Source: Sorangium cellulosum So0157-2 (GTDB lineage Bacteria > Myxococcota_A > Polyangia > Polyangiales > Polyangiaceae). Taken from it: a stretch of DNA of 64,000 bases. The notes under the pieces were generated by a model. It was given only the letters and a program-made list of their open reading frames with translations. It did no database searches and had not been told where the DNA came from. Both the position numbers and the translations under genes were made by a program. The stretch covers positions 9,748,001 to 9,812,000 of the forward strand of contig NC_021658.1 in the NCBI RefSeq assembly GCF_000418325.1, written 5' to 3'. Below are positions 1-64,000 of the stretch, one piece after another (the stretch's first letter is position 1; each line of letters opens with the position of its first letter).

Positions 1-317
1 CCTGTTCCATCGAGAGGAGGTAGGCCTGGGCTTCCCGGCCGTCGGCGAGGCGCACGGCGGCGCGCCGGTGCAGGATCGGGTGACCCCGGTGCACGTCGAG
101 CGCGGCGAGCGCGGCGGGCGCGATGGCGTAGAGCTCGCCGGTCACGGCGACGAGCCCGCCCTCGACGAGGGCGCCGCTCGTGCCCAGGTCGACGAGCGCG
201 TACTGGGGGGTCGTGGTCGCCGCGCCGAGCGGGCGGGCTGCCGCGAGCCACTCGTGCTGGTCCTCGCCCTTCATGAGGTTGTCGTAGACGAAGAGCGCGA
301 TCTCGCTGGTGGTCATC
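1..317 (-). CDS. Gamma-glutamylcyclotransferase (AIG2)-like protein, C-terminus cut by the window edge
   Basis: Only the first 105 residues are visible; the gene runs off the left edge. The start is the ATG complementary to 315-317. LFVYDNLMKGEDQHEWL (residues 8-24) resembles the substrate loop of the gamma-glutamylcyclotransferase/AIG2 fold, usually YGTL or YGSL and here YDNL. A VTGELY strand follows (59-63) and then LDVHRGHP (73-80). In characterised family members a Glu in LDxxEG is the catalytic base; here that position is Arg77, so true cyclotransferase activity is doubtful. Family known: opens gamma-glutamyl amides to 5-oxoproline. Inferred: cytosolic, no signal peptide. The promoter should lie in the 318-683 gap shared with a divergent gene. 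Confidence 0.7.
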
Positions 318-683
318 GGGCGTGGTCCTCGCGACGGGCTCGGCGGCCCGGCAGAGACCCTCGCAAAGGGAGGGGGCGGGCGCAAGGTCGGCCGGGAGGG
401 CGCGGGCGGCGCGCGGGGGAGCTGCAGCGCCATGGGAACGTTGCACCTGTGTGCCGGGGGAGCTGCGACTCGGGTGTGGCGCTCGGACGAGGGGTCGGTG
501 CAGCGATGAGGGGAGATGGATCGGCGGCCTTATGGCCGTCCCGTCTGCGCGTGGGCAGAAGCGCGCCTCGCGTGCGTCGATCTTCGCCACGACCCATCTC
601 GCCGTGGGACGAGGCGCCCACGCGATTGTCGCGCGAGACAGCGCGGCGACACCACCGCAGTCGCTCGGTGATATCGTCTCCTG
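318..683. other. Divergent intergenic region, 366 bp
   Basis: This gap separates the leftward AIG2-like gene from the rightward TonB-C-like gene and should hold both promoters. I see no convincing -35/-10 pair, RNA gene or repeat in it. Open frames through it on both strands lack protein-like composition. Confidence 0.4.
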
Positions 684-1094
684 ATGGAACGCCCCAGCCG
701 CGTGATCGCGACGCTTCTGCTCCTGCCCCTATGGACCGCGACCGCATGCGAGGCCTCGACGGCCGCGATGCTGGGTGCCGCGCAGCAGGACGCAGCGCGC
801 GAGCTTCCGGCGCGCCGTGGAACGTGGGCGTGTGGTTTTCCCGAGGACGCAGACAAGAACGGCATCGACGAGGGCACCGTTGTTATCAGGGTTTACGTCG
901 ATTTCGACGGCTTCCCCCGACGGGCAATGATCCTGCAGGACCCTGGCCACGGCTTCGGCTCGGCCGCAGCCCAGTGCGCAATGACGAAACGTTACGTGCC
1001 AGCGCAAGACTGGTCGGGAGCGCCGATCCCTGCCTGGACGCCGCCAATGACCGTCCGATACACCAGGAAACCGCCGCCCTCGACCGATCGATAA
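684..1094 (+). CDS. Secreted protein with a TonB C-terminal-like domain
   Basis: 136 residues. The N-terminus is a short basic stretch and a hydrophobic core (residues 8-18) ending at TATAC with Cys22: an export signal, possibly a poor lipobox (Ala rather than Leu at -3). The rest (about 58-130) has the TonB C-terminal pattern: VVIRVYVDFDGFPRRAMI, then DPGHGFG, a helix with AAAQCAM, and a final MTVRYTR strand. TonB C-domains normally contact outer-membrane receptors, but there is no N-terminal transmembrane anchor or Pro-rich spacer, so this is a free or lipid-anchored domain and not an energy transducer. Small proteins of this kind are common in Polyangiales; their role is unknown. The 32-bp tandem repeat starts 42 bp after the stop. 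Confidence 0.7.
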   Translation: MERPSRVIATLLLLPLWTATACEASTAAMLGAAQQDAARELPARRGTWACGFPEDADKNGIDEGTVVIRVYVDFDGFPRRAMILQDPGHGFGSAAAQCAMTKRYVPAQDWSGAPIPAWTPPMTVRYTRKPPPSTDR

Positions 1095-1136
1095 CCCGCC
1101 GCCCGCAGCGTGAGCTGCCGTGGGGCACACCTCGGC

Positions 1137-1431
1137 GTGCAGTCCGCCGTGGGGGGACCGCCGCCGGCGTGCAGCCCGCCGTGGGGGGACCGCCGCCGGC
1201 GTGCAGCCCGCCGTGGGGGGACCGCCGCCGGCGTGCAGCCCGCCGTGGGGGGACCGCCGCCGGCGTGCAGCCCGCCGTGGGGGGACCGCCGCCGGCGTGC
1301 AGCCCGCCGTGGGGGGACCGCCGCCGGCGTGCAGCCCGCCGTGGGGGGACCGCCGCCGGCGTGCAGCCCGCCGTGGGGGGACCGCCGCCGGCGTGCAGCC
1401 CGCCGTGGCCGGACGCACCTTGGCCGCCGGC
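1137..1431. repeat. 32-bp tandem repeat, eight units plus a degenerate ninth
   Basis: Units begin at 1137, 1169, 1201, 1233, 1265, 1297, 1329 and 1361. Apart from one C/T difference in the first unit they are identical; a ninth copy from 1393 decays after about 17 bases. Each unit begins gtgcagcccgccgtgggg and ends gccgccggc. Because 32 is not a multiple of three, every frame stays open across the array on both strands and produces artificial repeat proteins. It fills the gap between the TonB-C-like gene and the next gene. There are no spacers, so it is not CRISPR. Confidence 0.95.
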
Positions 1432-1497
1432 GTGCCCCCCGCGCCGCAGACGTGCTGTGCGCTTGTCGAGACACGGAGACGGCGATACCCCGGCTGG

Positions 1498-2271
1498 ATG
1501 ACCAAATCCGCATTTCTCGCCCGCCGGCTCACGCCGAGCGGGTGCATCATTGCAGGAACCAAGCTCACCGCTCACCGGGAGGCGTTGAAGTCGAAGAAGA
1601 TCAAGCTATCTGCCAAGGTCGATGCGGCCGTCCAGTCCGTCATCGCGGCGACCGAGGCCATCGGGGCGCTCGGGGGCACCGACGCGTCGATGGTCGCGAT
1701 CGATCGCGGCGCGGATCGTTGCATCGGCGCGTTCAACGGCCAGCTCGACGCCATCGAGCGCGCGTTCGATCATGACGGCATCCTGCCGCTGACCGAGGAC
1801 GAGGCGGCGCGCCGCGGCGACGCCCTGCTGGTGCGCTCCGAGGTGCTCTCGGCGGGCATCGATTTCGTCCGGCTCGTCCATTCCCAGCAATGGGTGCGCA
1901 TGAGCGCGATGATCAAGGCGCTCGAGCGCAAAGACGTGAAGGCGGCGGTGGAGCGACTCGGGCTCTCGCCCGAGGTGGGCCGGCTGCGTCGCTGGACCGA
2001 GCTGTACGGTCAGAAGCTCGGCGTCACCGAGGCGAAGAGCGCCGACCCGGCGCTCAAGGCGGTGGAGGCGTGGCACGAGGCGTACGGCACGCTCATGGTC
2101 CAGGTCCACGCCGAGTACGACGACGACCGGGACGAGACTCACGCGCTCCTCCGCGACCGGCTGCTCTCGCCGTACGAGGACGCGGCGGAAGAAGCCCGGC
2201 GCGCCGAGCAGCGGTCCCGCGCCGCCAGCGCCAGGAAGAAGGCCGAGCCCAACGAGCCCGAGCCGATCTGA
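1498..2271 (+). CDS. Hypothetical helical protein (257 aa)
   Basis: I do not recognise the family. I chose the ATG at 1498 (MTKSAFLARR) because the frame upstream only reads through the tandem repeat. The protein is predicted soluble, mostly alpha-helical and highly charged, with no signal peptide or membrane segment. The C-terminal 30 residues are Arg/Ala/Glu-rich (EEARRAEQRSRAASARKKAE) and likely extend as a helix. There are no recognisable catalytic motifs. Gaps of 404 and 199 bp suggest it is monocistronic. Codon use matches the neighbours. Confidence 0.7.
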   Translation: MTKSAFLARRLTPSGCIIAGTKLTAHREALKSKKIKLSAKVDAAVQSVIAATEAIGALGGTDASMVAIDRGADRCIGAFNGQLDAIERAFDHDGILPLTEDEAARRGDALLVRSEVLSAGIDFVRLVHSQQWVRMSAMIKALERKDVKAAVERLGLSPEVGRLRRWTELYGQKLGVTEAKSADPALKAVEAWHEAYGTLMVQVHAEYDDDRDETHALLRDRLLSPYEDAAEEARRAEQRSRAASARKKAEPNEPEPI

Positions 2272-2470
2272 GCGCCCTCCCGATCCGCCGACATCCACCG
2301 TCCTGCGGCTCGTCCTCGCGGGCGTGGTGATACGACCTCGTACGGCAGAAGCTCGGGTCGATGCCGCTCGGCATTGTAGGCCAGGCGACGCTCGGTTTGC
2401 CCGAGCTGCGTGTGCTCCGCGATGACCTTGCGGACTCGCGCACGCTCCGCATACAGTCGAGCAACTGGCA

Positions 2471-3811
2471 ATGGCAGACGATGGGCTGGGGGAGACCGGG
2501 CGGCTCAGGGCGGAGATCGCGGCGCTGCACGCGCGCGTACAGGAGCTGGAGAGGGCGCTCGCGGAGCGGTCGAGCGGCCCTGCGGCCGAGGGAGCGGCGC
2601 CGCGCGGCGCGGCGAGCGCGGACGCTCACGCCGCGCTCGCCGCGCTCTCGTGGCTGCTCGCGCCGGAGCCAGCGCAGATCCGCTGGCGCCCCGATGGCAC
2701 GGTGACGCGGTGGGACGATGGCGCCGAGCGCGTCTTCGGCTGGAGCGGGGGCGAGGCCGTCGGTCGCGCGCTCTCCGACCTCGTGGCCGCAGATCCCGTG
2801 TCCCCGGACGCGGTGCGCGCGCTCATGCGCGACTGGGCGGAGAACCGGTTCGCCTCGGTCACGAGCGAGGGCAGGACGAAGGACGGGCAGGCGCGCCTCT
2901 GCCGGTGGACCTACGCGGTGCTGCGCGACGACGACGGCGCCGCCCGCGAGATCGCGGCGATCGTGGAGGACGCCGGCGCCGCGCCGTGGAGGGAGCACGC
3001 GCTGCTCGGGCGGCTCCAGCTGCTGCTTCAGCTGGTGGACCACTCGCGCGACTCCATCTTCATCAAGGACATCGACGGGCGATATGTCTTCACCAACCGC
3101 GCTCACGCGGAGGTCTATCGGAGGCACGTCGTCGACGTCATCGGCAAGAAGGAACATGATTTGAGCCCCCTGGCCCCCGAGGCCACGGACGAGGTCGTGG
3201 CGAGGGAGCGCGACGTGCTTGCCGGGGGGAAGGCGATGCAGTGCGAGGAGGTCCTGCTGCTCGGCGATACGAGCATTCATTTCTCCACGGTCAAATTCCC
3301 CATCCTCGACGGGCGTGGCGAGTTGATCGGCCTCGGCGGCGTCGTCACCAACACCACGACGCTGAGGCACGCTGAGGCCGAACGGTCCGCGCTGCAGGAG
3401 AAGATCATCGTCGCCCAGCAGGCCGCCCTCCGGGAGCTGTCCACGCCGCTCATCCCGATCGCCGACCGGGTGGTGGCGATGACGCTGGTGGGGACGATCG
3501 ACACCGCGCGCGCGGCGCAGATCATGGAGACGCTGCTCGCCGGCATCAGCAATCACGGCGCCCACACCGCGATCCTGGACGTCACGGGTGTACGCGCGAT
3601 CGACACGCACGTCGCGGACGCCTTGACGCGGACCGCGCGCGCAGCCCAGCTGCTCGGCACCCGCGTGGTGCTCACCGGCGTCGGCCCGGACGTGGCGCAG
3701 ACGCTGGTCACGCTCGGCGTGGACCTGTCCGGAATCACCACGCTCGGCACCTTGCAGAGCGGCATCGCGTACGCCCTCCGCCACACGGCGCGTTCGCGAC
3801 AAGCAGGTTGA
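2471..3811 (+). CDS. PAS-PAS-STAS stressosome-type (RsbR-like) sensor protein
   Basis: 446 residues: an N-terminal coiled coil (about 10-33), a first PAS-like domain (60-165), a second PAS domain (175-295, with DSIFIKDIDGRYVFTNRA), a linker helix and a C-terminal STAS domain (325-440). The STAS part follows RsbR/RsbS paralogues: LRELSTPLIPI, AILDVTGVRAIDTHVADA, VVLTGVGPDVAQTLVTLGVDLS. Thr379 (in IDTHV) and Thr411 (in DVAQT) match the threonines phosphorylated by RsbT-type kinases in the Bacillus stressosome. No rsbS, rsbT or rsbU homologue is adjacent, so its partner must be elsewhere. The start follows from the coding signal at ATG 2471; no strong Shine-Dalgarno is visible. Confidence 0.88.
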   Translation: MADDGLGETGRLRAEIAALHARVQELERALAERSSGPAAEGAAPRGAASADAHAALAALSWLLAPEPAQIRWRPDGTVTRWDDGAERVFGWSGGEAVGRALSDLVAADPVSPDAVRALMRDWAENRFASVTSEGRTKDGQARLCRWTYAVLRDDDGAAREIAAIVEDAGAAPWREHALLGRLQLLLQLVDHSRDSIFIKDIDGRYVFTNRAHAEVYRRHVVDVIGKKEHDLSPLAPEATDEVVARERDVLAGGKAMQCEEVLLLGDTSIHFSTVKFPILDGRGELIGLGGVVTNTTTLRHAEAERSALQEKIIVAQQAALRELSTPLIPIADRVVAMTLVGTIDTARAAQIMETLLAGISNHGAHTAILDVTGVRAIDTHVADALTRTARAAQLLGTRVVLTGVGPDVAQTLVTLGVDLSGITTLGTLQSGIAYALRHTARSRQAG

Positions 3812-3956
3812 CTCCGTCCGAAAGCGCAGAATCTCGGACCACCGCCGATTCGACGGTGTCGGGCTCGGCTCGTCCTGTCGTGCGGTGTCGACGACGTCGC
3901 TGCGAGCCGCTTCGCCCCCGCCGCTCTGGATGAACCTCCCCCTTTACACCACCGTA

Positions 3957-4203
3957 GCGCCGGCGGGAGGGTCAGCGCGGCGGGGGCGGGTGGGCGCGGC
4001 GAGCACCGACCGAGGTGCCATAAGGTCCCCGTGGGCTCGGCGCTCCAGGCGCGCCTTGTGTGGCGCGCAACATAACGTCCCAGCTGGCATGGCCCGAAGG
4101 GAGACATGCCGGGCGGTGTTCTCAGCGCAAGCTCCACGCCGCCCGTCTTGGCGGCTGGCCGAGCGCCCACCCGCCCCCGCCGCGCTGACCCTCCCGCCGG
4201 CGC
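3957..4203. repeat. Long inverted repeat: two perfect 41-bp arms around a 165-bp centre
   Basis: The left arm is 3957-3997 and the right arm 4163-4203, an exact reverse complement over 41 bases; pairing fails immediately on either side. The element occupies most of the space between two converging genes (ends at 3811 and 4222), with the right arm ending 18 bp beyond the second gene's stop. The centre has no convincing reading frame. It could be a MITE-like element or a very long bidirectional terminator; no target-site duplication is obvious. Confidence 0.93.
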
Positions 4204-4221
4204 GGGCCACCCGCGCGGGTT

Positions 4222-4893
4222 CTACCAGCTGACCACGAACTGCAGCGCGTCCGGCCCTCGCACCTCCACGGCGATGGTCGGCTTGGCCCCGTATCCCATG
4301 ACGAGCGCCTCGAAATTCCCGAGCGGGTATTCCAGCATCCCGCGGAAGCTGCCGATGTCGATCTGCACCTCCGACGGCCCCAGCTGCCGCGCCCTGGCCG
4401 ACGGCCCCTTCACGAGCGCGCCCAGGCTGCCCGTGTAGCGCATCAGCGCGGCGCCCGGGTCGGTCGCCAGGTGCATCGTGATCCGACCGAGCGCGCTCTC
4501 CCGGAACGCCGCGACCTGCTGCCGCGCCAGGCGGCGGTAGGCCTCGCGCGAGCTCCGGTTCGGGTGCGAGAGCCGGGCGGCGGCGTCGTAGACGCGCAGG
4601 AAGTCGCGCATCGGATAGTCCGAGAACGGCAGGTAAAGCCCGCCCCGCGGCGGGCTCGACAGCGTCGTCACCACCTGCGCGAACCGTTCCCCGAGCGTCG
4701 CCGCCAGCGCGTTGAAGAACATCCCCTTCATCGCGTAGAACTCGGGGACCGCCGCCACCACGGCGTCGATGTCGATGTTGCCGAGGAGCGGATCGGACGG
4801 ACGCACCTCGAAGGACGAACCGTTCGGCCCCACGAGCGGCCCCTCGGCGGCCGGCGCGCTCGCCGGCATGACGCTTCGAGGGACGGTGCGCAT
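4222..4893 (-). CDS. TIGR02265 / DUF2378 family protein (myxobacteria-restricted)
   Basis: 223 residues from the ATG complementary to 4891-4893, preceded by AGGAG about eight bases upstream; the frame remains open further upstream but loses protein character. Features fit the TIGR02265 family: MKGMFFNALAATLGERF, then YLPFSDYPMRDFLRVYDAAA, RRLARQQVAAFRESALGRI, and a terminal Trp-containing strand (FVVSW). The family is almost confined to myxobacteria, occurs in many paralogues per genome and has no assigned biochemical function. It is predicted cytosolic with no catalytic motif. Transcription converges on the PAS-STAS gene with the 41-bp inverted repeat between. Confidence 0.85.
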   Translation of the reverse strand: MRTVPRSVMPASAPAAEGPLVGPNGSSFEVRPSDPLLGNIDIDAVVAAVPEFYAMKGMFFNALAATLGERFAQVVTTLSSPPRGGLYLPFSDYPMRDFLRVYDAAARLSHPNRSSREAYRRLARQQVAAFRESALGRITMHLATDPGAALMRYTGSLGALVKGPSARARQLGPSEVQIDIGSFRGMLEYPLGNFEALVMGYGAKPTIAVEVRGPDALQFVVSW

Positions 4894-5252
4894 GACACCG
4901 CTCCTGGGAATCGGCGTCTCGTTGGCTTGCCGGCGGTGGTCGCTGCGGACCTCTTTCATATGGGAGCTCGCGGCGAAAAAAAATCTCAACAGGGGCCGCT
5001 TGCGGCAACCACCGCAGCGGAGGGAACGCTCCCGACACTGCAACGGCCATGCCGCTCGATCCCGGAACGCGTCGCCGCACGAACAAGGGGATTCACGGCG
5101 GATTTCCCTTGCATGGATGAAACGCCGCTTCAGCGGTGCAACCGGGGTCGATGGCCCGGACGGTACCCGCCTCCACGCCCACGACGAGCGCGCGTATGCA
5201 GAGACACATCCGCGAGCGTCCTGACCGAAGGTACACCGCGTCAAACGCGCCA
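4894..5252. other. Intergenic region without a recognised gene
   Basis: This stretch lies upstream of the leftward TIGR02265 gene and downstream of a leftward frame remnant. It has a run of eight A at about 4976-4983 and a small GCCGC/GCGGC hairpin near 4995-5006, but they are about 11 bases apart, so no standard terminator is formed. Its base composition is less extreme than its surroundings, consistent with a promoter region. Confidence 0.35.
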
Positions 5253-5486
5253 TCAGCGCACCGGCAGGCCGATCTCGCGGAGCTCCGCCGCGCGCAGCGG
5301 GAGCTCCTCGCCCATGAAGAGCTCGTCGCGCTGCGGCGGCTTCGCCCGCTCGACCCGAACGTGATCGCTGCGCAGAATCTGCACCTCGCTGTCCGGCGCT
5401 GCGTCATCGGAGCGCGGCTCGCGGGCTGCGATGAGCCGGCGATCGGCGTCCCGCGGCGCCTCCTGACAGCACGGCGAAGCGCGCTG
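5253..5486 (-). pseudogene. Open frame remnant of 77 codons without a usable start
   Basis: Reading leftward, a frame with protein-like composition ends ...ELFMGEELPLRAAELREIGL and a TGA at 5253-5255. It opens just after a TGA at 5487-5489, inside a palindrome, and contains no ATG in its first half; a GTG gives only about 38 residues. It could be the 3' end of a gene whose front was lost when the palindromes arose, or a small GTG-initiated protein. I cannot name a family. Its third-position GC bias agrees with coding on this strand. Confidence 0.3.
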
Positions 5487-5527
5487 TCAGGAGGGCGCCG
5501 CGTCTCCTGACAGCACGCTGTCAGGAG
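5459..5527. promoter_or_regulatory. Two related palindromes (TCCTGACAGC/GCTGTCAGGA) upstream of the VOC gene
   Basis: Palindrome 1 has 12-bp arms at 5459-5470 and 5483-5494 with a 12-base spacer. Palindrome 2 has 11-bp arms at 5504-5514 and 5517-5527 with a 2-base spacer. The half-site tcctgacagc is shared; centres are about 39 bp apart, and the second ends 53 bp before the VOC start. A further half-site, tcctgacag, lies at 6061-6069 ahead of the M15 peptidase gene. The arrangement suits a dimeric repressor or activator; hairpins acting as terminators are an alternative, though no T-run follows. Confidence 0.5.
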
Positions 5528-5580
5528 GGCCGCCGTAGGTTGCCGGAGCGCGTGGGCGGAAGACCCGCGAGGAGGCTCTG

Positions 5581-5976
5581 ATGAAGACAGGATTGGGTGG
5601 CGTGATCGTCTATGTGCCCGACGCGGTGGAAGCCGCGGCGTTCTACGAGCGCGCGTTCGGCTTCGAGCGCAAGTTCGTCTCCGACGGCAACGACTACTGC
5701 GAGATGCAGGGCGACGTGCCGCTCGGGTTCGTGCGGGAGGAGTCCCTCCAGAAGCTCCTGCCCGAGTTCGTGAAGAACCGGCCCGGCGCGCGTCCCGCTG
5801 GGTTCGAGATCCTCGTGACCAGCAAGGACGTCGACGCGGCGTTCGCGCGCGCGGTCCAGGCCGGCGCCACGCCCGTCGCGGAGCCCCACGACATGCCCTG
5901 GGGCCAGCGCGTCTCCTACGTGCGCGACCTGAACGGCGTGCTCGTGGAGATCTGCTCGCCGTGGTCGGCCCCATGA
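5581..5976 (+). CDS. VOC-family (glyoxalase/bleomycin-resistance fold) protein
   Basis: 131 residues, the usual size of a single-chain VOC protein with two beta-alpha-beta-beta-beta modules. Module 1: GLGGVIVYVPDAVEAAAFYE. Module 2: GFEILVTSKDVDAAFARAVQ then WGQRVSYVRDLNGVLVEICS, the typical C-terminal metal-site strand ending with Glu. Family known: metal-dependent chemistry on small substrates, or antibiotic sequestration; the substrate cannot be inferred. Cytosolic. The start follows agacccgcgaggaggctctg, with a strong GGAGG. The paired palindromes immediately upstream are the likely control site. Confidence 0.88.
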   Translation: MKTGLGGVIVYVPDAVEAAAFYERAFGFERKFVSDGNDYCEMQGDVPLGFVREESLQKLLPEFVKNRPGARPAGFEILVTSKDVDAAFARAVQAGATPVAEPHDMPWGQRVSYVRDLNGVLVEICSPWSAP

Positions 5977-6122
5977 GATCGACCGCTGCGTCGCGGCGCC
6001 GTCGCCGCGACGCAGCGCGCAGCCGGCCGAGAGGGTGCGCCCTGGCACCTGACGGCGCTCTCCTGACAGGCTCCTGCGGCAAGTCCTTGCCGCCCCTGAC
6101 CCGGCCTGCTTAACCTCCGCGC

Positions 6123-6872
6123 GTGAACGCGAACGGCCGGACACGGGTGCACCTGCTCGTGGCAGCAGCGCTCGCCCTGCTTGCGGCCGGCCCCTCGGGG
6201 CTCGGCGGCGGGCCCGTCGCCGAGGCGAAGGAGGCCGCGCGGGGCAAGAGCAAGAACAAGAAGACGACGCAGTACGAGTGCCGCGTGCAGAGCCCGCAGA
6301 AGTTCCTGAAGCGGCGCACCTTCGTCCAGAAGGGCATGCTCAACCCGAAGAAGCACGCCAAGGCGGTCCGCTATCTCGCCGAGCATTACGGCCACGTCGA
6401 GACCGAGGAGACGCGGCGTTACAACTCCGAGAGCGCCCACTCCCAGGCGAAGACCGTGCAGTTCATGGGTCTGCCGGTCTCCATTCACGAGAAGATCGCG
6501 CCCGCGCTCCACTGCGTGGAGAAGCGGATCCGCGCGACCTGCTCCAGCAAGTCCCGCCGCTACACGCCGCGCGCGGTCGGCGGGTTCCGCACGGCGAACA
6601 GCTACCGGGGCGCGGAGATCTCGAACCACCTGTTCGGCATCGCGATCGACATCGATCCTGACCGGAACCCGTGCTGCGGCTGCGTCGATCCGTGGCCCAC
6701 GAGCCCGCTGTGCCAGGAGAAGAAGCGCACCGCCTACGAGCGCACGTCCCTCTCCCGCTGCTGGATCAAGGCGTTCGAGCGCTACGGCTTCGACTGGCTG
6801 GGCCACGACGACCTCGAGGACACGATGCATTTCGAGTTCCTCGGGAATCCCGACCGGTTCATCAAGAAGTAG
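6123..6872 (+). CDS. Secreted M15-type zinc peptidase (D,D-carboxypeptidase/endopeptidase-like)
   Basis: 249 residues from a GTG start. A signal peptide (residues 8-35) ends near PVAEAKEA, followed by a Lys-rich stretch. The M15 zinc site is intact: SNHLFGIAIDID places His169 and Asp176, and DTMHFEF supplies His236 with Asp233 at the catalytic -3 position, as in Ply500-type enzymes. An internal Cys cluster (NPCCGCVDPW, 183-191) suggests disulfides outside the cytoplasm. Likely role: trimming peptidoglycan peptides. A TCCTGACAG half-site like those ahead of the VOC gene lies about 60 bp upstream, so the two may share a regulator. The start rests on the signal peptide; the Shine-Dalgarno is weak. 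Confidence 0.85.
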   Translation: MNANGRTRVHLLVAAALALLAAGPSGLGGGPVAEAKEAARGKSKNKKTTQYECRVQSPQKFLKRRTFVQKGMLNPKKHAKAVRYLAEHYGHVETEETRRYNSESAHSQAKTVQFMGLPVSIHEKIAPALHCVEKRIRATCSSKSRRYTPRAVGGFRTANSYRGAEISNHLFGIAIDIDPDRNPCCGCVDPWPTSPLCQEKKRTAYERTSLSRCWIKAFERYGFDWLGHDDLEDTMHFEFLGNPDRFIKK

Positions 6873-6934
6873 CGCCGGCGCTCGCGCGCCGCGGCCGCCT
6901 CCGCGCCGGCGCTCACGCGCCGCGGCCGCCCCCG
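6872..6934. repeat. 31-bp direct repeat (two copies) at convergent gene ends
   Basis: Two 31-base units (6872-6902 and 6903-6933), each opening gcgccggcgctc and containing the palindrome gccgcggc, differ at only a few bases. They start at the last base of the M15 gene's stop codon, and the second unit encodes the end of the converging thioesterase gene. The duplication probably extended that protein's basic Gly/Arg tail; the palindromes may act as a weak two-way terminator. Confidence 0.75.
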
Positions 6935-7401
6935 CGCCGGGAGAGCCGCCGCGCGCGCCGCTCCGCCGCGGCCTCGGCGAGGCAGCGGTCCTCGTCCGTC
7001 TCCAGCCGGAGCGGCGGTACGGCGGTCGGCCGCAGCGACGCGTCGACCGCCACGAACGTCACGAAGGCGGTGACCATGGGCCAGACGTCGCCCGTGGCTG
7101 CGTCCTCCCCCTCGACGGACACGAGGATCTCGAGCGACGTGCGGAAGGTCGCGGTCACCCGCGCGGCCAGGCGCACGACCTGACCGACCTTGCTCCCGCG
7201 GTCGAACGAGAGGTCGTCGATGCCGGCGGTGATGACGGTGCTGCCGGTGTGCCGCTGCGCGCAGATGGCGGCGCACAGGTCGATCCAGGCGAGCACCTGC
7301 CCGCCGAAGATCGTTCCGAGCGCGTTCGCGTGCGTCGGCAGGACGTACTCGGTCATGGTCGTGACCGAATCGGAGGCGCGCTTCTCGTGTTGGGCCTTCA
7401 C
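6913..7401 (-). CDS. Acyl-CoA thioesterase, hotdog fold (YciA/BACH type)
   Basis: 162 residues. The N-terminal half is diagnostic of the acyl-CoA hydrolase family: TEYVLPTHANALGTIFGG, then QVLAWIDLCAAICAQRH and VITAGIDDLSFDRGSKVGQV. Family known: hydrolysis of acyl-CoA thioesters to free acid and CoA, cytosolic, hexamer of hotdog dimers. The N-terminus could begin at Met1 or Met16 (MTEYVLP), which is nearer the family start. The last 25 residues are Arg/Gly-rich and come from the repeat at the gene end. It lies downstream of the STAND ATPase on the same strand, gap 37 bp, and could be co-transcribed. Confidence 0.9.
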   Translation of the reverse strand: MKAQHEKRASDSVTTMTEYVLPTHANALGTIFGGQVLAWIDLCAAICAQRHTGSTVITAGIDDLSFDRGSKVGQVVRLAARVTATFRTSLEILVSVEGEDAATGDVWPMVTAFVTFVAVDASLRPTAVPPLRLETDEDRCLAEAAAERRARRLSRRGGGRGA

Positions 7402-7438
7402 CCGGCAGGTGTATCACCGCGCCGCAGGATCGCTCGAG

Positions 7439-10270
7439 CTAGCTCGACGTGGACGCCCGCCCCGGGCTCGGAAACGACGGCTCCTCCGCCGTACCCGCCC
7501 GCCCCGGGCTCGGCGAGGACACCGGCTGCTTCGCGAGCCCCGGCGGCCCGGTCGGCAGCGTGGGCTCGTCCTCGAAGCGCATCGACGTGATCTTCAGCCG
7601 CCCGAAGATCGCCTCCGCCCGCTCGTTCATCGTCACCGCCTCGCGCCGCGCCGCCATGTTCGCCACGAAGCTCCGGTCCGTCGTCAAGAACCGCGCGTAG
7701 GCCTGGAACGTGCGCGCGAGCTCCAGCTCGTTCCCGGTCTCCTCGAAGATGCTCACCGACCGCGCGAAGTACGCGCGCGCGCTCTTCGTGTTCGCGCTGC
7801 CCCAGCCGCCCGCGGCCGTGATCTCGCCGAGCGTCCGGAGCGCGATGCCGAGGTGCACCTTGCTCCGCACCGAGGCGAACAGGTCCACCGCCCGGCTGAT
7901 CGAGTCGCGCGCCTTCTCCAGGTCGCCCCGGAGCATGTACGCCTTGCCGAGCGCGCGCCGCGCCTCCGCCAGGCCGAGCCGGTCGCCCAGCTCGTCGCAG
8001 AGCTCCTCGGCCTGCTGCAGCACCCGCACCGCCTCGTCGGGATCGCCGCTCCGGTAGAGCGTCCCCCCGATGTTCGTCAGGATGAGCGCCGTCCGGTTGC
8101 GATCGCCGACCTGCCGCGCCACCTCCAGCGCCTCCTCGAAGAGCGTGAGGGCGCGGCGGTGGTCGCGCTGATCCTGGGCGATCATCCCGAGGTTGTTCAG
8201 GCTCACCACGACCCCGAGCAGGTCCGAGATCTCGCGCCGGATCGCGAGCGCCCGCTCGAACGTGCTCAGCGCCTGCTTGAACTCCCCCGAGTCCTGCAGG
8301 GCGAGCCCGAGGTTGTTCAGCGACAGCGCGATCGAGCGGCGGTCGCCCATCCGCTCGCGGCGGGCGAGCGCGTCGCGCAGCCACTTGAGCGCCTCCTGGT
8401 ACTCGCCCCGGAGCCAGTGCAGCTTGCCGATGTCGTCGATGGTCGACGCGATCCCCCGCTCGTCCCGCGCGCCCTCGAACAGGCGGAGCGCGGTGGTGAG
8501 GTGCTTGCCGGCCTCGTCGAGCGAGCCGCTGTCGCGGTAGAGCCGCCCGATGCGGTTGTGCGCGGCGCCGCCCTTGCGCCGGTTGTCGAGCCGGTAGGCG
8601 AGCGTCAGCATCTCGCGGAAGGCGGCGAGCGCGTCGTCGATCCGCCCGGCGAGCTGCAGGACGTCGCCGTAGTCGTGCAGCGCGTCGATGCGCCGCGCGA
8701 CGTGCGCGTCGCCGAGCAGCGACAGCCCGCGCGCATAGTACTCCGCGGCCTTCGCGTTCGAGTAGCGCCCGCGCGCCACGTCCCCGGCGTCGAGCAGCGA
8801 CAGCCCCGCCCGCACCGCGTCGCCGATGCGCTCGCGGTGCGTCGCGAGCTCGGCGAGGAGCTCCTCGCTGGCGCGCACCGCCACCTGCTGCTCCAGCCAC
8901 TCGGCGATCGCGTGGTGGTACCGCCGCTGGGCCGCGGCGCTCATCCGCTTCTGGAGCGCCTCGCGCTCCTTGTCGTGCACGAACACGTACTCGTCCGAGC
9001 CGGCGAAGCTCGACTCGCCCTGCTTGCGCAGGTAGCCGCGGTCGCACAGCGCGCGGAGCGCGGCGTTGATCCGGTCGAGATCCCTGTCGCTCTGCTCCTC
9101 GCCCCACAGCTCGGGCGCCTGACAGCCGGCCCGGCCGAGCACGAACAGCGCGCCGCTCCAGAACACCGGGCCGATGGTCGCCGCCTGCTCGAGCAGCTGC
9201 CGGCCGTCGTGATCGAGCGCGGCGAGGCGGACGTTCACGGCGTCCTCGACCGTCGCCGGGAGGGCCGCCGTCGACAGCTTCCCGAGGTGCACGCGCCAGC
9301 GCGGCCCGCCCGAGTCGGGCGCGAGCTCCTCGATCACGCCCTGGTCGTGGCAGATGCGGACCATCTGCTCGACGAGCGCCGGGTTGCCGTTCGCGAAGGC
9401 GCAGGCCGCCTCGACGAGCTCGGCCGGCGCGCCCGGCCGGGCCTGCGACTCCGCCCCCGCGGCGTCGACGACGACGACGTCGTCGGCGCCGCGCGGCGTG
9501 CAGGGCGCGAGCAGCGCCCTCGCCAGCTCCGCCGCCTCGGCCTCGCCGAGCGGCGTGAGCTCGACGAGCGCGTGGCGCCGCTCGCCGACCTTGCCCCAGT
9601 CGTCCTGGCGGGTGAGCAGCTCCGGGCGGGCCGCGCAGACGATCAGGATCGGGCCCGCGAGGTACTCGACGAGGTAGCGCAGGAGCGCGAGCGAGTCGTC
9701 GTGGGCCGCGTGGAGGTCGTCGAAGACGAGGAGCATGGGGCCCTGGGCCGCGTCCGCCTCGAGGAACGCCTTCAGCACGGCGCGGCGGATGAGGTCGCCC
9801 TGCGCCGGGTCGTCCTGCACCGCGCGGGTGAGCGGGCTGTCGCCGAACGCGAGCCCGATGAACTGGCCGAGGAAGTAGATGACGTCGCCGACCTTGCGAT
9901 CGCCCATCACGTGCGCGACCTGCGCGCGGACCTCGGCGCGGGCCGCGTCCTTGTCCATGGCGTCCGAGAGGCCGAAGCGGGCGCGCAGGAGCCGCGCGAA
10001 GATGCCGTACGCGGACGCCACGTCGCCGGCGGCGCCCGCGTAGACGCGCAGCGCGGCGGAGCCCTCGCGCCGCCCCTCGAGGAACTCGCGTACGAGCCGG
10101 CTCTTGCCGATGCCCGGCGGGCCGACGAGCGTCACGGTCCGCGTCGAGCGCTCCCGCTCGACCGCGTCGAGGGCGCGGGCCAGCGCCGACAGCTCGGCCT
10201 CGCGCCCGACGAGCGGTGCGCGGGCGGGCGTCGCTGCGCCAGTTGCACTGTCCTCTCGGCTCATCTCCAT
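7439..10270 (-). CDS. STAND-type AAA ATPase with C-terminal TPR array
   Basis: 943 residues from ATG 10270; ATG 10264 has better spacing to an upstream GGAGG, and a GTG at 10306 lies in a duplicated segment. The N-terminus reads APLVGREAELSALARAL followed by Walker A GPPGIGKS (50-57). Walker B is LLVFDDLHAA. A winged-helix-like segment precedes about eight TPR units (roughly 500-900; for example SLNNLGLALQDSGEFKQAL). The C-terminus repeats SPSPGRA twice and is disordered. The layout matches AfsR/MalT-like STAND sensors or the ATPase half of myxobacterial kinase fusions, but without kinase, SARP or HTH domains. Inferred role: nucleotide-switched signalling scaffold. It is divergent from the EAD-like membrane protein, 150 bp away, which may be its partner. 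Confidence 0.88.
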   Translation of the reverse strand: MEMSREDSATGAATPARAPLVGREAELSALARALDAVERERSTRTVTLVGPPGIGKSRLVREFLEGRREGSAALRVYAGAAGDVASAYGIFARLLRARFGLSDAMDKDAARAEVRAQVAHVMGDRKVGDVIYFLGQFIGLAFGDSPLTRAVQDDPAQGDLIRRAVLKAFLEADAAQGPMLLVFDDLHAAHDDSLALLRYLVEYLAGPILIVCAARPELLTRQDDWGKVGERRHALVELTPLGEAEAAELARALLAPCTPRGADDVVVVDAAGAESQARPGAPAELVEAACAFANGNPALVEQMVRICHDQGVIEELAPDSGGPRWRVHLGKLSTAALPATVEDAVNVRLAALDHDGRQLLEQAATIGPVFWSGALFVLGRAGCQAPELWGEEQSDRDLDRINAALRALCDRGYLRKQGESSFAGSDEYVFVHDKEREALQKRMSAAAQRRYHHAIAEWLEQQVAVRASEELLAELATHRERIGDAVRAGLSLLDAGDVARGRYSNAKAAEYYARGLSLLGDAHVARRIDALHDYGDVLQLAGRIDDALAAFREMLTLAYRLDNRRKGGAAHNRIGRLYRDSGSLDEAGKHLTTALRLFEGARDERGIASTIDDIGKLHWLRGEYQEALKWLRDALARRERMGDRRSIALSLNNLGLALQDSGEFKQALSTFERALAIRREISDLLGVVVSLNNLGMIAQDQRDHRRALTLFEEALEVARQVGDRNRTALILTNIGGTLYRSGDPDEAVRVLQQAEELCDELGDRLGLAEARRALGKAYMLRGDLEKARDSISRAVDLFASVRSKVHLGIALRTLGEITAAGGWGSANTKSARAYFARSVSIFEETGNELELARTFQAYARFLTTDRSFVANMAARREAVTMNERAEAIFGRLKITSMRFEDEPTLPTGPPGLAKQPVSSPSPGRAGTAEEPSFPSPGRASTSS

Positions 10271-10361
10271 GGCCTCCACGTCCCCGGGCGCCGCAGCGCG
10301 GGGCACTCCCCTCGGCTCATCTCCCTGCCTCCGCGTCCTCGGGTGCCGCAGCGCGGGACAC
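10251..10361. repeat. Imperfect tandem duplication (about 55 bp x 2) spanning the STAND ATPase start
   Basis: Copies at 10251-10306 and 10307-10361 share ctcggctcatctcc, gcctcc, gtcc, cggg and gccgcagcgcggg blocks with about ten differences. The first copy holds the candidate start codons of the leftward ATPase; the second duplicates the same signal upstream. The translation start and promoter of the ATPase may therefore have been duplicated, which makes its N-terminus uncertain. Confidence 0.8.
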
Positions 10362-10419
10362 GATGTCCCGAGCCTATACCAGGTTCGGCTTCGGTGGCGC
10401 GTGCGGTAAGCTGCGGGGC

Positions 10420-11553
10420 GTGGACGACGAGGTCACGGGGACGCCGCCGCGCGCCGGTAGCACGGCGCGCAATGCCGCGGAGATCCGCGGGCGCATCGCC
10501 GCCTGCTTCAGCCTGGCCGAGCTGCGCCGCTTCGCAGAAGAGCTCGGCGTGCCGGACATCCCCTGGGACCGGGGGATGCAGGCAGCGGCGCACGAGCTCG
10601 TCCGCCGCTTCGAGCAGCGGCGCGAGCTCTGGTCGCTCGTCGAGCAGCTCCGCGCGGTGCGGCCGCTCGTGGAGTGGCCCGACATGCCGACGGTGCCGCC
10701 CGCCTCGTCGATCGCACAGGCGCCGGCGCACTCCGACATCCCGCGCCCGGCGCCGCTGCCGAACCTCGCGGGGCTGCCGGTCCCCTCGCCTCCCACCGAG
10801 GTCGCGACGCTGGCGCCGCCGCCCATCCCGCCGACCACACGGACGCCGACCGTCCCCACGCCGGAGCCCGCCGCGGCGCGGCCGCGCGGCGCCGCCGGGC
10901 AGGCGCGCCCGGCCGGCCCGCCGGGCGCCGCCGAGCGCGCGCCGGCCCGGGCCGCGCGCCGCGTCGATCCGCGGCTCCTGCTCGCCGCGCTGGGGCTCGT
11001 GGTGGCCAGCCTGGTCGTCGCCTTCCTGATCGGCCGGGCGTCGAGCGCGCCGGACGGCGAGGCGGCGGCCGCGCGCGCCGCGCGCGCCGCGCCCGCGAGC
11101 GCCGCGCCCGCGGCGCCGACGGCCGGCCGACCGGACGGGGTCGCGGCGCGCGCGGCCGCCGCGATCGAGCGCCGGATCGAGAGCGTGGCGCGGGCGTGCG
11201 AGATCCCGCCCGGCGCCGCGGACGACGTGATGCGCCGCGCCTTCGAGCGCTGCGGGCCGGCGCCCGCCCACGCGGCGCAGCGGACGGCCCCGGCGCAGGG
11301 GAGCGACGCGCCGGCGGCAGAGGTCCCGGCCGCTCGGCCGGACGCCCCCGGGGCGGCGCCGCGCGCGGCCGCCGCCAACGCGCCCGCCGGCGGCAACGCC
11401 GGGTGCGTGGGGGCGTGCGAGCGGAAGCACAAGGCGTGCAGGGCGACGCAATGCGGCAAGGAGCCCACGCAGGGCAGCCAGTACCAGCGCTACCAGAACT
11501 GCCTGTCGACGTGCCTGGAGCAGGCGTCCCGGTGCCGGCTCGGCTGCCTCTGA
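10420..11553 (+). CDS. Effector-associated-domain-like membrane protein with Cys-rich C-terminus
   Basis: 377 residues from GTG 10420. Residues 19-87 form a compact helical domain (FSLAELRRFAEELGVPD..., HELVRRFEQRRELWSLVEQL) that follows the pattern of bacterial effector-associated domains (death-like adaptors of STAND-linked conflict systems, EAD7-like by eye). Then a Pro/Ala-rich linker (90-180), one transmembrane helix (186-205, LLLAALGLVVASLVVAFLIG), an Ala-rich outer segment and a tail (329-377) with eight cysteines in CxxxC-like spacing. Expected topology: helical adaptor in the cytoplasm, Cys-rich domain outside. Neighbour: a divergent STAND-TPR ATPase. Family assignment is by pattern only. 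An ATG at 10363 is in frame but lies in the duplicated upstream segment. Confidence 0.7.
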   Translation: MDDEVTGTPPRAGSTARNAAEIRGRIAACFSLAELRRFAEELGVPDIPWDRGMQAAAHELVRRFEQRRELWSLVEQLRAVRPLVEWPDMPTVPPASSIAQAPAHSDIPRPAPLPNLAGLPVPSPPTEVATLAPPPIPPTTRTPTVPTPEPAAARPRGAAGQARPAGPPGAAERAPARAARRVDPRLLLAALGLVVASLVVAFLIGRASSAPDGEAAAARAARAAPASAAPAAPTAGRPDGVAARAAAAIERRIESVARACEIPPGAADDVMRRAFERCGPAPAHAAQRTAPAQGSDAPAAEVPAARPDAPGAAPRAAAANAPAGGNAGCVGACERKHKACRATQCGKEPTQGSQYQRYQNCLSTCLEQASRCRLGCL

Positions 11554-11606
11554 GCCGCTGAGCCCCTGCGCCGCGCCGGCGCGCAACGCCGGCCCGCGCG
11601 GCCCGC

Positions 11607-11642
11607 GGCCCGCGGCCGCGCAGGCCCGTGCGGCCGCGGGCC
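11607..11642. terminator. GC-rich hairpin between convergent genes
   Basis: A perfect 13-bp stem (11607-11619 with 11630-11642) and a 10-base loop lie between the stop of the EAD-like gene (11553) and the stop of the converging zinc-ribbon gene (11648). There is no T-run on either strand, so intrinsic termination is not assured. The position suggests a bidirectional transcription barrier. Confidence 0.5.
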
Positions 11643-11647
11643 GGGCG

Positions 11648-12286
11648 TCAGAGCGGCGGGCGGCTGCGGCGCATCACGTTGACCGTGGCGGTCGGCTGGT
11701 GCTCGGGGCAGCCGGTCCGGCCGGAGCGGCTCGGATCGAAGTCGATGCGGAGGCAGGTCTTGCAGACGCAGAGGTAGGCGTCGTGGAACTCGCGGTAGCT
11801 CAGGATATCCGTGGCGAACAGGCTGAGGACGATGTCGCTGAGCAGGTCCTCTTCGCGCGGGCACGGCTCCCAGAGCGCGCCTTCGCCGGCGCGGCGCACG
11901 CGCCCGTCGTCGATCGCCGCGGCGAGGAAGCGATCGTCCGCGGCGGGCGGCATGAGGGCGCGGAGCGAGGAGAGCACCCGGAACCGCGCCGCCTCGACGA
12001 GCGCCTGGAGCTCGGGCTCGTCCGGGTCCTCGGGGGCGGCCGGGCCGAGCGCCACCTGCATGGAGAAGCCCTCCGTCACAGAGGTCGGGCGCCGCATCCG
12101 CCCGGGCGCGACGAGGTGCTTCTCGAACCAGCCCGAGAGCGCCGCCGCGCTCCGGGGAGGCTTGTCGACGAACGTGAGCGCCGCGAACAGCGCCCGGCGA
12201 TCATGCTCCTTCGCGACCAGGGACGGAGCGGATGGAAGCGTGGGAATCGAGGTCTGGGAGTCCGCTTGCCGCATGAACACCCCCAT
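11648..12286 (-). CDS. Hypothetical protein with C-terminal zinc-ribbon-like motif
   Basis: 212 residues from the ATG complementary to 12284-12286 (MGVFMRQADSQ). No family recognised. The middle is helical and acidic (PEDPDEPELQALVEAARFRV). The C-terminal 50 residues contain YLCVCKTCLRIDFDPS and TGCPEH: CxCxxC plus CxxH, consistent with a zinc-binding ribbon. HDRRALFAALTFVDKPPRSA and SGWFEKHLVAPGRMRRPTS suggest a globular N-terminal domain. No signal peptide or membrane helix. It follows the EAD-like gene in convergent orientation; the 135-bp gap upstream probably holds its promoter. Confidence 0.65.
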   Translation of the reverse strand: MGVFMRQADSQTSIPTLPSAPSLVAKEHDRRALFAALTFVDKPPRSAAALSGWFEKHLVAPGRMRRPTSVTEGFSMQVALGPAAPEDPDEPELQALVEAARFRVLSSLRALMPPAADDRFLAAAIDDGRVRRAGEGALWEPCPREEDLLSDIVLSLFATDILSYREFHDAYLCVCKTCLRIDFDPSRSGRTGCPEHQPTATVNVMRRSRPPL

Positions 12287-12421
12287 GATTTCGCCCCAGT
12301 CTGCCCGAGGTTTTCTCTCGCGGTAAAGACGCGCTGGCGTCCCGATTCCAGATTGCGGGACCACCTGCAATGCGATGCGTTAGTCGCACGTTGCTGCGGC
12401 GGCGCGCGGGGGGAGGCGGGC

Positions 12422-13828
12422 TCAGTCCGTGATCTTGAGCGCGCCGCTGTCGTCGAGCGCGCCGCTCGCGTCGGCGCCGTCCGAATCGGCCTCGACGTCC
12501 TCCTGGGACGTGGAGGGCCGCAGGAAGGACAGGTCGAGGCCGCCCATGGGCTGCTGCGCTGCCGCGCGCGCGGCGGCGAGGGGGATCGCGTCGGCCTCGC
12601 CCGCGCGGGGCGCGGCGCGGCGCTCGGCCTTCTCGGGGCGCGGCTCCTCGCGGCGCTCGGCCTTCTCAGGGCGCGGCTCCTCGCGGCGCGGAGCCTCGCG
12701 GCGCGCGCCTTTCGCGGCGTCGCGCCCGCGCGGCCGCTCCGGCGCGGGCGCCGCGGGCGCGGGCTCCGGCGTCCCCGCGCGCGCGGCCCCCGCGCGCGGG
12801 GACGCCGGGGTCCGGAGCCCCTTGGCCGCCTTCGCCATGCGCGCGCGCGTGCGGAACGAGGGGGCGTTCTTCGCGAGCTCGATGCAGCTGCCGCGCATGG
12901 CGCTCGGGCAGGAGATGCGCACGTGCATGTGGTCGTCGTGCGGCTCGGAGCCCGTCGGCTGCATCATGGCGAGCTGCGCGCGGACGAGCAGCGCGCGGGA
13001 GACGCCGATGCGCTTGGCGTGGGCGAGCAGCGCGTGCCGCAGCGGATCGGAGATGAAGATGTGGCTCACGTGGGCGCGGGGGTCGGTGAGCAGGTGCTGC
13101 ACGAGCAGCCAGTTGCGCGGCAGGTCGAAGCGCGCCCCGGGCAGGTTGGTCGAGGCGAGCCGGGCGTTGAAGCGCAGGAAGTACGGCGCGTGGACCTGCT
13201 TGCCGCGGCCGTCGAGCGCGTAGAAGCCGAGGTCGACGTCGCGGCCGCTCTCGTGGGAGTTGTGGCGGTGGACGTCGCCGCCGCGCTGGCGCGACAGGTC
13301 GCCGACCTCGAGCACGGCGCCCGGGAAGCGCTTGGCCACGCCGCGCGCCGCGCGCTCGATCATGCCGACGAGCGCCGGCAGCCCCCAGCGCACGTCGGCG
13401 TGGGCGTAGGCGGGCACGACGCGGATGTCCTTGCGCGAGGTGTCGAGCCGCACGCCGCCCTCGAGGTGCCCCTCGTTCGGGTGGCCGACCGACGCGGGGG
13501 GCGGCTTGGGCGCGGGCTTGGTCTTGGTCTTGGCCGGCTCGGTCGATCGCGGCCCGGCGCCGCCGGCGCGGGGGCGGTGGCCCTTGCCGATGTCGGTCGT
13601 GAGGCGCGCGCGCGGGGCGGCCGCGCGCGCGCGCGTGCCCGCGGCCCCGCGCGCCTTCTTCGAGCCCGCCGGCGCTCCTGCGCCGGAGCGCGCCTTCGAG
13701 CGCGCCGGCGCCTCCGCGGCAGAGCGCGCCTGCGAGCGCGCCGGGGCGTCCGGCGCCGCGGCGGCCGCCGGGGCGCTGGGCAAGGAGAGCGCCAGGATCG
13801 TGAACAGCACGGAGATCGGTCGAGGCAC
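12422..13828 (-). CDS. MepA-like (M74) murein endopeptidase with long low-complexity flanks
   Basis: 468 residues. Signal peptide 1-24 (VLFTILALSLPSAPAAAAA). A Lys/Arg/Ala-rich region (25-120) precedes the catalytic core (about 120-325). The core carries the M74 zinc motifs HNSHESGRDVDLGFY and EPHDDHMHVRISCP. Family known: penicillin-insensitive hydrolysis of D-Ala-meso-DAP cross-links in the periplasm. The C-terminal extension of about 140 residues contains repeats of REEPRPEKAER and an acidic end (EDVEADSDGADASGALDD), unlike E. coli MepA, which lacks such tails. It is downstream of the sigma-4/TPR gene on the same strand (gap 83 bp), so co-transcription is possible. Confidence 0.88.
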   Translation of the reverse strand: MPRPISVLFTILALSLPSAPAAAAAPDAPARSQARSAAEAPARSKARSGAGAPAGSKKARGAAGTRARAAAPRARLTTDIGKGHRPRAGGAGPRSTEPAKTKTKPAPKPPPASVGHPNEGHLEGGVRLDTSRKDIRVVPAYAHADVRWGLPALVGMIERAARGVAKRFPGAVLEVGDLSRQRGGDVHRHNSHESGRDVDLGFYALDGRGKQVHAPYFLRFNARLASTNLPGARFDLPRNWLLVQHLLTDPRAHVSHIFISDPLRHALLAHAKRIGVSRALLVRAQLAMMQPTGSEPHDDHMHVRISCPSAMRGSCIELAKNAPSFRTRARMAKAAKGLRTPASPRAGAARAGTPEPAPAAPAPERPRGRDAAKGARREAPRREEPRPEKAERREEPRPEKAERRAAPRAGEADAIPLAAARAAAQQPMGGLDLSFLRPSTSQEDVEADSDGADASGALDDSGALKITD

Positions 13829-13911
13829 ACCGGTGCGTTACGGGGTTTCGGCGGGCAGGGCCAAGAAGCCGGCGCCAGGGAGCAGCTGGCCAGCGATCTG
13901 CGCGCAGCGGA

Positions 13912-16209
13912 TCAGGGGGAGTCCGCCGCCGGCGACTCGAGCACCTTCTTCAGCGCCTTCAGCGCCCGACTGACCCTCACCTGCACCGTGGAGACGTTCA
14001 TGCGGAGCGCAACGGCGATCTCCCTGAAGGTCAGACCGGAGAGCTGCATCTCCAGGAGGATACGCTGTCCGGGCGGGAGAAAGCTGAGGGCATGGCTCAG
14101 CCGCCGGGCCGCGTCCCGCCCCGTCGAGGTCTCCTCGGCGGTCGCCATCTCCGCCAGCATGTCGACCGCCTCGCGCGCCCGCTCGCGCTCCGTCGCGCGG
14201 CGCGACCTGCTCGAGGCGCGGCGAGTTTCTGGACGCCCCGGCGCTGCTTCCCGGGACGCGGGCCGTCCCGAGGCCAGCGCGGCGATCGTCGACGACCGCT
14301 GGCCGAGCTCCTCCGCGTCGGTCAAGTGGCCCGCCGCCGCTCGCGCGGCGGAGAGCGCATCGAGCACCGGCCGGAGCGCCGGATGCTCGGTGCCCAGGGC
14401 CTCCTCGAGGTCGCGCAGCGCTGCGCGCAGCAGAGGCGCCGCGCTGTCGTAACGGCCTGCGGCGAGCAACGCCTCGCCTAGGGCCTGGACGAGTGCGCAA
14501 CGCTCACGCAGGCGCAGCGCGCCCGGCGCCGTGGGGTCGCTCAGGAGCGCGGTCAGGACTGGCTCGCACCTGAGCACGAGTCCCTTCTGCCGCAGCGACG
14601 AGGCCAAGAGCGCTGCCGCTCCCCTCGCATCCATGCCGAGCGCGCTCCTCAGGAGCGCCTCGGCCTCGGCGCAACCCCCGAAGGGGACGAGCACCTTCGC
14701 GAACGGTGGCAGCAGGACGGCGAGCGCCCTCCGGGCCGTGCCGGGCCTCGCTCCGGCGGCGACGATCGCGCGGTCCAGGTGCGGCAGCGCTCGCTCGAGC
14801 TTTCGCGCGCCGAGGAGCGCGAGCGCGAACCCCGCCGCTGCGCGCGCACGCAGGGGACGCTCTGGCCGGAGGCTCGCCCGTGCCGAGGCGAAGGCGCGCT
14901 CCAGCGTCGCCAGCGCGGCCTCCCGCTCCCCTCGAAAGAGGAGCGCTTCGCCGGCCCGCACGCGCAGCCCGAGAGAGCGGGGGTGGTCGGGCTCTTCCGC
15001 CAACGCACGCCGCGTCCACGCGGCGCCAGCGTCGAGGTCGCCCAGATCGAACGCGGAGATCGCGAGCGTCGTCCAGGGTCGGGCCGATGGTCGGCGCATC
15101 CACAGAGCGAGCGAGTCGCGCCGCTTGCCCGCCGCGAGCCGGCGGCCCTCCGGCGTGCGTGCGAGCGCTCGCAGCACCGCCGGCGCGGCATCGCCCCGCG
15201 CCGTAGCCGCTCCATGGATGAGACCTGCCTCGATGGCTCGCGCGGCGAGGGCGGCGCCGGGATCGCCTGCGCCAGCCAGGATCGAGGTCAGAGCGCCCTC
15301 GTCCTCGCCGCGAGCGATGAGCCTCGCCAGGAGCTCCACCGCGTCAGGCTCCAACCCTGCGAGCGCCGCGAGGCGACCTGGCGACGCGGCGCCGACGTCG
15401 GCCAGCGCGCGCCGCGCCTCGGCCAAGGGGAGCATCGCGTCGTCGACCGGCCACCATCCCGGCAGCGCAGGTGGACAGCGCAGTCCGACCGGCGAGGCCA
15501 CCCCGGGCGCGACCACGATGGCCCGGGTGCCGCGCCTCGCCTCGGCGAGGGCCCAGCGGATGCGGCGCTGCAGCGTCGCGTGCTCCGCGGCGGCGACGAC
15601 CCACGCGCGGCCGGCGCCCTGGATGGCCTCGACCATCCGGGCATAGCCGCCCATGGGATCGATCCTCATGAGCCCGCGCCCTGGCAGCGCCTCCGAAAGG
15701 GCCGCGGCCACGGTCGCTTCGCCCCCGCGGCCGAGCCAGGCAACGCCGGGCGCCCGCGTCCTGAGCGCGCAGCGGATGCCCTGCGCGGCGTGGGGCGCAG
15801 CGCCATCCGGACAGCGGACGTACACCGAGATCCAGTCGAAGAAGTCGACAGCGTGACGGGCCAGCGCCGCCGATGTGGTGCGATCGCAAAAGAGGACCAC
15901 CCGCAGCCGCCGGCGCGCAAAGAGAGGGCGCTGGATGTTCAACCAGTCAGCGTCGCTCGCGCGCGGCACCAGCACGAAGGTGCTTCCCGGAGGGACCGTC
16001 TCCGCGACCCGTGGATCGACGTGGACATCGATCCCAGGGTGCTCGGGGAGGAGCGCCCGGACGAGCTCGCCGAGGCGCCCCGGACCGGCATGGTCCACGA
16101 GAACCAGGATCCCCGCGCGCGTCAGCCGGAGAGCGGTTCCGATCCTGCCGAGCCAGCCGTGCTCGGACGCAGGAGGTGCATCGTCAGCAACGGGTGCGGG
16201 TAATACCAT
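13912..16209 (-). CDS. Degenerate-NTPase / TPR / sigma-70 region 4 protein
   Basis: 765 residues from the ATG complementary to 16207-16209, overlapping the end of the upstream ATPase gene by 88 bp; a later start is possible. Region 1 (about 20-330) looks like a Rossmann-type domain: GILVLVDHAGPGRLGELV, WLNIQRPLFARRRLRVVLFC, AVDFFDWIS, then WLGRGGEATVAAALSEAL. In the last, GRGGEAT (160-166) sits where a P-loop GxGKT would be but lacks Lys, suggesting an inactive STAND-like fold. Region 2 (330-640) is TPR-like helical repeats. Region 3 (about 715-765) is a sigma-70 region 4 helix-turn-helix: ALSFLPPGQRILLEMQLSGL and FREIAVALRMNVSTVQVRV. There is no sigma region 2. Inferred: DNA-binding regulator switched through the neighbouring active ATPase. 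Confidence 0.75.
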   Translation of the reverse strand: MVLPAPVADDAPPASEHGWLGRIGTALRLTRAGILVLVDHAGPGRLGELVRALLPEHPGIDVHVDPRVAETVPPGSTFVLVPRASDADWLNIQRPLFARRRLRVVLFCDRTTSAALARHAVDFFDWISVYVRCPDGAAPHAAQGIRCALRTRAPGVAWLGRGGEATVAAALSEALPGRGLMRIDPMGGYARMVEAIQGAGRAWVVAAAEHATLQRRIRWALAEARRGTRAIVVAPGVASPVGLRCPPALPGWWPVDDAMLPLAEARRALADVGAASPGRLAALAGLEPDAVELLARLIARGEDEGALTSILAGAGDPGAALAARAIEAGLIHGAATARGDAAPAVLRALARTPEGRRLAAGKRRDSLALWMRRPSARPWTTLAISAFDLGDLDAGAAWTRRALAEEPDHPRSLGLRVRAGEALLFRGEREAALATLERAFASARASLRPERPLRARAAAGFALALLGARKLERALPHLDRAIVAAGARPGTARRALAVLLPPFAKVLVPFGGCAEAEALLRSALGMDARGAAALLASSLRQKGLVLRCEPVLTALLSDPTAPGALRLRERCALVQALGEALLAAGRYDSAAPLLRAALRDLEEALGTEHPALRPVLDALSAARAAAGHLTDAEELGQRSSTIAALASGRPASREAAPGRPETRRASSRSRRATERERAREAVDMLAEMATAEETSTGRDAARRLSHALSFLPPGQRILLEMQLSGLTFREIAVALRMNVSTVQVRVSRALKALKKVLESPAADSP

Positions 16210-17504
16210 TCGGACTCGTTCGGATACGGCAGCAGTGTACCGTAGCTCAGGAGCTCCTGCGCCAGATCCCCCTCGGGGAGGCTGTGCTCCGGATCGTCCA
16301 TCACCGCCCGCAGCAGCGCCTTGTGGCCGCGGTGCAGGCCGGTCTCCCGCTTGCGCCGTAGCTCGTCGAGCACCTTGCTGATGAGCTCTTCCGCCGCGCG
16401 CGGTGCGTCCGCGCTCCACGCGCGCCCCGCGAGGACCTGGATCGACGTAACGAAATCCCGAGCACGACCGCCAGAGTAGTAAGCGAGCCGCTCCAGGAGA
16501 GCGCGCTCGATCAAATCTCCCGCGCCGAGATCCGCGACCCGCCGCTGGAACAGGTCGCAGAAGAAGCGCACGCCGGGGCCCGGCTGGGAGGGGTCGCGCT
16601 GGAGCAAGACCGGCTCGTTCACGAGCGGCGGGACGTCGGTAAAACCGCGGAGCGAGGGCAAGGAGGGGTGGTGCCGCAACGCGAAGGGGCCGCAAACGAC
16701 CATCCTGCACGCGAGCTGGGCGATGGCGGTGGAGTCGATGAAGAGCTCTCGAGCGCGCTTGAAATCCCGGATGCGATCGAGCCCGTCGATCACGAGCAGG
16801 ACGTTCGAGCCCTGATGCTGCTCCACGAGCCCGATGATCACGTTCACGCACCGGACCATCGTCTGCATTTGCTGGTCCTGGTCGGGCAGCGAGCGCTTCC
16901 GGATGCCCAGGGGGAGGGCCCACTTGATCCCCTCGGCGGTGGCGCCGAGCAGGCTGAGCCCAGCGCCGACGCCCGCGGCCGCGGGGCCGGCGAGCGGAGC
17001 CGCCTTGGAGGCCAGGACGATCATCGACTTGGCCAGCGTGCCCATCTCGATCTTGGGGGGAGCCGAGACCTCACCCGTGGCCCGGGCCAGCGCCGACCAC
17101 GCATGCTCGAGATCCCGCAGGTGCGGGTCTGGTAGCCGGAAGGCGAGCCGCTCCTCCGCAGCGCGGAGCAGCGCGAGCCCGGCGAGGAAGCAGATCTCCC
17201 AGGAAGCCACGTTCTGGAGCGCGGGGATGTCGCCCACGACCTCCGAGAAGTGCCGCTCCAGATCGACGTAGACGACGAACTCGCGCTGGGCGCGCTCCTC
17301 GGCGATGCGGTAGAGCTCCGTCGTCTTCCCCGTCCCGATCGTCCCCGTCAAGAGGACCCGTGGCGTGCCGAACGGCCGATCGAGGGCTTCACCGATCGTG
17401 GGCGCAGGGCTCTGCATCCGAGGCGCGCGCCACGCGGGCTCGTCTGCTGGCCTTTCTGGATCGAATCGCTCGAAGAGGGTCTGCCAGAGCGGGCGGCACG
17501 ACAT
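16122..17504 (-). CDS. P-loop ATPase paired with the sigma-4/TPR protein
   Basis: 460 residues. Walker A is GTIGTGKT (54-61) and Walker B is [10 protein letters not shown] (Asp240). A hydrophobic Ala/Gly-rich stretch ([20 protein letters not shown], 161-180) could be a hairpin insertion but is too polar at its ends for a confident membrane helix. The C-terminus (about 375-440) looks like a winged helix: [20 protein letters not shown]. The protein resembles STAND/KAP-like NTPases; I cannot place it in a named family. It is the first gene of a two-gene unit, and its 3' end overlaps the next start by 88 bp, which implies coupled expression. The promoter should lie in the 103-bp gap shared with scoA. 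Confidence 0.8.
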
Positions 17505-17607
17505 GCAGGGCGCACCGTACCACGATGCGCCTTACCGCGTCGCGTCACGAGCCGACGGTAGCGGAGGCTTTTGCCTCGCGGCCAGTTGGGGTACCTCTCG
17601 GTCGGCC

Positions 17608-18366
17608 ATGGACAAGGTCTACAAGAGCGCGCTGGACGCCGTGCGGGACATCCCGGGCGGCGCCACGATCCTCTCGGGCGGCTTCGGGCTCTGCGGCATC
17701 CCGGAGCACTGCATCGCCGCGCTCCGCGAGCTCGGCACGAAGGACCTCGTGGTCGTGTCCAACAACTGCGGGGTCGACAGCTTCGGCCTCGGGATCCTCC
17801 TGCAGAACCGCCAGATCCGGAAGATGATCTCGTCGTACGTCGGCGAGAACAAGGAGTTCGAGCGGCAGTACCTGAGCGGGGAGCTCGAGGTCGAGCTCAC
17901 GCCGCAGGGCACGCTGGCCGAGCGCATCCGCGCCGGGGGCGCCGGGATCCCCGCGTTCTACACCCCGACCGGGGCGGGCACGGCCATCAGCGAGGGCGGG
18001 CTGCCGGTGCTCTACAACCCCGACGGCACGGTGAAGAAGTACTCCGACAAGAAGGAGGTCCGGCAGTTCGACGGCCGCGACTACGTGCTCGAGCCGGCCA
18101 TCCGCGGCGACTACGCGCTCGTGAAGGCCTGGAAGGGCGATAGGTTCGGCAACCTCGTCTACCGCCACACCGCCATGAACTTCAACCCGATGATGGCGAT
18201 GGCCGCGAAGGTGACGATCGCCGAGGTCGAGGAGCTCGTCGAGGTCGGCTCGCTCGACCCGGACCACATCCACACGCCCGGGATCTTCGTGCACCGGATC
18301 TTCCAGGGCGAGCGCTTCGAGAAGCGGATCGAGCGGCGCACGGTGCGCAAGGCGCCGGCCGCCTAG
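17608..18366 (+). CDS. scoA: 3-oxoacid CoA-transferase subunit A
   Basis: 252 residues from ATG 17608. Family hallmarks: [20 protein letters not shown] near the N-terminus, [14 protein letters not shown], and [15 protein letters not shown]. Together with subunit B it transfers CoA between succinyl-CoA and acetoacetate or a related acid; cytosolic. The length fits the alpha subunit of bacterial SCOT/AtoD-like enzymes. First gene of a plus-strand run scoA-scoB-accD-folC. Frames opening further upstream run into the divergent ATPase gene and were not used. Confidence 0.96.
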
Positions 18367-18391
18367 GCGCGGGGCCGGGACAGGGGACACG

Positions 18392-19057
18392 ATGGGACTC
18401 ACGCGGGAACAGATCGCGCAGCGCGCCGCGCTGGAGCTCAAGGACGGCTACTACGTCAACCTCGGCATCGGGATGCCGACGCTCGTCGCCAACTACATCC
18501 CCGCGGGGATCGAGGTGGTGCTCCAGAGCGAGAACGGGCTGCTCGGCATCGGCCCCTACCCCGCCGAGGGCGCGGAGGACGCGGACCTCATCAACGCCGG
18601 CAAGGAGACGGTGACCATGCTCCCCGGCTCGGCGATCTTCTCGAGCGCCGAGTCGTTCGCGCAGATCCGGGGCGGCCACATCGACCTCGCGATCCTCGGG
18701 GCCATGGAGGTCTCCGAGAAGGGCGATCTTGCCAACTGGATGATCCCCGGCAAGATGGTGAAGGGGATGGGCGGGGCGATGGATCTCGTGGTGAGCGCGA
18801 AGCGCGTCGTCGTGATCATGGATCACGCGGCGAAGAACGGCGCGCCCAAGATCCTGACCGAGTGCGCGCTGCCCCTCACCGGGCGCGGCGTGGTCCACCG
18901 GATCATCACCGATCTCGCCGTGCTCGACGTGACGCCCGAGGGGCTCGTGCTGCGCGAGCTCGCGCCCGGCGTGAGCGCCCGAGAGGTGCAGGAGAAGACA
19001 CAACCAACGCTCCGGGTCCCCTCCGACGTGAAGGAGATGGGGCAGCGGAGCGCCTAG
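18392..19057 (+). CDS. scoB: 3-oxoacid CoA-transferase subunit B
   Basis: 221 residues, start preceded by caggggacacg. The catalytic Glu47 lies in [16 protein letters not shown], the classic beta-subunit motif whose Glu forms the enzyme-CoA thioester. [20 protein letters not shown] and [19 protein letters not shown] are also characteristic. It begins 26 bp after scoA and ends 10 bp before accD, so the three are probably one transcript; the pairing supplies acyl-CoA next to the carboxylase subunit. Confidence 0.96.
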
Positions 19058-19067
19058 GGGTTCGCCG

Positions 19068-19925
19068 ATGACCTGGCCCGAAAAGACCCTGCCGACGACC
19101 GACGCGAGCGAGAAGCGCTCGCTGGGAGCGGGCGTGTTCCGTCGCTGCGACGGCTGCTCGCACACGCACGACGCCTCCGAGCTCGCCCGCGCCTTCGAGG
19201 TGTGCTCGCAGTGCGGCCACCACCACAAGCTCGACGCCGAGGGGTGGCGCCGGCTCCTGCTCGACGACGGCGAGCTCGCCCAGTGGGACGATCACCTCGT
19301 CCCCAACGATCCGCTCGGGTTCAGCGACGGCAAGAGCTACCGCGACCGCGTCGCGGCGCTCCACAAGAAGGGCCGCGCCAAGGAGGCGATCGAGATCGGC
19401 CGCGCCCGGCTGAGCGGCCGCGACATCGCGTACGGCGCGTTCGTGTTCGCCTTCATGGGCGGGAGCATGGGCTCCGTCGTGGGCGAGAAGATCACGCGGC
19501 TGTTCGAGCGCGCCACGCGCGAGGAGCTCCCGGTGGTGCTCCTCCAGTCGTCGGGCGGCGCGCGGATGCAGGAGGGCATCCTCTCGCTGATGCAGATGGC
19601 GAAGAGCGTCGCCGCGCTCGAGCGCTACCGCAAGGCGCGCCTCCCGTTCATCTCGGTGCTGCTCCACCCGACCACGGGCGGCGTCGCGGCGAGCTTCGCC
19701 TTCCTCGGCGACGTGAACATCGCCGAGCCGAAGGCGCTCATCGGGTTCGCCGGCCCCCGGGTCATCGAGAACACGATCCGGCAGACCTTGCCCGAGGGCT
19801 TCCAGCGGGCCGAGTTCCTGCTCGACCACGGGATGGTCGACGCGATCGTGCCGCGCCCCGAGATGAAGGCGTACCTCGCCACGCTGCTCCAGCACCTCGC
19901 GGGCGATCGCCGGGCGCGGCGATGA
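19068..19925 (+). CDS. accD: Acetyl-CoA carboxylase carboxyltransferase subunit beta
   Basis: 285 residues, the usual AccD size. A four-cysteine zinc ribbon (Cys27, Cys30, Cys46, Cys49) precedes the crotonase-like carboxyltransferase fold with LPVVLLQSSGGARMQEG and LIGFAGPRVIENTIRQ. It transfers the carboxyl group from biotin on AccB to acetyl-CoA, the first committed step of fatty acid synthesis, with AccA. Its stop codon overlaps the folC start (ATGA at 19922-19925), the conserved accD-folC order. No accA is nearby. Confidence 0.97.
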   Translation: MTWPEKTLPTTDASEKRSLGAGVFRRCDGCSHTHDASELARAFEVCSQCGHHHKLDAEGWRRLLLDDGELAQWDDHLVPNDPLGFSDGKSYRDRVAALHKKGRAKEAIEIGRARLSGRDIAYGAFVFAFMGGSMGSVVGEKITRLFERATREELPVVLLQSSGGARMQEGILSLMQMAKSVAALERYRKARLPFISVLLHPTTGGVAASFAFLGDVNIAEPKALIGFAGPRVIENTIRQTLPEGFQRAEFLLDHGMVDAIVPRPEMKAYLATLLQHLAGDRRARR

Positions 19926-21244
19926 GCTCGGCGGCGCCGCGGCTCCCGGCGCTGCTCGAGGCGCTGGGGCAGCGGGCGCCGCGGGGCATGGTGCTCGGGC
20001 TCGACCGGGTGCGCGAGGCGCTCGCGGCGCTCGGCGACCCGCACGCCGGCGTCGCCGCGGTGCACGTCGCCGGCACCAACGGCAAGGGGAGCGTGTGCGC
20101 GATGGTCGAGTCGGTCGCGCGCGCGGCCGGGCTCCGCACCGGCCTCTACACGTCGCCGCACCTGTCCCGCTTCGCCGAGCGCATCCGCGTCGATGGCGCG
20201 CCGATCGGCGACGCGGCGCTCGAGCGCGCGCTGTCGGCCGCGCTCGAGCGGGTCCCCGCGCCGCTGACGTTCTTCGAGGCGCTGACGGTGGCCGCGTTCG
20301 TGGCCTTCCGCGACGCGGGCGTCGACCTCGCGATCGTCGAGGTCGGCCTCGGCGGGCGGCTCGACGCGACCAACGTGCTCGCGGCGCCGCTCTGCACGGC
20401 GATCACGTCGATCGCGTTCGATCACGTGGCCCTGCTCGGCCCGACGCTGGCCGACATCGCCCGGGAGAAGGCGGGCATCCTCAAGCCGGGCGCGCCCGTG
20501 GTGCTCGGCCCGCTCGACCCCGAGGCCGACGCCGCGATCGAGGCCGCGGCGCTGGCGATCTCCGCCGGGCCGCGCCTCCGCGTCGCGCGCGCGGAGCGCG
20601 GCGGGAGCGCGGGCGAGATCGCGGTCGGGCGCGCGGGGGCTTCCGCGCGCCCGACGCGCGTCGCCGGGCCGGGGCGCCCCGCGCTCGAGGTGGAGCTCGG
20701 CCTCCGCGGGGCGCACCAGGCGGAGAACGCGGGCGTGGCGTGCGGGATCGCGTGGCAGCTCGCGGGCCGGTGGCCCGAGGTCGAGCGGGCGCTCCCGGCG
20801 GGGCTCGCCGCGGCCCGCTGGCCCGGCCGGCTGGAGCGCATCGACGCGGGCGCCGCCGACGTCCTGCTCGACTGTGCGCACAACCCGCACGGCGCGCAGG
20901 CGCTCGCCGCGTGGCTCGACGAGGAAGGCCCGGGCGCGGCGCGCACCGCGCTCGTGTTCGGGGCGATGGCCGACAAGGGGTGGGGCGAAATGCTACAGAC
21001 GCTCGCCCCGCGCGCGCAGCGGCGGCTCTACGCGACGCCGCAGGGCCGCGCGGCCGCGCCGCTCGATGCGCTGCGGGCGATCGCGCCGGGCGAGCCGATC
21101 GGCGATCCGCGCGCGGCGGTGGCGCGGGCGATCGAGGTCGCCGGGCCGGGCGGGCTCGTCGTCGTGACGGGCTCGATCTACCTGGTCGGCGAGGTTCGGT
21201 CGGCGCTGCTCGGCATCGCGCCGGACCCGGTCGTGGCGCTCTGA
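19922..21244 (+). CDS. folC: Bifunctional folylpolyglutamate/dihydrofolate synthase
   Basis: 440 residues from the ATG that overlaps the accD stop; frames extending upstream only run through accD. The Mur-ligase P-loop is VHVAGTNGKGSVCAM; LYTSPHLSRFAERIRVDG and VGLGGRLDATNVL are FolC signatures, and DCAHNPHGAQAL is the C-terminal domain motif. It adds glutamate to dihydropteroate and/or folates in the cytosol. The four-base overlap predicts translational coupling to accD. Confidence 0.95.
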   Translation: MSSAAPRLPALLEALGQRAPRGMVLGLDRVREALAALGDPHAGVAAVHVAGTNGKGSVCAMVESVARAAGLRTGLYTSPHLSRFAERIRVDGAPIGDAALERALSAALERVPAPLTFFEALTVAAFVAFRDAGVDLAIVEVGLGGRLDATNVLAAPLCTAITSIAFDHVALLGPTLADIAREKAGILKPGAPVVLGPLDPEADAAIEAAALAISAGPRLRVARAERGGSAGEIAVGRAGASARPTRVAGPGRPALEVELGLRGAHQAENAGVACGIAWQLAGRWPEVERALPAGLAAARWPGRLERIDAGAADVLLDCAHNPHGAQALAAWLDEEGPGAARTALVFGAMADKGWGEMLQTLAPRAQRRLYATPQGRAAAPLDALRAIAPGEPIGDPRAAVARAIEVAGPGGLVVVTGSIYLVGEVRSALLGIAPDPVVAL

Positions 21245-21328
21245 CGCCGGCGCGCCGCCGCGCGATGTGCAGGCGCGTCGCTGCGCGGCGGCGCGCCGGT
21301 CTGGCACGGGCGATGCCGGTCCGGCGGC

Positions 21329-22381
21329 ATGGCGTTCAGGAAGCGGCGTTCTCCGGTGCTCTTTCCAGCGGCGGCCCTCGGGGCGGCCGCGCTCGCGCGG
21401 ACGGCGTTCCGCGCCCTGCGGCGGCTCGATCTGCGCGGCCGGGTCGTGGTCATCACGGGCGGCTCTCGCGGCCTCGGGCTGCTCCTCGCCGAGGAGTTCG
21501 GCCGGCACGGCGCCCGGGTGGCGATCGCCGGCCGCGACCCGGGGGCGCTCGAGCGGGCCGAGCAGCGGCTGCGGGCGCTCGGCGTCGAGGTGCACGCGGT
21601 CGCGTGCGACCTCGGCGATCGCGCCGCGGCCGAGGCGTTCATCGACGGCGTGGCGCGCGCGTTCGGCCGGATCGACGTGCTCGTCAACAACGCCGGCGTG
21701 ATCCAGGTGGCGCCGATGCAGGACCTCCGCGTGGAGGAGCTCGACGAGGCGATGCGCTCGAACTTCTGGAGCGCGGTCTACGCGACGCGGCGCGCGCTGC
21801 CGCACCTGGAGAAGCAGGGGCGCGCGGCGCGGATCGTGAACGTGACGTCGATCGGCGGGCGCGTCGCGGTGCCGCACCTGCTCGGGTACAACGCGTCGAA
21901 GTTCGCGATGATGGGCTTCTCGGAGAGCCTCCAGGCCGAGCTCTCCTACGGCAGCGCGCGGGGCCCGCGGGTCACCACGGTGATCCCCGGGCCGATGCGC
22001 ACGGGGTCGATCTACAACGCCGAGTTCGGCGGCGACCCGCGGCGCGAGTTCGGCTGGTTCGGCCTGGCCTCGTCGATCCCGCTCGCGACGATCGACGCGC
22101 GGCGCGCGGCCCGGCGGGTGGTGGCGGCGGCGCGCGAGGGGCGCGCCGAGGTGAAGCTCGGGCTGTCTTCGCACCTGCTCAGCTGGGCGCACGGGATCGC
22201 GCCGCAGATGACGGTGCGGCTGATGGGCCTGGTCAACGCGCTCCTGCCGGCGCCCCGCGGCGCGGCGGGGACGACGCGGGGGCGGGATCTGCGCGCGCCG
22301 GCGCAGGGGTCGGCCCTGCTGCGCCTGAGCAACGAGGCGGCGCGGCGCAACAACGAAGCGCCGCCCGAGGCGGCGCGGTGA
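21329..22381 (+). CDS. Short-chain dehydrogenase/reductase
   Basis: 350 residues, longer than the usual 250. A hydrophobic N-terminus (residues 9-27, SPVLFPAAALGAAALARTA) may anchor it to the membrane. Classical SDR motifs: TGGSRGLG cofactor loop, LVNNAGVIQV, the catalytic Ser in NVTSIGG and YNASK. After TGGSRGLG, AGRD at the end of beta-2 favours NADP. The C-terminal 60 residues are Ala/Arg-rich. Substrate unknown. It is 84 bp downstream of folC on the same strand, so it could be read from that operon or its own promoter. Confidence 0.92.
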   Translation: MAFRKRRSPVLFPAAALGAAALARTAFRALRRLDLRGRVVVITGGSRGLGLLLAEEFGRHGARVAIAGRDPGALERAEQRLRALGVEVHAVACDLGDRAAAEAFIDGVARAFGRIDVLVNNAGVIQVAPMQDLRVEELDEAMRSNFWSAVYATRRALPHLEKQGRAARIVNVTSIGGRVAVPHLLGYNASKFAMMGFSESLQAELSYGSARGPRVTTVIPGPMRTGSIYNAEFGGDPRREFGWFGLASSIPLATIDARRAARRVVAAAREGRAEVKLGLSSHLLSWAHGIAPQMTVRLMGLVNALLPAPRGAAGTTRGRDLRAPAQGSALLRLSNEAARRNNEAPPEAAR

Positions 22382-22390
22382 GAGCGGAGC

Positions 22391-22420
22391 GATAGATAGA
22401 TAGATAGATAGATAGATAGA
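22391..22420. repeat. GATA tetranucleotide microsatellite, 7.5 units
   Basis: Thirty bases of uninterrupted GATA repeats lie ten bases after the SDR stop and 105 bp before the glmM start. Such an AT-rich simple repeat is striking in DNA this rich in G and C. Slippage could change the spacing of promoter elements for glmM, but no promoter is resolved here. Confidence 0.97.
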
Positions 22421-22525
22421 GCGATGAACGCGCGCCGCGGTCGCCGCGCCGGCAGTTGGCCGTAGGCTGTCTTGGCAAAGGTTGCTAAGGGTGGTCTCCT
22501 CAGCCCGAACCACGAGAGAGGGACC

Positions 22526-23968
22526 GTGCCGAAGCACACCAAGAAGGATCATAGGGAGGGCGCTCCGTCGGCGACGGGCGCACCGCAGCAGGCCTCCGCT
22601 GGGCGCAAGCTGTTCGGCACCGACGGGGTGCGCGGCGTGGCGAACCAGCCGCCGATGACGCCGGAGATGGCGCTGCGGCTCGGGCGCGCGATCGCCTTCG
22701 TCGCGAGCCACGGGAAGTCGCGGCAGGTGCGGGTGGTGATCGGGAAGGACACGCGGCTGTCCGGCTACATGCTGGAGACGGCGATCGCGTCCGGCGTGTG
22801 CGCGATGGGCGGCCGCGTGATGCTGAGCGGGCCGATCCCGACGCCGGCGGTCGCGCAGCTCACGCAGAGCATGCGGGCCGACGCCGGGGTGGTGATCAGC
22901 GCGAGCCATAACCCGTACCAGGACAACGGCATCAAGATCTTCGGGCCCGACGGCTACAAGCTGCCCGACTCCGCGGAAGAGGAGATCGAGCGGCTCATGG
23001 AGAGCCACGAGCTCGACGAGGCCCGGGTGGTGGGCTCGGCGATCGGCAGCGCGGTGAAGCTCGACGACGCGCGGGGGCGGTACGTCGTGTTCTGCAAGAG
23101 CACGTTCCCCACGGCGCTGTCGCTCGACGGCGTGAAGATCGTGGTCGACGCGGCGCACGGGGCGGCCTACCGCGTGGCGCCCTCGGTGTTCACCGAGCTC
23201 GGCGCGCAGGTGACCGCGCTCGGCGTGAAGCCGAACGGGCGCAACATCAACCGCGAGACGGGCGCGCTGCACCCGGAGCACGTGAAGGCCGAGGTGCTCA
23301 AGCGGGGCGCGGCGATCGGCATCGCGCTCGACGGCGACGCGGACCGGGTGATCATGGTCGACGAGCGCGGCGAGGTCGTGGACGGCGACGCGATCATGGC
23401 GCTCTGCGCGCTCAGGATGCTGCGCACCGGGAAGCTGCCGCGGAACACGATCGTGACGACGGTGATGTCGAACCTCGGCCTCGAGCGCGCGCTCAAGGCG
23501 CAGAACGGGCACGTGGTGCGGACGGCCGTCGGGGACCGCTACGTGGTGGAGGCGATGCGGAACGGCGGCTACTCGTTCGGCGGGGAGCAGTCGGGGCACC
23601 TCATCTTCCTGGACCACGCGACGACGGGCGACGGGATCGTGGCGGCGCTGCAGGTGCTCGCGATCATGATGGAGGAGGACAAGCCGCTGAGCGAGCTCGC
23701 GTCGAAGGCGATGCAGCGGGTGCCTCAGGTGCTGGAGAACGCGACGTTCTCGACGCGGCTGCCGCTCGACAGCATGCAGCGGACGCGGGTCGCGGTGGAT
23801 CGCATCGAGAAGACGCTCGGGGACAAGGGGCGCATCCTCGTGCGGTGGAGCGGGACGGAGCCGAAGCTGCGCGTCATGGTCGAGGGCGAGGACGCGTCGA
23901 CCATCGGGGCGTACGCGCTCGAGATCATCGAGGCGGCCAAGCAGGACGTGGCGGGGACCACGGCATAG
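22526..23968 (+). CDS. glmM: Phosphoglucosamine mutase
   Basis: 480 residues from GTG 22526, which follows cacgagagagggacc, a good Shine-Dalgarno; an ATG-like start 18 codons earlier lacks one. Hallmarks: [13 protein letters not shown], the phosphorylated Ser127 in [15 protein letters not shown], the metal loop [14 protein letters not shown], and sugar-binding [10 protein letters not shown]. It converts glucosamine-6-phosphate to glucosamine-1-phosphate for UDP-GlcNAc and peptidoglycan. The N-terminal 25 residues are a charged extension not present in most GlmM. Confidence 0.97.
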
Positions 23969-23977
23969 CCAGGGCTG

Positions 23978-24164
23978 CCCGGCCCCCGGAGAGGGTGTCC
24001 GCTGGGCCGGCCCGGCCCCCGGAGAGGGTGTCCGCTGGGCGGGGTGGGGGCCCCGCCGAACTCGGCGGAGATATGGAGCATCCGGCAAGCCGGATGCTCC
24101 ATATCTCCGCCTCAAACATCGGCCCATCCCCCACCCCGCCCAGCGGACACCCTCTCCGGGGGCC
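23978..24164. repeat. Nested palindromic element with an extra direct copy of its arm
   Basis: Outer arms of 37 bp (24014-24050 and 24128-24164) are exact reverse complements. Inside is a second perfect hairpin with 23-bp arms (24064-24086 and 24089-24111) and a 2-base loop. A 30-bp copy of the left outer arm also stands just before it (23978-24007 against 24011-24040, period 33). The element lies between the convergent ends of glmM and the ABC gene. A MITE-like or REP-type element is the likeliest reading; the structure would also fold into a long cruciform. Confidence 0.95.
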
Positions 24165-24194
24165 TACCGTTGTCCGAGGGATGCCCGGCGTCGG

Positions 24195-24234
24195 CTAAAG
24201 CGCGCGGCGCATGACTAAAGCGCGCGGCGCATGA
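24195..24234. repeat. 20-bp tandem duplication at the 3' end of the ABC ATPase gene
   Basis: Two identical 20-base units (24195-24214, 24215-24234) carry ctaaagcgcgcggcgcatga. On the minus strand the inner unit encodes the last residues FMRRAL and the stop; the outer unit repeats that sequence just past the stop. Confidence 0.95.
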
Positions 24235-25215
24235 AGAGGTCTTCCAGCGTCTCGCGACGCGGCGTCACCTCGACCACCTGCGCGCCCGCGGCGAGCGAGC
24301 GCTGGAGCACCTCGCGCACGCGCGCCTCGCCCTCGACGTCGACCACCACGACGTCGCCGCGGCGCGTGGTCGCGAAGCCCAGCGCGCCGAGCTCCTCGAG
24401 GAGCGAGTCGGGCGCGCCGGCCAGCATGACGTCGGTGCGCAGCACGTCGCCCCGGAGGAGCTGGCGGATCGCGCCGCTCACCACCACCTGGCCCTCGCGC
24501 AGGATCGCCACGCGATCGCACATCGCCTCGACGTCGCTCAGGATGTGCGTCGAGAAGAAGATCGTCCGGCCCTGATCGCGCTCCGCGAAGATGAGATCGC
24601 GCACCTCCTTGCGGCCCACCGGATCGAGGCCGCTCATGGGCTCGTCCAGGATCAGCATCTCGGGATCGGCGACCAGCGCGGCGGCCAGCCCCGTGCGCTG
24701 CAGCATCCCCTTCGACAGCCGGCGCACCTGCCGATCCGCGGCGTACGCGATCTTCACCTGATCGAGCACCTCCATCGTCCGCCGGCGCAGCGAGGCGCCG
24801 CGCATCCCGGACAGGCGGCCGCAGAGCTCCACGAACTCGCGCGGGGTGAGGTAGGGGTAGACGTACGGGTTCTCCGGCAAGAAGCCGATCTTCCGGCGCG
24901 CCTCGGGCGACGGGACGCGCGCGCCGAACAGGTACGCCTCGCCGCCGGTCGGGGCGATGAGGCCCGTCAGCATCTTGATCGTCGTCGTCTTGCCGGCGCC
25001 GTTCGGCCCGAGGAAGCCGAAGATCTCGCCGCGGCGCACGCCGAAGCTCACCCCCTTGACCGCCTCGACCGCGCGCCGGCGCAGGAAGCCCACCCGGAAC
25101 GTCTTCAGCAGGCCGCGGACGTCGATCAGCAGCTCGCCGCCCGGCGCCTCCCCGCCGGAGCGGGACGGTGCGGCGCGGTCGCCGCGCTCCTCGACCATCG
25201 CCTCGACACCGCCGC

Positions 25216-25219
<4 letters not shown>
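24215..25219 (-). CDS. ABC transporter ATP-binding protein (ABC-2/NatA type)
   Basis: 334 residues. Walker A is GPNGAGKTT, the signature loop is RRLSKGMLQR (LSKGM in place of LSGGQ), Walker B is LILDEPMSGLDP and the switch His is in FFSTHILSD. An accessory C-terminal domain of about 90 residues is typical of ABC-2 exporters of the CcmA/NatA group. The N-terminus has a 30-residue disordered leader. The start overlaps the end of the upstream regulator by four bases (25216-25219). No permease is in the window on this side, so its membrane partner must be encoded elsewhere. Confidence 0.92.
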
Positions 25220-26643
<1,424 letters not shown>

Positions 26644-26986
26644 GTTGATGGCTTTCCTAGCATGCGCGCCCGCCGGATTGGGCAGCTGCGCGGCCCCGAC
26701 CGAGCGGCGCCGGGGCCGCGGGGCGCCGCGGCCGAGCACGTTTGCGACCGGGTCGCCGGGCGCCGGAGCGCGCCATGAGGACGAGGCGCGACGGAGGCCC
26801 GACGATCGCGCCTCGCCGCGGTGAGGCCGCACTTATCGAGCCGTGCGGCGCGGCTCGTCGGGGATCTGCCATCGACGAAAACCGCTGTTTCGTGGGCCGC
26901 CCGGGATGGTACAACGGGCCGCGCGCGAGGTCCCCACCGTCCCGATTGGCGGGCGTTTCCTTGTTCGATCTCGCGGATGAGGCTCG
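26644..26986. other. Divergent promoter region, 343 bp
   Basis: This gap lies between the leftward NtrC gene and the rightward OmpA-family gene. It has GC-rich palindromic patches (around 26700-26740) but no recognisable sigma-54 (-24/-12) or sigma-70 element. I see no gene in it. Confidence 0.4.
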
Positions 26987-29883
26987 ATGCATACGCTTCG
27001 GAAGGTGTTCGGCGACAGGCCCCGGCGCGCTGCGCTCACGGCGCTGCCGCTCGTCGGCTCGCTCACGCTCGCGGGCGCTGCCGAGGCGCAGCAGCCGCAG
27101 CCGCCCTTCGGACCTCAGCCGCTTCCGGGCCAGCCGGCGCCGCCCAGGCCGTTCGGGCCCGAGCCTCCTCCCGCGCAGCCCGGCCCCTTCGGCCCGCAGC
27201 CGGGCTTTCCGGGCGACGCGCCTCCGACCCAGTTCGGCCCCCCGCCGGCGCAGCCGGGCTTCGGCCCGCAGCCGGGGTTCCCGGGCGACGCGCCTCCGCA
27301 GTTCGGGCAGCCGCGCAGCCGGGCTTCGGCGGCCCGCAGCCGGGCTTCGGCCCGCAGCCGGGCTTCGGCCCGCAGCCGGGGTTCCCGGGCGACGCGCCTC
27401 CGCAGTTCGGGCAGCCGGGGCAGCCGCCGCCGGACGCGAGCTTCTCGTTGGGCGCGCAGGCGTCGGTCGGCGAGCAGGGCGCCCAGGCGAGCGCGACGGC
27501 GCCGCGCTCCACCGCGTGGGACGAGGAGGAGCGCGCGCTCTCGCTCACCGCGCAGCCGAACCTGTGGGGCTCGACGGGCCTCCTCAGGACGTCGTACGCG
27601 GGCTCGGGCGCGCCGGGCACCTTCCGGGTGTCGTTCCTGCTCGACTGGTTCTCGACGAGCGGCTTCCTCTGCGATCCGGCCGAGTCGACGCTCGCCGGCC
27701 ACCCGATCACCTGCGGCCCCGACGCGCGGGAGGACTCGGCGAGCCACGTGGGGGCGCTCTTCGCGCTGAACGCGACCCCCCTGCCCTTCCTCGAGGGCTA
27801 CGCGGCGATCCGCACGTTCGCGAACGCGAACGATCAGGGCCGCCCGCGGCTCTTGCAGGTGCTCGGCGACACGACGTTCGGCGTGAAGGCGTTCACGCCC
27901 CCGAAGATCGGCAAGCCGCTCACCTTCGGCGGCGAGGCGCAGCTGCTCCTGCTCAACGGCACGGGCGACGTCGGCCTCGCCGGCGGCGGCACGAGCGCGG
28001 TGTTCCGCGGGCTCGCGACGCTCGATCTGCGCAAGCCGCAGGGCAAGGGGTTCCCGCTGCGGGTCAACCTGAACCTCGGCTACAAGCTCGACAACTCCGG
28101 CCAGGTCGTGGAGGAGGTCGAGAAGGAGCGGGCCAAGGCGTTCACCGACGGGCGCGATCGGCAGCCGATCTCGCGCATCGAGCGGTTCGGGCTCGGCATC
28201 AACCGGGTCGACTTCTTCCAGACCCACCTCGGCGTCGAGGTGCCGCTGCCGAAGGTGCAGCCGTACCTCGAGTACACGCTCGACATCCCGGTGAACCGGC
28301 AGGGCTACGAGTGCCACACGAGCCGCGTGTCGCGCGGCGACGTCTGTCTCGGGCTCGACGACTTCGCGTCCCCGGACCCGCAGAGCCAGGGCGGGCCGGG
28401 CTACGCCGCGGCCCCGTCGCGGCTGTCGCTCGGCGTGCGGGTGACGCCGTTCCAGAAGGCGTTCCGCGGGCTCTCCGGGCACGCGGCGTTCGACCTCGGC
28501 CTGTCGGCGACCTCCGTGTTCATCGAGGAGGTCGCGCCGCAGGCGCCGTGGACGCTGTACCTCGGGATCGGCTACGCCTACGACACGAAGCAGAAGGAGC
28601 CGCCGCCGGCCCCTGCGCCGCAGATCATCAAGGAGCCGCCGCAGCTCGTGCCCGCGCCGCAGACGTTCGCGCGCGGCTTCGTGCACGAGCAGAACAGGCC
28701 CGACGCGGCGGTGGCGGACGCGATCGTGACGATCGAGGGCGTGCCCCAGCCGCCGTACGCGACGGGGCCGGACGGCCGCTTCCTCACGCGGCACCTCGAG
28801 CCGGGGACGTACACGTTCAACGTCCGGGCGAACGGCTACAAGCCGGGCACATGCCAGGCGACGATCCTCGCCGGCGGGGCGGCGCCGGGGCAGCCCGGGC
28901 CGTTCGGCCCGCAGCCGGGGCCCTTCGGTCCGCAGCCCGGGCCGTTCGGCCCGCAGCCGGGGCAGCCGGGTGCCTTCGGTCCGCAGCCGGGACAGCCGGG
29001 CGCCTTCGGTCCGCAACCCGGGCAGCCCTTCGGTCCGCAGCCGGGGCAGCCCGGCGCCTTCGGTCCGCAGCCCGGGCAGCCGGGCGCCTTCGGCCCGCAG
29101 CCGGGGCAGCCCGGACCGTTCGGCCCGCAGCCCGGGCAGCCCGATCCCTTCGGCCCGCAGCCGGGGTTGCCCGGCGCCGGACCGAGCGGGGCGCCGCCGC
29201 AGGGGCCGACGTTCGTGGACGTCGACTGCTCGCTCGAGGCGCTGCCCAAGACGGGCAACATCGTCGGGACCGTGAAGGACGCGGAGAGCGGGGACGCGGT
29301 CGCCGGCGCGACGATCCGGCTGACCGACGCGGCGGGCCGCGAGCAGACGGCGACGAGCGACGCGAGCGGCGCGTTCCGCTTCCCGGATCTGCCGGCCGGC
29401 GCCGTGACGCTCAAGGTCGAGGCGCAGGGCTACATGAACCACGTCAACCAGGCCGACGTCCGCACGAGCGAGGACACGCGCGCCGCGCTCACGGTGAACA
29501 AGCGGCCGAAGGTCTCGCTCGTGAAGGTGCAGGGCAACGAGATCAAGATCTCGCGGCAGATCCACTTCGAGACCGACTCGGCGAAGATCCTGGGCGACTC
29601 GAACGCGCTGATGGAGGAGATCGCGGACGTGCTCCAGCGGAACCCGAACATCCGCAAGGTCGAGATCCAGGGGCACACCGACAACACGGGCGGGCGCGAG
29701 CACAACCAGACCCTCAGCGAGTCCCGCGCGAACTCGGTGCGCGCCTGGCTGATCCGGGCCGGCGTGGACGGCTCGCGCCTCATGGCGAAGGGCTACGGGC
29801 AGGACCGCCCGGTCGCGCCGAACGTCACGCCCGCGAACAAGGCGAAGAACCGGCGCGTGCAGTTCATCATCGTCGAGAAGTGA
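26987..29883 (+). CDS. OmpA-family outer-membrane protein, interrupted by a frameshift
   Basis: The signal peptide (MHTLRKVFGDRPRRAALTAL..., ending AEAQQ) is in one frame and the rest of the protein in another. The switch is near 27311-27316, where GQP in the first frame must join AQPGFGGPQ in the second; one missing base explains it, and the restored length is about 965 residues. Order after the shift: Pro/Gly/Gln-rich repeats, a beta-barrel-like domain (about 27430-28600), two carboxypeptidase-regulatory-like beta domains split by GQPGAFGPQP repeats, and an OmpA C-terminal peptidoglycan-binding domain (EIQGHTDNTGGREHNQTLSE, KAKNRRVQFIIVE). It tethers the outer membrane to the wall. True frameshift, phase variation and sequencing error are all possible. 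Confidence 0.85.
27105..27425. repeat. Coding repeats PQPGF and GDAPP in the N-terminus of the OmpA-family gene
   Basis: Near-identical 18-base blocks (cagccgggcttcggcccg) and longer copies of ggcgacgcgcctccg recur, encoding GPQPGF and PGDAPPQFG. The frameshift falls within this array, where slippage or collapse of reads is likely. Confidence 0.85.
28886..29175. repeat. Coding repeat array (GQPGAFGPQP type) inside the OmpA-family gene
   Basis: About ten copies of a Gly-Pro-Gln-Pro-Gly motif, each 18-30 bases, are inserted between two beta-sandwich domains. The consensus is cagccggggcagcccggcgc with cttcggtccg. It probably forms an extended flexible spacer, and copy number is likely to vary between strains. 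Confidence 0.9.
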
Positions 29884-29969
29884 GCCGGGCCCGCCGCCGG
29901 GCGGCTCCGGCGCGCGGCCGCGCCTCGGCGTCGCTTGTCGGCGCCGGGGCGCTGCGATAGGGCACGCGC

Positions 29970-30608
29970 ATGATGAAGCAGGTCGTCGCGGGCGCGCTCG
30001 CCGTGATCGCGGGGTGCGCGGCGCGCGCAGCCGGAAGAGCGGGCGCGCCGGCGCCAGCGCCGGCGCAGGACGGGGGCGCCAGCGCGGCCGCCGACGCGGC
30101 GACGACGGACGGCGCGCCCCCGCCGGGATCGCCGCCGGCCGCCGGCGCCGATGCGACCGCGATCGCGACGAACAAGATCCTGCCGCCGCTCGAGAGCGAG
30201 GAGCTCACGGCGCGGGCGAGGGCGCTGTTCGACGCCATCGTGAAGAACGAGCCGGCGCTGGCCGACCCGTTCTGGTTCCCCAAGGAGCCGTTCATCCCGC
30301 TCAAGGACGTGAAGGACCCCGGCAAGTACTGGGACAACCTCCACGCCGCCTACGCGAACGACGTGAAGGCGATGCACCGGAAGCGCAAGAGCTGGGAGGG
30401 CGCGCGGTTCGTCGGCTTCGAGGTCGGCTCCAGGCCGAAGTGGGTGCCGCCCGGCGACGAGGTCAACAAGATCGGCTATTACCGCTCCTTCCACGGCAAG
30501 CTGAAGGTCGAGCTCGACGGCAAGCCGGCGAGCCTCGACGTCCACACGATCATCTCGTGGCAGGGCCGCTGGTACATCACGCACCTCGGCGACTTCAAGA
30601 AGCGCTAG
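29970..30608 (+). CDS. Lipoprotein of unknown function
   Basis: 212 residues. Lipobox VIAGC with Cys16 after a short hydrophobic signal, then an Ala/Pro/Asp-rich spacer to about residue 65. The globular part contains PLESEELTARARALFDAIV, DPFWFPKEPFIPLKDVKDPG and a final DVHTIISWQGRWYITHLGDF, reminiscent of NTF2/SnoaL-like or ligand-binding folds, but I cannot assign it. Likely attached to the outer membrane. It lies 86 bp after the OmpA-family gene on the same strand and may be co-expressed with it. Confidence 0.75.
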   Translation: MMKQVVAGALAVIAGCAARAAGRAGAPAPAPAQDGGASAAADAATTDGAPPPGSPPAAGADATAIATNKILPPLESEELTARARALFDAIVKNEPALADPFWFPKEPFIPLKDVKDPGKYWDNLHAAYANDVKAMHRKRKSWEGARFVGFEVGSRPKWVPPGDEVNKIGYYRSFHGKLKVELDGKPASLDVHTIISWQGRWYITHLGDFKKR

Positions 30609-30665
30609 GCGCCCGCGCACAGCGGCGGCATGTCTCGCGGAGACGAAGGACCCCAGGGGAGCGCG

Positions 30666-31988
30666 ATGGAACAGGCAGAGCGCGTCGCGGGCGGGCTGAG
30701 GGCGCGGTACGACGCGGTCCGGGCGTTCACGGAGTCGCTCTGCGCGCCGCTCTGCGCCGAGGACTACGTCGTCCAGTCGATGCCGGACGCGAGCCCGGTG
30801 AAGTGGCACCTCGCGCACACGGCGTGGTTCTTCGAGACGTTCGTGCTCGGCGAGCGCGCCGGGTACGCGCCGTTCCACCCGCAGTTCGGGTACCTCTTCA
30901 ACTCGTACTACGTGACCGTGGGCGAGCGGCACAGCCGGCCGCGGCGCGGGGTCCTGTCGCGCCCGACCGTCGAGGAGACCTACCGCTACCGGCGCCACGT
31001 GGACGAGCACATGCGCGCGCTGCTCGACGAGATCGCCGCGGGCCGGCACCTCGATCTCGCCTTCACGATCGAGGTGGGGCTGCACCACGAGCAGCAGCAC
31101 CAGGAGCTCCTCCTGACCGATCTGAAGCACGCGATGGCGCAGAACCCGCTGCGCCCCGCGATCTTCGGCGGCGCGCCGCCGGGGCGGCGGGGCGGCGCGG
31201 CCGGGGAGCTCCGCTTCGTCGAGCACGCCGAGGCCGTGCGCTGGATCGGCCACGGCGAGGGCGGGTTCGCGTTCGACAACGAGGCGCCGCGGCACCGCGT
31301 GTTCGTCGGCGCGTTCGCGCTCGCGGACCGGCCGGTGACGTGCGGCGAGTACCTCGAGTTCATGCGCGACGGCGGGTACGCGCGGCCGGAGCTCTGGCTG
31401 TCGGGCGGCTGGGACGCGGTCGTGGCGAACCGTTGGGAGGCGCCGCTCTACTGGGAGCCGCGCGACGGAGGGCTCCAGCTGTTCACGCTGCGCGGGCTCC
31501 GCGAGCTCGACGCCGACGAGCCCGTCTGCCACGTGAGCCACTACGAGGCCGACGCCTACGCCCGCTGGGCAGGCGCGCGGCTCCCGACCGAGGCCGAGTG
31601 GGAGACCGCCGCGCAGGGCGCGCTCGCCGCCGCGGGGGAGGTCGCCGGCGGCGCCGCGCCGGGCGAGGCGGCGCTGGAGGGGAACTTCGCCGAGCGCGGG
31701 CGCTATCACCCGGAGCCCGCGGGCGCGCCGCCGCGGCCGGGGGCCCCGCGGCAGCTCTTCGGCGACGTGTGGGAATGGACGTCGAGCGCGTACGCGCCCT
31801 ACCCCGGGTTCCGCCCGTGGCCGGGGGCGCTCGGCGAGTACAACGGCAAGTTCATGAGCAGCCAGCTCGTGCTCCGCGGCGGCTCGTGCGCGACCCCGGC
31901 GACGCACCTCCGCGCGACGTACCGGAACTTCTTCCCGCCGGACGCGCGGTGGCAGATGAGCGGCATCCGGCTGGCACGCGACCTCTGA
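30666..31988 (+). CDS. egtB: Ergothioneine biosynthesis sulfoxide synthase EgtB
   Basis: 440 residues from ATG 30666, after caggggagcgcg; an ATG 12 codons earlier is possible. The N-terminal DinB-like domain carries the iron ligands: His51 in WHLAHTAWFF and His141/His145 in HHEQQHQE (HX3HXE). The C-terminal sulfatase-modifying-factor (FGE-like) domain has LPTEAEWETAA, GDVWEWTSS and LRGGSCATP. Family known: iron- and oxygen-dependent C-S bond formation between hercynine and gamma-glutamyl-cysteine or cysteine. No egtD methyltransferase gene is adjacent, which is unusual, as the two are normally linked. Confidence 0.95.
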   Translation: MEQAERVAGGLRARYDAVRAFTESLCAPLCAEDYVVQSMPDASPVKWHLAHTAWFFETFVLGERAGYAPFHPQFGYLFNSYYVTVGERHSRPRRGVLSRPTVEETYRYRRHVDEHMRALLDEIAAGRHLDLAFTIEVGLHHEQQHQELLLTDLKHAMAQNPLRPAIFGGAPPGRRGGAAGELRFVEHAEAVRWIGHGEGGFAFDNEAPRHRVFVGAFALADRPVTCGEYLEFMRDGGYARPELWLSGGWDAVVANRWEAPLYWEPRDGGLQLFTLRGLRELDADEPVCHVSHYEADAYARWAGARLPTEAEWETAAQGALAAAGEVAGGAAPGEAALEGNFAERGRYHPEPAGAPPRPGAPRQLFGDVWEWTSSAYAPYPGFRPWPGALGEYNGKFMSSQLVLRGGSCATPATHLRATYRNFFPPDARWQMSGIRLARDL

Positions 31989-31989
31989 C

Positions 31990-32072
31990 CCGGGCCGCGC
32001 CGGCGGCGCGCGCCCTTGCCGTGGACGCCGCGCCGGCGGCGCGCCCTTCCTGTGGACGCTGCGCCGGCGCGC
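31990..32072. repeat. Short direct repeat upstream of the glycosyltransferase gene
   Basis: Copies of gccgcgccggcggcgcgc followed by cccttcctgtggac or cccttgccgtggac, plus a third partial copy, lie between egtB and the next gene. The repeat generates spurious open frames upstream of the GTG start used for that gene. Confidence 0.75.
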
Positions 32073-32087
32073 CGCCATGGTCTCGGC

Positions 32088-33089
32088 GTGGCGCCGCTCG
32101 TCTCCGTCTTGCTCCCGTACCGGCAGGCGGAGGCGACCATCGAGGAGGCGCTGGAGAGCGTGCTCGCCGAGCGCGACGTCGACCTCGAGGTGATCGCCGT
32201 GGACGACGGCTCGACCGACGCCGGGCCGGCCACGGTCGCGCGCCTCGCGCGGCGCGACCGCCGCGTGGTGCCGGTCGCGACCGGCGGCGTGGGCATCGCG
32301 CGGGCGCTCGCGCGCGCGGCCGAGGCGGCGCGGGGCGAGCTCTTCGCGCGCATGGACGGCGACGACATCTCGGTCGGCGGGCGCTTCGCGCGCCAGGCCG
32401 AGGCGCTCCGGCGGGATCCGCGGCTCGCCGTCGTCGGGGCCCGCGTGGAGGCGTTCGCGGCCGGGCCGATCGGCGAGGGCATGCTCCGCTACGTCGACTG
32501 GCTGAACTCGATCCTCACCCCCGAGGATCACGCGCGGGAGATGTTCGTGGAGTCCCCGCTGTGCCACCCGTCGGTGATGCTGCGGCGGAGCGCGCTGGAG
32601 CAGGTCGGCGGGTTCCGGGAGGCCCCCTGGGCGGAGGACTACGACCTGTGGCTGCGCCTCGACGCCGCCGGCGCGCGGATGGCGAAGCTCCCGGAGCTCG
32701 GCCTGCGCTGGCGGCACCGCGAGGGCCGCGCGACGTTCGCGGATCCGCGGTACGCGATCGCGCGGTTCCTCGAGGCCAAGGCGCACTACCTCGCGAGGAA
32801 GCTGGGCTCGGCGCGCCCCGTGGCGGTGTGGGGCGCGGGCAAGACGGGCAGGCGGCTGGCGAGGGCGCTCGCCCGGAACGGCGTGAGGCCGGAGCGGTTC
32901 GTCGACATCGATCCGCGAAAGATCGGCCGGATCGCGCAGGGGGCGCCGATCGTCGACCCGTCGCGGCTCTCGCGGGGCGCGCAGCTCGTCGTCGTCGCCG
33001 TGGGGGCGCGGGGGGCGCGCGCGCTCATCCGCGAGCACCTCGCCGCGCGCGGCTTCGTCGAGGGCCCCGACTATGTGTGCGCCTCCTGA
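32088..33089 (+). CDS. Family 2 glycosyltransferase with C-terminal nucleotide-binding domain
   Basis: 333 residues from GTG 32088; the frame further upstream only reads the intergenic repeat. GT-A motifs: APLVSVLLPYRQAEATIEEA, AVDDGSTDAG and the DxD metal site in FARMDGDDIS; GFREAPWAEDYDLWLRL is the usual acceptor-side loop. After about residue 245 a second domain begins with PVAVWGAGKTGRRLARAL, a Rossmann-type G-x-G-x-x-G turn, followed by VDIDPRKIGRIAQGAPIV. Fusion of a GT2 enzyme to such a domain, possibly acting on sugar nucleotides, is uncommon. Product unknown; surface polysaccharide is likely. It ends at the in-frame TGA at 33087-33089; the Aat coding region starts 70 bp later. Confidence 0.88.
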   Translation: MAPLVSVLLPYRQAEATIEEALESVLAERDVDLEVIAVDDGSTDAGPATVARLARRDRRVVPVATGGVGIARALARAAEAARGELFARMDGDDISVGGRFARQAEALRRDPRLAVVGARVEAFAAGPIGEGMLRYVDWLNSILTPEDHAREMFVESPLCHPSVMLRRSALEQVGGFREAPWAEDYDLWLRLDAAGARMAKLPELGLRWRHREGRATFADPRYAIARFLEAKAHYLARKLGSARPVAVWGAGKTGRRLARALARNGVRPERFVDIDPRKIGRIAQGAPIVDPSRLSRGAQLVVVAVGARGARALIREHLAARGFVEGPDYVCAS

Positions 33090-33128
33090 GCCCACGGCGC
33101 GCGCGCAGGGCGCCTCTTTGCAACCGCG

Positions 33129-33159
33129 CGCTCCGGTGGGAGGATTCGATCCCACAGCG
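33129..33159 (+). promoter_or_regulatory. Leader hairpin immediately before the aat start codon
   Basis: Stem parts gtggga/tcccac (33136-33141 with 33150-33155) and cgct/agcg (33129-33132 with 33156-33159) enclose an 8-base loop, with the ATG at 33160. The only GGAGG-like sequence is at the stem-loop junction, so pairing could hide the ribosome binding site. It resembles a tRNA T-arm superficially only. Confidence 0.4.
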
Positions 33160-33882
<723 letters not shown>

Positions 33883-33963
33883 TCGCGCCCGAGCCGCGCG
33901 CCGCGCCGTCCGAGTTGAGCGCCGCGCCGTCCGAGCCGCGCGCCGCGCCGCCGGGCCCCGGCG

Positions 33964-34338
33964 CTACGAGCGGCCCTCGCCCGCGTCGTCCTTGATCTCC
34001 CGGAGCAGCTCCTCGATCCGCCGCTGGGCGTCGGGGCCCTCGTCGTAGAAGAACCGCAGCGTCGGCACCACGCGCAGGCCCATGGTGCGGGCGACGTCCC
34101 TGCGCAGCCGGCCGGACGCCGCCTCCAGCCCCCTGAGCAGGGCGCGGCGGGACGCCGCGTCCTCCGCCCCGAACTCGTGGCGCACGTGGACCTTCGCGCT
34201 CTGCAGGTCGTCGGTGATCTCCACGCGCGACACGAGCACCCCCGCGATCCGCGGATCGCGCAGCTCCCGGAGCAGGTTGGACAGGTCCTCGCGGAGCCGT
34301 TCGGCGACCCGCGTCGCCCGCTTCACCGTGCCGCTCAT
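33964..34338 (-). CDS. rbfA: Ribosome-binding factor A
   Basis: 124 residues. KH-like fold: RATRVAERLREDLSNLLREL, DPRIAGVLVSRVEITDDLQS, AKVHVRHEFG, and TLRFFYDEGPDAQRRIEELL. It assists 16S maturation and 30S assembly. It is the last gene of the rimP-nusA-infB cluster; its start overlaps the ylxP stop by four bases (34335-34338). The usual downstream truB is absent; the next gene is the converging aat. Confidence 0.96.
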   Translation of the reverse strand: MSGTVKRATRVAERLREDLSNLLRELRDPRIAGVLVSRVEITDDLQSAKVHVRHEFGAEDAASRRALLRGLEAASGRLRRDVARTMGLRVVPTLRFFYDEGPDAQRRIEELLREIKDDAGEGRS

Positions 34339-34730
34339 TCGTCGTCCTCTGCGTCCTCGAACCTGTCCGAGGCCGCTCCCAGATCATCTTCCCCGCGGCC
34401 GAGCGCCTGCTCGATGCCGCCCTGCACCCCCGCTCCCCCCTCGCCGAACGGCACGATCTCGGTCGCCCGGTCGGTGAGGACGGCGTGGGGCAACGACCCG
34501 GCCATCGCGGCCACGTCCGCGAGGACCCGGTCGCACATGGCCGCCGAGTTCGAGACGACCGCGACGCCGAGCGTCGCCCGCCGCGGATCGTCGAGCACGC
34601 CGATCTCCGCGATCGACACGCGCATCCGGCTCTGCGCCCGCTCCTTCAAGGAGCGCACCACGCTGCGCTTGTCCTTGAGGGAGCGGGCCCCGACGATATC
34701 GAGGCGGAGACGGAGGACACCGACGAACAT
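34335..34730 (-). CDS. DUF503 (YlxP-type) protein
   Basis: 131 residues. The DUF503 hallmark is the N-terminal VGVLRLRLDIVGARSLKDKR with SVVRSLKER; the rest is a small ferredoxin-like fold with an acidic tail (DRFEDAEDDE). Such genes are commonly found between infB and rbfA in bacteria, and the function is not well defined though linked to ribosome maturation. It follows infB by 8 bp and overlaps rbfA by four. Confidence 0.92.
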   Translation of the reverse strand: MFVGVLRLRLDIVGARSLKDKRSVVRSLKERAQSRMRVSIAEIGVLDDPRRATLGVAVVSNSAAMCDRVLADVAAMAGSLPHAVLTDRATEIVPFGEGGAGVQGGIEQALGRGEDDLGAASDRFEDAEDDE

Positions 34731-34738
34731 CTACAGGC

Positions 34739-37141
34739 TCAGAGCTTCGTCTTGACCTCTTCGATCTCGAAGCTCTCGACGATGTCCTTCTCCTTGATGT
34801 CCGAGTAGCCGTCGAGCGAGATACCGCACTCGAACCCCTCGACCACCTCTTTCACGTCGTCCTTGAAGCGGCGCAGCCCCGAGAGGCGCCCCGTCCAGAT
34901 GACGACATTGTCCCGGATCAGGCGCGCCTCGCCGGTGCGCTTCACCGAGCCGTTGATCACCATCGAGCCGGCGACCGTGCCCGCCTTCGTGATCTTGAAG
35001 ACCTGGCGGACCTCGGCGCGGCCGAGGACCTTCTCCACCTTCGTCGCGGGGAGGAGACCCTCCATCGCGCTCCGGATGTCGTCGACGGCGTTGTAGATGA
35101 TGTTGTAGAGCCGGATCTCGACGCCCTCGTTCTCGGCCAGCGCGCCGGCCTTGCCGGCAGGCCGGACGTTGAAGCCGACGATGACCGCCTTCGACGCGAC
35201 CGCCAGGTTGACGTCGCCCTCCGTGATGCCGCCGACGGCGCCGTTCACGATGGTGACCTTCACCTTCTCGGTCGAGAGCTTCGCCAGCGCGTGGGTGATC
35301 GCCTCGACCGAGCCCTGCACGTCGCCCTTGATGATCAGCTTGAGCTCGAGCTGATCGGCCTCCTGCAGGTTCTTCGTGATCGACTCGAGCGAGACGCGCG
35401 AGTCCTGCGGGATCAGCGTCTTCGACGCCTTCTTGCGGCGGGTCTCGGCGATCTCCTCCGCGGTCTTCCCGTCCTTGACGGCGTGGACGGGATCGCCCGC
35501 GCTCGGCACCTCGTTGAGGCCGAGGACCTCGACGGGCGTCGCGGGGCCGGCCTCGGCGACGGAGCGCCCGAGCTCGTCGGTCATCGCCCGGACCTTGCCC
35601 CACGCGGCGCCGGCCAGGAGGATGTCGCCCGTGCGGAGCGTGCCGTCCTGGACCATGACGCGCGCGACCGGGCCGCGGCCGCGATCGAGCAGCGCCTCGA
35701 TGACGGTGCCGCTGGCGCGCTTCTTCGGGTTGGCGCGGAGGTCCTGGACCTCGGCGAGGAGCAGGACCGACTCGAGGAGCTGGTCGATGCCCTGCCCCAT
35801 CTTCGCCGACACGCTGCAGAACATCGTCTCGCCGCCCCACTCCTCGGGCTGCAGCCCGAGCGCCGCGAGGTCGCGCTTGATCTTGTCCGCGTCGGCGCCC
35901 GGCTTGTCGATCTTGTTGACCGCGACGATGATCGGCACCTTCGCGGCCTGGGCGTGCGAGATCGCCTCCTTCGTCTGGGGCATGACGCCGTCGTCGGCGG
36001 CGACCACCAGGATCACGATGTCGGTCAGCGACGCGCCGCGGGCGCGCATCGCCGTGAACGCCTCGTGGCCCGGCGTGTCGAGGAAGGCGATCGTGCCCCG
36101 CTGCGTCTCGACGCGGTAAGCGCCGATGTGCTGGGTGATCCCGCCCGCCTCGCCCTCGGCGACGGTGGCCTTCCGGATCCGGTCGAGCAGCGACGTCTTG
36201 CCGTGGTCGACGTGGCCCATGACGGTGACGATGGGCGGACGCATCTCGACGTCCTCGTCGGCGTCGACCCCGGCCTGCATCGCCGCGGTCAGCGTGTCCT
36301 GCTCGCTGACGGCCACGTCCTCGACGCTCCAGCCGAACTCGCTCGCGAGGATCTTCGCCGTGTCGGCGTCGAGCGTGCTGTTGATGTTCACGCCCGTCAT
36401 GCCCATCGACAGGAGCCGCATGAGCACGTCGGTGGCCTTCAGGCTCATCTTCGCGGCGAGCTGCTGGAGGGTGACCTGCTCCTCGATCTTGATGACCTTC
36501 TTGTGCGAGGCCATCTCCTGCGTGGAGACCTGGACCGGCTTGCGCGGCAGCGCGCCGCCCCCCGGGCGCTGCCGCCCGAAGGTCCCCGGGCGAGCGTTCC
36601 GGCCGCCGGGCATGGACCGGCCGCCCGGACCGAAGCTGGGGCCGCCGGGGCGCGCCTGCTGGGCGTTGGCGCGCGGATCGTAGGTCGTGCGCCGCGCCGG
36701 CGGCGTGCCGGTGCGGGCGGCGGGCATCGTGACGCCGGGGCGCCCCTGCCACACCTCGATGCCGGTCTTCGGCGGCGAGGACGGGCGGCGCGGCGCCTGG
36801 TTCGCGGGCGCCGCCTCCTCGGGCTTGGCCGCGGTGGCCGCGGGCGCGGACGCCGGCGGCTGCGTCGGCCGCGCGCCGGGGCGGGCTCCGGACTGCGCCG
36901 GAGCACCCGGCCGCTGCCCCGCGGGGGGCGGCTGCGTCGGCCGGGAGGCCCCCTGCGCCGGAGCGGGCGCCGGCGCCGAGGGCGCAGCCTGCGGCCGGGC
37001 CTGAGCAGGCGCCGCGGCAGGCGCGGGCTTCGCCGGGGCCGGCGCGGGCGCAGCCGCCTGCGCCGGGGCAGGGCCGCTCGCCAGGCCCGCTACCGCCACC
37101 GGCAGCGGGACAAGTTCTCCGCGCAGAAAGTGACGCATCAC
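34739..37141 (-). CDS. infB: Translation initiation factor IF-2, main part (G domain to C-terminus)
   Basis: 800 residues read from a GTG at 37141 that overlaps the stop of the N-terminal part. A Pro/Ala/Gly-rich linker (20-205) precedes an IF2 N-subdomain ([20 protein letters not shown]) and the GTPase: G1 GHVDHGKT (309-316), [25 protein letters not shown]. Domains II to IV follow, with [20 protein letters not shown] and SIKEKD-like [13 protein letters not shown] near the end. It places initiator tRNA on the 30S subunit. Without the upstream part it still contains all essential domains, resembling the shorter internal-start isoforms known in E. coli. Confidence 0.93.
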
Positions 37142-37887
37142 ATCGTGACGCGGGGGGGCGCGGGAGTAGCGGCGGCGGGCGCCGCCGCAGCGGCGGACGG
37201 CGCCGCAGCGGCGGACGGCGCCGCAGCGGCGGACGGCGCCGCAGCGGCGGCGGGCGGAGCAGGCTTCGGCTCGGGCGAGGTCACCTTCGTCTCCTCCGCG
37301 GGCGCGGGCGCGGACGCCGCGACAGACGCGGGTGCTGCGGGAGCGGGAGCCGCCGGGGGCGGCGGCGCTTCCGGCGCGGGGGGCGCAGCCGCAACGGGCG
37401 GCGCTGCCGGGGCAGGCGCGCTGGGCGCGGGCGCGGGCGCAGGCTCGCGCGGGGTCGCGGCGACCACCGGCTCCGGAGCCGGCGCCTGGGGCGCTGCGAC
37501 GGGAGCGGCGGGCGGCGGCGGAGCGGCGCGACGGACCGGCGCTTCCTCCTGGGCAGCGCGCTCGGGCGGCGGGGATGCCGGAGCGGACGCAGCCATAGGC
37601 CGAGAGGGCGCCGGCTCCGGAGCGGCGCGCACGGGCGCCTCGGCCGGCTCGGGCTCAGCCCCGGGCCGGGCGCGGCGCTTCACGACGGTCGGACGGATCC
37701 GCTCCTCCACCACCTCAGGCGACTTCTGTCGCTCGAGGTGCCGCTTAACCCGCTCGACGACGTCGGACTCGACGGCGCTCATGTGGTTGCGCACGTCGCC
37801 TATACCCATGGACTGGAAGAGCGCGACCAGCGTCTTCTGGTCCATGTTCAACTGCTTGGCGACCTCGTAGACCCGGACTTTGCTCAT
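37138..37887 (-). CDS. infB: IF-2 N-terminal domain encoded in a separate, overlapping frame
   Basis: 249 residues. The first 60 are the IF2 N-terminal domain (SKVRVYEVAKQLNMDQKTLV, ALFQSMGIGDVRNHMSAVE); the rest is a Pro/Ala/Glu-rich linker. It ends PPRVTM and TGA at 37138-37140, and the main IF-2 frame starts at 37141 in another register. Other myxobacterial IF-2 proteins, as I recall them, are one continuous chain of about 1000 residues. A seven-G run at 37152-37158 lies 12 bases before the junction, where one added base would restore fusion. So this is either a homopolymer error or a real split with GTGA coupling. Confidence 0.85.
   Translation of the reverse strand: MSKVRVYEVAKQLNMDQKTLVALFQSMGIGDVRNHMSAVESDVVERVKRHLERQKSPEVVEERIRPTVVKRRARPGAEPEPAEAPVRAAPEPAPSRPMAASAPASPPPERAAQEEAPVRRAAPPPPAAPVAAPQAPAPEPVVAATPREPAPAPAPSAPAPAAPPVAAAPPAPEAPPPPAAPAPAAPASVAASAPAPAEETKVTSPEPKPAPPAAAAAPSAAAAPSAAAAPSAAAAAPAAATPAPPRVTM
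37184..37255. repeat. 18-bp coding tandem repeat in infB
   Basis: Three exact units (37184-37201, 37202-37219, 37220-37237) of gccgcagcggcggacggc and a degenerate fourth encode an Ala/Pro/Ser repeat in the IF-2 linker. It sits only 26 bases from the G-run where the reading frame breaks. Confidence 0.93.
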
Positions 37888-37902
37888 GCACCTCGCTCCA
37901 CG

Positions 37903-39081
37903 TTAACCAATCCGCCTCACCCATCCGCGCGGGCGACGATTTGCGGCCACTCTGTCCACCGTCGAGGCGCGTCCGGTAGAACCGGACATCGCCGCCCTGC
38001 CCCCGACCGCGCCGCCTTCCCCGGTCCCCGGCGCAGTTGCAAGAAGCCGACCGGACCCACTCTCTGACGCCAACCGCTCCTCGCGGCCAGCAAGCTCGCC
38101 CGATGGGCTGCCAGGTTGTCCCCCGCCCCCCTCGGACGCCGGCCGAGCGGAAGGCCTGGGGTGCTCGACGTCCACCCCCGCCCTCCCCCGCCCACGGCGG
38201 GGCGCCGGGCCGGGCGCGGCCTTCTGCGCCTCGGGGCTCCCGCCCTCCTCGGATCGGGCAGCCGCGTTGCGCGAAGCCCGCCCCTTTCGACCGGAGCCGC
38301 CGCGCCCGCCCTCCGCGGGGCCCTCGCCCCGCTCGATGCGGGCGCAGGTGTCCACGACGTGCGCTGCGTGCGCGACGGCGGCGGCGATCGAGGGCGAAGA
38401 GATCGCCATCACCGCCACGCCGCGCTCGCGCGGGCCGCCCACCAGGGAGCCGAGCACCTGCTTGCTGCCCCATGCGACGGCGCGCCCGTCTGCGATCGCC
38501 CGCCGCACCTCCGGCAGATCCGCGCCCGCCGCCGCGTCGCACGCGACAAGCACGAGCGCGGCCTCGCCCCGCTGGCACGACCCCACGACCGCATCGGCGC
38601 CGACCGCCACGCCCTGGGAGCGGACGGCCGCGCGGATGAGCCCCTGGAGCCGCCGCTCCGTCGCCTCCCGGATCCCCCGCGCCAGCGACACGGTCGTGAG
38701 CGGCTCCGGCCCGGGGGCGGCCGGCTCGCCGGCGCGCTCCTCGCCCGTGCCGCCCGTGCCGCCCGTCCCCATGATCGCGTGGACCCGCCCCTTTGCGGCG
38801 CGGGCGAGGCCCCGGGCGATCGCGGCCGCCAGGCAGTCCCGCTGCGGATGCACGTGCGCGCCCCGCCCGAACCCGCCGTCGCCCGGATCGACCGCGATCA
38901 CGCCGCCGGGGCCGAGGATGAGCCGGACGAGCGGACGGGCGCCGCGGGCGTCCTCGACGCCGACGCGCTCCCCGCAACCGACGCACGTGCGCACCCGCCC
39001 CTTCTCGAAGGGCTCGCGCTCACCCGCGTCGCTCTGTCTGCTCACCGCTGATTCCATCCTTGGCCCTTTGCGCTGCCCCAC
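37903..39081 (-). CDS. YlxR (RnpM-like)-L7Ae/YlxQ fusion protein with long C-terminal tail
   Basis: 392 residues. YlxR domain, about 25-85: RVRTCVGCGER, VRLILGPGGVIAVDPGDGGF and GRGAHVHPQRDCLAAA. L7Ae/L30e-like domain, about 130-235: GSCQRGEAALVLVACDAA, AWGSKQVLGSLVG and VAVMAISSPSIAAAVAHAA. In many bacteria these are two separate small genes between nusA and infB; here they form one chain. The last 150 residues are Gly/Arg/Pro-rich and look disordered. Likely RNA-binding; YlxR proteins have been linked to RNase P. Start 3 bp after nusA, end 15 bp before infB. Confidence 0.88.
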   Translation of the reverse strand: MGQRKGPRMESAVSRQSDAGEREPFEKGRVRTCVGCGERVGVEDARGARPLVRLILGPGGVIAVDPGDGGFGRGAHVHPQRDCLAAAIARGLARAAKGRVHAIMGTGGTGGTGEERAGEPAAPGPEPLTTVSLARGIREATERRLQGLIRAAVRSQGVAVGADAVVGSCQRGEAALVLVACDAAAGADLPEVRRAIADGRAVAWGSKQVLGSLVGGPRERGVAVMAISSPSIAAAVAHAAHVVDTCARIERGEGPAEGGRGGSGRKGRASRNAAARSEEGGSPEAQKAAPGPAPRRGRGRAGVDVEHPRPSARPASEGGGGQPGSPSGELAGREERLASESGSGRLLATAPGTGEGGAVGGRAAMSGSTGRASTVDRVAANRRPRGWVRRIG

Positions 39082-39084
39082 TTC

Positions 39085-40728
39085 TTACGCGTGCCTCGCC
39101 TCCGCCGCACGGCGGATGTCCGCCCGCGCTGCATCGAGCACCTTCTGCTCGCTCTCGACGAAGTCCCGCGCGCCCTGCTTGATGGCGCGCGCCTTCTTGA
39201 TGCCGAGGCCCGTGCGGATCGCCAGCCGATCCTCGTCCTCCCGCAGCACGTCCTCCACGCTGCGGTACCCGGCCTCCTCCAGCAGCACCACCGTCCGCTC
39301 GCCGACGCCGCGGATGAACATCAGCCGCTCGCGATCGGTGAGCGGCTCGGTGCGCGAGCTCGCGGAGCGGATGCGCTCCTGCCGCAGCCGCTCCATCGTG
39401 GTGTCCGCCTGCGACTTGATGCGCTCGGCGGCCTCGGCGCCGCCGAGGCCCGGGATCGCGGCGAGCTCCTCGACCGACGCCTCGCTCACCTCTTCCAGCG
39501 CCCGGAAGCCGAGGCGGTACATGGACTTGGCGATCTGCTCGCTCACGCCGTCGATCTGCTGGAGGGCGGAGATCGCCTCCTCCTCCATCTGCTTGAACTT
39601 GGTCTCGCTGATGATGTCGAGCTTCCAGTTGGTCAGCTGCGCGGCGAGCCGCACGTTCTGGCCCTTGCGCCCGATCGCGAGCGACAGCTTCTCGTCCGGG
39701 ACCACGAGCTCCATACGCCCGTCGGCCTCGTCGACGATCACCTTGTGCACCTCGGCCGGCTGGATCGCGGCGATGACGTAGCGCGCCGGATCCCGGTCGA
39801 ACGGCACGATGTCGATCTTCTCGCCGCGGAGCTCCTGGACCACGGCCTGCACGCGCGAGCCCTTCATGCCCACGCATGCGCCCACCGGGTCGACGTCCGC
39901 GTCGCGGCTCGTCACCGCGATCTTGGAGCGGGCCCCCGGCTCGCGGGCGACCGACACGATCCGCACGATGCCCTCGTAGATCTCGGGGACCTCGGCCTCG
40001 AAGAGCTTCTCGACGAGCCGGGGATCGGAGCGGGAGAGGATGACCTGCGGCCCGCGCGCCTCGCGATCGATGTCCTTCACGTACGCGACGATGCGGTCCC
40101 CCGGCCGGTACGTCTCGCGCGGCGTCTGCTCGCGGAACGTGAGCACCCCCTCGGTGCGGCCGATGTCGACGATGATGTTGTTGCCCTTCTCGAACCGCCG
40201 CACGATGCCGCGGATGAGCTCTCCCTTGCGATCCTTGTACTCGTTGAAGATGAGATCGCGCTCGGCGTCGCGCACGCGCTGGAGCAGGACCTGCTTCGCC
40301 GTCTGCGCGGCGATGCGCCCGAAGGTCGTGCGGCCGTGCTTGAGCTTCAGGATGTCGCCGTACTCCTTGTCCTGATCGCGCGCCTTCTCCGCGTCCTCAG
40401 GGCGCCAGAAGACCTGGAAGCCGAGCTCCTCGCCCAGGGTCGCGTCCAGCTTGAGCTTGTCCACGTCGTTGATGGAGATCTCGCGCTCCGGCTCCGTCAC
40501 GGCCTCGACCACGGTCATGTACTGGAAGAGATCGATCTGCCCGGTGTCCTCGTTGAAGCGCGCCTCGAGCTCGCGGGTCGGGCCGAAGACGCTCTGCGCG
40601 GCCTTCAAGATCGCGGCCTCGATCGTCTCGACAAGGATCTTCTTGTCGATCCCCTTCTCCTTCGCGACCTGATCGAGGATGCTGCCGAGGCTCGTCTCCG
40701 AGGTCGGCATCGCTGCCATCGTTGCCAT
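39085..40728 (-). CDS. nusA: Transcription termination/antitermination protein NusA
   Basis: 547 residues. N-terminal RNA polymerase-binding domain ([20 protein letters not shown]), S1 domain (about 135-200), two KH domains ([39 protein letters not shown]) and C-terminal helix-hairpin-helix repeats ([40 protein letters not shown]). It controls pausing, Rho and intrinsic termination, and rRNA antitermination. The start is one of three nearby Met codons. Gap to rimP upstream is 30 bp; ylxR follows after 3 bp. Confidence 0.97.
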
Positions 40729-40758
40729 GACGTCCCTGTCTCCTGATCTTTCTTCTCT

Positions 40759-41403
40759 CTACTTGCGCTTCTCGGAGCCGCGCTCGCTCCGCCCGGAGGC
40801 CGATCCCGGAGCCGCCTCCGCGGACCGCCTGGCCTGCCCCGACTCCTTAGCGGTCTCCTTGCCCTGCCGCTGCCCCTTCTTGGGCTTGGGCTGCGTCGTC
40901 AGCTCGAAGACGAGGCGCGCCTCCACGACATCCGAAAACGGCACCTCGATCCGCTTGCCGTCGACCAGGACCGCGACCTGCCCCTCCGGCGCCTGAAGGA
41001 GCTCGCCCCGGAGCAGCCGCTGGCCGTCCGGCGCGGGCCGCGACAGCTTCACCTTGGCCGTCTTGCCGAGGAAACGGACGAACTCGGCCGGGGTCCGCAG
41101 CCGCCGGTCGAGGCCAGGAGAGCTGACCTCGAGGTTGTAATGGTTGGGTATGAGATCCTCGACGTCGAGGACCGAGGAGACGTCGCGCGACACGTCCGCG
41201 CAGTCTTCCAGCGTGACGCCGCCGCCCGCGTCGGCCGACCCCTCGCGCTCGATCGTGATCCGCAACGTCCAGCCCGCCCGCTCGGTGGTCCACTCCAGGT
41301 CGACGAGCGTCACCCCGTGCGAGGCGAGCACCGGCGCGACCGCGTCGCGAACGCGGCCGAGATCGAACGCGGCTCTGGTCGTAGGCTCCATCGGTTGCGG
41401 CAT
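40759..41403 (-). CDS. rimP: Ribosome maturation factor RimP
   Basis: 214 residues from the ATG complementary to 41401-41403; an ATG at 41448 is in frame and has a GGGG eight bases before it, so the start is uncertain. Core: VAPVLASHGVTLVDLEWTTE, LEDCADVSRDVSSVLDVED, YNLEVSSPGLDRRLRTPAEF, and a C-terminal SH3-like domain with VLVDGKRIEVPFSDVVEARL. It helps assemble the 30S subunit. The last 40 residues are a charged tail. First gene of the nusA-infB operon, just downstream of the serA terminator. Confidence 0.92.
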   Translation of the reverse strand: MPQPMEPTTRAAFDLGRVRDAVAPVLASHGVTLVDLEWTTERAGWTLRITIEREGSADAGGGVTLEDCADVSRDVSSVLDVEDLIPNHYNLEVSSPGLDRRLRTPAEFVRFLGKTAKVKLSRPAPDGQRLLRGELLQAPEGQVAVLVDGKRIEVPFSDVVEARLVFELTTQPKPKKGQRQGKETAKESGQARRSAEAAPGSASGRSERGSEKRK

Positions 41404-41483
41404 GTGAGAGACGTCACCCTCGGCGGATCCGGGAACTTCCGGCGCCATGAGCCCCGGGCGACGGTGCCCGGCGCCCCTGCGCC

Positions 41484-41522
41484 AAAAAAAAAGAGCCGAT
41501 TCCCGAACTGGGAATCCGGCTC
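41484..41522 (-). terminator. Rho-independent terminator after serA
   Basis: On the minus strand a stem gagccg-g-attccc / gggaat-cggctc (one bulged base, 5-base loop agttc) is followed by nine T (plus-strand A at 41484-41492). This is the clearest intrinsic terminator in the window. It stands about 200 bp downstream of the serA stop and close to the rimP start, so serA and the nusA-infB operon are separate units, or rimP has a terminator-type leader. Confidence 0.92.
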
Positions 41523-41719
41523 GCGGATCCGCCTAGTTGTCGGCGGACAACCTAGTCGAATGCCGGCCTTCATGCAAGGGGGGATACGGGCAAACCGCGC
41601 CTGCATTGGCCGGGGATCTCCCCGCCGGTTCGTCTCGCCGCGTCGCCCGCCGTCCATCGCCCGCCTTCGGGCGCCCGCCTTCGGGGCCGCGCCGCGTCAC
41701 CGCCGGGAGGCGGGCCGCC

Positions 41720-42928
41720 TTACGCCAGATTCGGCAGCGCGACGATATCCACGTGCAGGACCTCCTCGAACGCCGCGATCTCCTTCAGGCAGGCTTCGCT
41801 CGGACGGCCGGTGACCCGCATCTTCGTGCACGTGGCAGTGGCCCCCTCGAAGACGGTATTCGAGATCTCCTCGATGTTGATCCCGTGGCGTTTCATGACG
41901 CTGAGCGTGTTCGCGAGCACGCCGACCTTGTCCAGCATCCGGACGACGACCGCGTAGCGCGCGGGCGAGGTCGCGCAGATGTTGACCACGTTGGGCAGGT
42001 CCGCCTCCGTCAAGAAGGCGCGGATGATCCGGGCCGTCTCGAGGGCGACCGCGCGCTGGGCCTGCTCGGTCTGCGCGCCGACGTGCGGGGTCCCGTAGAC
42101 GAGCCCCCGCCCGAGGAGGTGCGACTCGAACGGCGCCGAGCCCTTGTCGGGCTCGCTGGCGAAGACGTCGAGGCCGACCCGCAGCCCCTTGCGCGGGATG
42201 AGCTCCTCCAGCGCGGCGTAGTCGAGGACCTCGGGGCGCGCGGCGTTCACGACGATGGCGCCGTCGGGGAGCGCCTCGAGGACGCTCCGGCCGACGATGC
42301 CGCGCGTCTGCGGGGTGGCCGTCAGGTGGACCGTGAAGATGTCCGAGCGGGCGGCCAGCTCCTCCAGGGTCCGGGCGTAGCTGACGTCGAGCTTGGCGGC
42401 GCGGCCCGGGGTCAGCGAGCGCGACCAGGCGTGCGGCTCGAGGCCGAAGGCGCGCGCGCGCAGCAGCACCTCGCGGCCGATCGCGCCGAGCCCCGCGATC
42501 CCGATCCGCCGGCCGAACAGGCCGCGGGCCGCCGAGTACTTCGTCTTCTCCCAGCGGCCGGCCCGGAGCTCGGACGTCGCGTCGACAAGGCGGCGATCGA
42601 GCGCGAGGATGAACGCCATCGTCAGCTCCGCGACGGCGGTCGCGTTCTTGCCGGGACAGTTCGCCACGTAGATGCCGCGCGCGCTCGCCGCCGCCACGTC
42701 GATCGTGCCCACGCCGACCCCGGCCCGCACGATCAGGTTGAGCTGCCGCCCGGCCTCGATCGCCTTCGCCGTGACCTCCGTCGAGCGAACGACCAGAATG
42801 CCGACCCCGTCCAGGGCCGCCGGCAGGGTGTCCCTGGTGAGCTCCGGCCGGGACTCGATCTGGATCCCGAGCACCTTGAGCTCTTCCAGAGCCGAGAGGT
42901 CCATTTTGTCGGCGACTAGCAGGCGCAT
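41720..42928 (-). CDS. serA: D-3-phosphoglycerate dehydrogenase
   Basis: 402 residues. Substrate domain, then Rossmann fold with GRRIGIAGLGAIGREVLLRA, and catalytic residues in VVNAARPEVLD (Arg), LDVFASEP (Glu) and GTPHVGAQTEQAQ (His). An ACT domain (about 325-400, YAVVVRMLDKVGVLANTLSV) implies serine feedback. It oxidises 3-phosphoglycerate, the first step of serine synthesis. Its start codon overlaps the start of the divergent lipoprotein gene (CATG at 42926-42929). The terminator at 41484-41522 ends this transcript. Confidence 0.95.
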   Translation of the reverse strand: MRLLVADKMDLSALEELKVLGIQIESRPELTRDTLPAALDGVGILVVRSTEVTAKAIEAGRQLNLIVRAGVGVGTIDVAAASARGIYVANCPGKNATAVAELTMAFILALDRRLVDATSELRAGRWEKTKYSAARGLFGRRIGIAGLGAIGREVLLRARAFGLEPHAWSRSLTPGRAAKLDVSYARTLEELAARSDIFTVHLTATPQTRGIVGRSVLEALPDGAIVVNAARPEVLDYAALEELIPRKGLRVGLDVFASEPDKGSAPFESHLLGRGLVYGTPHVGAQTEQAQRAVALETARIIRAFLTEADLPNVVNICATSPARYAVVVRMLDKVGVLANTLSVMKRHGINIEEISNTVFEGATATCTKMRVTGRPSEACLKEIAAFEEVLHVDIVALPNLA

Positions 42929-43991
42929 GCGGAAGGGAACGGTAACAGAAAAGCTCTCGCTGACGACGTGCGTTCTGATCGCCGCCTGCGTCGCCGCCTG
43001 CGCGAGCGATCATCAGGTTTCTCCCTGGGGCGCCGCGCGCAGGCCGCACCTCGCGGCGTACGTCGCGCCCCCGGACCTCGACGGCCACCTGCGCGCCATC
43101 GACGTGGAGGCCGCCGAGCTCGGGCTGAAGCTCGAGGTCGAGCTCCGCGGCGCGCTCCCGCGCCGGGGGGGCGAGGTGGTGCTGCGCGGCTACGGCGGGA
43201 CCGACGCGATCGGGCGCCGCACCTCGGCGGTCCGCGTGGCGACCCCGCGCGGCGTGGTCATGGCCGCGGGGCCCCTCGACAGCGGGCGCGCGGACCGCAG
43301 CCAAGCGACCCAGCTGATACCGTCGCTCCTCCCGGGCGCGGAGCCGGACGCGACCGAGCAGCTCGGCGCGTTCCGCTCCGGGACCGATCTCAACGGCGAC
43401 GGCGCGCCGGACGTGGTGCTCAGGAACGAGGCGGGCGCGCTGGAGATCTGGGCCGTGCAGCCGTTCGGCACGGCCAGGTACGCCGTCGAGCTCGCGGCGC
43501 CGCCGCGGTTCGCGCTCGACGTCGACCACGACGGCACGCTGGAGCTCGCCGGCAGGATCCCCGTGGCCGAGGGGGATCCCATCGCGCCGGAGCTCCTCGA
43601 CGTCGCGGGCTTCGAGGGCGGTCGCTACACGCACCGCGGCGGCGCGGCGCGGGCGTTCCACGCGGCGCGCGCGGGAGGCCCGGGCGCGGGCGGCCAGGGC
43701 AAGCCGAAGGAGCCGGAGAAGGACGACGCCGCGCGGCTCAGGGGCGCGCTCGAGCGGGCCTGGCACGCGCTGCTCGCGGGCAGGCCGGCGGCCGAGGCGC
43801 TCGCGGCGCTCGACCGGGAGCCGGTGCCGCCCGCGCTCCGGGAGGCGTTCGCGGCCCACCGCGCGCGGGTGGCGGGCGCGGCGCCGGCGTCGCCGGGGGG
43901 CGCGCCGGCGCTGGAGGAGCCGCGCGGTCCCTCGCGCGCGGGCGCGCCTACTCGTCCGCAGGGAGCATCGGAAACGCCTGACCGAAGGTGA
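42927..43991 (+). CDS. Lipoprotein with FG-GAP-like calcium loops
   Basis: 354 residues from ATG 42927, which shares CATG with the serA start. Basic n-region, hydrophobic stretch and lipobox VAAC (Cys25, followed by ASDHQ). The middle has SGTDLNGDGAPDVVLRNEA and ALDVDHDGTLELAGR, two Asp-rich loops of the FG-GAP/VCBS type that bind Ca2+ in related surface proteins. The C-terminal third is Ala/Pro/Glu-rich and likely disordered. Function unknown; expected at the outer membrane. The 3' end overlaps the converging Omp85-like gene by 44 bp. Confidence 0.72.
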   Translation: MRKGTVTEKLSLTTCVLIAACVAACASDHQVSPWGAARRPHLAAYVAPPDLDGHLRAIDVEAAELGLKLEVELRGALPRRGGEVVLRGYGGTDAIGRRTSAVRVATPRGVVMAAGPLDSGRADRSQATQLIPSLLPGAEPDATEQLGAFRSGTDLNGDGAPDVVLRNEAGALEIWAVQPFGTARYAVELAAPPRFALDVDHDGTLELAGRIPVAEGDPIAPELLDVAGFEGGRYTHRGGAARAFHAARAGGPGAGGQGKPKEPEKDDAARLRGALERAWHALLAGRPAAEALAALDREPVPPALREAFAAHRARVAGAAPASPGGAPALEEPRGPSRAGAPTRPQGASETPDRR

Positions 43992-45774
43992 CGAGGATGT
44001 CGCCCGGGAGCGCGTCGGGCTCCCGGTAGCCGCGCGTGAGCGGGAAGCCCCAGTCGGCGCGCATGACGACGCGGTTGAGCTGCGGGAAGAGGGCCCGGAG
44101 CCCGAAGCCCGCCGACTGCTTGAGGCGCAGCTCGCCGTAGCCGTCGAACGCGTCGCCGGCGTCGAAGAACGCGGCGCCCGCGATCTGGCACGACCAGATC
44201 TCGACCGGGCGCGTGCGGAGCTCCAGGTTCGCGGAGAGCACGTCCTCGCCGATGAACGCCGCCGTCGGGTACCCGCGCAGGCGCGTGTCGCCGCCGAGCT
44301 GCGACCTCCGGTTGAGGTAGTTCCGGTAGCGGTCGAGCAGCCGCACGTCGAACACGAGCCGCCCGAGGCCGAAGCTCGGCGTGTGCACGCGCGCGCGCGC
44401 CTCGATCGAGGCGTCGAAGATCTGGGAGCGGTCGAACTCGGTGATCGTCTTGATCACCGCGCGCGCGAGGCCGTCGCCGAGCGCGACGGTGTACGCGGCC
44501 GCGGCGGAGACCCCGAGGAAGCTCCGGGTGGAGTTGAGCGCGGTCGTGACCGGGTAGATCAGGATCGAGAGCTCGTGCCCGAGCCGGTAATCCTCCTGCA
44601 GCGCGAGCGTGTTGAAGTCGAGCACGCGCGAGAAGCGGGTCGAGTACGTGGAGTACTTGAACGTGGGCGCGACGCGGGTGTCGCTCACCGGCATCTCGCT
44701 CGCCTCGAACTCGGCGATCGCGGCCGGCGCGACGCCCGCGGGCGCGTCGAGGCGGTAGACCCTGCGGCTCGCCTCGATGCCCACCGAGAAGTCGTGCTTC
44801 ACGGTGGAGCCGGCGCCGCCGGGCGCGCCGCGGCCGCCGAAGCTGCGCGTGACGGCGTAGCCGCCCACCAGGATATCGCTGCGGTAGCGGTACGGGATGT
44901 CATCGTCGTCCGGCGTGGCCGTCGCGTCGAAGGTGGCGAGCCTCGTCCCGATGAAGCGGCGCGTCACCTCGTCGCGCCAGGAGATCTCGGCGTCCCAGGC
45001 CCACTCGGCCTCGGTCGCGTAGAGCGGCTGCCCGTACACGAACGCGCCGCTCGAGCCCTCGAGCGCGCCGGTCTCCCGCGCGACGATCGCGTTCAGCTCG
45101 GTCCGCAGCCGCACGTGGCTGCCCCCGACGCGCGGCATCGCGTAGGCGACGCCGAGCGAGAGCGCGCCGGGATCGAGCGTGAGCTGCGCCGCGACGGCGT
45201 GGTGGATGCCGAACAGGTTCGTCTCGGCGGGCTGCAGGAAGAGGTACTCGAGCTTCCCCCCGGCGAAGCGGTAGTTCGAGTTGAGGCGCAGGCTCCAGAC
45301 GTCCTTGGTGGCGACCGCGACCCGCACCCGCCCAGGCGCGCTGCCCCGCACGGCGAAGATGAGGACGAGCGACACCTGGCTCAGGCCGCGCAGGTTGCGC
45401 GCGGACTCGTCGGCGAGCGCCTGCTCGTAGGGGCGCCCGACGGCGAGCAGCACCTCGCGCCGGATGACGTACGGCCGCGAGAGCACGTGGAACCAGTTCA
45501 GGAAGGACGGAGCGGGATCGCGGTCCTCGATCACCTCGTACGGGACCACGTCGATCCCCTCGACGATCTTGCCCTCGGGCGCGGGATCGAGCGTCGCGCC
45601 GAGCCGCGCCAGGGTGCGCTCGATCGTGGCGCGCTCGTAGCTCGAGTAGCCCTCGAGCTGCCGAGGCGCGGCGTCAGCGGCCGGCGCGCTCTGCTGCGCG
45701 TGCGCCGCGGTCGCGAGGAGCGCGCCGAGGAGCGAGGGCGCGCAGCGCATCAGCACGATCGATGCGCGCCGCAC
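43948..45774 (-). CDS. Omp85/BamA-like surface antigen, outer-membrane beta-barrel
   Basis: 608 residues. Signal peptide 1-26 (MRRASIVLMRCAPSLLGALL, cleaved after AHA). A short POTRA-like region (about 65-165) precedes a beta-barrel. The barrel's C-terminal strands follow the bacterial surface antigen family: LRGYPTAAFIGEDVLSANLE, FFDAGDAFDGYGELRLKQSA, GLRALFPQLNRVVMRADWGF. With one or two POTRA units it is shorter than BamA (five), so TamA-like or lineage-specific roles are possible. It and the two genes upstream are on the same strand with gaps of 12 and 15 bp, an operon with a signalling kinase. Confidence 0.87.
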   Translation of the reverse strand: MRRASIVLMRCAPSLLGALLATAAHAQQSAPAADAAPRQLEGYSSYERATIERTLARLGATLDPAPEGKIVEGIDVVPYEVIEDRDPAPSFLNWFHVLSRPYVIRREVLLAVGRPYEQALADESARNLRGLSQVSLVLIFAVRGSAPGRVRVAVATKDVWSLRLNSNYRFAGGKLEYLFLQPAETNLFGIHHAVAAQLTLDPGALSLGVAYAMPRVGGSHVRLRTELNAIVARETGALEGSSGAFVYGQPLYATEAEWAWDAEISWRDEVTRRFIGTRLATFDATATPDDDDIPYRYRSDILVGGYAVTRSFGGRGAPGGAGSTVKHDFSVGIEASRRVYRLDAPAGVAPAAIAEFEASEMPVSDTRVAPTFKYSTYSTRFSRVLDFNTLALQEDYRLGHELSILIYPVTTALNSTRSFLGVSAAAAYTVALGDGLARAVIKTITEFDRSQIFDASIEARARVHTPSFGLGRLVFDVRLLDRYRNYLNRRSQLGGDTRLRGYPTAAFIGEDVLSANLELRTRPVEIWSCQIAGAAFFDAGDAFDGYGELRLKQSAGFGLRALFPQLNRVVMRADWGFPLTRGYREPDALPGDILVTFGQAFPMLPADE

Positions 45775-45786
45775 GAGCCGCTCCCC

Positions 45787-46425
45787 TCAGTAGGACTCGT
45801 TGGCAGGGTACGTCGCCATGACGTTGATCTTGTACTTCACGTACTGGTGCGGGATCGTCCCCCAGTCGGGCGTCGGCATCGCGCGCTTCACGCAGCGGAT
45901 CAGCTCTTTCGTCTTCGTGCGGCTCACCGTCGTCGACTTGCCCGCGTAGAGGTTCGTGCGCTTGCGGCGGAAGTCCATCTCGAGGACGTAGCTCACCGTG
46001 ATGCTCGTCTTGCCGGACGGGGCGCACTGCACGTTGTCGCGGATCGCGCGCGCGAGCGCGTCCTCGAAGAAGGTGACGTGGTCGCAGCGCTCGGGCGGCG
46101 TGGTGCCCGGGCCGGGGTTCTCGCACTTGATCGTGGTGAACGGCGAGAGCGTGACGCCCTCGTCCGCCGCGGCGCCGGCGTCGGCGAGCGCGCCCGCGTC
46201 CCAGGCGTAGGCGCCGGCGTCGGCCGTCGCGGCGTCGGCGGACGGGATCGACTCAGGCTTCGGGCGGCGCCAGAGGTAGAGCGGCACCGCGACGACGATG
46301 AGCCCCGCGACGAGCGCGATGATGATCTGGAGCCGCACGGGGCGCTCGCCGCCGCCGCGGCCGAGGTAACGGTACGGCGAGGGCTGAGACGGCGGGCTGG
46401 ACGGGAACGGAGGCCGGCTGTTCAT
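45787..46425 (-). CDS. Single-pass membrane protein of unknown function
   Basis: 212 residues. A Pro/Ser-rich N-terminus, one transmembrane helix (34-51, IIIALVAGLIVVAVPLYLW), an Ala/Asp-rich spacer and a globular C-terminal half with KCENPGPGTTPPERCDHVTF and ITVSYVLEMDFRRKRTNLYA. Two cysteines, in KCEN and RCDH, probably form a disulfide. The protein orients its C-terminus to the periplasm. It sits between the Ser/Thr kinase and the Omp85-like gene; a linking role between them is only an inference from the order. Confidence 0.72.
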   Translation of the reverse strand: MNSRPPFPSSPPSQPSPYRYLGRGGGERPVRLQIIIALVAGLIVVAVPLYLWRRPKPESIPSADAATADAGAYAWDAGALADAGAAADEGVTLSPFTTIKCENPGPGTTPPERCDHVTFFEDALARAIRDNVQCAPSGKTSITVSYVLEMDFRRKRTNLYAGKSTTVSRTKTKELIRCVKRAMPTPDWGTIPHQYVKYKINVMATYPANESY

Positions 46426-46440
46426 CGGACGCGTTCAGGT

Positions 46441-48126
46441 TCAATCGATGAGCGTCCGCGCAGGGCGCCCGGGCTCGCCCTTCACCAGCGTCGCGCCGAG
46501 CTCGAGCGTCTCGGGGAGCATCCCCTGGACCTGCGCGACCACCTGCTCGACCACGTGGCGCGCCTCGTCGATGCTCGGACCCACGATCGAGACGACGAAC
46601 TTGAGCGGCCCCGTCCGCCCCGCCACGGCGGGCGTGAGGCTGAGCAGGAGCATCTCGGTCAGGTCGATCACCCGCTGCGCCGCCTTCCGGAGGGCGAGCA
46701 TCTCCAGGATGGTCGGGCGCTCGCTGACCTGGCGGTTCGGCCCGCGCAGCTCGTAGCGCGCGACCTGCATCGGCACCTCGGCCCAGTCGGCGAACAGGCC
46801 GTCCTCGTCGATCGCCTTCATCAGGTGCTCGCGCACGAGCAGGCCGGTGAGGCCGTCGCGCTTCGCGAGGTACTGCTTCGCGCGCCGGTGCTGCGGCGAG
46901 TCCGGGCCGAACGTCACGAGCTTCATCCGGCACTCGCCGACCTGCACCTCGCCGCCGTGCAGCAGCGAGACCTGCGACTTGCGCTCGTAGTTGAAGTCCG
47001 CGTAGGTGCCGTTCGTGCTGCCCTGATCCTCGATGAGCCACGAGCCGGTCTGCCACTTCAGGATCGCGTGCGCCCCCGAGACGGTCGCCTCGGGCACGCA
47101 CAGGCTCTGATCGCTGCGCCGGCCGAGCGCGAGCTTCGTGTCGTGCAGCGGGAGCAGCGAGCCGACGATCTCCGGCGCGTTCGTCGCGTACGTCACGAGC
47201 AGCGACTGCGCGCCCGGCGTGAAGTTCAGCTTCAAGGCGCCGCCCGGCGGCGGGCCCGGATCGAGGCGCTCGCGCGGCAGCTGGATCGGGCTCGTCGTGA
47301 GCTGCGACGGGTTGAAGAAGCGCATGTGCCGCGCCTGCGGCCGCATCGACGGGTCCTCGTTGAGGCCGCGGAAGATCTGCCGCACCTCGTCGATCGACAG
47401 GCCCGCCGGGACGTCGAACATGATCTGCTGCTTCATCGTCTTGAGCCGCGGCTTGTAGCCGGGCTCGGGGACGCGGCAGGTCCACATCTCCCAGAGCGTC
47501 AGGGCCATCGCGTACACGTCGTCCTCGGGGCTCGCGCCGCCGTTGCGCAGCCGCTCGGGAGACATGTAGTTCGGCGTGCCGCCGTCGGGCGGCGCGCCGG
47601 GGCGGCGCGCCGAGGCGCGCGCGCGCTCCTGCGCGAAGCCGAAGTCGAGGATCACCGCGCGGCCCTCGGAGACCATCACGTTGCCCGGCTTCAGGTCGCC
47701 GTGCACGAGGCCCTGCGCGTGGATGGCCGCGAGCCCGTTGCACACCTCGCTCGCGATCTTGCGGAACTCGTCGGCCGTGTAGCCGCCCTGGGCCTTGCGC
47801 TTGCGGATGTGCGTGTGGAGCGTCTGCCCGGGGATCTGCTCCATCACGAGGATGGGGCCCCACGGGCTCGGCGCGAGGTCGTGCACGCGGCAGACGTTCG
47901 GGTGGCCGACCGAGCGCGCGAGGAGCAGCTCCTGGCGGAGCGCCTCGTCGTCGCCCGGCATGCGCGACTCTTCGCGGACCACCTTGAGCGCCACGGTCTG
48001 CTGCGTAGAGCGATCGAAGGCTAGGAAGACCTCGCCCATGCCGCCTTTACCGAGGCTCTGACGGATGTCGTAACGATCGTTGATGACCGTTCCGGCAGTG
48101 ATGGGAGGAGGGGGTGTCTTGGTCAC
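46441..48126 (-). CDS. Ser/Thr protein kinase with FHA domain and degenerate GGDEF-like tail
   Basis: 561 residues from the GTG complementary to 48124-48126; an ATG 24 codons upstream is also open. Kinase domain: glycine loop LGKGGMGEVFLAFD, VALKVV (Lys), catalytic loop VHGDLKPGNVM, DFG, and GTPNYMSPE. The HRD Arg is Gly. An FHA domain follows (LALGRRSDQSLCVPEATVSG then STNGTY), which binds phosphothreonine. After it, RDGLTGLLVREHLMKAID matches the front of a GGDEF domain, but the GG(D/E)EF signature and metal sites are missing, so no cyclic-di-GMP synthesis is expected. No membrane helix. Likely relay between phosphorylation and an uncharacterised output. Confidence 0.9.
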   Translation of the reverse strand: MTKTPPPPITAGTVINDRYDIRQSLGKGGMGEVFLAFDRSTQQTVALKVVREESRMPGDDEALRQELLLARSVGHPNVCRVHDLAPSPWGPILVMEQIPGQTLHTHIRKRKAQGGYTADEFRKIASEVCNGLAAIHAQGLVHGDLKPGNVMVSEGRAVILDFGFAQERARASARRPGAPPDGGTPNYMSPERLRNGGASPEDDVYAMALTLWEMWTCRVPEPGYKPRLKTMKQQIMFDVPAGLSIDEVRQIFRGLNEDPSMRPQARHMRFFNPSQLTTSPIQLPRERLDPGPPPGGALKLNFTPGAQSLLVTYATNAPEIVGSLLPLHDTKLALGRRSDQSLCVPEATVSGAHAILKWQTGSWLIEDQGSTNGTYADFNYERKSQVSLLHGGEVQVGECRMKLVTFGPDSPQHRRAKQYLAKRDGLTGLLVREHLMKAIDEDGLFADWAEVPMQVARYELRGPNRQVSERPTILEMLALRKAAQRVIDLTEMLLLSLTPAVAGRTGPLKFVVSIVGPSIDEARHVVEQVVAQVQGMLPETLELGATLVKGEPGRPARTLID

Positions 48127-48512
48127 GGCCCGCGGTGGATGAAAGGAGCGCGAACCGGAGCGTGCCCGACACCGGCTGCGGCGCACAGCGTCGTCCATCT
48201 GAACGTCGAGCGCAACGGTCGTTCTAGGGAACAGACAGGACGCAGCGCGGCGGCAGCCGCCGGCCCGCTGGTTTGTGCCGAGATCGCCCCTCCGGACGCC
48301 CCGGGCGCCGGGATCTCTTGACGATGGCCGCCGATTTGTTTACGCGGCTCGGCCAGCCCGGCGGGACCGCCGCGCGCGCCGGCGCTGGCGCCGCGAGGCG
48401 CGCCGGGCCAGCGAGCCGGCGGAGCCGAGATCCGGCGCGGCGCCCCCGCTGGCCCGGAGCCCGGGACGGACGCGACCACCGGACCGCAGCGCCGCGGACC
48501 CTCGGAGGACCG
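48127..48512. other. Divergent intergenic region, about 386 bp
   Basis: This gap separates the leftward kinase/FHA gene and the rightward lipoprotein gene and should contain both promoters. It has a mildly AT-rich spot (tttgtttacg) near 48345. I see no other gene; longer frames here have no protein-like composition. Confidence 0.4.
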
Positions 48513-49673
48513 ATGCGCTGGGACGGCTGGATGGAGCAGAGGAGAGCGCGCATCGCCGCGGCGGCGCTCTGCGCGGCGGCGGCGTTCACGCAGGGCTGCG
48601 GCGACGACGAGGACGGGAGCGCCGGCGCGGCGTCGGGCGGCGGCGCGGACAGCGCCGGGTGCCTGGACGCGCGATCCCACGGCGCGCTCTTCTCGCTTAT
48701 CGACCCCGCGTGGTGCGCCGTCGCCGTCTACACGACCGACGAGGAGATCGGCTTCGCCTCGGTGACGTGGGGGCGGCACGGCGGGCCGATGTTCGCGCGG
48801 AGCGACGCCGGCGGCGCGGCGGAGATCGTGCGCCTCACGCCGCCCGAGGGCGCGGATGGGGAGCTCGCCGCGGCGCGCACGACGATCGACGCCGGCGTCC
48901 CCGACGGCGCCTTCCTCGGCGCGCAGGCCGTGGACCTGCCCTTCTTCGGCTGGACGGCGATCTCGTGGACCAGCGCGTTCCCCGAGACGCTCGGCGAGCT
49001 GATCCTGATCGAGGACCGCGCGGTGGCGGCGCGCTACGAGGTGAACGGCTTCTTCGCGGCCGCCGCCGTCGAGGGGCGCCTGCTCTACACCGGGCTGTCG
49101 CCGCTCGGCGACGCCGCGGCGGGCGCGAACGGCCTCTATGCGGCCGACCGCTGCGGCGCGGCGGGGCCGGACGCGCGGCTCGTGCCCGAGGGCGACGCGA
49201 GCTGCGCGGCGCCCGACGCCGTCGCGGCGTGGGGCGACAGCTCCGGCCCCGTCGCCGCCGACCCGCGCGGCAACGTCGTCGCCGTGCTCCCGTCTGCCGA
49301 CGGAACGCAAGAGGCGCGCGGCTTCGCGGCCGAGGCGATCGCGCGGGGCGCCGGGCCCACGGAGGGCGACGTCCTCTTCTCGCTGCCGGGCAGCGGCACG
49401 AGCCTCGCGGCCCTCGCGCCCGAGCAGGGCGCGCCGGGCCTCGTCGTCTTTCAGCCGAGCGACCCCGCGACCTACGAGGCGCTCGCGCCGGTCGCCGTCG
49501 CGACCCGCGACGACGACGGCCACGTGCGCGCCGAAGGCGCCCCGGCCCCGCTCGTCGAGCTCGCCACGGCGGGCACGCTGCTCTCCCTCTTCACCGACGA
49601 CGCGAACCGCCTCTGGATCGGCGGCCCCCTGCCGGACGGCGGGTTCCTGTTCGCGGTCGCCGTCCGGCGCTGA
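48513..49673 (+). CDS. Lipoprotein of unknown function
   Basis: 386 residues from ATG 48513, preceded by ctcggaggaccg, a clear GGAGG. Lipobox FTQGC (Cys29) with a Gly/Asp/Ser-rich spacer. The mature part is rich in short beta-strand stretches (VAVYTTDEEIGFASVTWGRH; ANRLWIGGPLPDGGFLFAVA) and could form a beta-propeller, but no named repeat is evident. The final strand ends in AVAVRR. Expected location: outer-membrane periplasmic face or surface. Upstream and downstream genes are transcribed separately. Confidence 0.72.
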   Translation: MRWDGWMEQRRARIAAAALCAAAAFTQGCGDDEDGSAGAASGGGADSAGCLDARSHGALFSLIDPAWCAVAVYTTDEEIGFASVTWGRHGGPMFARSDAGGAAEIVRLTPPEGADGELAAARTTIDAGVPDGAFLGAQAVDLPFFGWTAISWTSAFPETLGELILIEDRAVAARYEVNGFFAAAAVEGRLLYTGLSPLGDAAAGANGLYAADRCGAAGPDARLVPEGDASCAAPDAVAAWGDSSGPVAADPRGNVVAVLPSADGTQEARGFAAEAIARGAGPTEGDVLFSLPGSGTSLAALAPEQGAPGLVVFQPSDPATYEALAPVAVATRDDDGHVRAEGAPAPLVELATAGTLLSLFTDDANRLWIGGPLPDGGFLFAVAVRR

Positions 49674-49889
49674 GCCGCCCGCCTCGGGCGGCCCCTCCAA
49701 GCGCCGCTCACGCGCCGCGCCGCGGCTCACCGGCCGTCCGGACGGCAGCGCACCAATCTCCGTGCATTTCCTGCGCGTATCGTGACACTGCAGATTGACA
49801 CCTCAGAGTCGCCTCAGTCACACTGCTTTCGAGGCGGCTGCTGTGTGTCCAATCTTCACCTCCTCACGCTGCCCGAGGCGAGGCACGAC

Positions 49890-51734
49890 ATGCCTGAGGG
49901 CCGACAGCCAGAGGTAACCGGCAGCCCGAGGGGGTCGAGGGCTGCCGCGCCCGATCCGCTGCTAGGGCGTGTCATCAACGGCCGCTTCAAGATCGTCAGC
50001 GTCATCGCGCGCGGCGGCATGGGCAAGGTGTACAGAGCCGAGCAGGCGCCGCTCGGCCGCATCTGCGCCCTCAAGGTGCTGAGCCCCAAGTACGAGGGCG
50101 ATCACGATCCCGAGTTCCACCGGCGCTTCTTCCTCGAGGCGTCGATCGCGGCGAAGCTCTCGCACCCGAACACGGTCACCGTGTTCGACTACGGCCAGAG
50201 CGACGACGATATCTACTACATCGCGATGGAGTACATCGAAGGGAAGACCCTCCACCGCGTGCTCCGCGAGGACGGGCCGTTCCCCGAGGCGCGCGCCGCG
50301 CACATCGCCCGCCAGATCTGCCGGTCGCTCCGCGAGGCGCACGGGCTCGGCGTCGTGCACCGCGATCTCAAGCCGGGCAACGTGCTGCTCGTCGACCACG
50401 AGGACGAGCACGATCACGTGAAGGTGCTCGATTTCGGGCTGGTCAAGGACACCCAGAGCGGCGAGGACCTGACGCAACAGGGCCTGTTCATGGGCTCGCC
50501 CAAGTACATGGCGCCCGAGCAGATCGCCGGCAGCGGGGTGTCCGCGCGCACCGATATCTACGCGCTCGGCGTGATGATGTACGAGATGCTGGCGGGCCAG
50601 GTGCCCTTCGACAAGGGCGCGAGCGTCGGGACGCTGATGTCGCACGTCAACGACCCGGTCCCGCCCATGCAGGCGCACAACCCGAGCCTCTCCATCTCTC
50701 AGACGATGGAGGGGATCGTCTACCGCTGCCTGGAGAAGGACCCGGCGCAGCGCTTCTCCTCGATGAACGAGCTCCTGGCCGCGCTCAAGTTCGCCGCGGG
50801 GGGCATCTCCACGCGGGACACCGGCGAGACCGCGCCCATGCTGCCCGGCGCGGCGAGCCACCGCCCGTCGGCGCCCTCGTACCCGTCGCTCCCGGCGTAT
50901 CCGCGGCCCCCGTCGTATCCATCGTCGCCGTCGCGTCCATCGTCGCCGTCGTATCCATCGGCGTCGTCGTATCCGCCGACGCCGTCGTACTCGACGACGG
51001 GCGATATCCCCGGCCTCTCCACGCCGAACTCGTCGCCTCCCACGAGCTCGCCCGTCACCTTGACCGCCCCCATCGCCACCGACAGCGGGCTGCGACCGCC
51101 GACGGCGCCCCTCTTCGTCGCCCCGTCGATCACCGACTCGATGGGCACCGACGCGATGGGCACCGACGCGATGGGCACCGACGCGATGGGGGCGCGCCCG
51201 GCGCCGCACGCCGACGGGCTCTCGTCGACCCAGCCCGGCGCGCGCCCGGCCAGGCGGCTCGCGCCCTGGGCGATCGCCGCGGCCCTCGCCGCCGTGGTCG
51301 GCGTCGCCGCGGTCATGACGGCGCGCTCGCCGGCGGCAGGGACGAGCGCCGCGGCGCGCGAGCAGGGCGAGGGGAGCACGCCGGCGGCCGAGGCGCCCCC
51401 GGCGGCGAGCGCGCCCGCGGCGAGCGCGCCCGCGGCGCGCCCGCTGCAGGTCGAGAGCACGCCGCCCGGGGCGGCGGTCCGGGAAGGCAACAAGGAGCTC
51501 TGCGCCGAGACGCCGTGCGAGATCATCTGGCGCGGGACGGCGGCCGCGCTCGCGTCGGAGCACGAGCTCGTGTTCGAGAAGACGGGCTATCGCTCCGCAA
51601 TCGTGCGCGTCTCCGGCGCCGAGGAGCGGGTGCGCGCGCGGCTCGACCCGGCCCCGATCGCGGCGCCGCGCGCCCCGAGCAAGCCCAGGGCGAACGTCCA
51701 GAAGGCCGATCCTTACAAGAGCAACCCCTACTGA
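49890..51734 (+). CDS. Membrane-bound Ser/Thr protein kinase with PEGA domain
   Basis: 614 residues from ATG 49890, after gaggcgaggcacgac; earlier in-frame starts would add a non-conserved segment. Kinase 31-300: IARGGMGKVYRAEQ, CALKVL, VVHRDLKPGNVLL, DFGLVK, MAPEQIAG; all catalytic residues present. A Pro/Ser/Tyr-rich juxtamembrane region contains short repeats (PSYPS and TDAMG). One transmembrane helix (about 460-480, PWAIAAALAAVVGVAAVMTA) is followed by a PEGA domain (STPPGAAVREGNKELC) outside. The architecture matches myxobacterial Pkn kinases that sense the envelope. Upstream ttgaca at 49795-49800 lacks a good -10. Confidence 0.94.
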   Translation: MPEGRQPEVTGSPRGSRAAAPDPLLGRVINGRFKIVSVIARGGMGKVYRAEQAPLGRICALKVLSPKYEGDHDPEFHRRFFLEASIAAKLSHPNTVTVFDYGQSDDDIYYIAMEYIEGKTLHRVLREDGPFPEARAAHIARQICRSLREAHGLGVVHRDLKPGNVLLVDHEDEHDHVKVLDFGLVKDTQSGEDLTQQGLFMGSPKYMAPEQIAGSGVSARTDIYALGVMMYEMLAGQVPFDKGASVGTLMSHVNDPVPPMQAHNPSLSISQTMEGIVYRCLEKDPAQRFSSMNELLAALKFAAGGISTRDTGETAPMLPGAASHRPSAPSYPSLPAYPRPPSYPSSPSRPSSPSYPSASSYPPTPSYSTTGDIPGLSTPNSSPPTSSPVTLTAPIATDSGLRPPTAPLFVAPSITDSMGTDAMGTDAMGTDAMGARPAPHADGLSSTQPGARPARRLAPWAIAAALAAVVGVAAVMTARSPAAGTSAAAREQGEGSTPAAEAPPAASAPAASAPAARPLQVESTPPGAAVREGNKELCAETPCEIIWRGTAAALASEHELVFEKTGYRSAIVRVSGAEERVRARLDPAPIAAPRAPSKPRANVQKADPYKSNPY

Positions 51735-51993
51735 CGCGCGCGCACGCGCGCCGGCCGCTCTGGTAGGATCGCCGCGCCTCCGCGGCCAGAGCCGCTTGCC
51801 ATGACCAGCGTGGCTTCGCGCTCGCGGGAGGGGCGCGCCGGGCGCTCCCCTCGTCGATGAAGTGTTCGGTGTGATGTGGGGAGCCGCGCCGTCCGCGCTC
51901 CCGAGCTCTCGCCGGGATCGCCGTCGCGGCCCGGCCTTTGTCGCCGGTGGGTCGCGATCGCGCCCCCGGCCCCGATGAGGACAGGGCGAACTC

Positions 51994-54648
51994 ATGTCGT
52001 CTCCCGATTCCTGCTCGCACGGCCGGAACGGCGCCGCCCCGGCGCCCGCCCCGACCCACGACGCCCGCCCGCCGCGCCCCTCGCGGCCGCGCAGCGGCGC
52101 GGCGCTCGCGCGGCGGCTCCTCGCCTGCGCCGTCGCCCTCGGCGCGACGACCGCCGCGCGCGGCGCGCTCGCCGACGCCCGCACCGAGGCGCGCCTCCAC
52201 TTCCGGGCAGGCATGGACCTCATCGCCCAGAAGCAGTTCGACGAGGGCATCCGGCAGCTCCAGAAGGCCAACGAGATCCTCCCCCACCCGAACGTCGTCT
52301 TCAACATCGCGCGCGCGCACGCCGAGGCCGGCCACATCGAGCAGGCGATCGCCGCGTACCGCGAGTACCTCGCGAGCGATCCCGCGGACCGGGACCAGGT
52401 GACGCGGATCGTCGAGCAGCTGGAGCAGCGCCTCGCCGCGCAGCGCGCCGCGGCGGCCCCGGAGGCGAGGCAGCCGCCCGCGCCCGATCCGCAAGCGCCC
52501 GCGCCCGCCCAGCCCGCCCCCGGCGACGCGCCCGCCCAGCCCCCCGCCGGCCAGCCCCCCGCGGGGACCGCGGCGCCGACCGGCGCCGCCGCGGCCCCGG
52601 CGCCCGCGCCGTCCTCGAAGGCGGCGCACGTCGACGCCGCGGGGATCGTCGGCGCCGCCCGCACCGAGGACGTCTACCAGGAGACCGTGATCACCGCGTC
52701 GCGCGGCGCCCAGAGCCCGCTCGACTCCCCGAACTCGACGACCATCGTCACCCGCCAGGACATCCGGCTCTCCGGCGTGACCCGCATCCCGGAGCTGCTC
52801 CGGCGCGTCGCCGGCATGGACGTCATGCAGATCACGGGCGGCGACGAGAACGTCTCGATGCGCGGTTTCAACAGCCGCCTCGCGAACAAGCTCCTCGTCC
52901 TCGTGAACGGGCGCACGGTCAAGAACGACGTGCTCGGCTCGACCTTCTGGGAGGCGCTCTCGATCGACGTGGATCAGATCGAGCGCATCGAGGTGGTGCG
53001 CGGCCCGGGCTCGGCGCTCTACGGCGCCGACGCGTTCGCCGGCATCGTCAACATCATCACGATCGAGCCCGGCGCCGGCAAGAGCGGCTTCCGCGCGGGC
53101 TACGGCGATCACCAGCAGGGCTACGGCTCGGTGTGGGCCTCCGCGCGGGAAGGCGATTTCGCGTACCGCCTGTCCGCGGGCTACACGCGCTATCCGCGGT
53201 GGACGCGCGAGGTCGCGGGCGACCGCATCGACCTCGAGACGAGCGACCAGAGCCAGGATCTCGGCGCGGAGAACGTGCGCATCGATCTCCGGGCCTCGCA
53301 GCGGCTCGGGCCGCGGCGCGAGCTCGCGGTGGGCGCCGGCTACTCCCGGAGCGAGCTCGACATCTACGGCATCGGCCCGTTCAACGACTACAACCTGGAG
53401 GTCGCCAACACCGACGCCTCGGTCGCGTACCGCGGCGAGAACGTCAACGCGCGGACGTACTACTCGTACCTCGACGGCCGCTCGCTGCTCAACGCCGCCT
53501 ACCTCGGGCACACCCTGTACGCGGGGCGGCCGCGCCAGCACATCGTGAACGCCGAGCTCGAGTTCGCGAAGACGCTCCGCGCGCCCGCGGCCGTCGCGCA
53601 CGACTTCCACATCGGCCTCGGCTACCGGCTCAAGGCGACCGACTGGAGCTACCTCGACGGCGACATGCCGATCGAGCACCACGGCTCGGTGTTCCTCCAG
53701 GACTCGATGAAGCTCGGCGAGCGCGTCACGGTGGTCGCCTCCGGAAGGCTCGACTACGTGCCTTACCTGGAGCGGCTCATCCCGTCGCCGCGCGGCTCGG
53801 TCATCGTCAAGCCGACCGCCCGCCAGGCGATCCGCGTCTCCGGCTCGACCGCGTTCCGCTCGCCCACGTCGCTCGAGGCCTACGTCGACCTGCCGATCCA
53901 GCTCGCGCTGCCCGGCCTCGAGCTCCTCTCGACCACGCGGCCGCCGGTCCGGTCCGACGTCATCATCGACCCCGAGCAGATCATCACCGCCGAGGCGAGC
54001 TACCTGAACCAGCAGAGCGACTATTTCGAGTTCGAGGTCACCGCGTACTACAACCGCGTGAGCGATCTCATCGTGCTCGCCGAGCCGCAGCGCATGACGC
54101 TCTCGCAGCGCGCCCAGGGGATCGGGGGGCTGAACCCGGAGACGGGGCGCTACACGTCCGGCTTCGGCGGCTTCGAGAACCAGTGCGACGTCTACCACGT
54201 GGTCGGCGGCGAGCTCGGCGGCCGCGTCTACCCCGTCGAGGGGCTCGACATCTTCGCCAACTACGCGCTCAACCTGTCGGAGCAGCAGCGCCCCGCCGGG
54301 TGCAACGCCCCCAAGGACGAGCGCACCAGCCGGCACAAGGTGAACGCCGGCGTCCAGGTCCGCACCCCGATCGGCGTCGACGGCGAGGTCACGTTCCACT
54401 ACCAGTCCGCGCAAGCGTGGGCCGAGCAGGTCCCGGCGGGGACGGTCATCGCCACCACCGTCTACCCGCTGCCCGCGTACACGCTGCTCAACGCGCGCCT
54501 CGGCTACCGCTTCCTCGACAACCGCGCCGAGATCTCGGCGACCGTCTTCAACGCGCTCGACGGCCTCGGCGAGGCGCCGCTGCAGATGCACCCGTTCGGC
54601 AACCGCATCGGCCGGCGCTTCATGGGATTCTTCCGGTACTCGCTCTAG
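51994..54648 (+). CDS. TonB-dependent receptor with N-terminal TPR module
   Basis: 884 residues. A 45-residue leader ends in a signal peptide (LLACAVALGATTAARGALA), then a TPR domain (about 63-145; MDLIAQKQFDEGIRQLQKAN), a Pro/Ala-rich spacer (150-212), a plug domain (SPNSTTIVTRQDIRLSGVTR; RIEVVRGPGSALYGADAFAG) and a 22-stranded barrel ending in RRFMGFFRYSL. No TonB box is obvious. TPR-fused receptors of this kind are typical of Polyangiales. The ligand is unknown. The next gene, a lipoprotein, starts 8 bp later and probably forms a surface partner, as in SusCD-like pairs. Confidence 0.9.
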   Translation: MSSPDSCSHGRNGAAPAPAPTHDARPPRPSRPRSGAALARRLLACAVALGATTAARGALADARTEARLHFRAGMDLIAQKQFDEGIRQLQKANEILPHPNVVFNIARAHAEAGHIEQAIAAYREYLASDPADRDQVTRIVEQLEQRLAAQRAAAAPEARQPPAPDPQAPAPAQPAPGDAPAQPPAGQPPAGTAAPTGAAAAPAPAPSSKAAHVDAAGIVGAARTEDVYQETVITASRGAQSPLDSPNSTTIVTRQDIRLSGVTRIPELLRRVAGMDVMQITGGDENVSMRGFNSRLANKLLVLVNGRTVKNDVLGSTFWEALSIDVDQIERIEVVRGPGSALYGADAFAGIVNIITIEPGAGKSGFRAGYGDHQQGYGSVWASAREGDFAYRLSAGYTRYPRWTREVAGDRIDLETSDQSQDLGAENVRIDLRASQRLGPRRELAVGAGYSRSELDIYGIGPFNDYNLEVANTDASVAYRGENVNARTYYSYLDGRSLLNAAYLGHTLYAGRPRQHIVNAELEFAKTLRAPAAVAHDFHIGLGYRLKATDWSYLDGDMPIEHHGSVFLQDSMKLGERVTVVASGRLDYVPYLERLIPSPRGSVIVKPTARQAIRVSGSTAFRSPTSLEAYVDLPIQLALPGLELLSTTRPPVRSDVIIDPEQIITAEASYLNQQSDYFEFEVTAYYNRVSDLIVLAEPQRMTLSQRAQGIGGLNPETGRYTSGFGGFENQCDVYHVVGGELGGRVYPVEGLDIFANYALNLSEQQRPAGCNAPKDERTSRHKVNAGVQVRTPIGVDGEVTFHYQSAQAWAEQVPAGTVIATTVYPLPAYTLLNARLGYRFLDNRAEISATVFNALDGLGEAPLQMHPFGNRIGRRFMGFFRYSL

Positions 54649-54656
54649 GCACCTCC

Positions 54657-56186
54657 ATGCTCGGATCCAGCCCCCGCACCGGTCTCCTCCTGCTCGGCGC
54701 GCTCCTCGCGGCCCTCCCGGGGTGCGAGGACGCCGACGTCTTCATCCCGCTGCCGGACCAGAGCGGCCCCGCCGGGGTGCTCGACGGCACGGTGACCTAC
54801 TCAGGCCCCCGGCCCTGCACGAAGGACGGCCGCGTCGTCGGCGCCGCGATCGTGCTCGGCTTCGACACGCGCCTGCTGCCGCCGCCGGAGGGGCTCGGCA
54901 CCTCGGCCGCGAGCCTCGACGTGATCCCCGGCGACGAGCTGTTCGGCGGCCTGGGCGCCGCGCTCGATCTCACGAACGACGGCGCGCTCCGCTGCCCCGC
55001 GCCGGACGATCCGCCCGTGACCGTGAGCGCCACGTGGCGGCTGTCGCCGCTGCCCGCCGGCACCTACCAGGTCCGCGGCTTCTACGACCACGACGGCGAC
55101 TTCGATCCGATCTTCAGCATCGCCAACCTGCCGACCCGGGGCGACGTGGCCGGCGGCGCGATCGAGAACGCGGCCGAGGTGCTCGGCGGCGCCGCCCCGC
55201 GGTACCGCGAGATCGCGCTCGCCGCCCCGATCCCCGCGACCGGCGCGCGCGTCAGCGGCATCGCGGTCACCCTCGGCCTGCCGCTCCCGCTGGAGCGGCC
55301 GATCTTCCACGTCGCCGAGGTGCTCGCGCCGCCCGCCGGCGTCGAGGAGGGCCCGGGCGAGGTGGTCATGGCCTCGGACTTCCAGCTGGAGACGTTCAGC
55401 CCGGGCGACCCCGCCGGCACCGAGGCGTCGCTCCTGCGCCTGCGGCTCGCCGCGGGCGTGCCCGACGAGGAGATCGCCAGCGCGGCGAAGCCCCCGATCT
55501 CGCTGCCGGTGGGCGGCGAGCCCGCGCCGACCCTCACGTACGCGCGCCAGGACGTGAACGGCGACGGCGCGATCGACGGCGACGATCACGTGCCCGACTC
55601 GGCGCTCCTCCCGGCGCTCTTCCCGATCGCGGTGTTCGCGAAGCAGCGCGCCGACGACCCGCTGGTCAGCCAGGCCGCGCCCGCGGTGCTCCTCCAGGGG
55701 CTGACGATCTACGACGACCTGCTGACCACGGCCACGCTCGGCGCGGAGCCGCTCGACGAGCCGCGGGACAGCGCGCTCGTCGGCGTCCGGCCCGCCGCGC
55801 TCTGCATGCGCCCGACCGAGCCGGAGCGGGGCGGCGTCCTCGTGATCAGCCACGCGAAGGACAAGGAAGGCAACGACATCATCGCCGAGCAGGACATGCC
55901 CGAGGTCGAGGAGGCGCTCGCCCGGCAGTTCGGGCGCCCGATCGAGATCGTCTACGGCTGCCTGCCCGAGGGGCGCTACGCGCTCAACCTGATCTACGGC
56001 ACCGGCCAGGCCTGGACCGTGCCGAACGAGGCCGGCGTGTGCGCGCCGTCGGAGGCCGCGCCGTCCCCCGACGTCTGCGGCGCGCGGCCGCGCCTCGCGT
56101 CGCAGGACATGGTACTCCGCATCGGTCCGCCGGACGACCCGGCGTACTGCGCCGAGCACCCCACGCCCGCGCTCTGCCTGCCCTGA
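54657..56186 (+). CDS. Lipoprotein, partner of the TonB-dependent receptor
   Basis: 509 residues from ATG 54657. Lipobox ALPGC (Cys22) with EDADV after it. The N-terminal third resembles carboxypeptidase-regulatory-like beta-sandwich domains (VLDGTVTYSGPRPCTKDGRV; LPAGTYQVRGFYDHDGDFDP). A dockerin-like loop DVNGDGAIDGDDHVPD lies near residue 300. Four cysteines in the C-terminal half. It starts 8 bp after the receptor stop, hence co-transcribed; an outer-membrane ligand-binding role is an inference from this link. Confidence 0.78.
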   Translation: MLGSSPRTGLLLLGALLAALPGCEDADVFIPLPDQSGPAGVLDGTVTYSGPRPCTKDGRVVGAAIVLGFDTRLLPPPEGLGTSAASLDVIPGDELFGGLGAALDLTNDGALRCPAPDDPPVTVSATWRLSPLPAGTYQVRGFYDHDGDFDPIFSIANLPTRGDVAGGAIENAAEVLGGAAPRYREIALAAPIPATGARVSGIAVTLGLPLPLERPIFHVAEVLAPPAGVEEGPGEVVMASDFQLETFSPGDPAGTEASLLRLRLAAGVPDEEIASAAKPPISLPVGGEPAPTLTYARQDVNGDGAIDGDDHVPDSALLPALFPIAVFAKQRADDPLVSQAAPAVLLQGLTIYDDLLTTATLGAEPLDEPRDSALVGVRPAALCMRPTEPERGGVLVISHAKDKEGNDIIAEQDMPEVEEALARQFGRPIEIVYGCLPEGRYALNLIYGTGQAWTVPNEAGVCAPSEAAPSPDVCGARPRLASQDMVLRIGPPDDPAYCAEHPTPALCLP

Positions 56187-56313
56187 GCGCCCCGCGCCTC
56201 CGAGCGCCGCCGCGCCCGCCCCGAAAAACGCGCCGATTTCCTGCGGAGAGCGCCGGTTGCGCCGCGCGCGCCGGTTCCCTCGCGCGCCTTCACCGATGGT
56301 AGGGTCCAGGCCC

Positions 56314-59300
56314 ATGCGCTGGTTTCGCTTTCCCTCGATGGCTTGTCTGGGGGCGCTCGGCGGCGCCGCGGCGGGCGCGCTCGTCCCGTCCGACGCGTCC
56401 GGCGGCTGGCCGCCGCCCACCTCGGCCAGCGCAGCGGACATGGCCGATGCCGAGAACTGGCCGAACGATCCCGACTACGGCCCCTCGGCCACGCAGAGCG
56501 GGCAGTGGAGCTTCTACTCCTTCCTCCCAGCCCCGAGCGGGAGCGCGCGCCCCCGCCCGGAGGAGTCCGCCGCCGGCATGGCGATCGATCTCGCCTGGCG
56601 GCGCACCCAGGGCGACCCGCGCGTCCGGATCGCCGTCACCGGCTCCGGGATCCTCTGGGACGACGGCGATCTCCTCGAGAAGGTGTGGCTCAACCGGGGC
56701 GAGCTCGCGCCCGACCACATGCCGCTGCACGCGGACGGCACGCCGTGCGCGGGCGACGGCGAGCTCGCCGGCTTCGATTGCAACGGCGACGGGGTCCTCT
56801 CGGCCTCGGACTACGACGACACGCCGGGGCTCACGCCAGCGGCGTCGGCGGGGCGGCCGAAGGGCGACCGGAACGGCAACGGCCGGCTCGACGCCGGCGA
56901 TCTCATCCTCCACTTCTCGGACGGCAAGGACGACGACGACAACGGCTACGTCGACGACATCGCGGGCTGGGACTTCTTCAAGAACGACAACGATCCGTTC
57001 GACGACACCCTGAACGGCCAGGGCACCGAGGGCGCGAAGATCGCGGCGGCGCAGACGAACAACGGGCTGGGCGGCGCGGGCGCCTGCCCGCTGTGCAGGG
57101 TCGTCCCGCTGCGCGTCGGCGACAGCCGCGTCGCCGACGCGCAGGACCTCGCGAAGGCGATCCTCTACGCGGCCGACCTCCGGGCCGACGTCGTGCAGTG
57201 CCCGGTGACCGCCGTCGACAGCACCGCCTTCCTCCAGGCGGCGCTCGACTATGCCCACGGCGAGGGGACGCTCGTCGTCGCGTCGGTGGGCGACGAGGGC
57301 TCGCGCCACCACAGCGCGCCCGCGATGAGCAACCACGCCCTGCCCGTGAGCGCCGTCCGCTACGACGGCCCGAGCGTCCAGACGTCGACCACCTTCCTCG
57401 ACGCCTCCCCGTGCTCGAGCTTCGGCGGCAACAACCTGCTCGCCGTGTCGAGCGCCGGCTGCGCCAGCGACGCGACCGCCGAGCTCGCCGGCGTCGCGGG
57501 CCTCCTGTACTCCGCCGCCCTGGAGCGCGGCGTCGCCCTGTCGCCCGCGGAGACGCAGGGCCTGCTCATCGCGAGCGCCGACGACATCGACGTGCCCGAG
57601 TCGCGCGAGCCCGGGTCGCCGTACCGCTCCTCGCAGCCGGGGTTCGATCAGCGGTTCGGCCACGGCCGCGTCAACGCGAACCGCGCCGTCGAGGCGCTGC
57701 GCGACGGGCGCGTGCCGCCCGCGATCGACCTCACGTCGCCGCGGTGGTTCGAGGTCCTCTACAAGGACCAGGTGCAGGTGCCCGTGCCGATCGAGGGCAC
57801 CATCTCGGCGAAGCGGGCGACGGCGTACGACTACGCGATCGAGTGGGCGCCCGGCGTGCAGCCGCTCGAGTCGGACTTCAGGGTGCTCCAGCGGGAGGTG
57901 AACGTCGCGCCGACGGTCGTCATCGGCGCCGGCGGCCCGCTCGCCTCGCTCGACGTGCGCACCATCGACACGTCCCACGCCCGCGACGCCGACAGCCCCC
58001 ACGGCGAGAACGACCGCGCGATCACGGTGCGCGCCTGGGCGACCGCCCGCTACGGCGGGGCCGCCGGCGACGTGCGCAGCGAGGCGCGGCGCACCTACTA
58101 CGTCGCCAGCGATCCGACGCTGGTCGACGGCTTTCCCCTCTTCGTCGGCGACAGCGGCGAGGGCAGCCCGAAGCTCGCGGACCTCGACGGCGACGGGGGG
58201 CGCGAGATCATCTACCCCACGGCCGGCGGCGAGCTGCGCGTGCTGAAGGCGACGCCGAAGGGCCCCAAGCCGCTGCCGGGGTTCCCGTTCCGGACGCGCC
58301 ACGCCGACGGCCTGCTCGATCCCGAGGCGCCGGACGCCTCGCCCGCCTTCTACCGGCGCGCCCGCGCGTACGACGAGGTGGCCTGGGACAAGCTCGGCCG
58401 CGAGCCGATCCTGGGCGCGCCCGCGATCGCGGATCTCGACGGCGACGGCGCGCAGGAGATCGCGATCTCGACCTGGCCGGGCACGGTCTACGTCATCGGC
58501 GCGGACGGCGCGCTCCGCGACGGCTGGCCGGTGCGCCTGCCCGAGATCCCCTCCTGCCCCCTCGATCCCGGGGCGCCGGCGAGCGCGCCGTGCATGTCCC
58601 CGGACGCGCGGATCGCGCGGGGGGCGTTCGCCGCGCCGGTCCTCGCCGACCTCGACGGCGACGGCCTGCTCGACGTGATCCAGGCGGCGTTCGACGGCAA
58701 CGTCTACGCCTTCGACGCGGCCGGCGGCGCGCTGCGCGGCTGGCCGGTGGAGGTGCACTACGAGGGGCCGCTGGCCCGGGAGCCGGCGCGGAGCCGCCTG
58801 CTCGCGACGCCGGCCGTCGCCGATTTCAACGGCGACGGGCTCCCGGACCTGCTGGTCGGGTCGAGCGAGCGGCTCGGCGACGACGGCGATGCCGGGGCGG
58901 TCTACGTGCTCGACGCGCGCGGCGCGGCCGCGCCCTCCGGGCCGGTGCTCGCGGGCTGGCCGGTCACGATGCCGTCGCTCTCGCTCGCGCCGCTCGTCGC
59001 GGAGGGGATCGCGGCCTCGGGCGTCGTCGGCCGGTTCGGCGGCACGCTGGCGGGGGTCGTGCAGGGCAACGGCGCGCCGCCGCTCGTGCTCCCGGCCTCG
59101 CCGGGCGCGCAGGACGGGCTCCTGTCGACCCCGGCCGGCGCGCTGCCGCCTCCGCGGGGCGGCTCGGCGGCCGGGCTCGACCCGACGTTCGGCCCGCTCT
59201 CGCCCGCCGCGGGCGCCCGGACGATGCTCCCGCTGCTCTCGCATCCGGCGCTGGGCGACGTCGATCAGGACGGCACCCCCGACGTGATCGCCGCCGGCGC

Positions 59301-59955
59301 CTCGGAGGCGGCCGCGCTGGCGCTCGCGGGCGAGCGCGGCGCGGAGCGGCCCGCTCACCTGCTCGCGGTCTGGAGCGGCCGGTCGGGCGCGATGCTGCCG
59401 CGCGCGCCGTTCGTCCTCGAGGATCACACGGTCGGGAGCAGCCAGGCGGTGGTCGATCTGAACGGCGACGGCTACCCCGAGGTGCTGACGGGCTCGAGCG
59501 GCTATTTCCTGCACGCCTTCGACGGGTGCGGCCGGGAGCCGCGCGGGTTCCCGAAGTTCACCGGCCAGTCGATCGCGACGACGCCGGCGGTGGGCGACCT
59601 CGACGGCGACGGGACGCTCGAGGTCGTGGTGGGCACCCGCGACGGCTGGCTGTTCGCGTGGCACACCGAGGCGACGACGGGCGCGCTCGTCGCGTGGGAG
59701 AGCTTCCACCACGACAACCGGAACACGGGCAACCTCGAGACGCCGCTCGATCAGGGGGGCGGGCGGAGCGCGGCGCGGCCGCTCACCGTGGACCTGTGCG
59801 AGGGCCCGCAGCAGGCTCAGGTCATGTTGCGGCTGGGCGGCGGCTGCGCCTGCGCGGCCGCGGGGGATCCGCGGGGCGGGGCCGGCGAGCGCGCGGCGCT
59901 CGGGGCGGCGCTGCTCGGGGCGATGGCGCTCTGGGGGCGGCGGCGGAGGGCGTAG
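56314..59955 (+). CDS. Surface protein: inactive subtilase-like domain, FG-GAP repeats, MYXO-CTERM-type tail
   Basis: 1213 residues. Signal peptide 1-27. A subtilisin-like fold spans about 85-470, but catalytic positions are lost: IAVTGSGI has Gly110 for Asp, GQGTEGAK has Gln236 for His, and SVGDEG has Asp327 for the oxyanion Asn; only Ser385 (CASDATAELAGVAGLL) remains. Two dockerin-like Ca loops (FDCNGDGVLSASDYDD; DRNGNGRLDAGDL) are inserted. Seven FG-GAP/VCBS loops follow (for example ADLDGDGAQEIAIS, ADFNGDGLPDLLVG). The C-terminus (GGGCACAAAG, hydrophobic segment, RRRR) fits the myxobacterial MYXO-CTERM sorting signal, so it should be processed and displayed on the surface. Likely adhesin or scaffold. 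Confidence 0.88.
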   Translation: MRWFRFPSMACLGALGGAAAGALVPSDASGGWPPPTSASAADMADAENWPNDPDYGPSATQSGQWSFYSFLPAPSGSARPRPEESAAGMAIDLAWRRTQGDPRVRIAVTGSGILWDDGDLLEKVWLNRGELAPDHMPLHADGTPCAGDGELAGFDCNGDGVLSASDYDDTPGLTPAASAGRPKGDRNGNGRLDAGDLILHFSDGKDDDDNGYVDDIAGWDFFKNDNDPFDDTLNGQGTEGAKIAAAQTNNGLGGAGACPLCRVVPLRVGDSRVADAQDLAKAILYAADLRADVVQCPVTAVDSTAFLQAALDYAHGEGTLVVASVGDEGSRHHSAPAMSNHALPVSAVRYDGPSVQTSTTFLDASPCSSFGGNNLLAVSSAGCASDATAELAGVAGLLYSAALERGVALSPAETQGLLIASADDIDVPESREPGSPYRSSQPGFDQRFGHGRVNANRAVEALRDGRVPPAIDLTSPRWFEVLYKDQVQVPVPIEGTISAKRATAYDYAIEWAPGVQPLESDFRVLQREVNVAPTVVIGAGGPLASLDVRTIDTSHARDADSPHGENDRAITVRAWATARYGGAAGDVRSEARRTYYVASDPTLVDGFPLFVGDSGEGSPKLADLDGDGGREIIYPTAGGELRVLKATPKGPKPLPGFPFRTRHADGLLDPEAPDASPAFYRRARAYDEVAWDKLGREPILGAPAIADLDGDGAQEIAISTWPGTVYVIGADGALRDGWPVRLPEIPSCPLDPGAPASAPCMSPDARIARGAFAAPVLADLDGDGLLDVIQAAFDGNVYAFDAAGGALRGWPVEVHYEGPLAREPARSRLLATPAVADFNGDGLPDLLVGSSERLGDDGDAGAVYVLDARGAAAPSGPVLAGWPVTMPSLSLAPLVAEGIAASGVVGRFGGTLAGVVQGNGAPPLVLPASPGAQDGLLSTPAGALPPPRGGSAAGLDPTFGPLSPAAGARTMLPLLSHPALGDVDQDGTPDVIAAGASEAAALALAGERGAERPAHLLAVWSGRSGAMLPRAPFVLEDHTVGSSQAVVDLNGDGYPEVLTGSSGYFLHAFDGCGREPRGFPKFTGQSIATTPAVGDLDGDGTLEVVVGTRDGWLFAWHTEATTGALVAWESFHHDNRNTGNLETPLDQGGGRSAARPLTVDLCEGPQQAQVMLRLGGGCACAAAGDPRGGAGERAALGAALLGAMALWGRRRRA

Positions 59956-60058
59956 GGCGGGGCACGCGGGGCGGCGGCAGCCGAGCGAGCCGTCGGGCGG
60001 CGCTCTCGCGTCGCCGTCGCCGCCGGCCAGCCCCTGCCTGCGCCGCTCCCGGCCCTCC

Positions 60059-61837
60059 TCAATAGGGGCAGGCCAGCACTTCCGGCGCGCTCACGCCGTG
60101 GGCGCTCACGCCCGAGATGACGTTATCCTCCGGATGGAAGAGCGCCTGGGCGCCAGCCGGCCCCGACATCCAGCATTGCTGCTGGATGGATTGTGACTGC
60201 CTCCCGCGCGAGGGGTCGCAGCGCCCCACCGTGGCGCCGCGGACCGTGACGTCGCTGGCCTCTATCTTGATGCCGGGATGGGAGCCCGACGTGAGGCGCA
60301 GGGCATTGTCGAAGACGAGCAATCGCTTCAGGGTCACGTCTCCCACCCGGACCGAGGTCACGGGCAGCGTGGTTCGCGAGCTCAGGAGCACGCCGTAGAG
60401 CCCGTTTCCCCAGGACGCGACGTCCCGGAGCGCCACCCCGGTGCCTGCCTGGACGTGCACGCCATGGCTCGCGTTGTAAGTGGACACGACACGATCGATC
60501 AGGATCCCCGTCGGACGGTCCTCCTCGATGGCGCTCGCCAGCATGACGCCAGAGCCGCCGTTGTGATGAAAGTAGCTGTCCTGGACCACGATGTTCGCCG
60601 GCACCGCGCTGGGGATCCCGGGCCCGGGGGGGACCTGGGCGGAGATCCACAGGCCATGTCCGCCGTTGCCCGTCGCGGAGCCGTCGCTGGGATGGATCAG
60701 GTTGTGGTGAACGTTGCAGTTTCGCACGGTCACGTTGGCGGTGATGATCTTGATCGCGCTGGCGCCGATCGGGCCGTTGATGTTCTTGATCTCGCAGTTC
60801 TCCACGAGGATGGGCGGCGTGTCGTGGTGCCCGGCGATGGAGGACAGGTAGATGCCGCCCTTCGAGGTGCCGTCCACGATCACGTTCCGGATGACGCCCC
60901 CGGAGCCCCAGGAGAAGCCGATGCCCTCCAGATTGGAGGGCTTGCAGGCAGGGAGCTGGGGCACGAGGGGCGCGTAGCGCACGATGACGTTCTCCACCTT
61001 GCAGTCGGCGCACGTGTTGAGGTGGATGCCGCTGTTGGCCGTCCTGCGTGGTCCATCCGTGAGCGCGATCTGCAGGTTGCGGATCCAGAGCCCCCGGACC
61101 GCGCTGACGGTGGTCCCGTCCCGCTTGGCGACCCCGGTGACCTGGATGGCCCCGGGGTACTGCTCCGGATTGCAGGGGATCGCCACGAGGGTCGCTGTCC
61201 CGGGATCGCCCGGGCCGGCGTGGGGGGACAGCTCCGGCCCCTCCAGGGTCAGCGCGTCGTAGTGAGGCCGCAGCGGGCTGCGCAGCACGTATCGCCCCGC
61301 GGGGAAGGCCACGACGCGCCTGCGGGCGCGCAGCGACGCCGCGCACTCGATGGCCGTCGCGATGCCCGGGCTGTCGTCGACGTTCGTGCTGTGGTCGACG
61401 GACGCGTCGGCGGAGAACGGCCATTCCGCCGGCCTCGCCAGGTAGGGAAGGACGTCGACCACGCCGTCCGGGTCGACGGAGCCCGGCAGGCAGCAGCGCG
61501 CCCCCTGGCAAGCATTCAGGTCCTCATGCAGCGTCCTGGTCCCGCGGCAACCGCCGCTGGCGGGGCAGAAGGGCCCCGTGCAGACCGGAGACAGCGCGGC
61601 GGCATCAGGGCAGGCGACGCCGGTCGTCTCGTCTGCCGCGAAGGGCGGCTCGGTGTAGGGCGCATCGAGGTCGCAGAAATCCCGGGACGCAGCGCTCTCC
61701 ATCGCATCAGGGCGACCCCCCCAGCCAGCCTCGTCGCAGCCGGCGCTGTCCGGGGGCGGGGTGGCTCCGGCTGGAGCGGAGACGAGCGCGAGCAAGACTC
61801 CTATCCAGATCTTCACGAACCGCTGGTCCAACGACAC
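60059..61837 (-). CDS. Secreted right-handed beta-helix (pectate-lyase-like) protein
   Basis: 592 residues from a GTG preceded by AAGGAGG, the strongest Shine-Dalgarno in the window. Signal peptide 1-25 (IWIGVLLALVSAPAGA). A Cys-rich N-terminal segment (about 34-120; DFCDL, VCTGPFCPASGGC, RCCLPG) precedes a parallel beta-helix with repeated coils such as IHLNTCADCKVENVIVRYAP, GIYLSS, IVVQDSYFHHNGGSGVMLAS and VHVQAGTGVALRDVASWGNG. Such folds occur in pectate lyases, polysaccharide epimerases and adhesins; no complete catalytic set is visible, so the substrate is unknown. Confidence 0.84.
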   Translation of the reverse strand: MSLDQRFVKIWIGVLLALVSAPAGATPPPDSAGCDEAGWGGRPDAMESAASRDFCDLDAPYTEPPFAADETTGVACPDAAALSPVCTGPFCPASGGCRGTRTLHEDLNACQGARCCLPGSVDPDGVVDVLPYLARPAEWPFSADASVDHSTNVDDSPGIATAIECAASLRARRRVVAFPAGRYVLRSPLRPHYDALTLEGPELSPHAGPGDPGTATLVAIPCNPEQYPGAIQVTGVAKRDGTTVSAVRGLWIRNLQIALTDGPRRTANSGIHLNTCADCKVENVIVRYAPLVPQLPACKPSNLEGIGFSWGSGGVIRNVIVDGTSKGGIYLSSIAGHHDTPPILVENCEIKNINGPIGASAIKIITANVTVRNCNVHHNLIHPSDGSATGNGGHGLWISAQVPPGPGIPSAVPANIVVQDSYFHHNGGSGVMLASAIEEDRPTGILIDRVVSTYNASHGVHVQAGTGVALRDVASWGNGLYGVLLSSRTTLPVTSVRVGDVTLKRLLVFDNALRLTSGSHPGIKIEASDVTVRGATVGRCDPSRGRQSQSIQQQCWMSGPAGAQALFHPEDNVISGVSAHGVSAPEVLACPY

Positions 61838-62425
61838 ACATACCTCCTTCTCGGACGAGGGGGTAATCCGGGACTTTCAGGTGCAAGGAGCGAGCGCTGG
61901 CGTCGAGCGGAGCATCGTTGTGCGAAGAAGCGGACCACCCCCGCCGGGGTAGCCGCGACGCGATCGCACGACCGTTCCGCTCCACGCGTCTGGCATGAGC
62001 GATTTTCCTGCGCGGGCGTGCCGCGCGCGGCGCGGCGGCCCGTCCCGGCGAGCGCGGAGAGGGCACGTCGACGACGGGGATGCTGCGAGCCGGGGCGCGC
62101 TGGGTCGCTGCCAGCGGGGCGCTGGGCTGTCCGCGACAGTCGCTCTCGAGATCGAACTGCCCGTTGCGGTGAACGCGCCGGAGGCTCCGTCCCTCGGGCC
62201 CGCCCCGCGCCCGCGAATGCCACGTGGCTTGTCACGCTCGACGCTTCTGCGCAAGCGCCGCGTCCGAGCGCACCGCGGGCGATCGGGAGACGACCTCACG
62301 ACGGCCGAGCGCGTTTCGTGAAGGACGGGCGCGCCGACTCCGACAGGGCGTTGCGCCGCAGGAACCGCGAGCTCCCCGCGCGCCGGCCTCGCGCTCGAGC
62401 CCGGCGCTGCACGACGGAGGCGCGA
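61838..62425. other. Intergenic region, 588 bp, no gene recognised
   Basis: Lies upstream of the leftward beta-helix gene and downstream of the leftward Asp-box gene. Several open frames exist on both strands, but all are Arg/Ala/Ser-rich shadows without protein-like order. I see no terminator with a T-run and no repeat. It should hold the promoter of the beta-helix gene at its left end. Confidence 0.45.
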
Positions 62426-64000
62426 TCAGCGCTCGCGCTTGACGCGCATGCCCCCGCCGAAGCTGACCGTCCACACCTCGTCGAGGTCGTGCGGGTTCCA
62501 GAACACCCGCACCGGCTGCTGGAACGAGTACCCGTCGTCGCGGAAGAACCGCGGCGCGTCGTCGTTGAGGTCCTCGGTGATCCAGAGCCCGTCCCGCTCG
62601 GTCGTCATGTACATGCGGTCCGGGTCGCGCGGGTCGATCGCGCACGACTCGACGCGGACCTTGTCGCTGATGCGCTGCCAGGTCAAACCGCGGTCCCGGG
62701 TGCGGTACAGCCCGCCGAAGAAGCGGTCGTCATGGCTGAACACCGTCACGTACCACGTGCTCTCGGTGCGGTCGTTCGGATCGATGACGACGTCTTTCGT
62801 CCAGTAGTGCATCTCCGGCGAGGAGCGATCCTCCCACGCCGACGCGCCGGGCGGCAGGAGGAACACGCCCGCTCGATCGGTGAACGTCCGGGTGTTGCCG
62901 GGCTGATGGCCGGAGTAGGTCGCGACGATGCTCCCGTCCTTCAGCACGTGGACGTTGAACGCGTGACCCTGCGTCCGCGGCGGGGCGGGGAGCGGCTCGG
63001 GCGCCGCGCCGGGCGCGCTCAGATCGAGGTGGACGATGCCGCCGGTCTGGCTATGGACGGTGCTCGCGTAGAGCTGGTCCGGATCGTTCGGATCGAGCGC
63101 CAGCCAGATGACGTTGCGCCCGAGATCGGCGACGAGCGACCACGTTGCGCCCTTGTCATGGGAGACCATGATTCCCCCTCTGGCCGGGCGTGCCTGCGTG
63201 CCGTCGATGCGGGCGTCGCGCATCCAGGGGCTCTGGTAGATGTCGTGGACGCTGCCGGTGGCCGCGTAGAGCGCTCCCGTGATCGGGTGCTGGACGGCGT
63301 GGTAGGTGGTGTTCAGGGTCAGGCCGTTCGCGCCGTCGCGAGCCCACGACCTGCCGCCATCCTCGCTGTAGGCGCTCCGGATGTCCGTGAGCGACGCGAA
63401 GATGGTGTCCTTGTCGGGGAAGGTCAGCCACCAGCCCGACGTCTGCTCGACGCCGCTCGTGCGGTAGAAGCGGGACTTCGGGGTATCCGCGCCCCTCCGG
63501 TTGTCGTCCGCCGGGTCCACGTACGCCTGCTGGAAGCTCTTCCCGCCGTCGTCGCTGACGTGGACGAACCCGAGATCGGTGATCGCCACCCGGCGGGAAT
63601 CCTCGGGCGACACCGAGAGGCCGAGCGCGTACTCGCCGAAGTCCCAGCCCATGTCGCCTCCGAACCCGCTCCAGCCCGTGGCGATGTTGGCGTTGTGATC
63701 GCTCCGGAACACGTGCCGCCAGCTGGCCCCGCCGTCGACCGTCTTCAGGACGATGGGCGCGAGCGTCTGGCGGTCGCCGCCGGCGGCGTACGCGACGCCG
63801 GGATCGTCCGCGGACGTGGCGACGAACGCGAGCTTGTCGCTCGGTCCGAGCCCGTTCGTCGCGGGGATCCAGCGCCGCTCCCCGAGCTTGAGCCGGTAGA
63901 GGCCGGCGTAAGCGTCGAGCTCCCCGCCGGTCGTGTTCGCGGTGACGAGGGGGTTGCCGGCGCTGTCGGCGGCGGAGAAGGTGACCGCGAAGAAGCGGGC
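62426..64000 (-). CDS. Asp-box (BNR) beta-propeller protein, N-terminus cut by the window edge
   Basis: The frame is open to the right edge, so at least 524 residues are encoded and the start lies outside. Five or more Asp-box motifs (SxDxGxxW type) recur: KTVDGGASWRHVF, HVSDDGGKSFQQAY, YSEDGGRSWARDG, VSHDKGATWSLVA and RTRDRGLTWQRIS. They mark a multi-bladed propeller like those of sialidases, GH74 xyloglucanases and sortilin-type proteins. DPNDPDQLYASTV and DPRDPDRMYMTTE are typical blade linkers. Catalytic residues cannot be assigned. Probably secreted; it ends GGGMRVKRER without a sorting tail. Confidence 0.87.
   Translation of the reverse strand, partial: ARFFAVTFSAADSAGNPLVTANTTGGELDAYAGLYRLKLGERRWIPATNGLGPSDKLAFVATSADDPGVAYAAGGDRQTLAPIVLKTVDGGASWRHVFRSDHNANIATGWSGFGGDMGWDFGEYALGLSVSPEDSRRVAITDLGFVHVSDDGGKSFQQAYVDPADDNRRGADTPKSRFYRTSGVEQTSGWWLTFPDKDTIFASLTDIRSAYSEDGGRSWARDGANGLTLNTTYHAVQHPITGALYAATGSVHDIYQSPWMRDARIDGTQARPARGGIMVSHDKGATWSLVADLGRNVIWLALDPNDPDQLYASTVHSQTGGIVHLDLSAPGAAPEPLPAPPRTQGHAFNVHVLKDGSIVATYSGHQPGNTRTFTDRAGVFLLPPGASAWEDRSSPEMHYWTKDVVIDPNDRTESTWYVTVFSHDDRFFGGLYRTRDRGLTWQRISDKVRVESCAIDPRDPDRMYMTTERDGLWITEDLNDDAPRFFRDDGYSFQQPVRVFWNPHDLDEVWTVSFGGGMRVKRER

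Follow-up and report, generated by a model that had tools for sequence, protein, structure and literature searches.

A two-gene cassette was identified in the window, a stretch of 64,000 nucleotides from the genome of Sorangium cellulosum So0157-2 (14.78 Mb, single contig). It encodes an ATPase with intact nucleotide-binding motifs and, directly downstream, a partner protein whose predicted N-terminal fold comprises two inactive AAA+-like lobes and whose C-terminus carries a sigma-70 region 4 domain. The cassette is a self-contained unit of soil myxobacteria, and it is accessory. We favor, with some reserve, the reading that the pair is an accessory two-subunit ATP-driven switch, likely serving in defense against invaders or stress and responding through transcription instead of killing.

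Gene 1 encodes an ATPase with intact Walker motifs

Both genes lie on the minus strand and start with ATG. Gene 1 (17504..16122) encodes the ATPase of 460 aa and gene 2 (16209..13912) the partner of 765 aa, and the 88-bp overlap between them (16122..16209) agreed exactly with the preliminary description of this DNA. A chance overlap of open reading frames was ruled out, since the pair is conserved across the phylum. The conserved MVLPxP start of the partner was considered as a functional motif and rejected, because the same nucleotides, read in the frame of the ATPase, encode its motif SEWYxPHPLL.

The Walker A (GTIGTGKT, residues 54-61, 17322..17345) and Walker B (VLLVIDGLD, residues 235-243, 16776..16802) motifs, read as intact from the first, were confirmed on the minus-strand frame. 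Of 42 homologues aligned, 41 had Walker A, and the IDGLD of Walker B was conserved in alignments of the ATPase. The single exception was the ATPase of a Paraliomyxa locus (L009, 7992-9326), in which the Walker A lysine was lost (GTSGSGLST); this protein adjoins a partner with a complete ECF sigma factor, a combination that counts against the switch reading.

The AlphaFold model of the ATPase (pLDDT 90) showed an AAA+ core followed by a lid and a C-terminal winged helix, the latter including a conserved motif at residues 424-440 (16185..16235). The best matches of the model in the PDB were ORC/Cdc6 (Z 15.8), the NRC4 resistosome (14.7), TnsC (14.1) and CED-4 (13.5). The gene 1 product is thus, as modeled, an ATPase of the ORC/Cdc6-TnsC-STAND (CED-4/NLR) class, and the earlier STAND-type reading is supported by these matches. 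The core, lid and winged helix are the fold common to ORC/Cdc6, TnsC, CED-4 and the plant NLR ATPases; similarity in sequence lay below family cut-offs, and function is not transferable. Pfam scores remained under the curated thresholds (AAA_16, 26.0 against 32.6; nSTAND_NTPase5, 21.4 against 34), and PADLOC returned only a weak mad8 match for the ATPase (22.8 bits). Residue R322 of the ATPase, like R94 of the partner, was invariant among homologues, and each is a candidate for the arginine finger that is conserved in both proteins of the nSTAND2 system discussed below.

The partner begins with two predicted inactive AAA+-like lobes

In the AlphaFold model of its first 380 residues (pLDDT 88), the partner formed two five-stranded Rossmann-like lobes (35-132 and 155-255) and a helical segment. 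The N-terminal ~260 residues were modeled as two tandem AAA+-like lobes, at residues ~12-136 (lobe 1, 15802..16176) and ~137-258 (lobe 2, 15436..15801), and the helical segment follows at residues ~259-372 (15094..15435). In structure comparisons with VIA-align, AAA+ proteins accounted for 50 of the 50 matches listed. Lobe 1 matched TnsC (Z 10.3, 116 residues at 2.8 A) and lobe 2 a dynein AAA unit (Z 9.3, 118 residues at 3.6 A). The Foldseek matches of the lobes were weak (best E-value 1.5e-3), which counts against the switch reading.

No Walker A motif was found in any of 28 partner homologues. Profile comparison with hhalign detected no sequence homology between the lobes and the ATPase, so that "dead AAA+" is here a class assigned by fold, which also counts against the switch reading, and a sequence search of solved structures returned no relative of the lobes. 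These data support the proposal that the partner has a dead NTPase-like fold. The structural search that had been named as a possible refutation yielded AAA+ folds for the N-terminus and not an enzyme with an active site of its own.

The most widely conserved part of the partner is lobe 1, with the motif LNxxRP...APDFxDW, and it was recognizable in several distant relatives. The only invariant residues were N91, R94 and D122. The sequence GRGGEAT, previously placed at the P-loop position, does occupy the beta1-alpha1 loop, in the second of the two lobes; it was not conserved in homologues (consensus WxGxxLEA) and was rejected as a P-loop decayed at the sequence level. The inactive lobe that precedes it had not been separated in the first reading.

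The two genes are constant neighbors

ATPase relatives occur in Sorangium, Polyangium, Paraliomyxa, Enhygromyxa and myxobacterial metagenome-assembled genomes, and a search of 379 Myxococcota genomes gave matches in 50. Where the ATPase match exceeded 300 bits, the locus was examined for a downstream gene with the same N-terminal domain as the partner; locus L028, which ends at a contig edge, was left out. In each of the 29 testable loci the partner lay directly downstream of the ATPase, with an overlap of 43-91 bp in 25 of them. The constant adjacency expected of the pair was thereby borne out, and the second refutation foreseen, homologues that are never adjacent, did not apply. When the partner domain alone was used as the query, matches were obtained in 19 of the 318 genomes searched within the class, and the ATPase was found again in every newly fetched locus whose contig extended far enough. 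The trees of the two proteins were correlated (Mantel r 0.77, p 1e-4) and had 11 of 24 splits in common; judged from their sequences, the two proteins co-evolve.

The C-terminal output of the partner is exchangeable

Downstream of the helical segment, the partner of the window carries TPR repeats (residues ~377-645, 14275..15081), confirmed by Pfam as three stretches of TPR_12 (48 bits, cut-off 30), and a sigma-70 region 4 helix-turn-helix (residues 702-753, 13951..14106), likewise confirmed as Sigma70_r4_2 (44 bits, cut-off 26). Of the regions of an ECF sigma factor the partner thus has region 4, and the Pfam scan found no region 2. Region 4 was also the sole DNA-binding domain above cut-off in the pair, with no helix-turn-helix of the LuxR/GerE or OmpR type among the Pfam matches.

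In most homologous partners the lobes were followed by TPRs only, and in some by no named domain; that most partners fall into these two groups counts against the switch reading. Others had larger outputs: TPRs with a complete ECF sigma factor, region 2 present (L009); TPRs with a Ser/Thr kinase and an FGS domain (L053); a calcineurin-type phosphoesterase with a sub-threshold AAA_16 and TPRs (L067); or NACHT with a calcineurin-type phosphoesterase whose best match was to antiphage phosphoesterase models (L116). More distant ATPases preceded proteins that retain, at a minimum, the lobe 1 core motif in combination with a phosphoesterase (L121), an FGE/FGS-like domain (L074), or NACHT-type domains with pentapeptide repeats (L076 and L077). 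The effector-like domains sought in homologous loci were thus found as phosphoesterase, kinase, FGS and NACHT domains.

In the sister clade of the window (L052 and L115) the partner ends after the helical or TPR-like part, without a sigma domain, and the region 4 is therefore most simply a lineage-specific gain. As far as these comparisons go, it is most simply read as a lineage-specific output joined to an older two-gene core.

The cassette is accessory

By DNA comparison, the sequences that flank the pair adjoin one another in two congeners (G579 and G581), with only 75-250 bp between them. In the window the flanks reach up to 13876 and resume from ~17534-17553, which defines a segment of ~3.65 kb (13877..17552) that is missing from both congeners at the same junction. 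In a third congener (G580) the junction was occupied by a dehydrogenase-like gene, indicating that it tolerates different cargo; by reading, this gene (L133, 8254-9329) is a dehydrogenase of the 2-hydroxyacid or D-lactate type at the same intergenic junction.

Two copies of the cassette were present at other sites in G581, and a decayed second copy was found at 5.89 Mb in the window genome itself (L070, G000 C1:5.884-5.897 Mb), where the C-terminal part of an ATPase stands with a frameshifted partner. Codon GC3 was 0.85-0.87 in the pair and lower than in its neighbors (0.95-0.98). No direct repeat of at least 8 bp was found between the two segment edges. In a plasmid search the ATPase had a single distant match, on a plasmid of Nostoc, and the partner had none; a phage search gave no match for the ATPase. 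The flanking genes are those of a murein endopeptidase and CoA transferase genes; these flanks are housekeeping or metabolic and not a defense island, which counts against the switch reading.

A further AAA_16 and TPR protein of 955 aa, with a MalT-like TPR region, is encoded a few kb from the pair (7439-10306, minus strand), and the DNA of this gene is conserved in congeners.

Comparison with known systems

The pair had been interpreted as a MalT/AfsR-type regulator split in two. Both arrangements combine a STAND-type ATPase, a TPR sensor and a helix-turn-helix output in one regulatory unit. MalT and AfsR are single chains with a LuxR-type or OmpR-type helix-turn-helix, whereas the window has two chains and a sigma region 4, and the pair differs further in its extra inactive lobes and in an output that is not constant. 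The split was not supported: the ATPase has a C-terminal winged helix of its own, the partner has two additional inactive lobes, most homologous partners are without a DNA-binding domain, and the sister clade lacks the sigma domain.

Closer parallels were found among predicted NTP-dependent conflict systems, as had been suggested, both in conflict-type relatives and in an operon of Nostoc. In the mobile nSTAND2 system, two genes encode an active and an inactive STAND protein, the latter bearing the effectors (Kaur et al. 2021, eLife, PMC8195603). Like it, the window has adjacent active and eroded STAND-class NTPases, the inactive lobes being so classed by fold only, and the family shows variable effector modules on the inactive protein. 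The named nSTAND2 outputs are mostly GT4 or HEPN, neither of which was found in the partners scanned here, whereas the window partner has two inactive lobes in tandem and a sigma region 4; the likeness described here is one of architecture.

The iSTAND, or VMAP MoxR-vWA, ternary systems also combine an inactive STAND partner with exchangeable effectors (Kaur et al. 2020, eLife, PMC7159879). They have in common with this family the inactive STAND partner, the swappable calcineurin phosphoesterase, FGS and kinase domains, and multicellular hosts; they comprise three components, whereas the window has two, with no MoxR or vWA gene beside the pair. Plasmid p057_J of Nostoc sp. C057 (L125, 117128-129874) carries an operon of VMAP (VMAP-M1, VMAP-C), MoxR and, in the vWA position, a SAV_2336 protein to whose C-terminus an ATPase homologous to that of the window is fused (212 bits against the ATPase profile). 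This homologue stands in the effector position of the systems of Kaur et al. 2020 (PMC7159879), and from its place in the operon the SAV_2336 protein is presumably the vWA component. The fusion gene precedes one for a small protein that has hydrophobic stretches.

Conflict-type use of a sigma-like domain has a precedent in bacterial TRADD-N proteins with an ECF-like helix-turn-helix, which the authors interpret as a means of responding through transcription (PMC8195603). The likeness to the window lies in the ECF-sigma-like output, and a TRADD-N domain was not detected in the pair. We therefore read the cassette as a STAND-like pair with one active and one inactive member, of the type that Kaur et al. 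reported, presumably with a transcriptional output, and not as a split MalT.

Alternative explanations

A plain ATP-dependent regulator of host genes, similar to MalT/AfsR in two chains, would sense a metabolite or protein and use region 4 to activate or repress host promoters, with no role in conflict. The TPRs and DNA-binding C-terminus of the partner, the complete ECF sigma of L009, the STAND-like ATPase and the metabolic genes in the flanks would all fit such a regulator. It is nevertheless unlikely, given the patchy presence of the cassette, the empty site in two congeners and the decayed copies, and given that most relatives are without a DNA-binding domain and some have phosphoesterase, kinase or FGS outputs.

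Alternatively, the activated region 4 might bind the beta flap of RNA polymerase, block normal sigma use and halt transcription in infected cells. A region 4 without region 2 and conflict-type relatives are consistent with such a shut-off device, but the homologue in L009 has a complete ECF sigma, which suggests promoter recognition rather than blocking, and we regard the device as improbable. That the partner begins with a Rossmann domain of an ordinary or unrelated kind (TIR- or enzyme-like, for instance), the pair being a loose operon without a common complex, is more improbable still: Foldseek E-values above 1e-3 and the absence of a sequence match between lobes and ATPase would agree with it, but every listed VIA-align match was an AAA+ protein, the two genes are adjacent and co-evolve, and N91, R94 and D122 alone are invariant, with no obvious catalytic set.

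Proposed model of a two-subunit switch

The pair probably acts in the manner of an immune-type sensor-switch that has been redirected toward gene regulation. We infer complex formation, ATP-driven switching, sensing by the TPRs and action of the sigma region 4 on promoters or RNA polymerase. In this model of an ATP-driven switch, the inactive lobes would attach to an ATPase oligomer or complete it, sensing of the trigger (a protein or complex) would fall to the TPR region of the partner, ATP binding or hydrolysis would switch the assembly, and the exposed C-terminus of the partner would deliver the response. The outputs of some relatives (phosphoesterase, kinase, FGS or NACHT) are conflict-system domains and that of the window is a sigma-70 region 4; the output here would therefore most likely be binding to -35-like DNA or to RNA polymerase, with changed transcription when the trigger is present.

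More tentatively, the cassette may represent an undescribed class, found largely in Myxococcota, of two-subunit immune-type AAA+/STAND switches in which a live ATPase acts with a partner of two inactive lobes and, in some members, a killing effector has given way to a fragment of a sigma factor. If so, the sensing of invaders would be wired directly into transcription. The family offers a compact, testable pair of active and inactive ATPases with interchangeable outputs. Comparison of members that have the same core and end in a sigma region 4, a complete ECF sigma, a kinase or a phosphoesterase would reveal the role of the inactive lobes, and would tell whether bacterial immune-type switches control transcription rather than kill the cell.

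Follow-up and report, generated by a model that had tools for sequence, protein, structure and literature searches.

The palindrome behind glmM in Sorangium cellulosum So0157-2 is one copy of a family of nested palindromes, here called family A, whose members are probably non-autonomous mobile elements of the genus Sorangium that live at the 3' ends of genes. The window, that is, the whole stretch of 64,000 nucleotides which was analysed, also holds a member of a second palindromic family, called B.

Anatomy and distribution of the two families

The sequence-only reading of the glmM site had described 37-bp outer arms, 23-bp inner arms with a 2-base loop, a direct 30-bp copy of the outer arm upstream and a location between convergent gene ends. 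The arm and loop lengths are all exact. Both pairs of arms are perfectly complementary, and the outer ones can be extended inwards to 46 nt at 91% complementarity. The direct copy is also present, with 31 of 31 bases identical between 23977-24007 and 24010-24040 at a period of 33, and the two neighbouring genes do converge on the element (Table 1). The two arm sets had been taken as a nested double palindrome. Both sets are real, but they are not independent palindromes, as they are joined by a conserved and partly unpaired core formed by two internal loops and a 5-bp helix. The secondary-structure check that had been proposed gave an RNA fold of -183.9 kcal/mol (z = -16.7). A chance origin of the inverted repeats was ruled out by order-2 Markov controls: 7 of 8 order-2 shuffles of the window lacked perfect inverted repeats of at least 16 bp, and the remaining one reached no more than 16 bp.

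Table 1. Coordinates of the glmM-site copy of family A, its neighbouring genes and the family B element (positions in the window)
Feature	Position	Strand	Remarks
B-family element with tails; palindrome 3957-4203	3951..4216	-	sense, 18 nt behind stop of - strand gene
glmM (phosphoglucosamine mutase)	22526..23968	+	TIGR01455, 591 bits against a cut-off of 448; stop at 23968, element behind
5' tail GGGCTGCCC, family consensus TGCCGAGCTGCCC	23972..23980	+	precedes duplicated arm
33-bp unit (tail end plus first part of outer arm), 1.9 tandem copies	23977..24040	+	extra copy is the "duplicated arm"
Outer stem, 5' arm, 37 bp perfect	24014..24050	+	
Core, 5' strand: loop CCCC, helix GCCGA, loop ACTC	24051..24063	+	conserved
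Inner palindrome, loop AA between arms 24064-24086 and 24089-24111	24064..24111	+	
Core, 3' strand: loop TCAAACA, helix TCGGC, loop CCAT	24112..24127	+	conserved
Outer stem, 3' arm	24128..24164	+	
3' tail TACCGT, family consensus TACSGT	24165..24170	+	
ABC-transporter ATP-binding protein (ATPase) gene, convergent neighbour	24215..25219	-	gene end at 24215

The tandem 33-bp duplication was not seen in the orthologous copies L096 and L142 when the sequences were compared. At L115, L120, L126, L127 and L128, too, part of the 5' arm is repeated in tandem upstream of the element, as in the window copy. Other repeats occur in the window. At 24195-24234, where the convergent ABC-transporter gene has its 3' end, a 20-bp unit, CTAAAGCGCGCGGCGCATGA, is present twice in perfect tandem, so that the gene end and its stop codon are duplicated, and at 1133-1408 a 32-bp unit is repeated 8.6 times in tandem with 99% matches. 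More perfect inverted repeats, with arms of 17-21 bp, lie at 11062-11162, 12766-12808, 21247-21299 and 37470-37623; these were rarer in the Markov controls.

A BLAST search of the Sorangium cellulosum So0157-2 genome (G000), whose size is given as 14,782,125 bases in the part of PMC3696898 consulted, matched the element at many places, and a covariance model was built from 8 copies. In this genome family A occupies 22 distinct places, 12 on the + strand and 10 on the - strand; the model returned 40 rows, since most places were matched on both strands. The sequence-only reading had proposed a family of dispersed palindromes at 3' ends, to be given up if the genome held no further copies. As further copies were found by the genome-wide search, this objection falls, and the 22 places together with 13 B-type copies in the sequences read support the proposal. 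Among 39 genomes, in each of which at most 75 candidates were scored, the model matched at E ≤ 1e-4 in 6 of 6 Sorangium genomes and in none of the 33 other genomes from the family and order; copy numbers per genome from this search are to be read as at least the number counted. Over the genus there are at least 90 distinct places, 81 of which were read in detail: 20 fetched copies and the window copy of the 22 in G000, 15 of 15 in G001, 20 of 20 in G003, 20 of 23 in G004, 4 of 8 in G005 and 1 of 2 in G002. A core pattern searched over 84,980 species genomes matched 22 stretches; 15 of them are in Sorangium records, and the 7 elsewhere lack the nested-palindrome fold. Judging from these searches, real family A matches appear only in Sorangium, a soil bacterium, among all those species genomes.

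All copies follow the layout tail, long stem, conserved core, second stem, core and tail, over about 150-165 nt, with an outer stem of 34-44 bp and an inner stem of about 23 bp. Rfam gave no match over the gathering cut-off in the window; below it, 13 of 15 matches were to microRNA precursor models, which fit long hairpins in general. Literature searches turned up no account of a palindrome family of this kind in Sorangium, and the word Sorangium is absent from PMC3733652, PMC12306157 and PMC6006769.

The palindrome at 3957-4203, which had been reported together with the glmM element, is real and has 41-bp perfect arms with 165 nt between them. Among the sequences read there are thirteen recognisable B copies; both neighbours were called for 11 of them, and 9 of these 11 lie in sense behind the upstream gene. 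In four cases (L115, L121, L138 and L146) a B-type palindrome shares one intergenic region with an A copy. The two elements of the window had been described as weakly similar. They belong to separate families whose arms are loosely alike, but the unpaired tails on both sides are common to them beyond chance. On the A profile (TGCCGAGCTGCCC) the B 5' tails scored a mean of +3.4 against -10.5 at random positions, in a single register only, and the B 3' tails scored -0.7 against -6.9; for neither tail did any of 20,000 resamplings reach the observed mean. B, which shares both tails and the position behind genes with A, is a sister family of it. In addition, the 5' tail motif of A can be matched to the 5' strand of its core, scoring +1.9 at one register and -5 to -17 at the others, and this repetition of the motif around the inner stem suggests that the nested element may be one tail-stem-tail unit lodged inside another.

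Position behind stop codons, shared sites and decay

Genes at the 80 fetched loci were called with a simple codon-usage caller, which together with the window copy made 81 copies examined. None of these 81 lies inside a called gene. Forty-one are between convergent genes, 26 are co-directional in sense, 6 co-directional in antisense and 5 between divergent genes, while 3 have one side uncalled. Whether copies cluster at convergent 3' ends had been put up for testing: convergence as such is not the rule (41 of the 78 copies with both neighbours called), but 67 of these 78 stand in sense orientation just behind the upstream stop codon. The median distance from stop codon to palindrome start is 33 nt, and it is 100 nt or less in 60 of the 67 sense copies. 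Gene order in convergent pairs favours neither side; even so, the A copy was closer to the gene that it follows in sense in 37 of 41 pairs (binomial p = 1e-7).

This arrangement is part of the evidence for mobile elements, but selection on an RNA would also yield a fixed orientation behind stop codons. Family A would then be a cis-acting RNA of the mRNA 3' end (a terminator, an RNase barrier or a translation regulator), its pairing being kept by compensatory mutation and its mobility being secondary, which we regard as unlikely although deserving real weight. The sense orientation a few tens of nucleotides behind stop codons, the conserved unpaired core loops and a slight T enrichment in the first 12 nt past the hairpin (24-30% against about 13% further on, in the 77 of 81 copies profiled) are all in agreement with it. 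However, there is no T tract: TTTT occurs within 30 nt in 5 of 77 copies, the GC-rich hairpin followed by a T tract of an intrinsic terminator is not what A presents, and a terminator-like site was not called at the window copy. Moreover, the site of copy L080 is held in three relatives by 13-17 bp with no hairpin.

Mobile palindromes, the reading that we prefer, are suggested by near-identical palindromes at unrelated loci (L080 and L081, 98.8%; L115 and L116, 97.5%). The L080 site is occupied in the own genome, and G001, G002 and G004 are the relatives with the short stretch between the convergent stop codons, its lengths being measured by eye. In G003 the site carries other sequence and in G005 a collapsed hairpin between recognisable tails. 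No clean empty site was recovered that would show exact breakpoints or a target duplication; at the L080 site, the sole one compared, no target-site duplication is visible and the breakpoints are not exactly alignable. Many A sites are common to several species, including the glmM site (the window copy, L096 and L142 being the same site), and part of family A has therefore been vertically inherited.

Collapsed or truncated relics with intact tails were also found behind stop codons in the own genome. A strict pattern for collapsed copies matched 2 places, both in the own genome, against 1 match for a reversed control pattern. A search for the 5' tail by itself, allowing 3 mismatches at most, was at chance level (146 matches, against 137 for the reversed control). 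Among its matches with 0-2 mismatches, 26 of the 28 listed were read; 8 are outside genes and 6 of these are A relics by reading. Decay would proceed by internal deletion, leaving a mini-hairpin between intact tails. As for the new copies, they would persist where they are harmless or, as their position might hint, could serve as a hairpin of the mRNA 3' end. With place and direction behind stop codons both fixed, targeted insertion or selection at the mRNA 3' end can be tested directly, and occupied, empty and collapsed orthologous sites exist.

Other palindromes were observed at the loci read. At L159 (G001), behind the ortholog of the L081 gene, a different nested palindrome with arms GAGCGGCGGTCACCCGC and GCGGGTGACCGCCGCTC stands directly behind the same stop codon. 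At L179, L180, L110 and L134 there is another dispersed inverted repeat, intergenic and A+T-richer, with CGCAAAGGCGCAAAGACGC or GCCAAGACGCCAAGGA units.

Concerted evolution of the arms

The arm sequences differ widely between A copies, and only the feet are conserved from copy to copy. Despite this, in the 8-copy alignment 99.1% of the cells pair, both sides have changed in 33 of 70 pairs and one pair varies on a single side; covariation is 0.460, against 0.110 after shuffling. The G-U count was made on 69 of the 81 copies (before the count, 10 had been excluded as belonging to a different subfamily or as poorly parsed, and 2 were skipped). It gave 2,634 Watson-Crick and 8 G-U among 2,642 pairs of the outer stem, and 1,500 Watson-Crick and 51 G-U among 1,551 pairs of the inner stem. 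The two arms thus change together and Watson-Crick pairing is kept, as in concerted arm evolution.

Thirteen comparisons of orthologous sites gave 123 mirrored changes against 70 of other kinds (32 one-sided, 31 G-U and 7 others). One-sided or G-U changes are present in 7 of the 13, so either the correction of the arms is not absolute or the alignment of the inner stem is imperfect. The six cleanest comparisons (window/L096/L142, L076/L097, L088/L104 and L099/L136), which were picked after seeing the result and three of which share sequences and are not independent, gave 61 mirrored, 3 one-sided and 0 G-U changes. Over the 13 comparisons, mirrored change per pair was 0.076-0.34, against a third-codon-position divergence of 0.12-0.34 in the upstream gene; by our own estimate, two independent neutral hits at a divergence of 0.13 are expected at well under 0.01.

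These data bear directly on the cis-acting RNA. Compensatory change in an RNA is expected to go by way of G-U pairs or mismatches and to lag behind neutral change, but G-U pairs, the usual intermediates, are nearly absent from the outer stem, and the rate of change at paired positions is close to that at third codon positions; DNA arm-to-arm copying is therefore favoured. As far as sequence comparison can tell, one arm is likely copied from the other at the DNA level, rather than the pairing being restored by RNA compensation. The arms would likely be held complementary by template switching between them in replication (quasipalindrome correction) or by arm-to-arm conversion, and the arm sequence would drift while the palindrome remains perfect. 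Core loops are unpaired in most copies, so that something selects for the loops; in the proposed mechanism this selection would hold both the unpaired core loops and the tails. In a few copies, e.g., L092, the first core loop is fully paired, which is what arm copying would produce.

The wide differences between arms also bear on a classical MITE, that is, an internally deleted DNA transposon whose terminal inverted repeats (TIRs), the outer arms, come from an autonomous element that has been lost or has escaped detection. Such an origin would fit the long TIRs, the lack of coding sequence and the number of copies, about 20 in each genome. Nevertheless, MITE TIRs are alike between copies, whereas the A arms covary and are unlike from copy to copy; the tails outside the palindrome are part of the unit, own-genome searches brought up nothing longer that has an ORF between arms of this type, and no target duplication was seen at L080, the one site compared. 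Altogether, we consider a MITE origin very improbable.

A variant of the mobile-element reading, which we hold to be rather doubtful, is that the identity of the element lies in its shape and not in its sequence: tails and core would define the unit, while the arms would be free and rewritten as mirror images, and units would nest. The copying of arm from arm would then belong to the life cycle, e.g., if the intermediate were a single-stranded, self-primed hairpin that always enters behind stop codons in the same direction.

In bacteria, long perfect palindromes should be unstable. In spite of this expectation, dozens of family A copies persist in each genome, several species share some of the occupied sites, and the arms are a natural record of how often a palindrome gets rewritten from its own other arm.

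Comparison with REP elements and other known systems

The foot of the hairpin reads CTAC on the sense strand (GTAG on the other) in 54 of the 70 A copies counted, out of 81, and TAC, TTAC or TCAC in most B copies. The possibility of a REP/RAYT link was revived by a protein search that found 4-10 RAYT-like genes per Sorangium genome. One of these proteins matched NCBIfam NF047646 (REP-associated tyrosine transposase) with E = 4.8e-18 and 65 bits, under the cut-off of 80, and a Pfam Y1_Tnp match was also below its cut-off; PF01797 had no own-genome match at E ≤ 0.001 and two weak ones in the genus. Neither A nor B was found within 2.5 kb of any of 20 RAYT-like loci (10 of 10 in G000, 9 of 9 in G004 and 1 of 8 in G001), which are flanked instead by AACCTGGGTC-type repeats, and the link was dropped as a consequence. 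This search yielded no mobilising enzyme for A, which counts against the mobile reading. These loci (L234-L253) apparently have a REP system of their own, many of them carrying AACCTGGGTC-type arrays in opposite orientation on the two sides.

That A is a GTAG-class REP mobilised by the Sorangium RAYT-like proteins is accordingly improbable, in spite of the tag at the foot and the presence of such proteins in every Sorangium genome searched. RAYT-like genes occur in 13 further genomes without A, none of the 20 RAYT-like loci read is flanked by A as a REP would flank its RAYT gene, and, in the portion of PMC3733652 consulted, GTAG REPs are units of 20-40 bp whose stems measure 5-13 bp and often contain G-T pairs. 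Family A resembles REP, BIME and REPIN elements with their RAYT (TnpA-REP) in being dispersed, extragenic, non-autonomous palindromes near gene 3' ends with a GTAG-like tag at the foot. On the other hand, relative to the REPs so described, it is four to five times longer and nested, its stems measure 37-44 plus about 23 bp, its arm sequence is free, G-U is nearly absent and there are about 20 copies per genome. By analogy, A may work in a REP-like manner, as a tagged hairpin moved in trans, yet it is not filed here as a REP. An enzyme supplied in trans could perhaps recognise the extruded hairpin by its tails and core and not by the arm sequence, as TnpA-REP does with a GTAG-tagged hairpin.

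The attC sites of integrons are recognised as folded single strands and have conserved unpaired bases and a free inner stem. Family A is similar in these last two properties, but its outer stem is about 40 bp, the loci read contain no cassette arrays, and the foot of its hairpin did not show the R-box consensus.

By description only, A can also be likened to bcr1 of the Bacillus cereus group, which in the part of PMC2267715 consulted is a chromosomal, structured repeat of about 150 bp, restricted to one species group and with the character of a mobile element. Finally, the palindromes of Nematomorpha lie inside animal mitochondrial genes, do not form a dispersed family and do not stand behind stop codons, unlike A. 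They are nevertheless long and perfect inverted repeats in which the arms differ from species to species and yet match each other, as in family A, and template switching has been proposed for them in the sections of PMC6649704 consulted.
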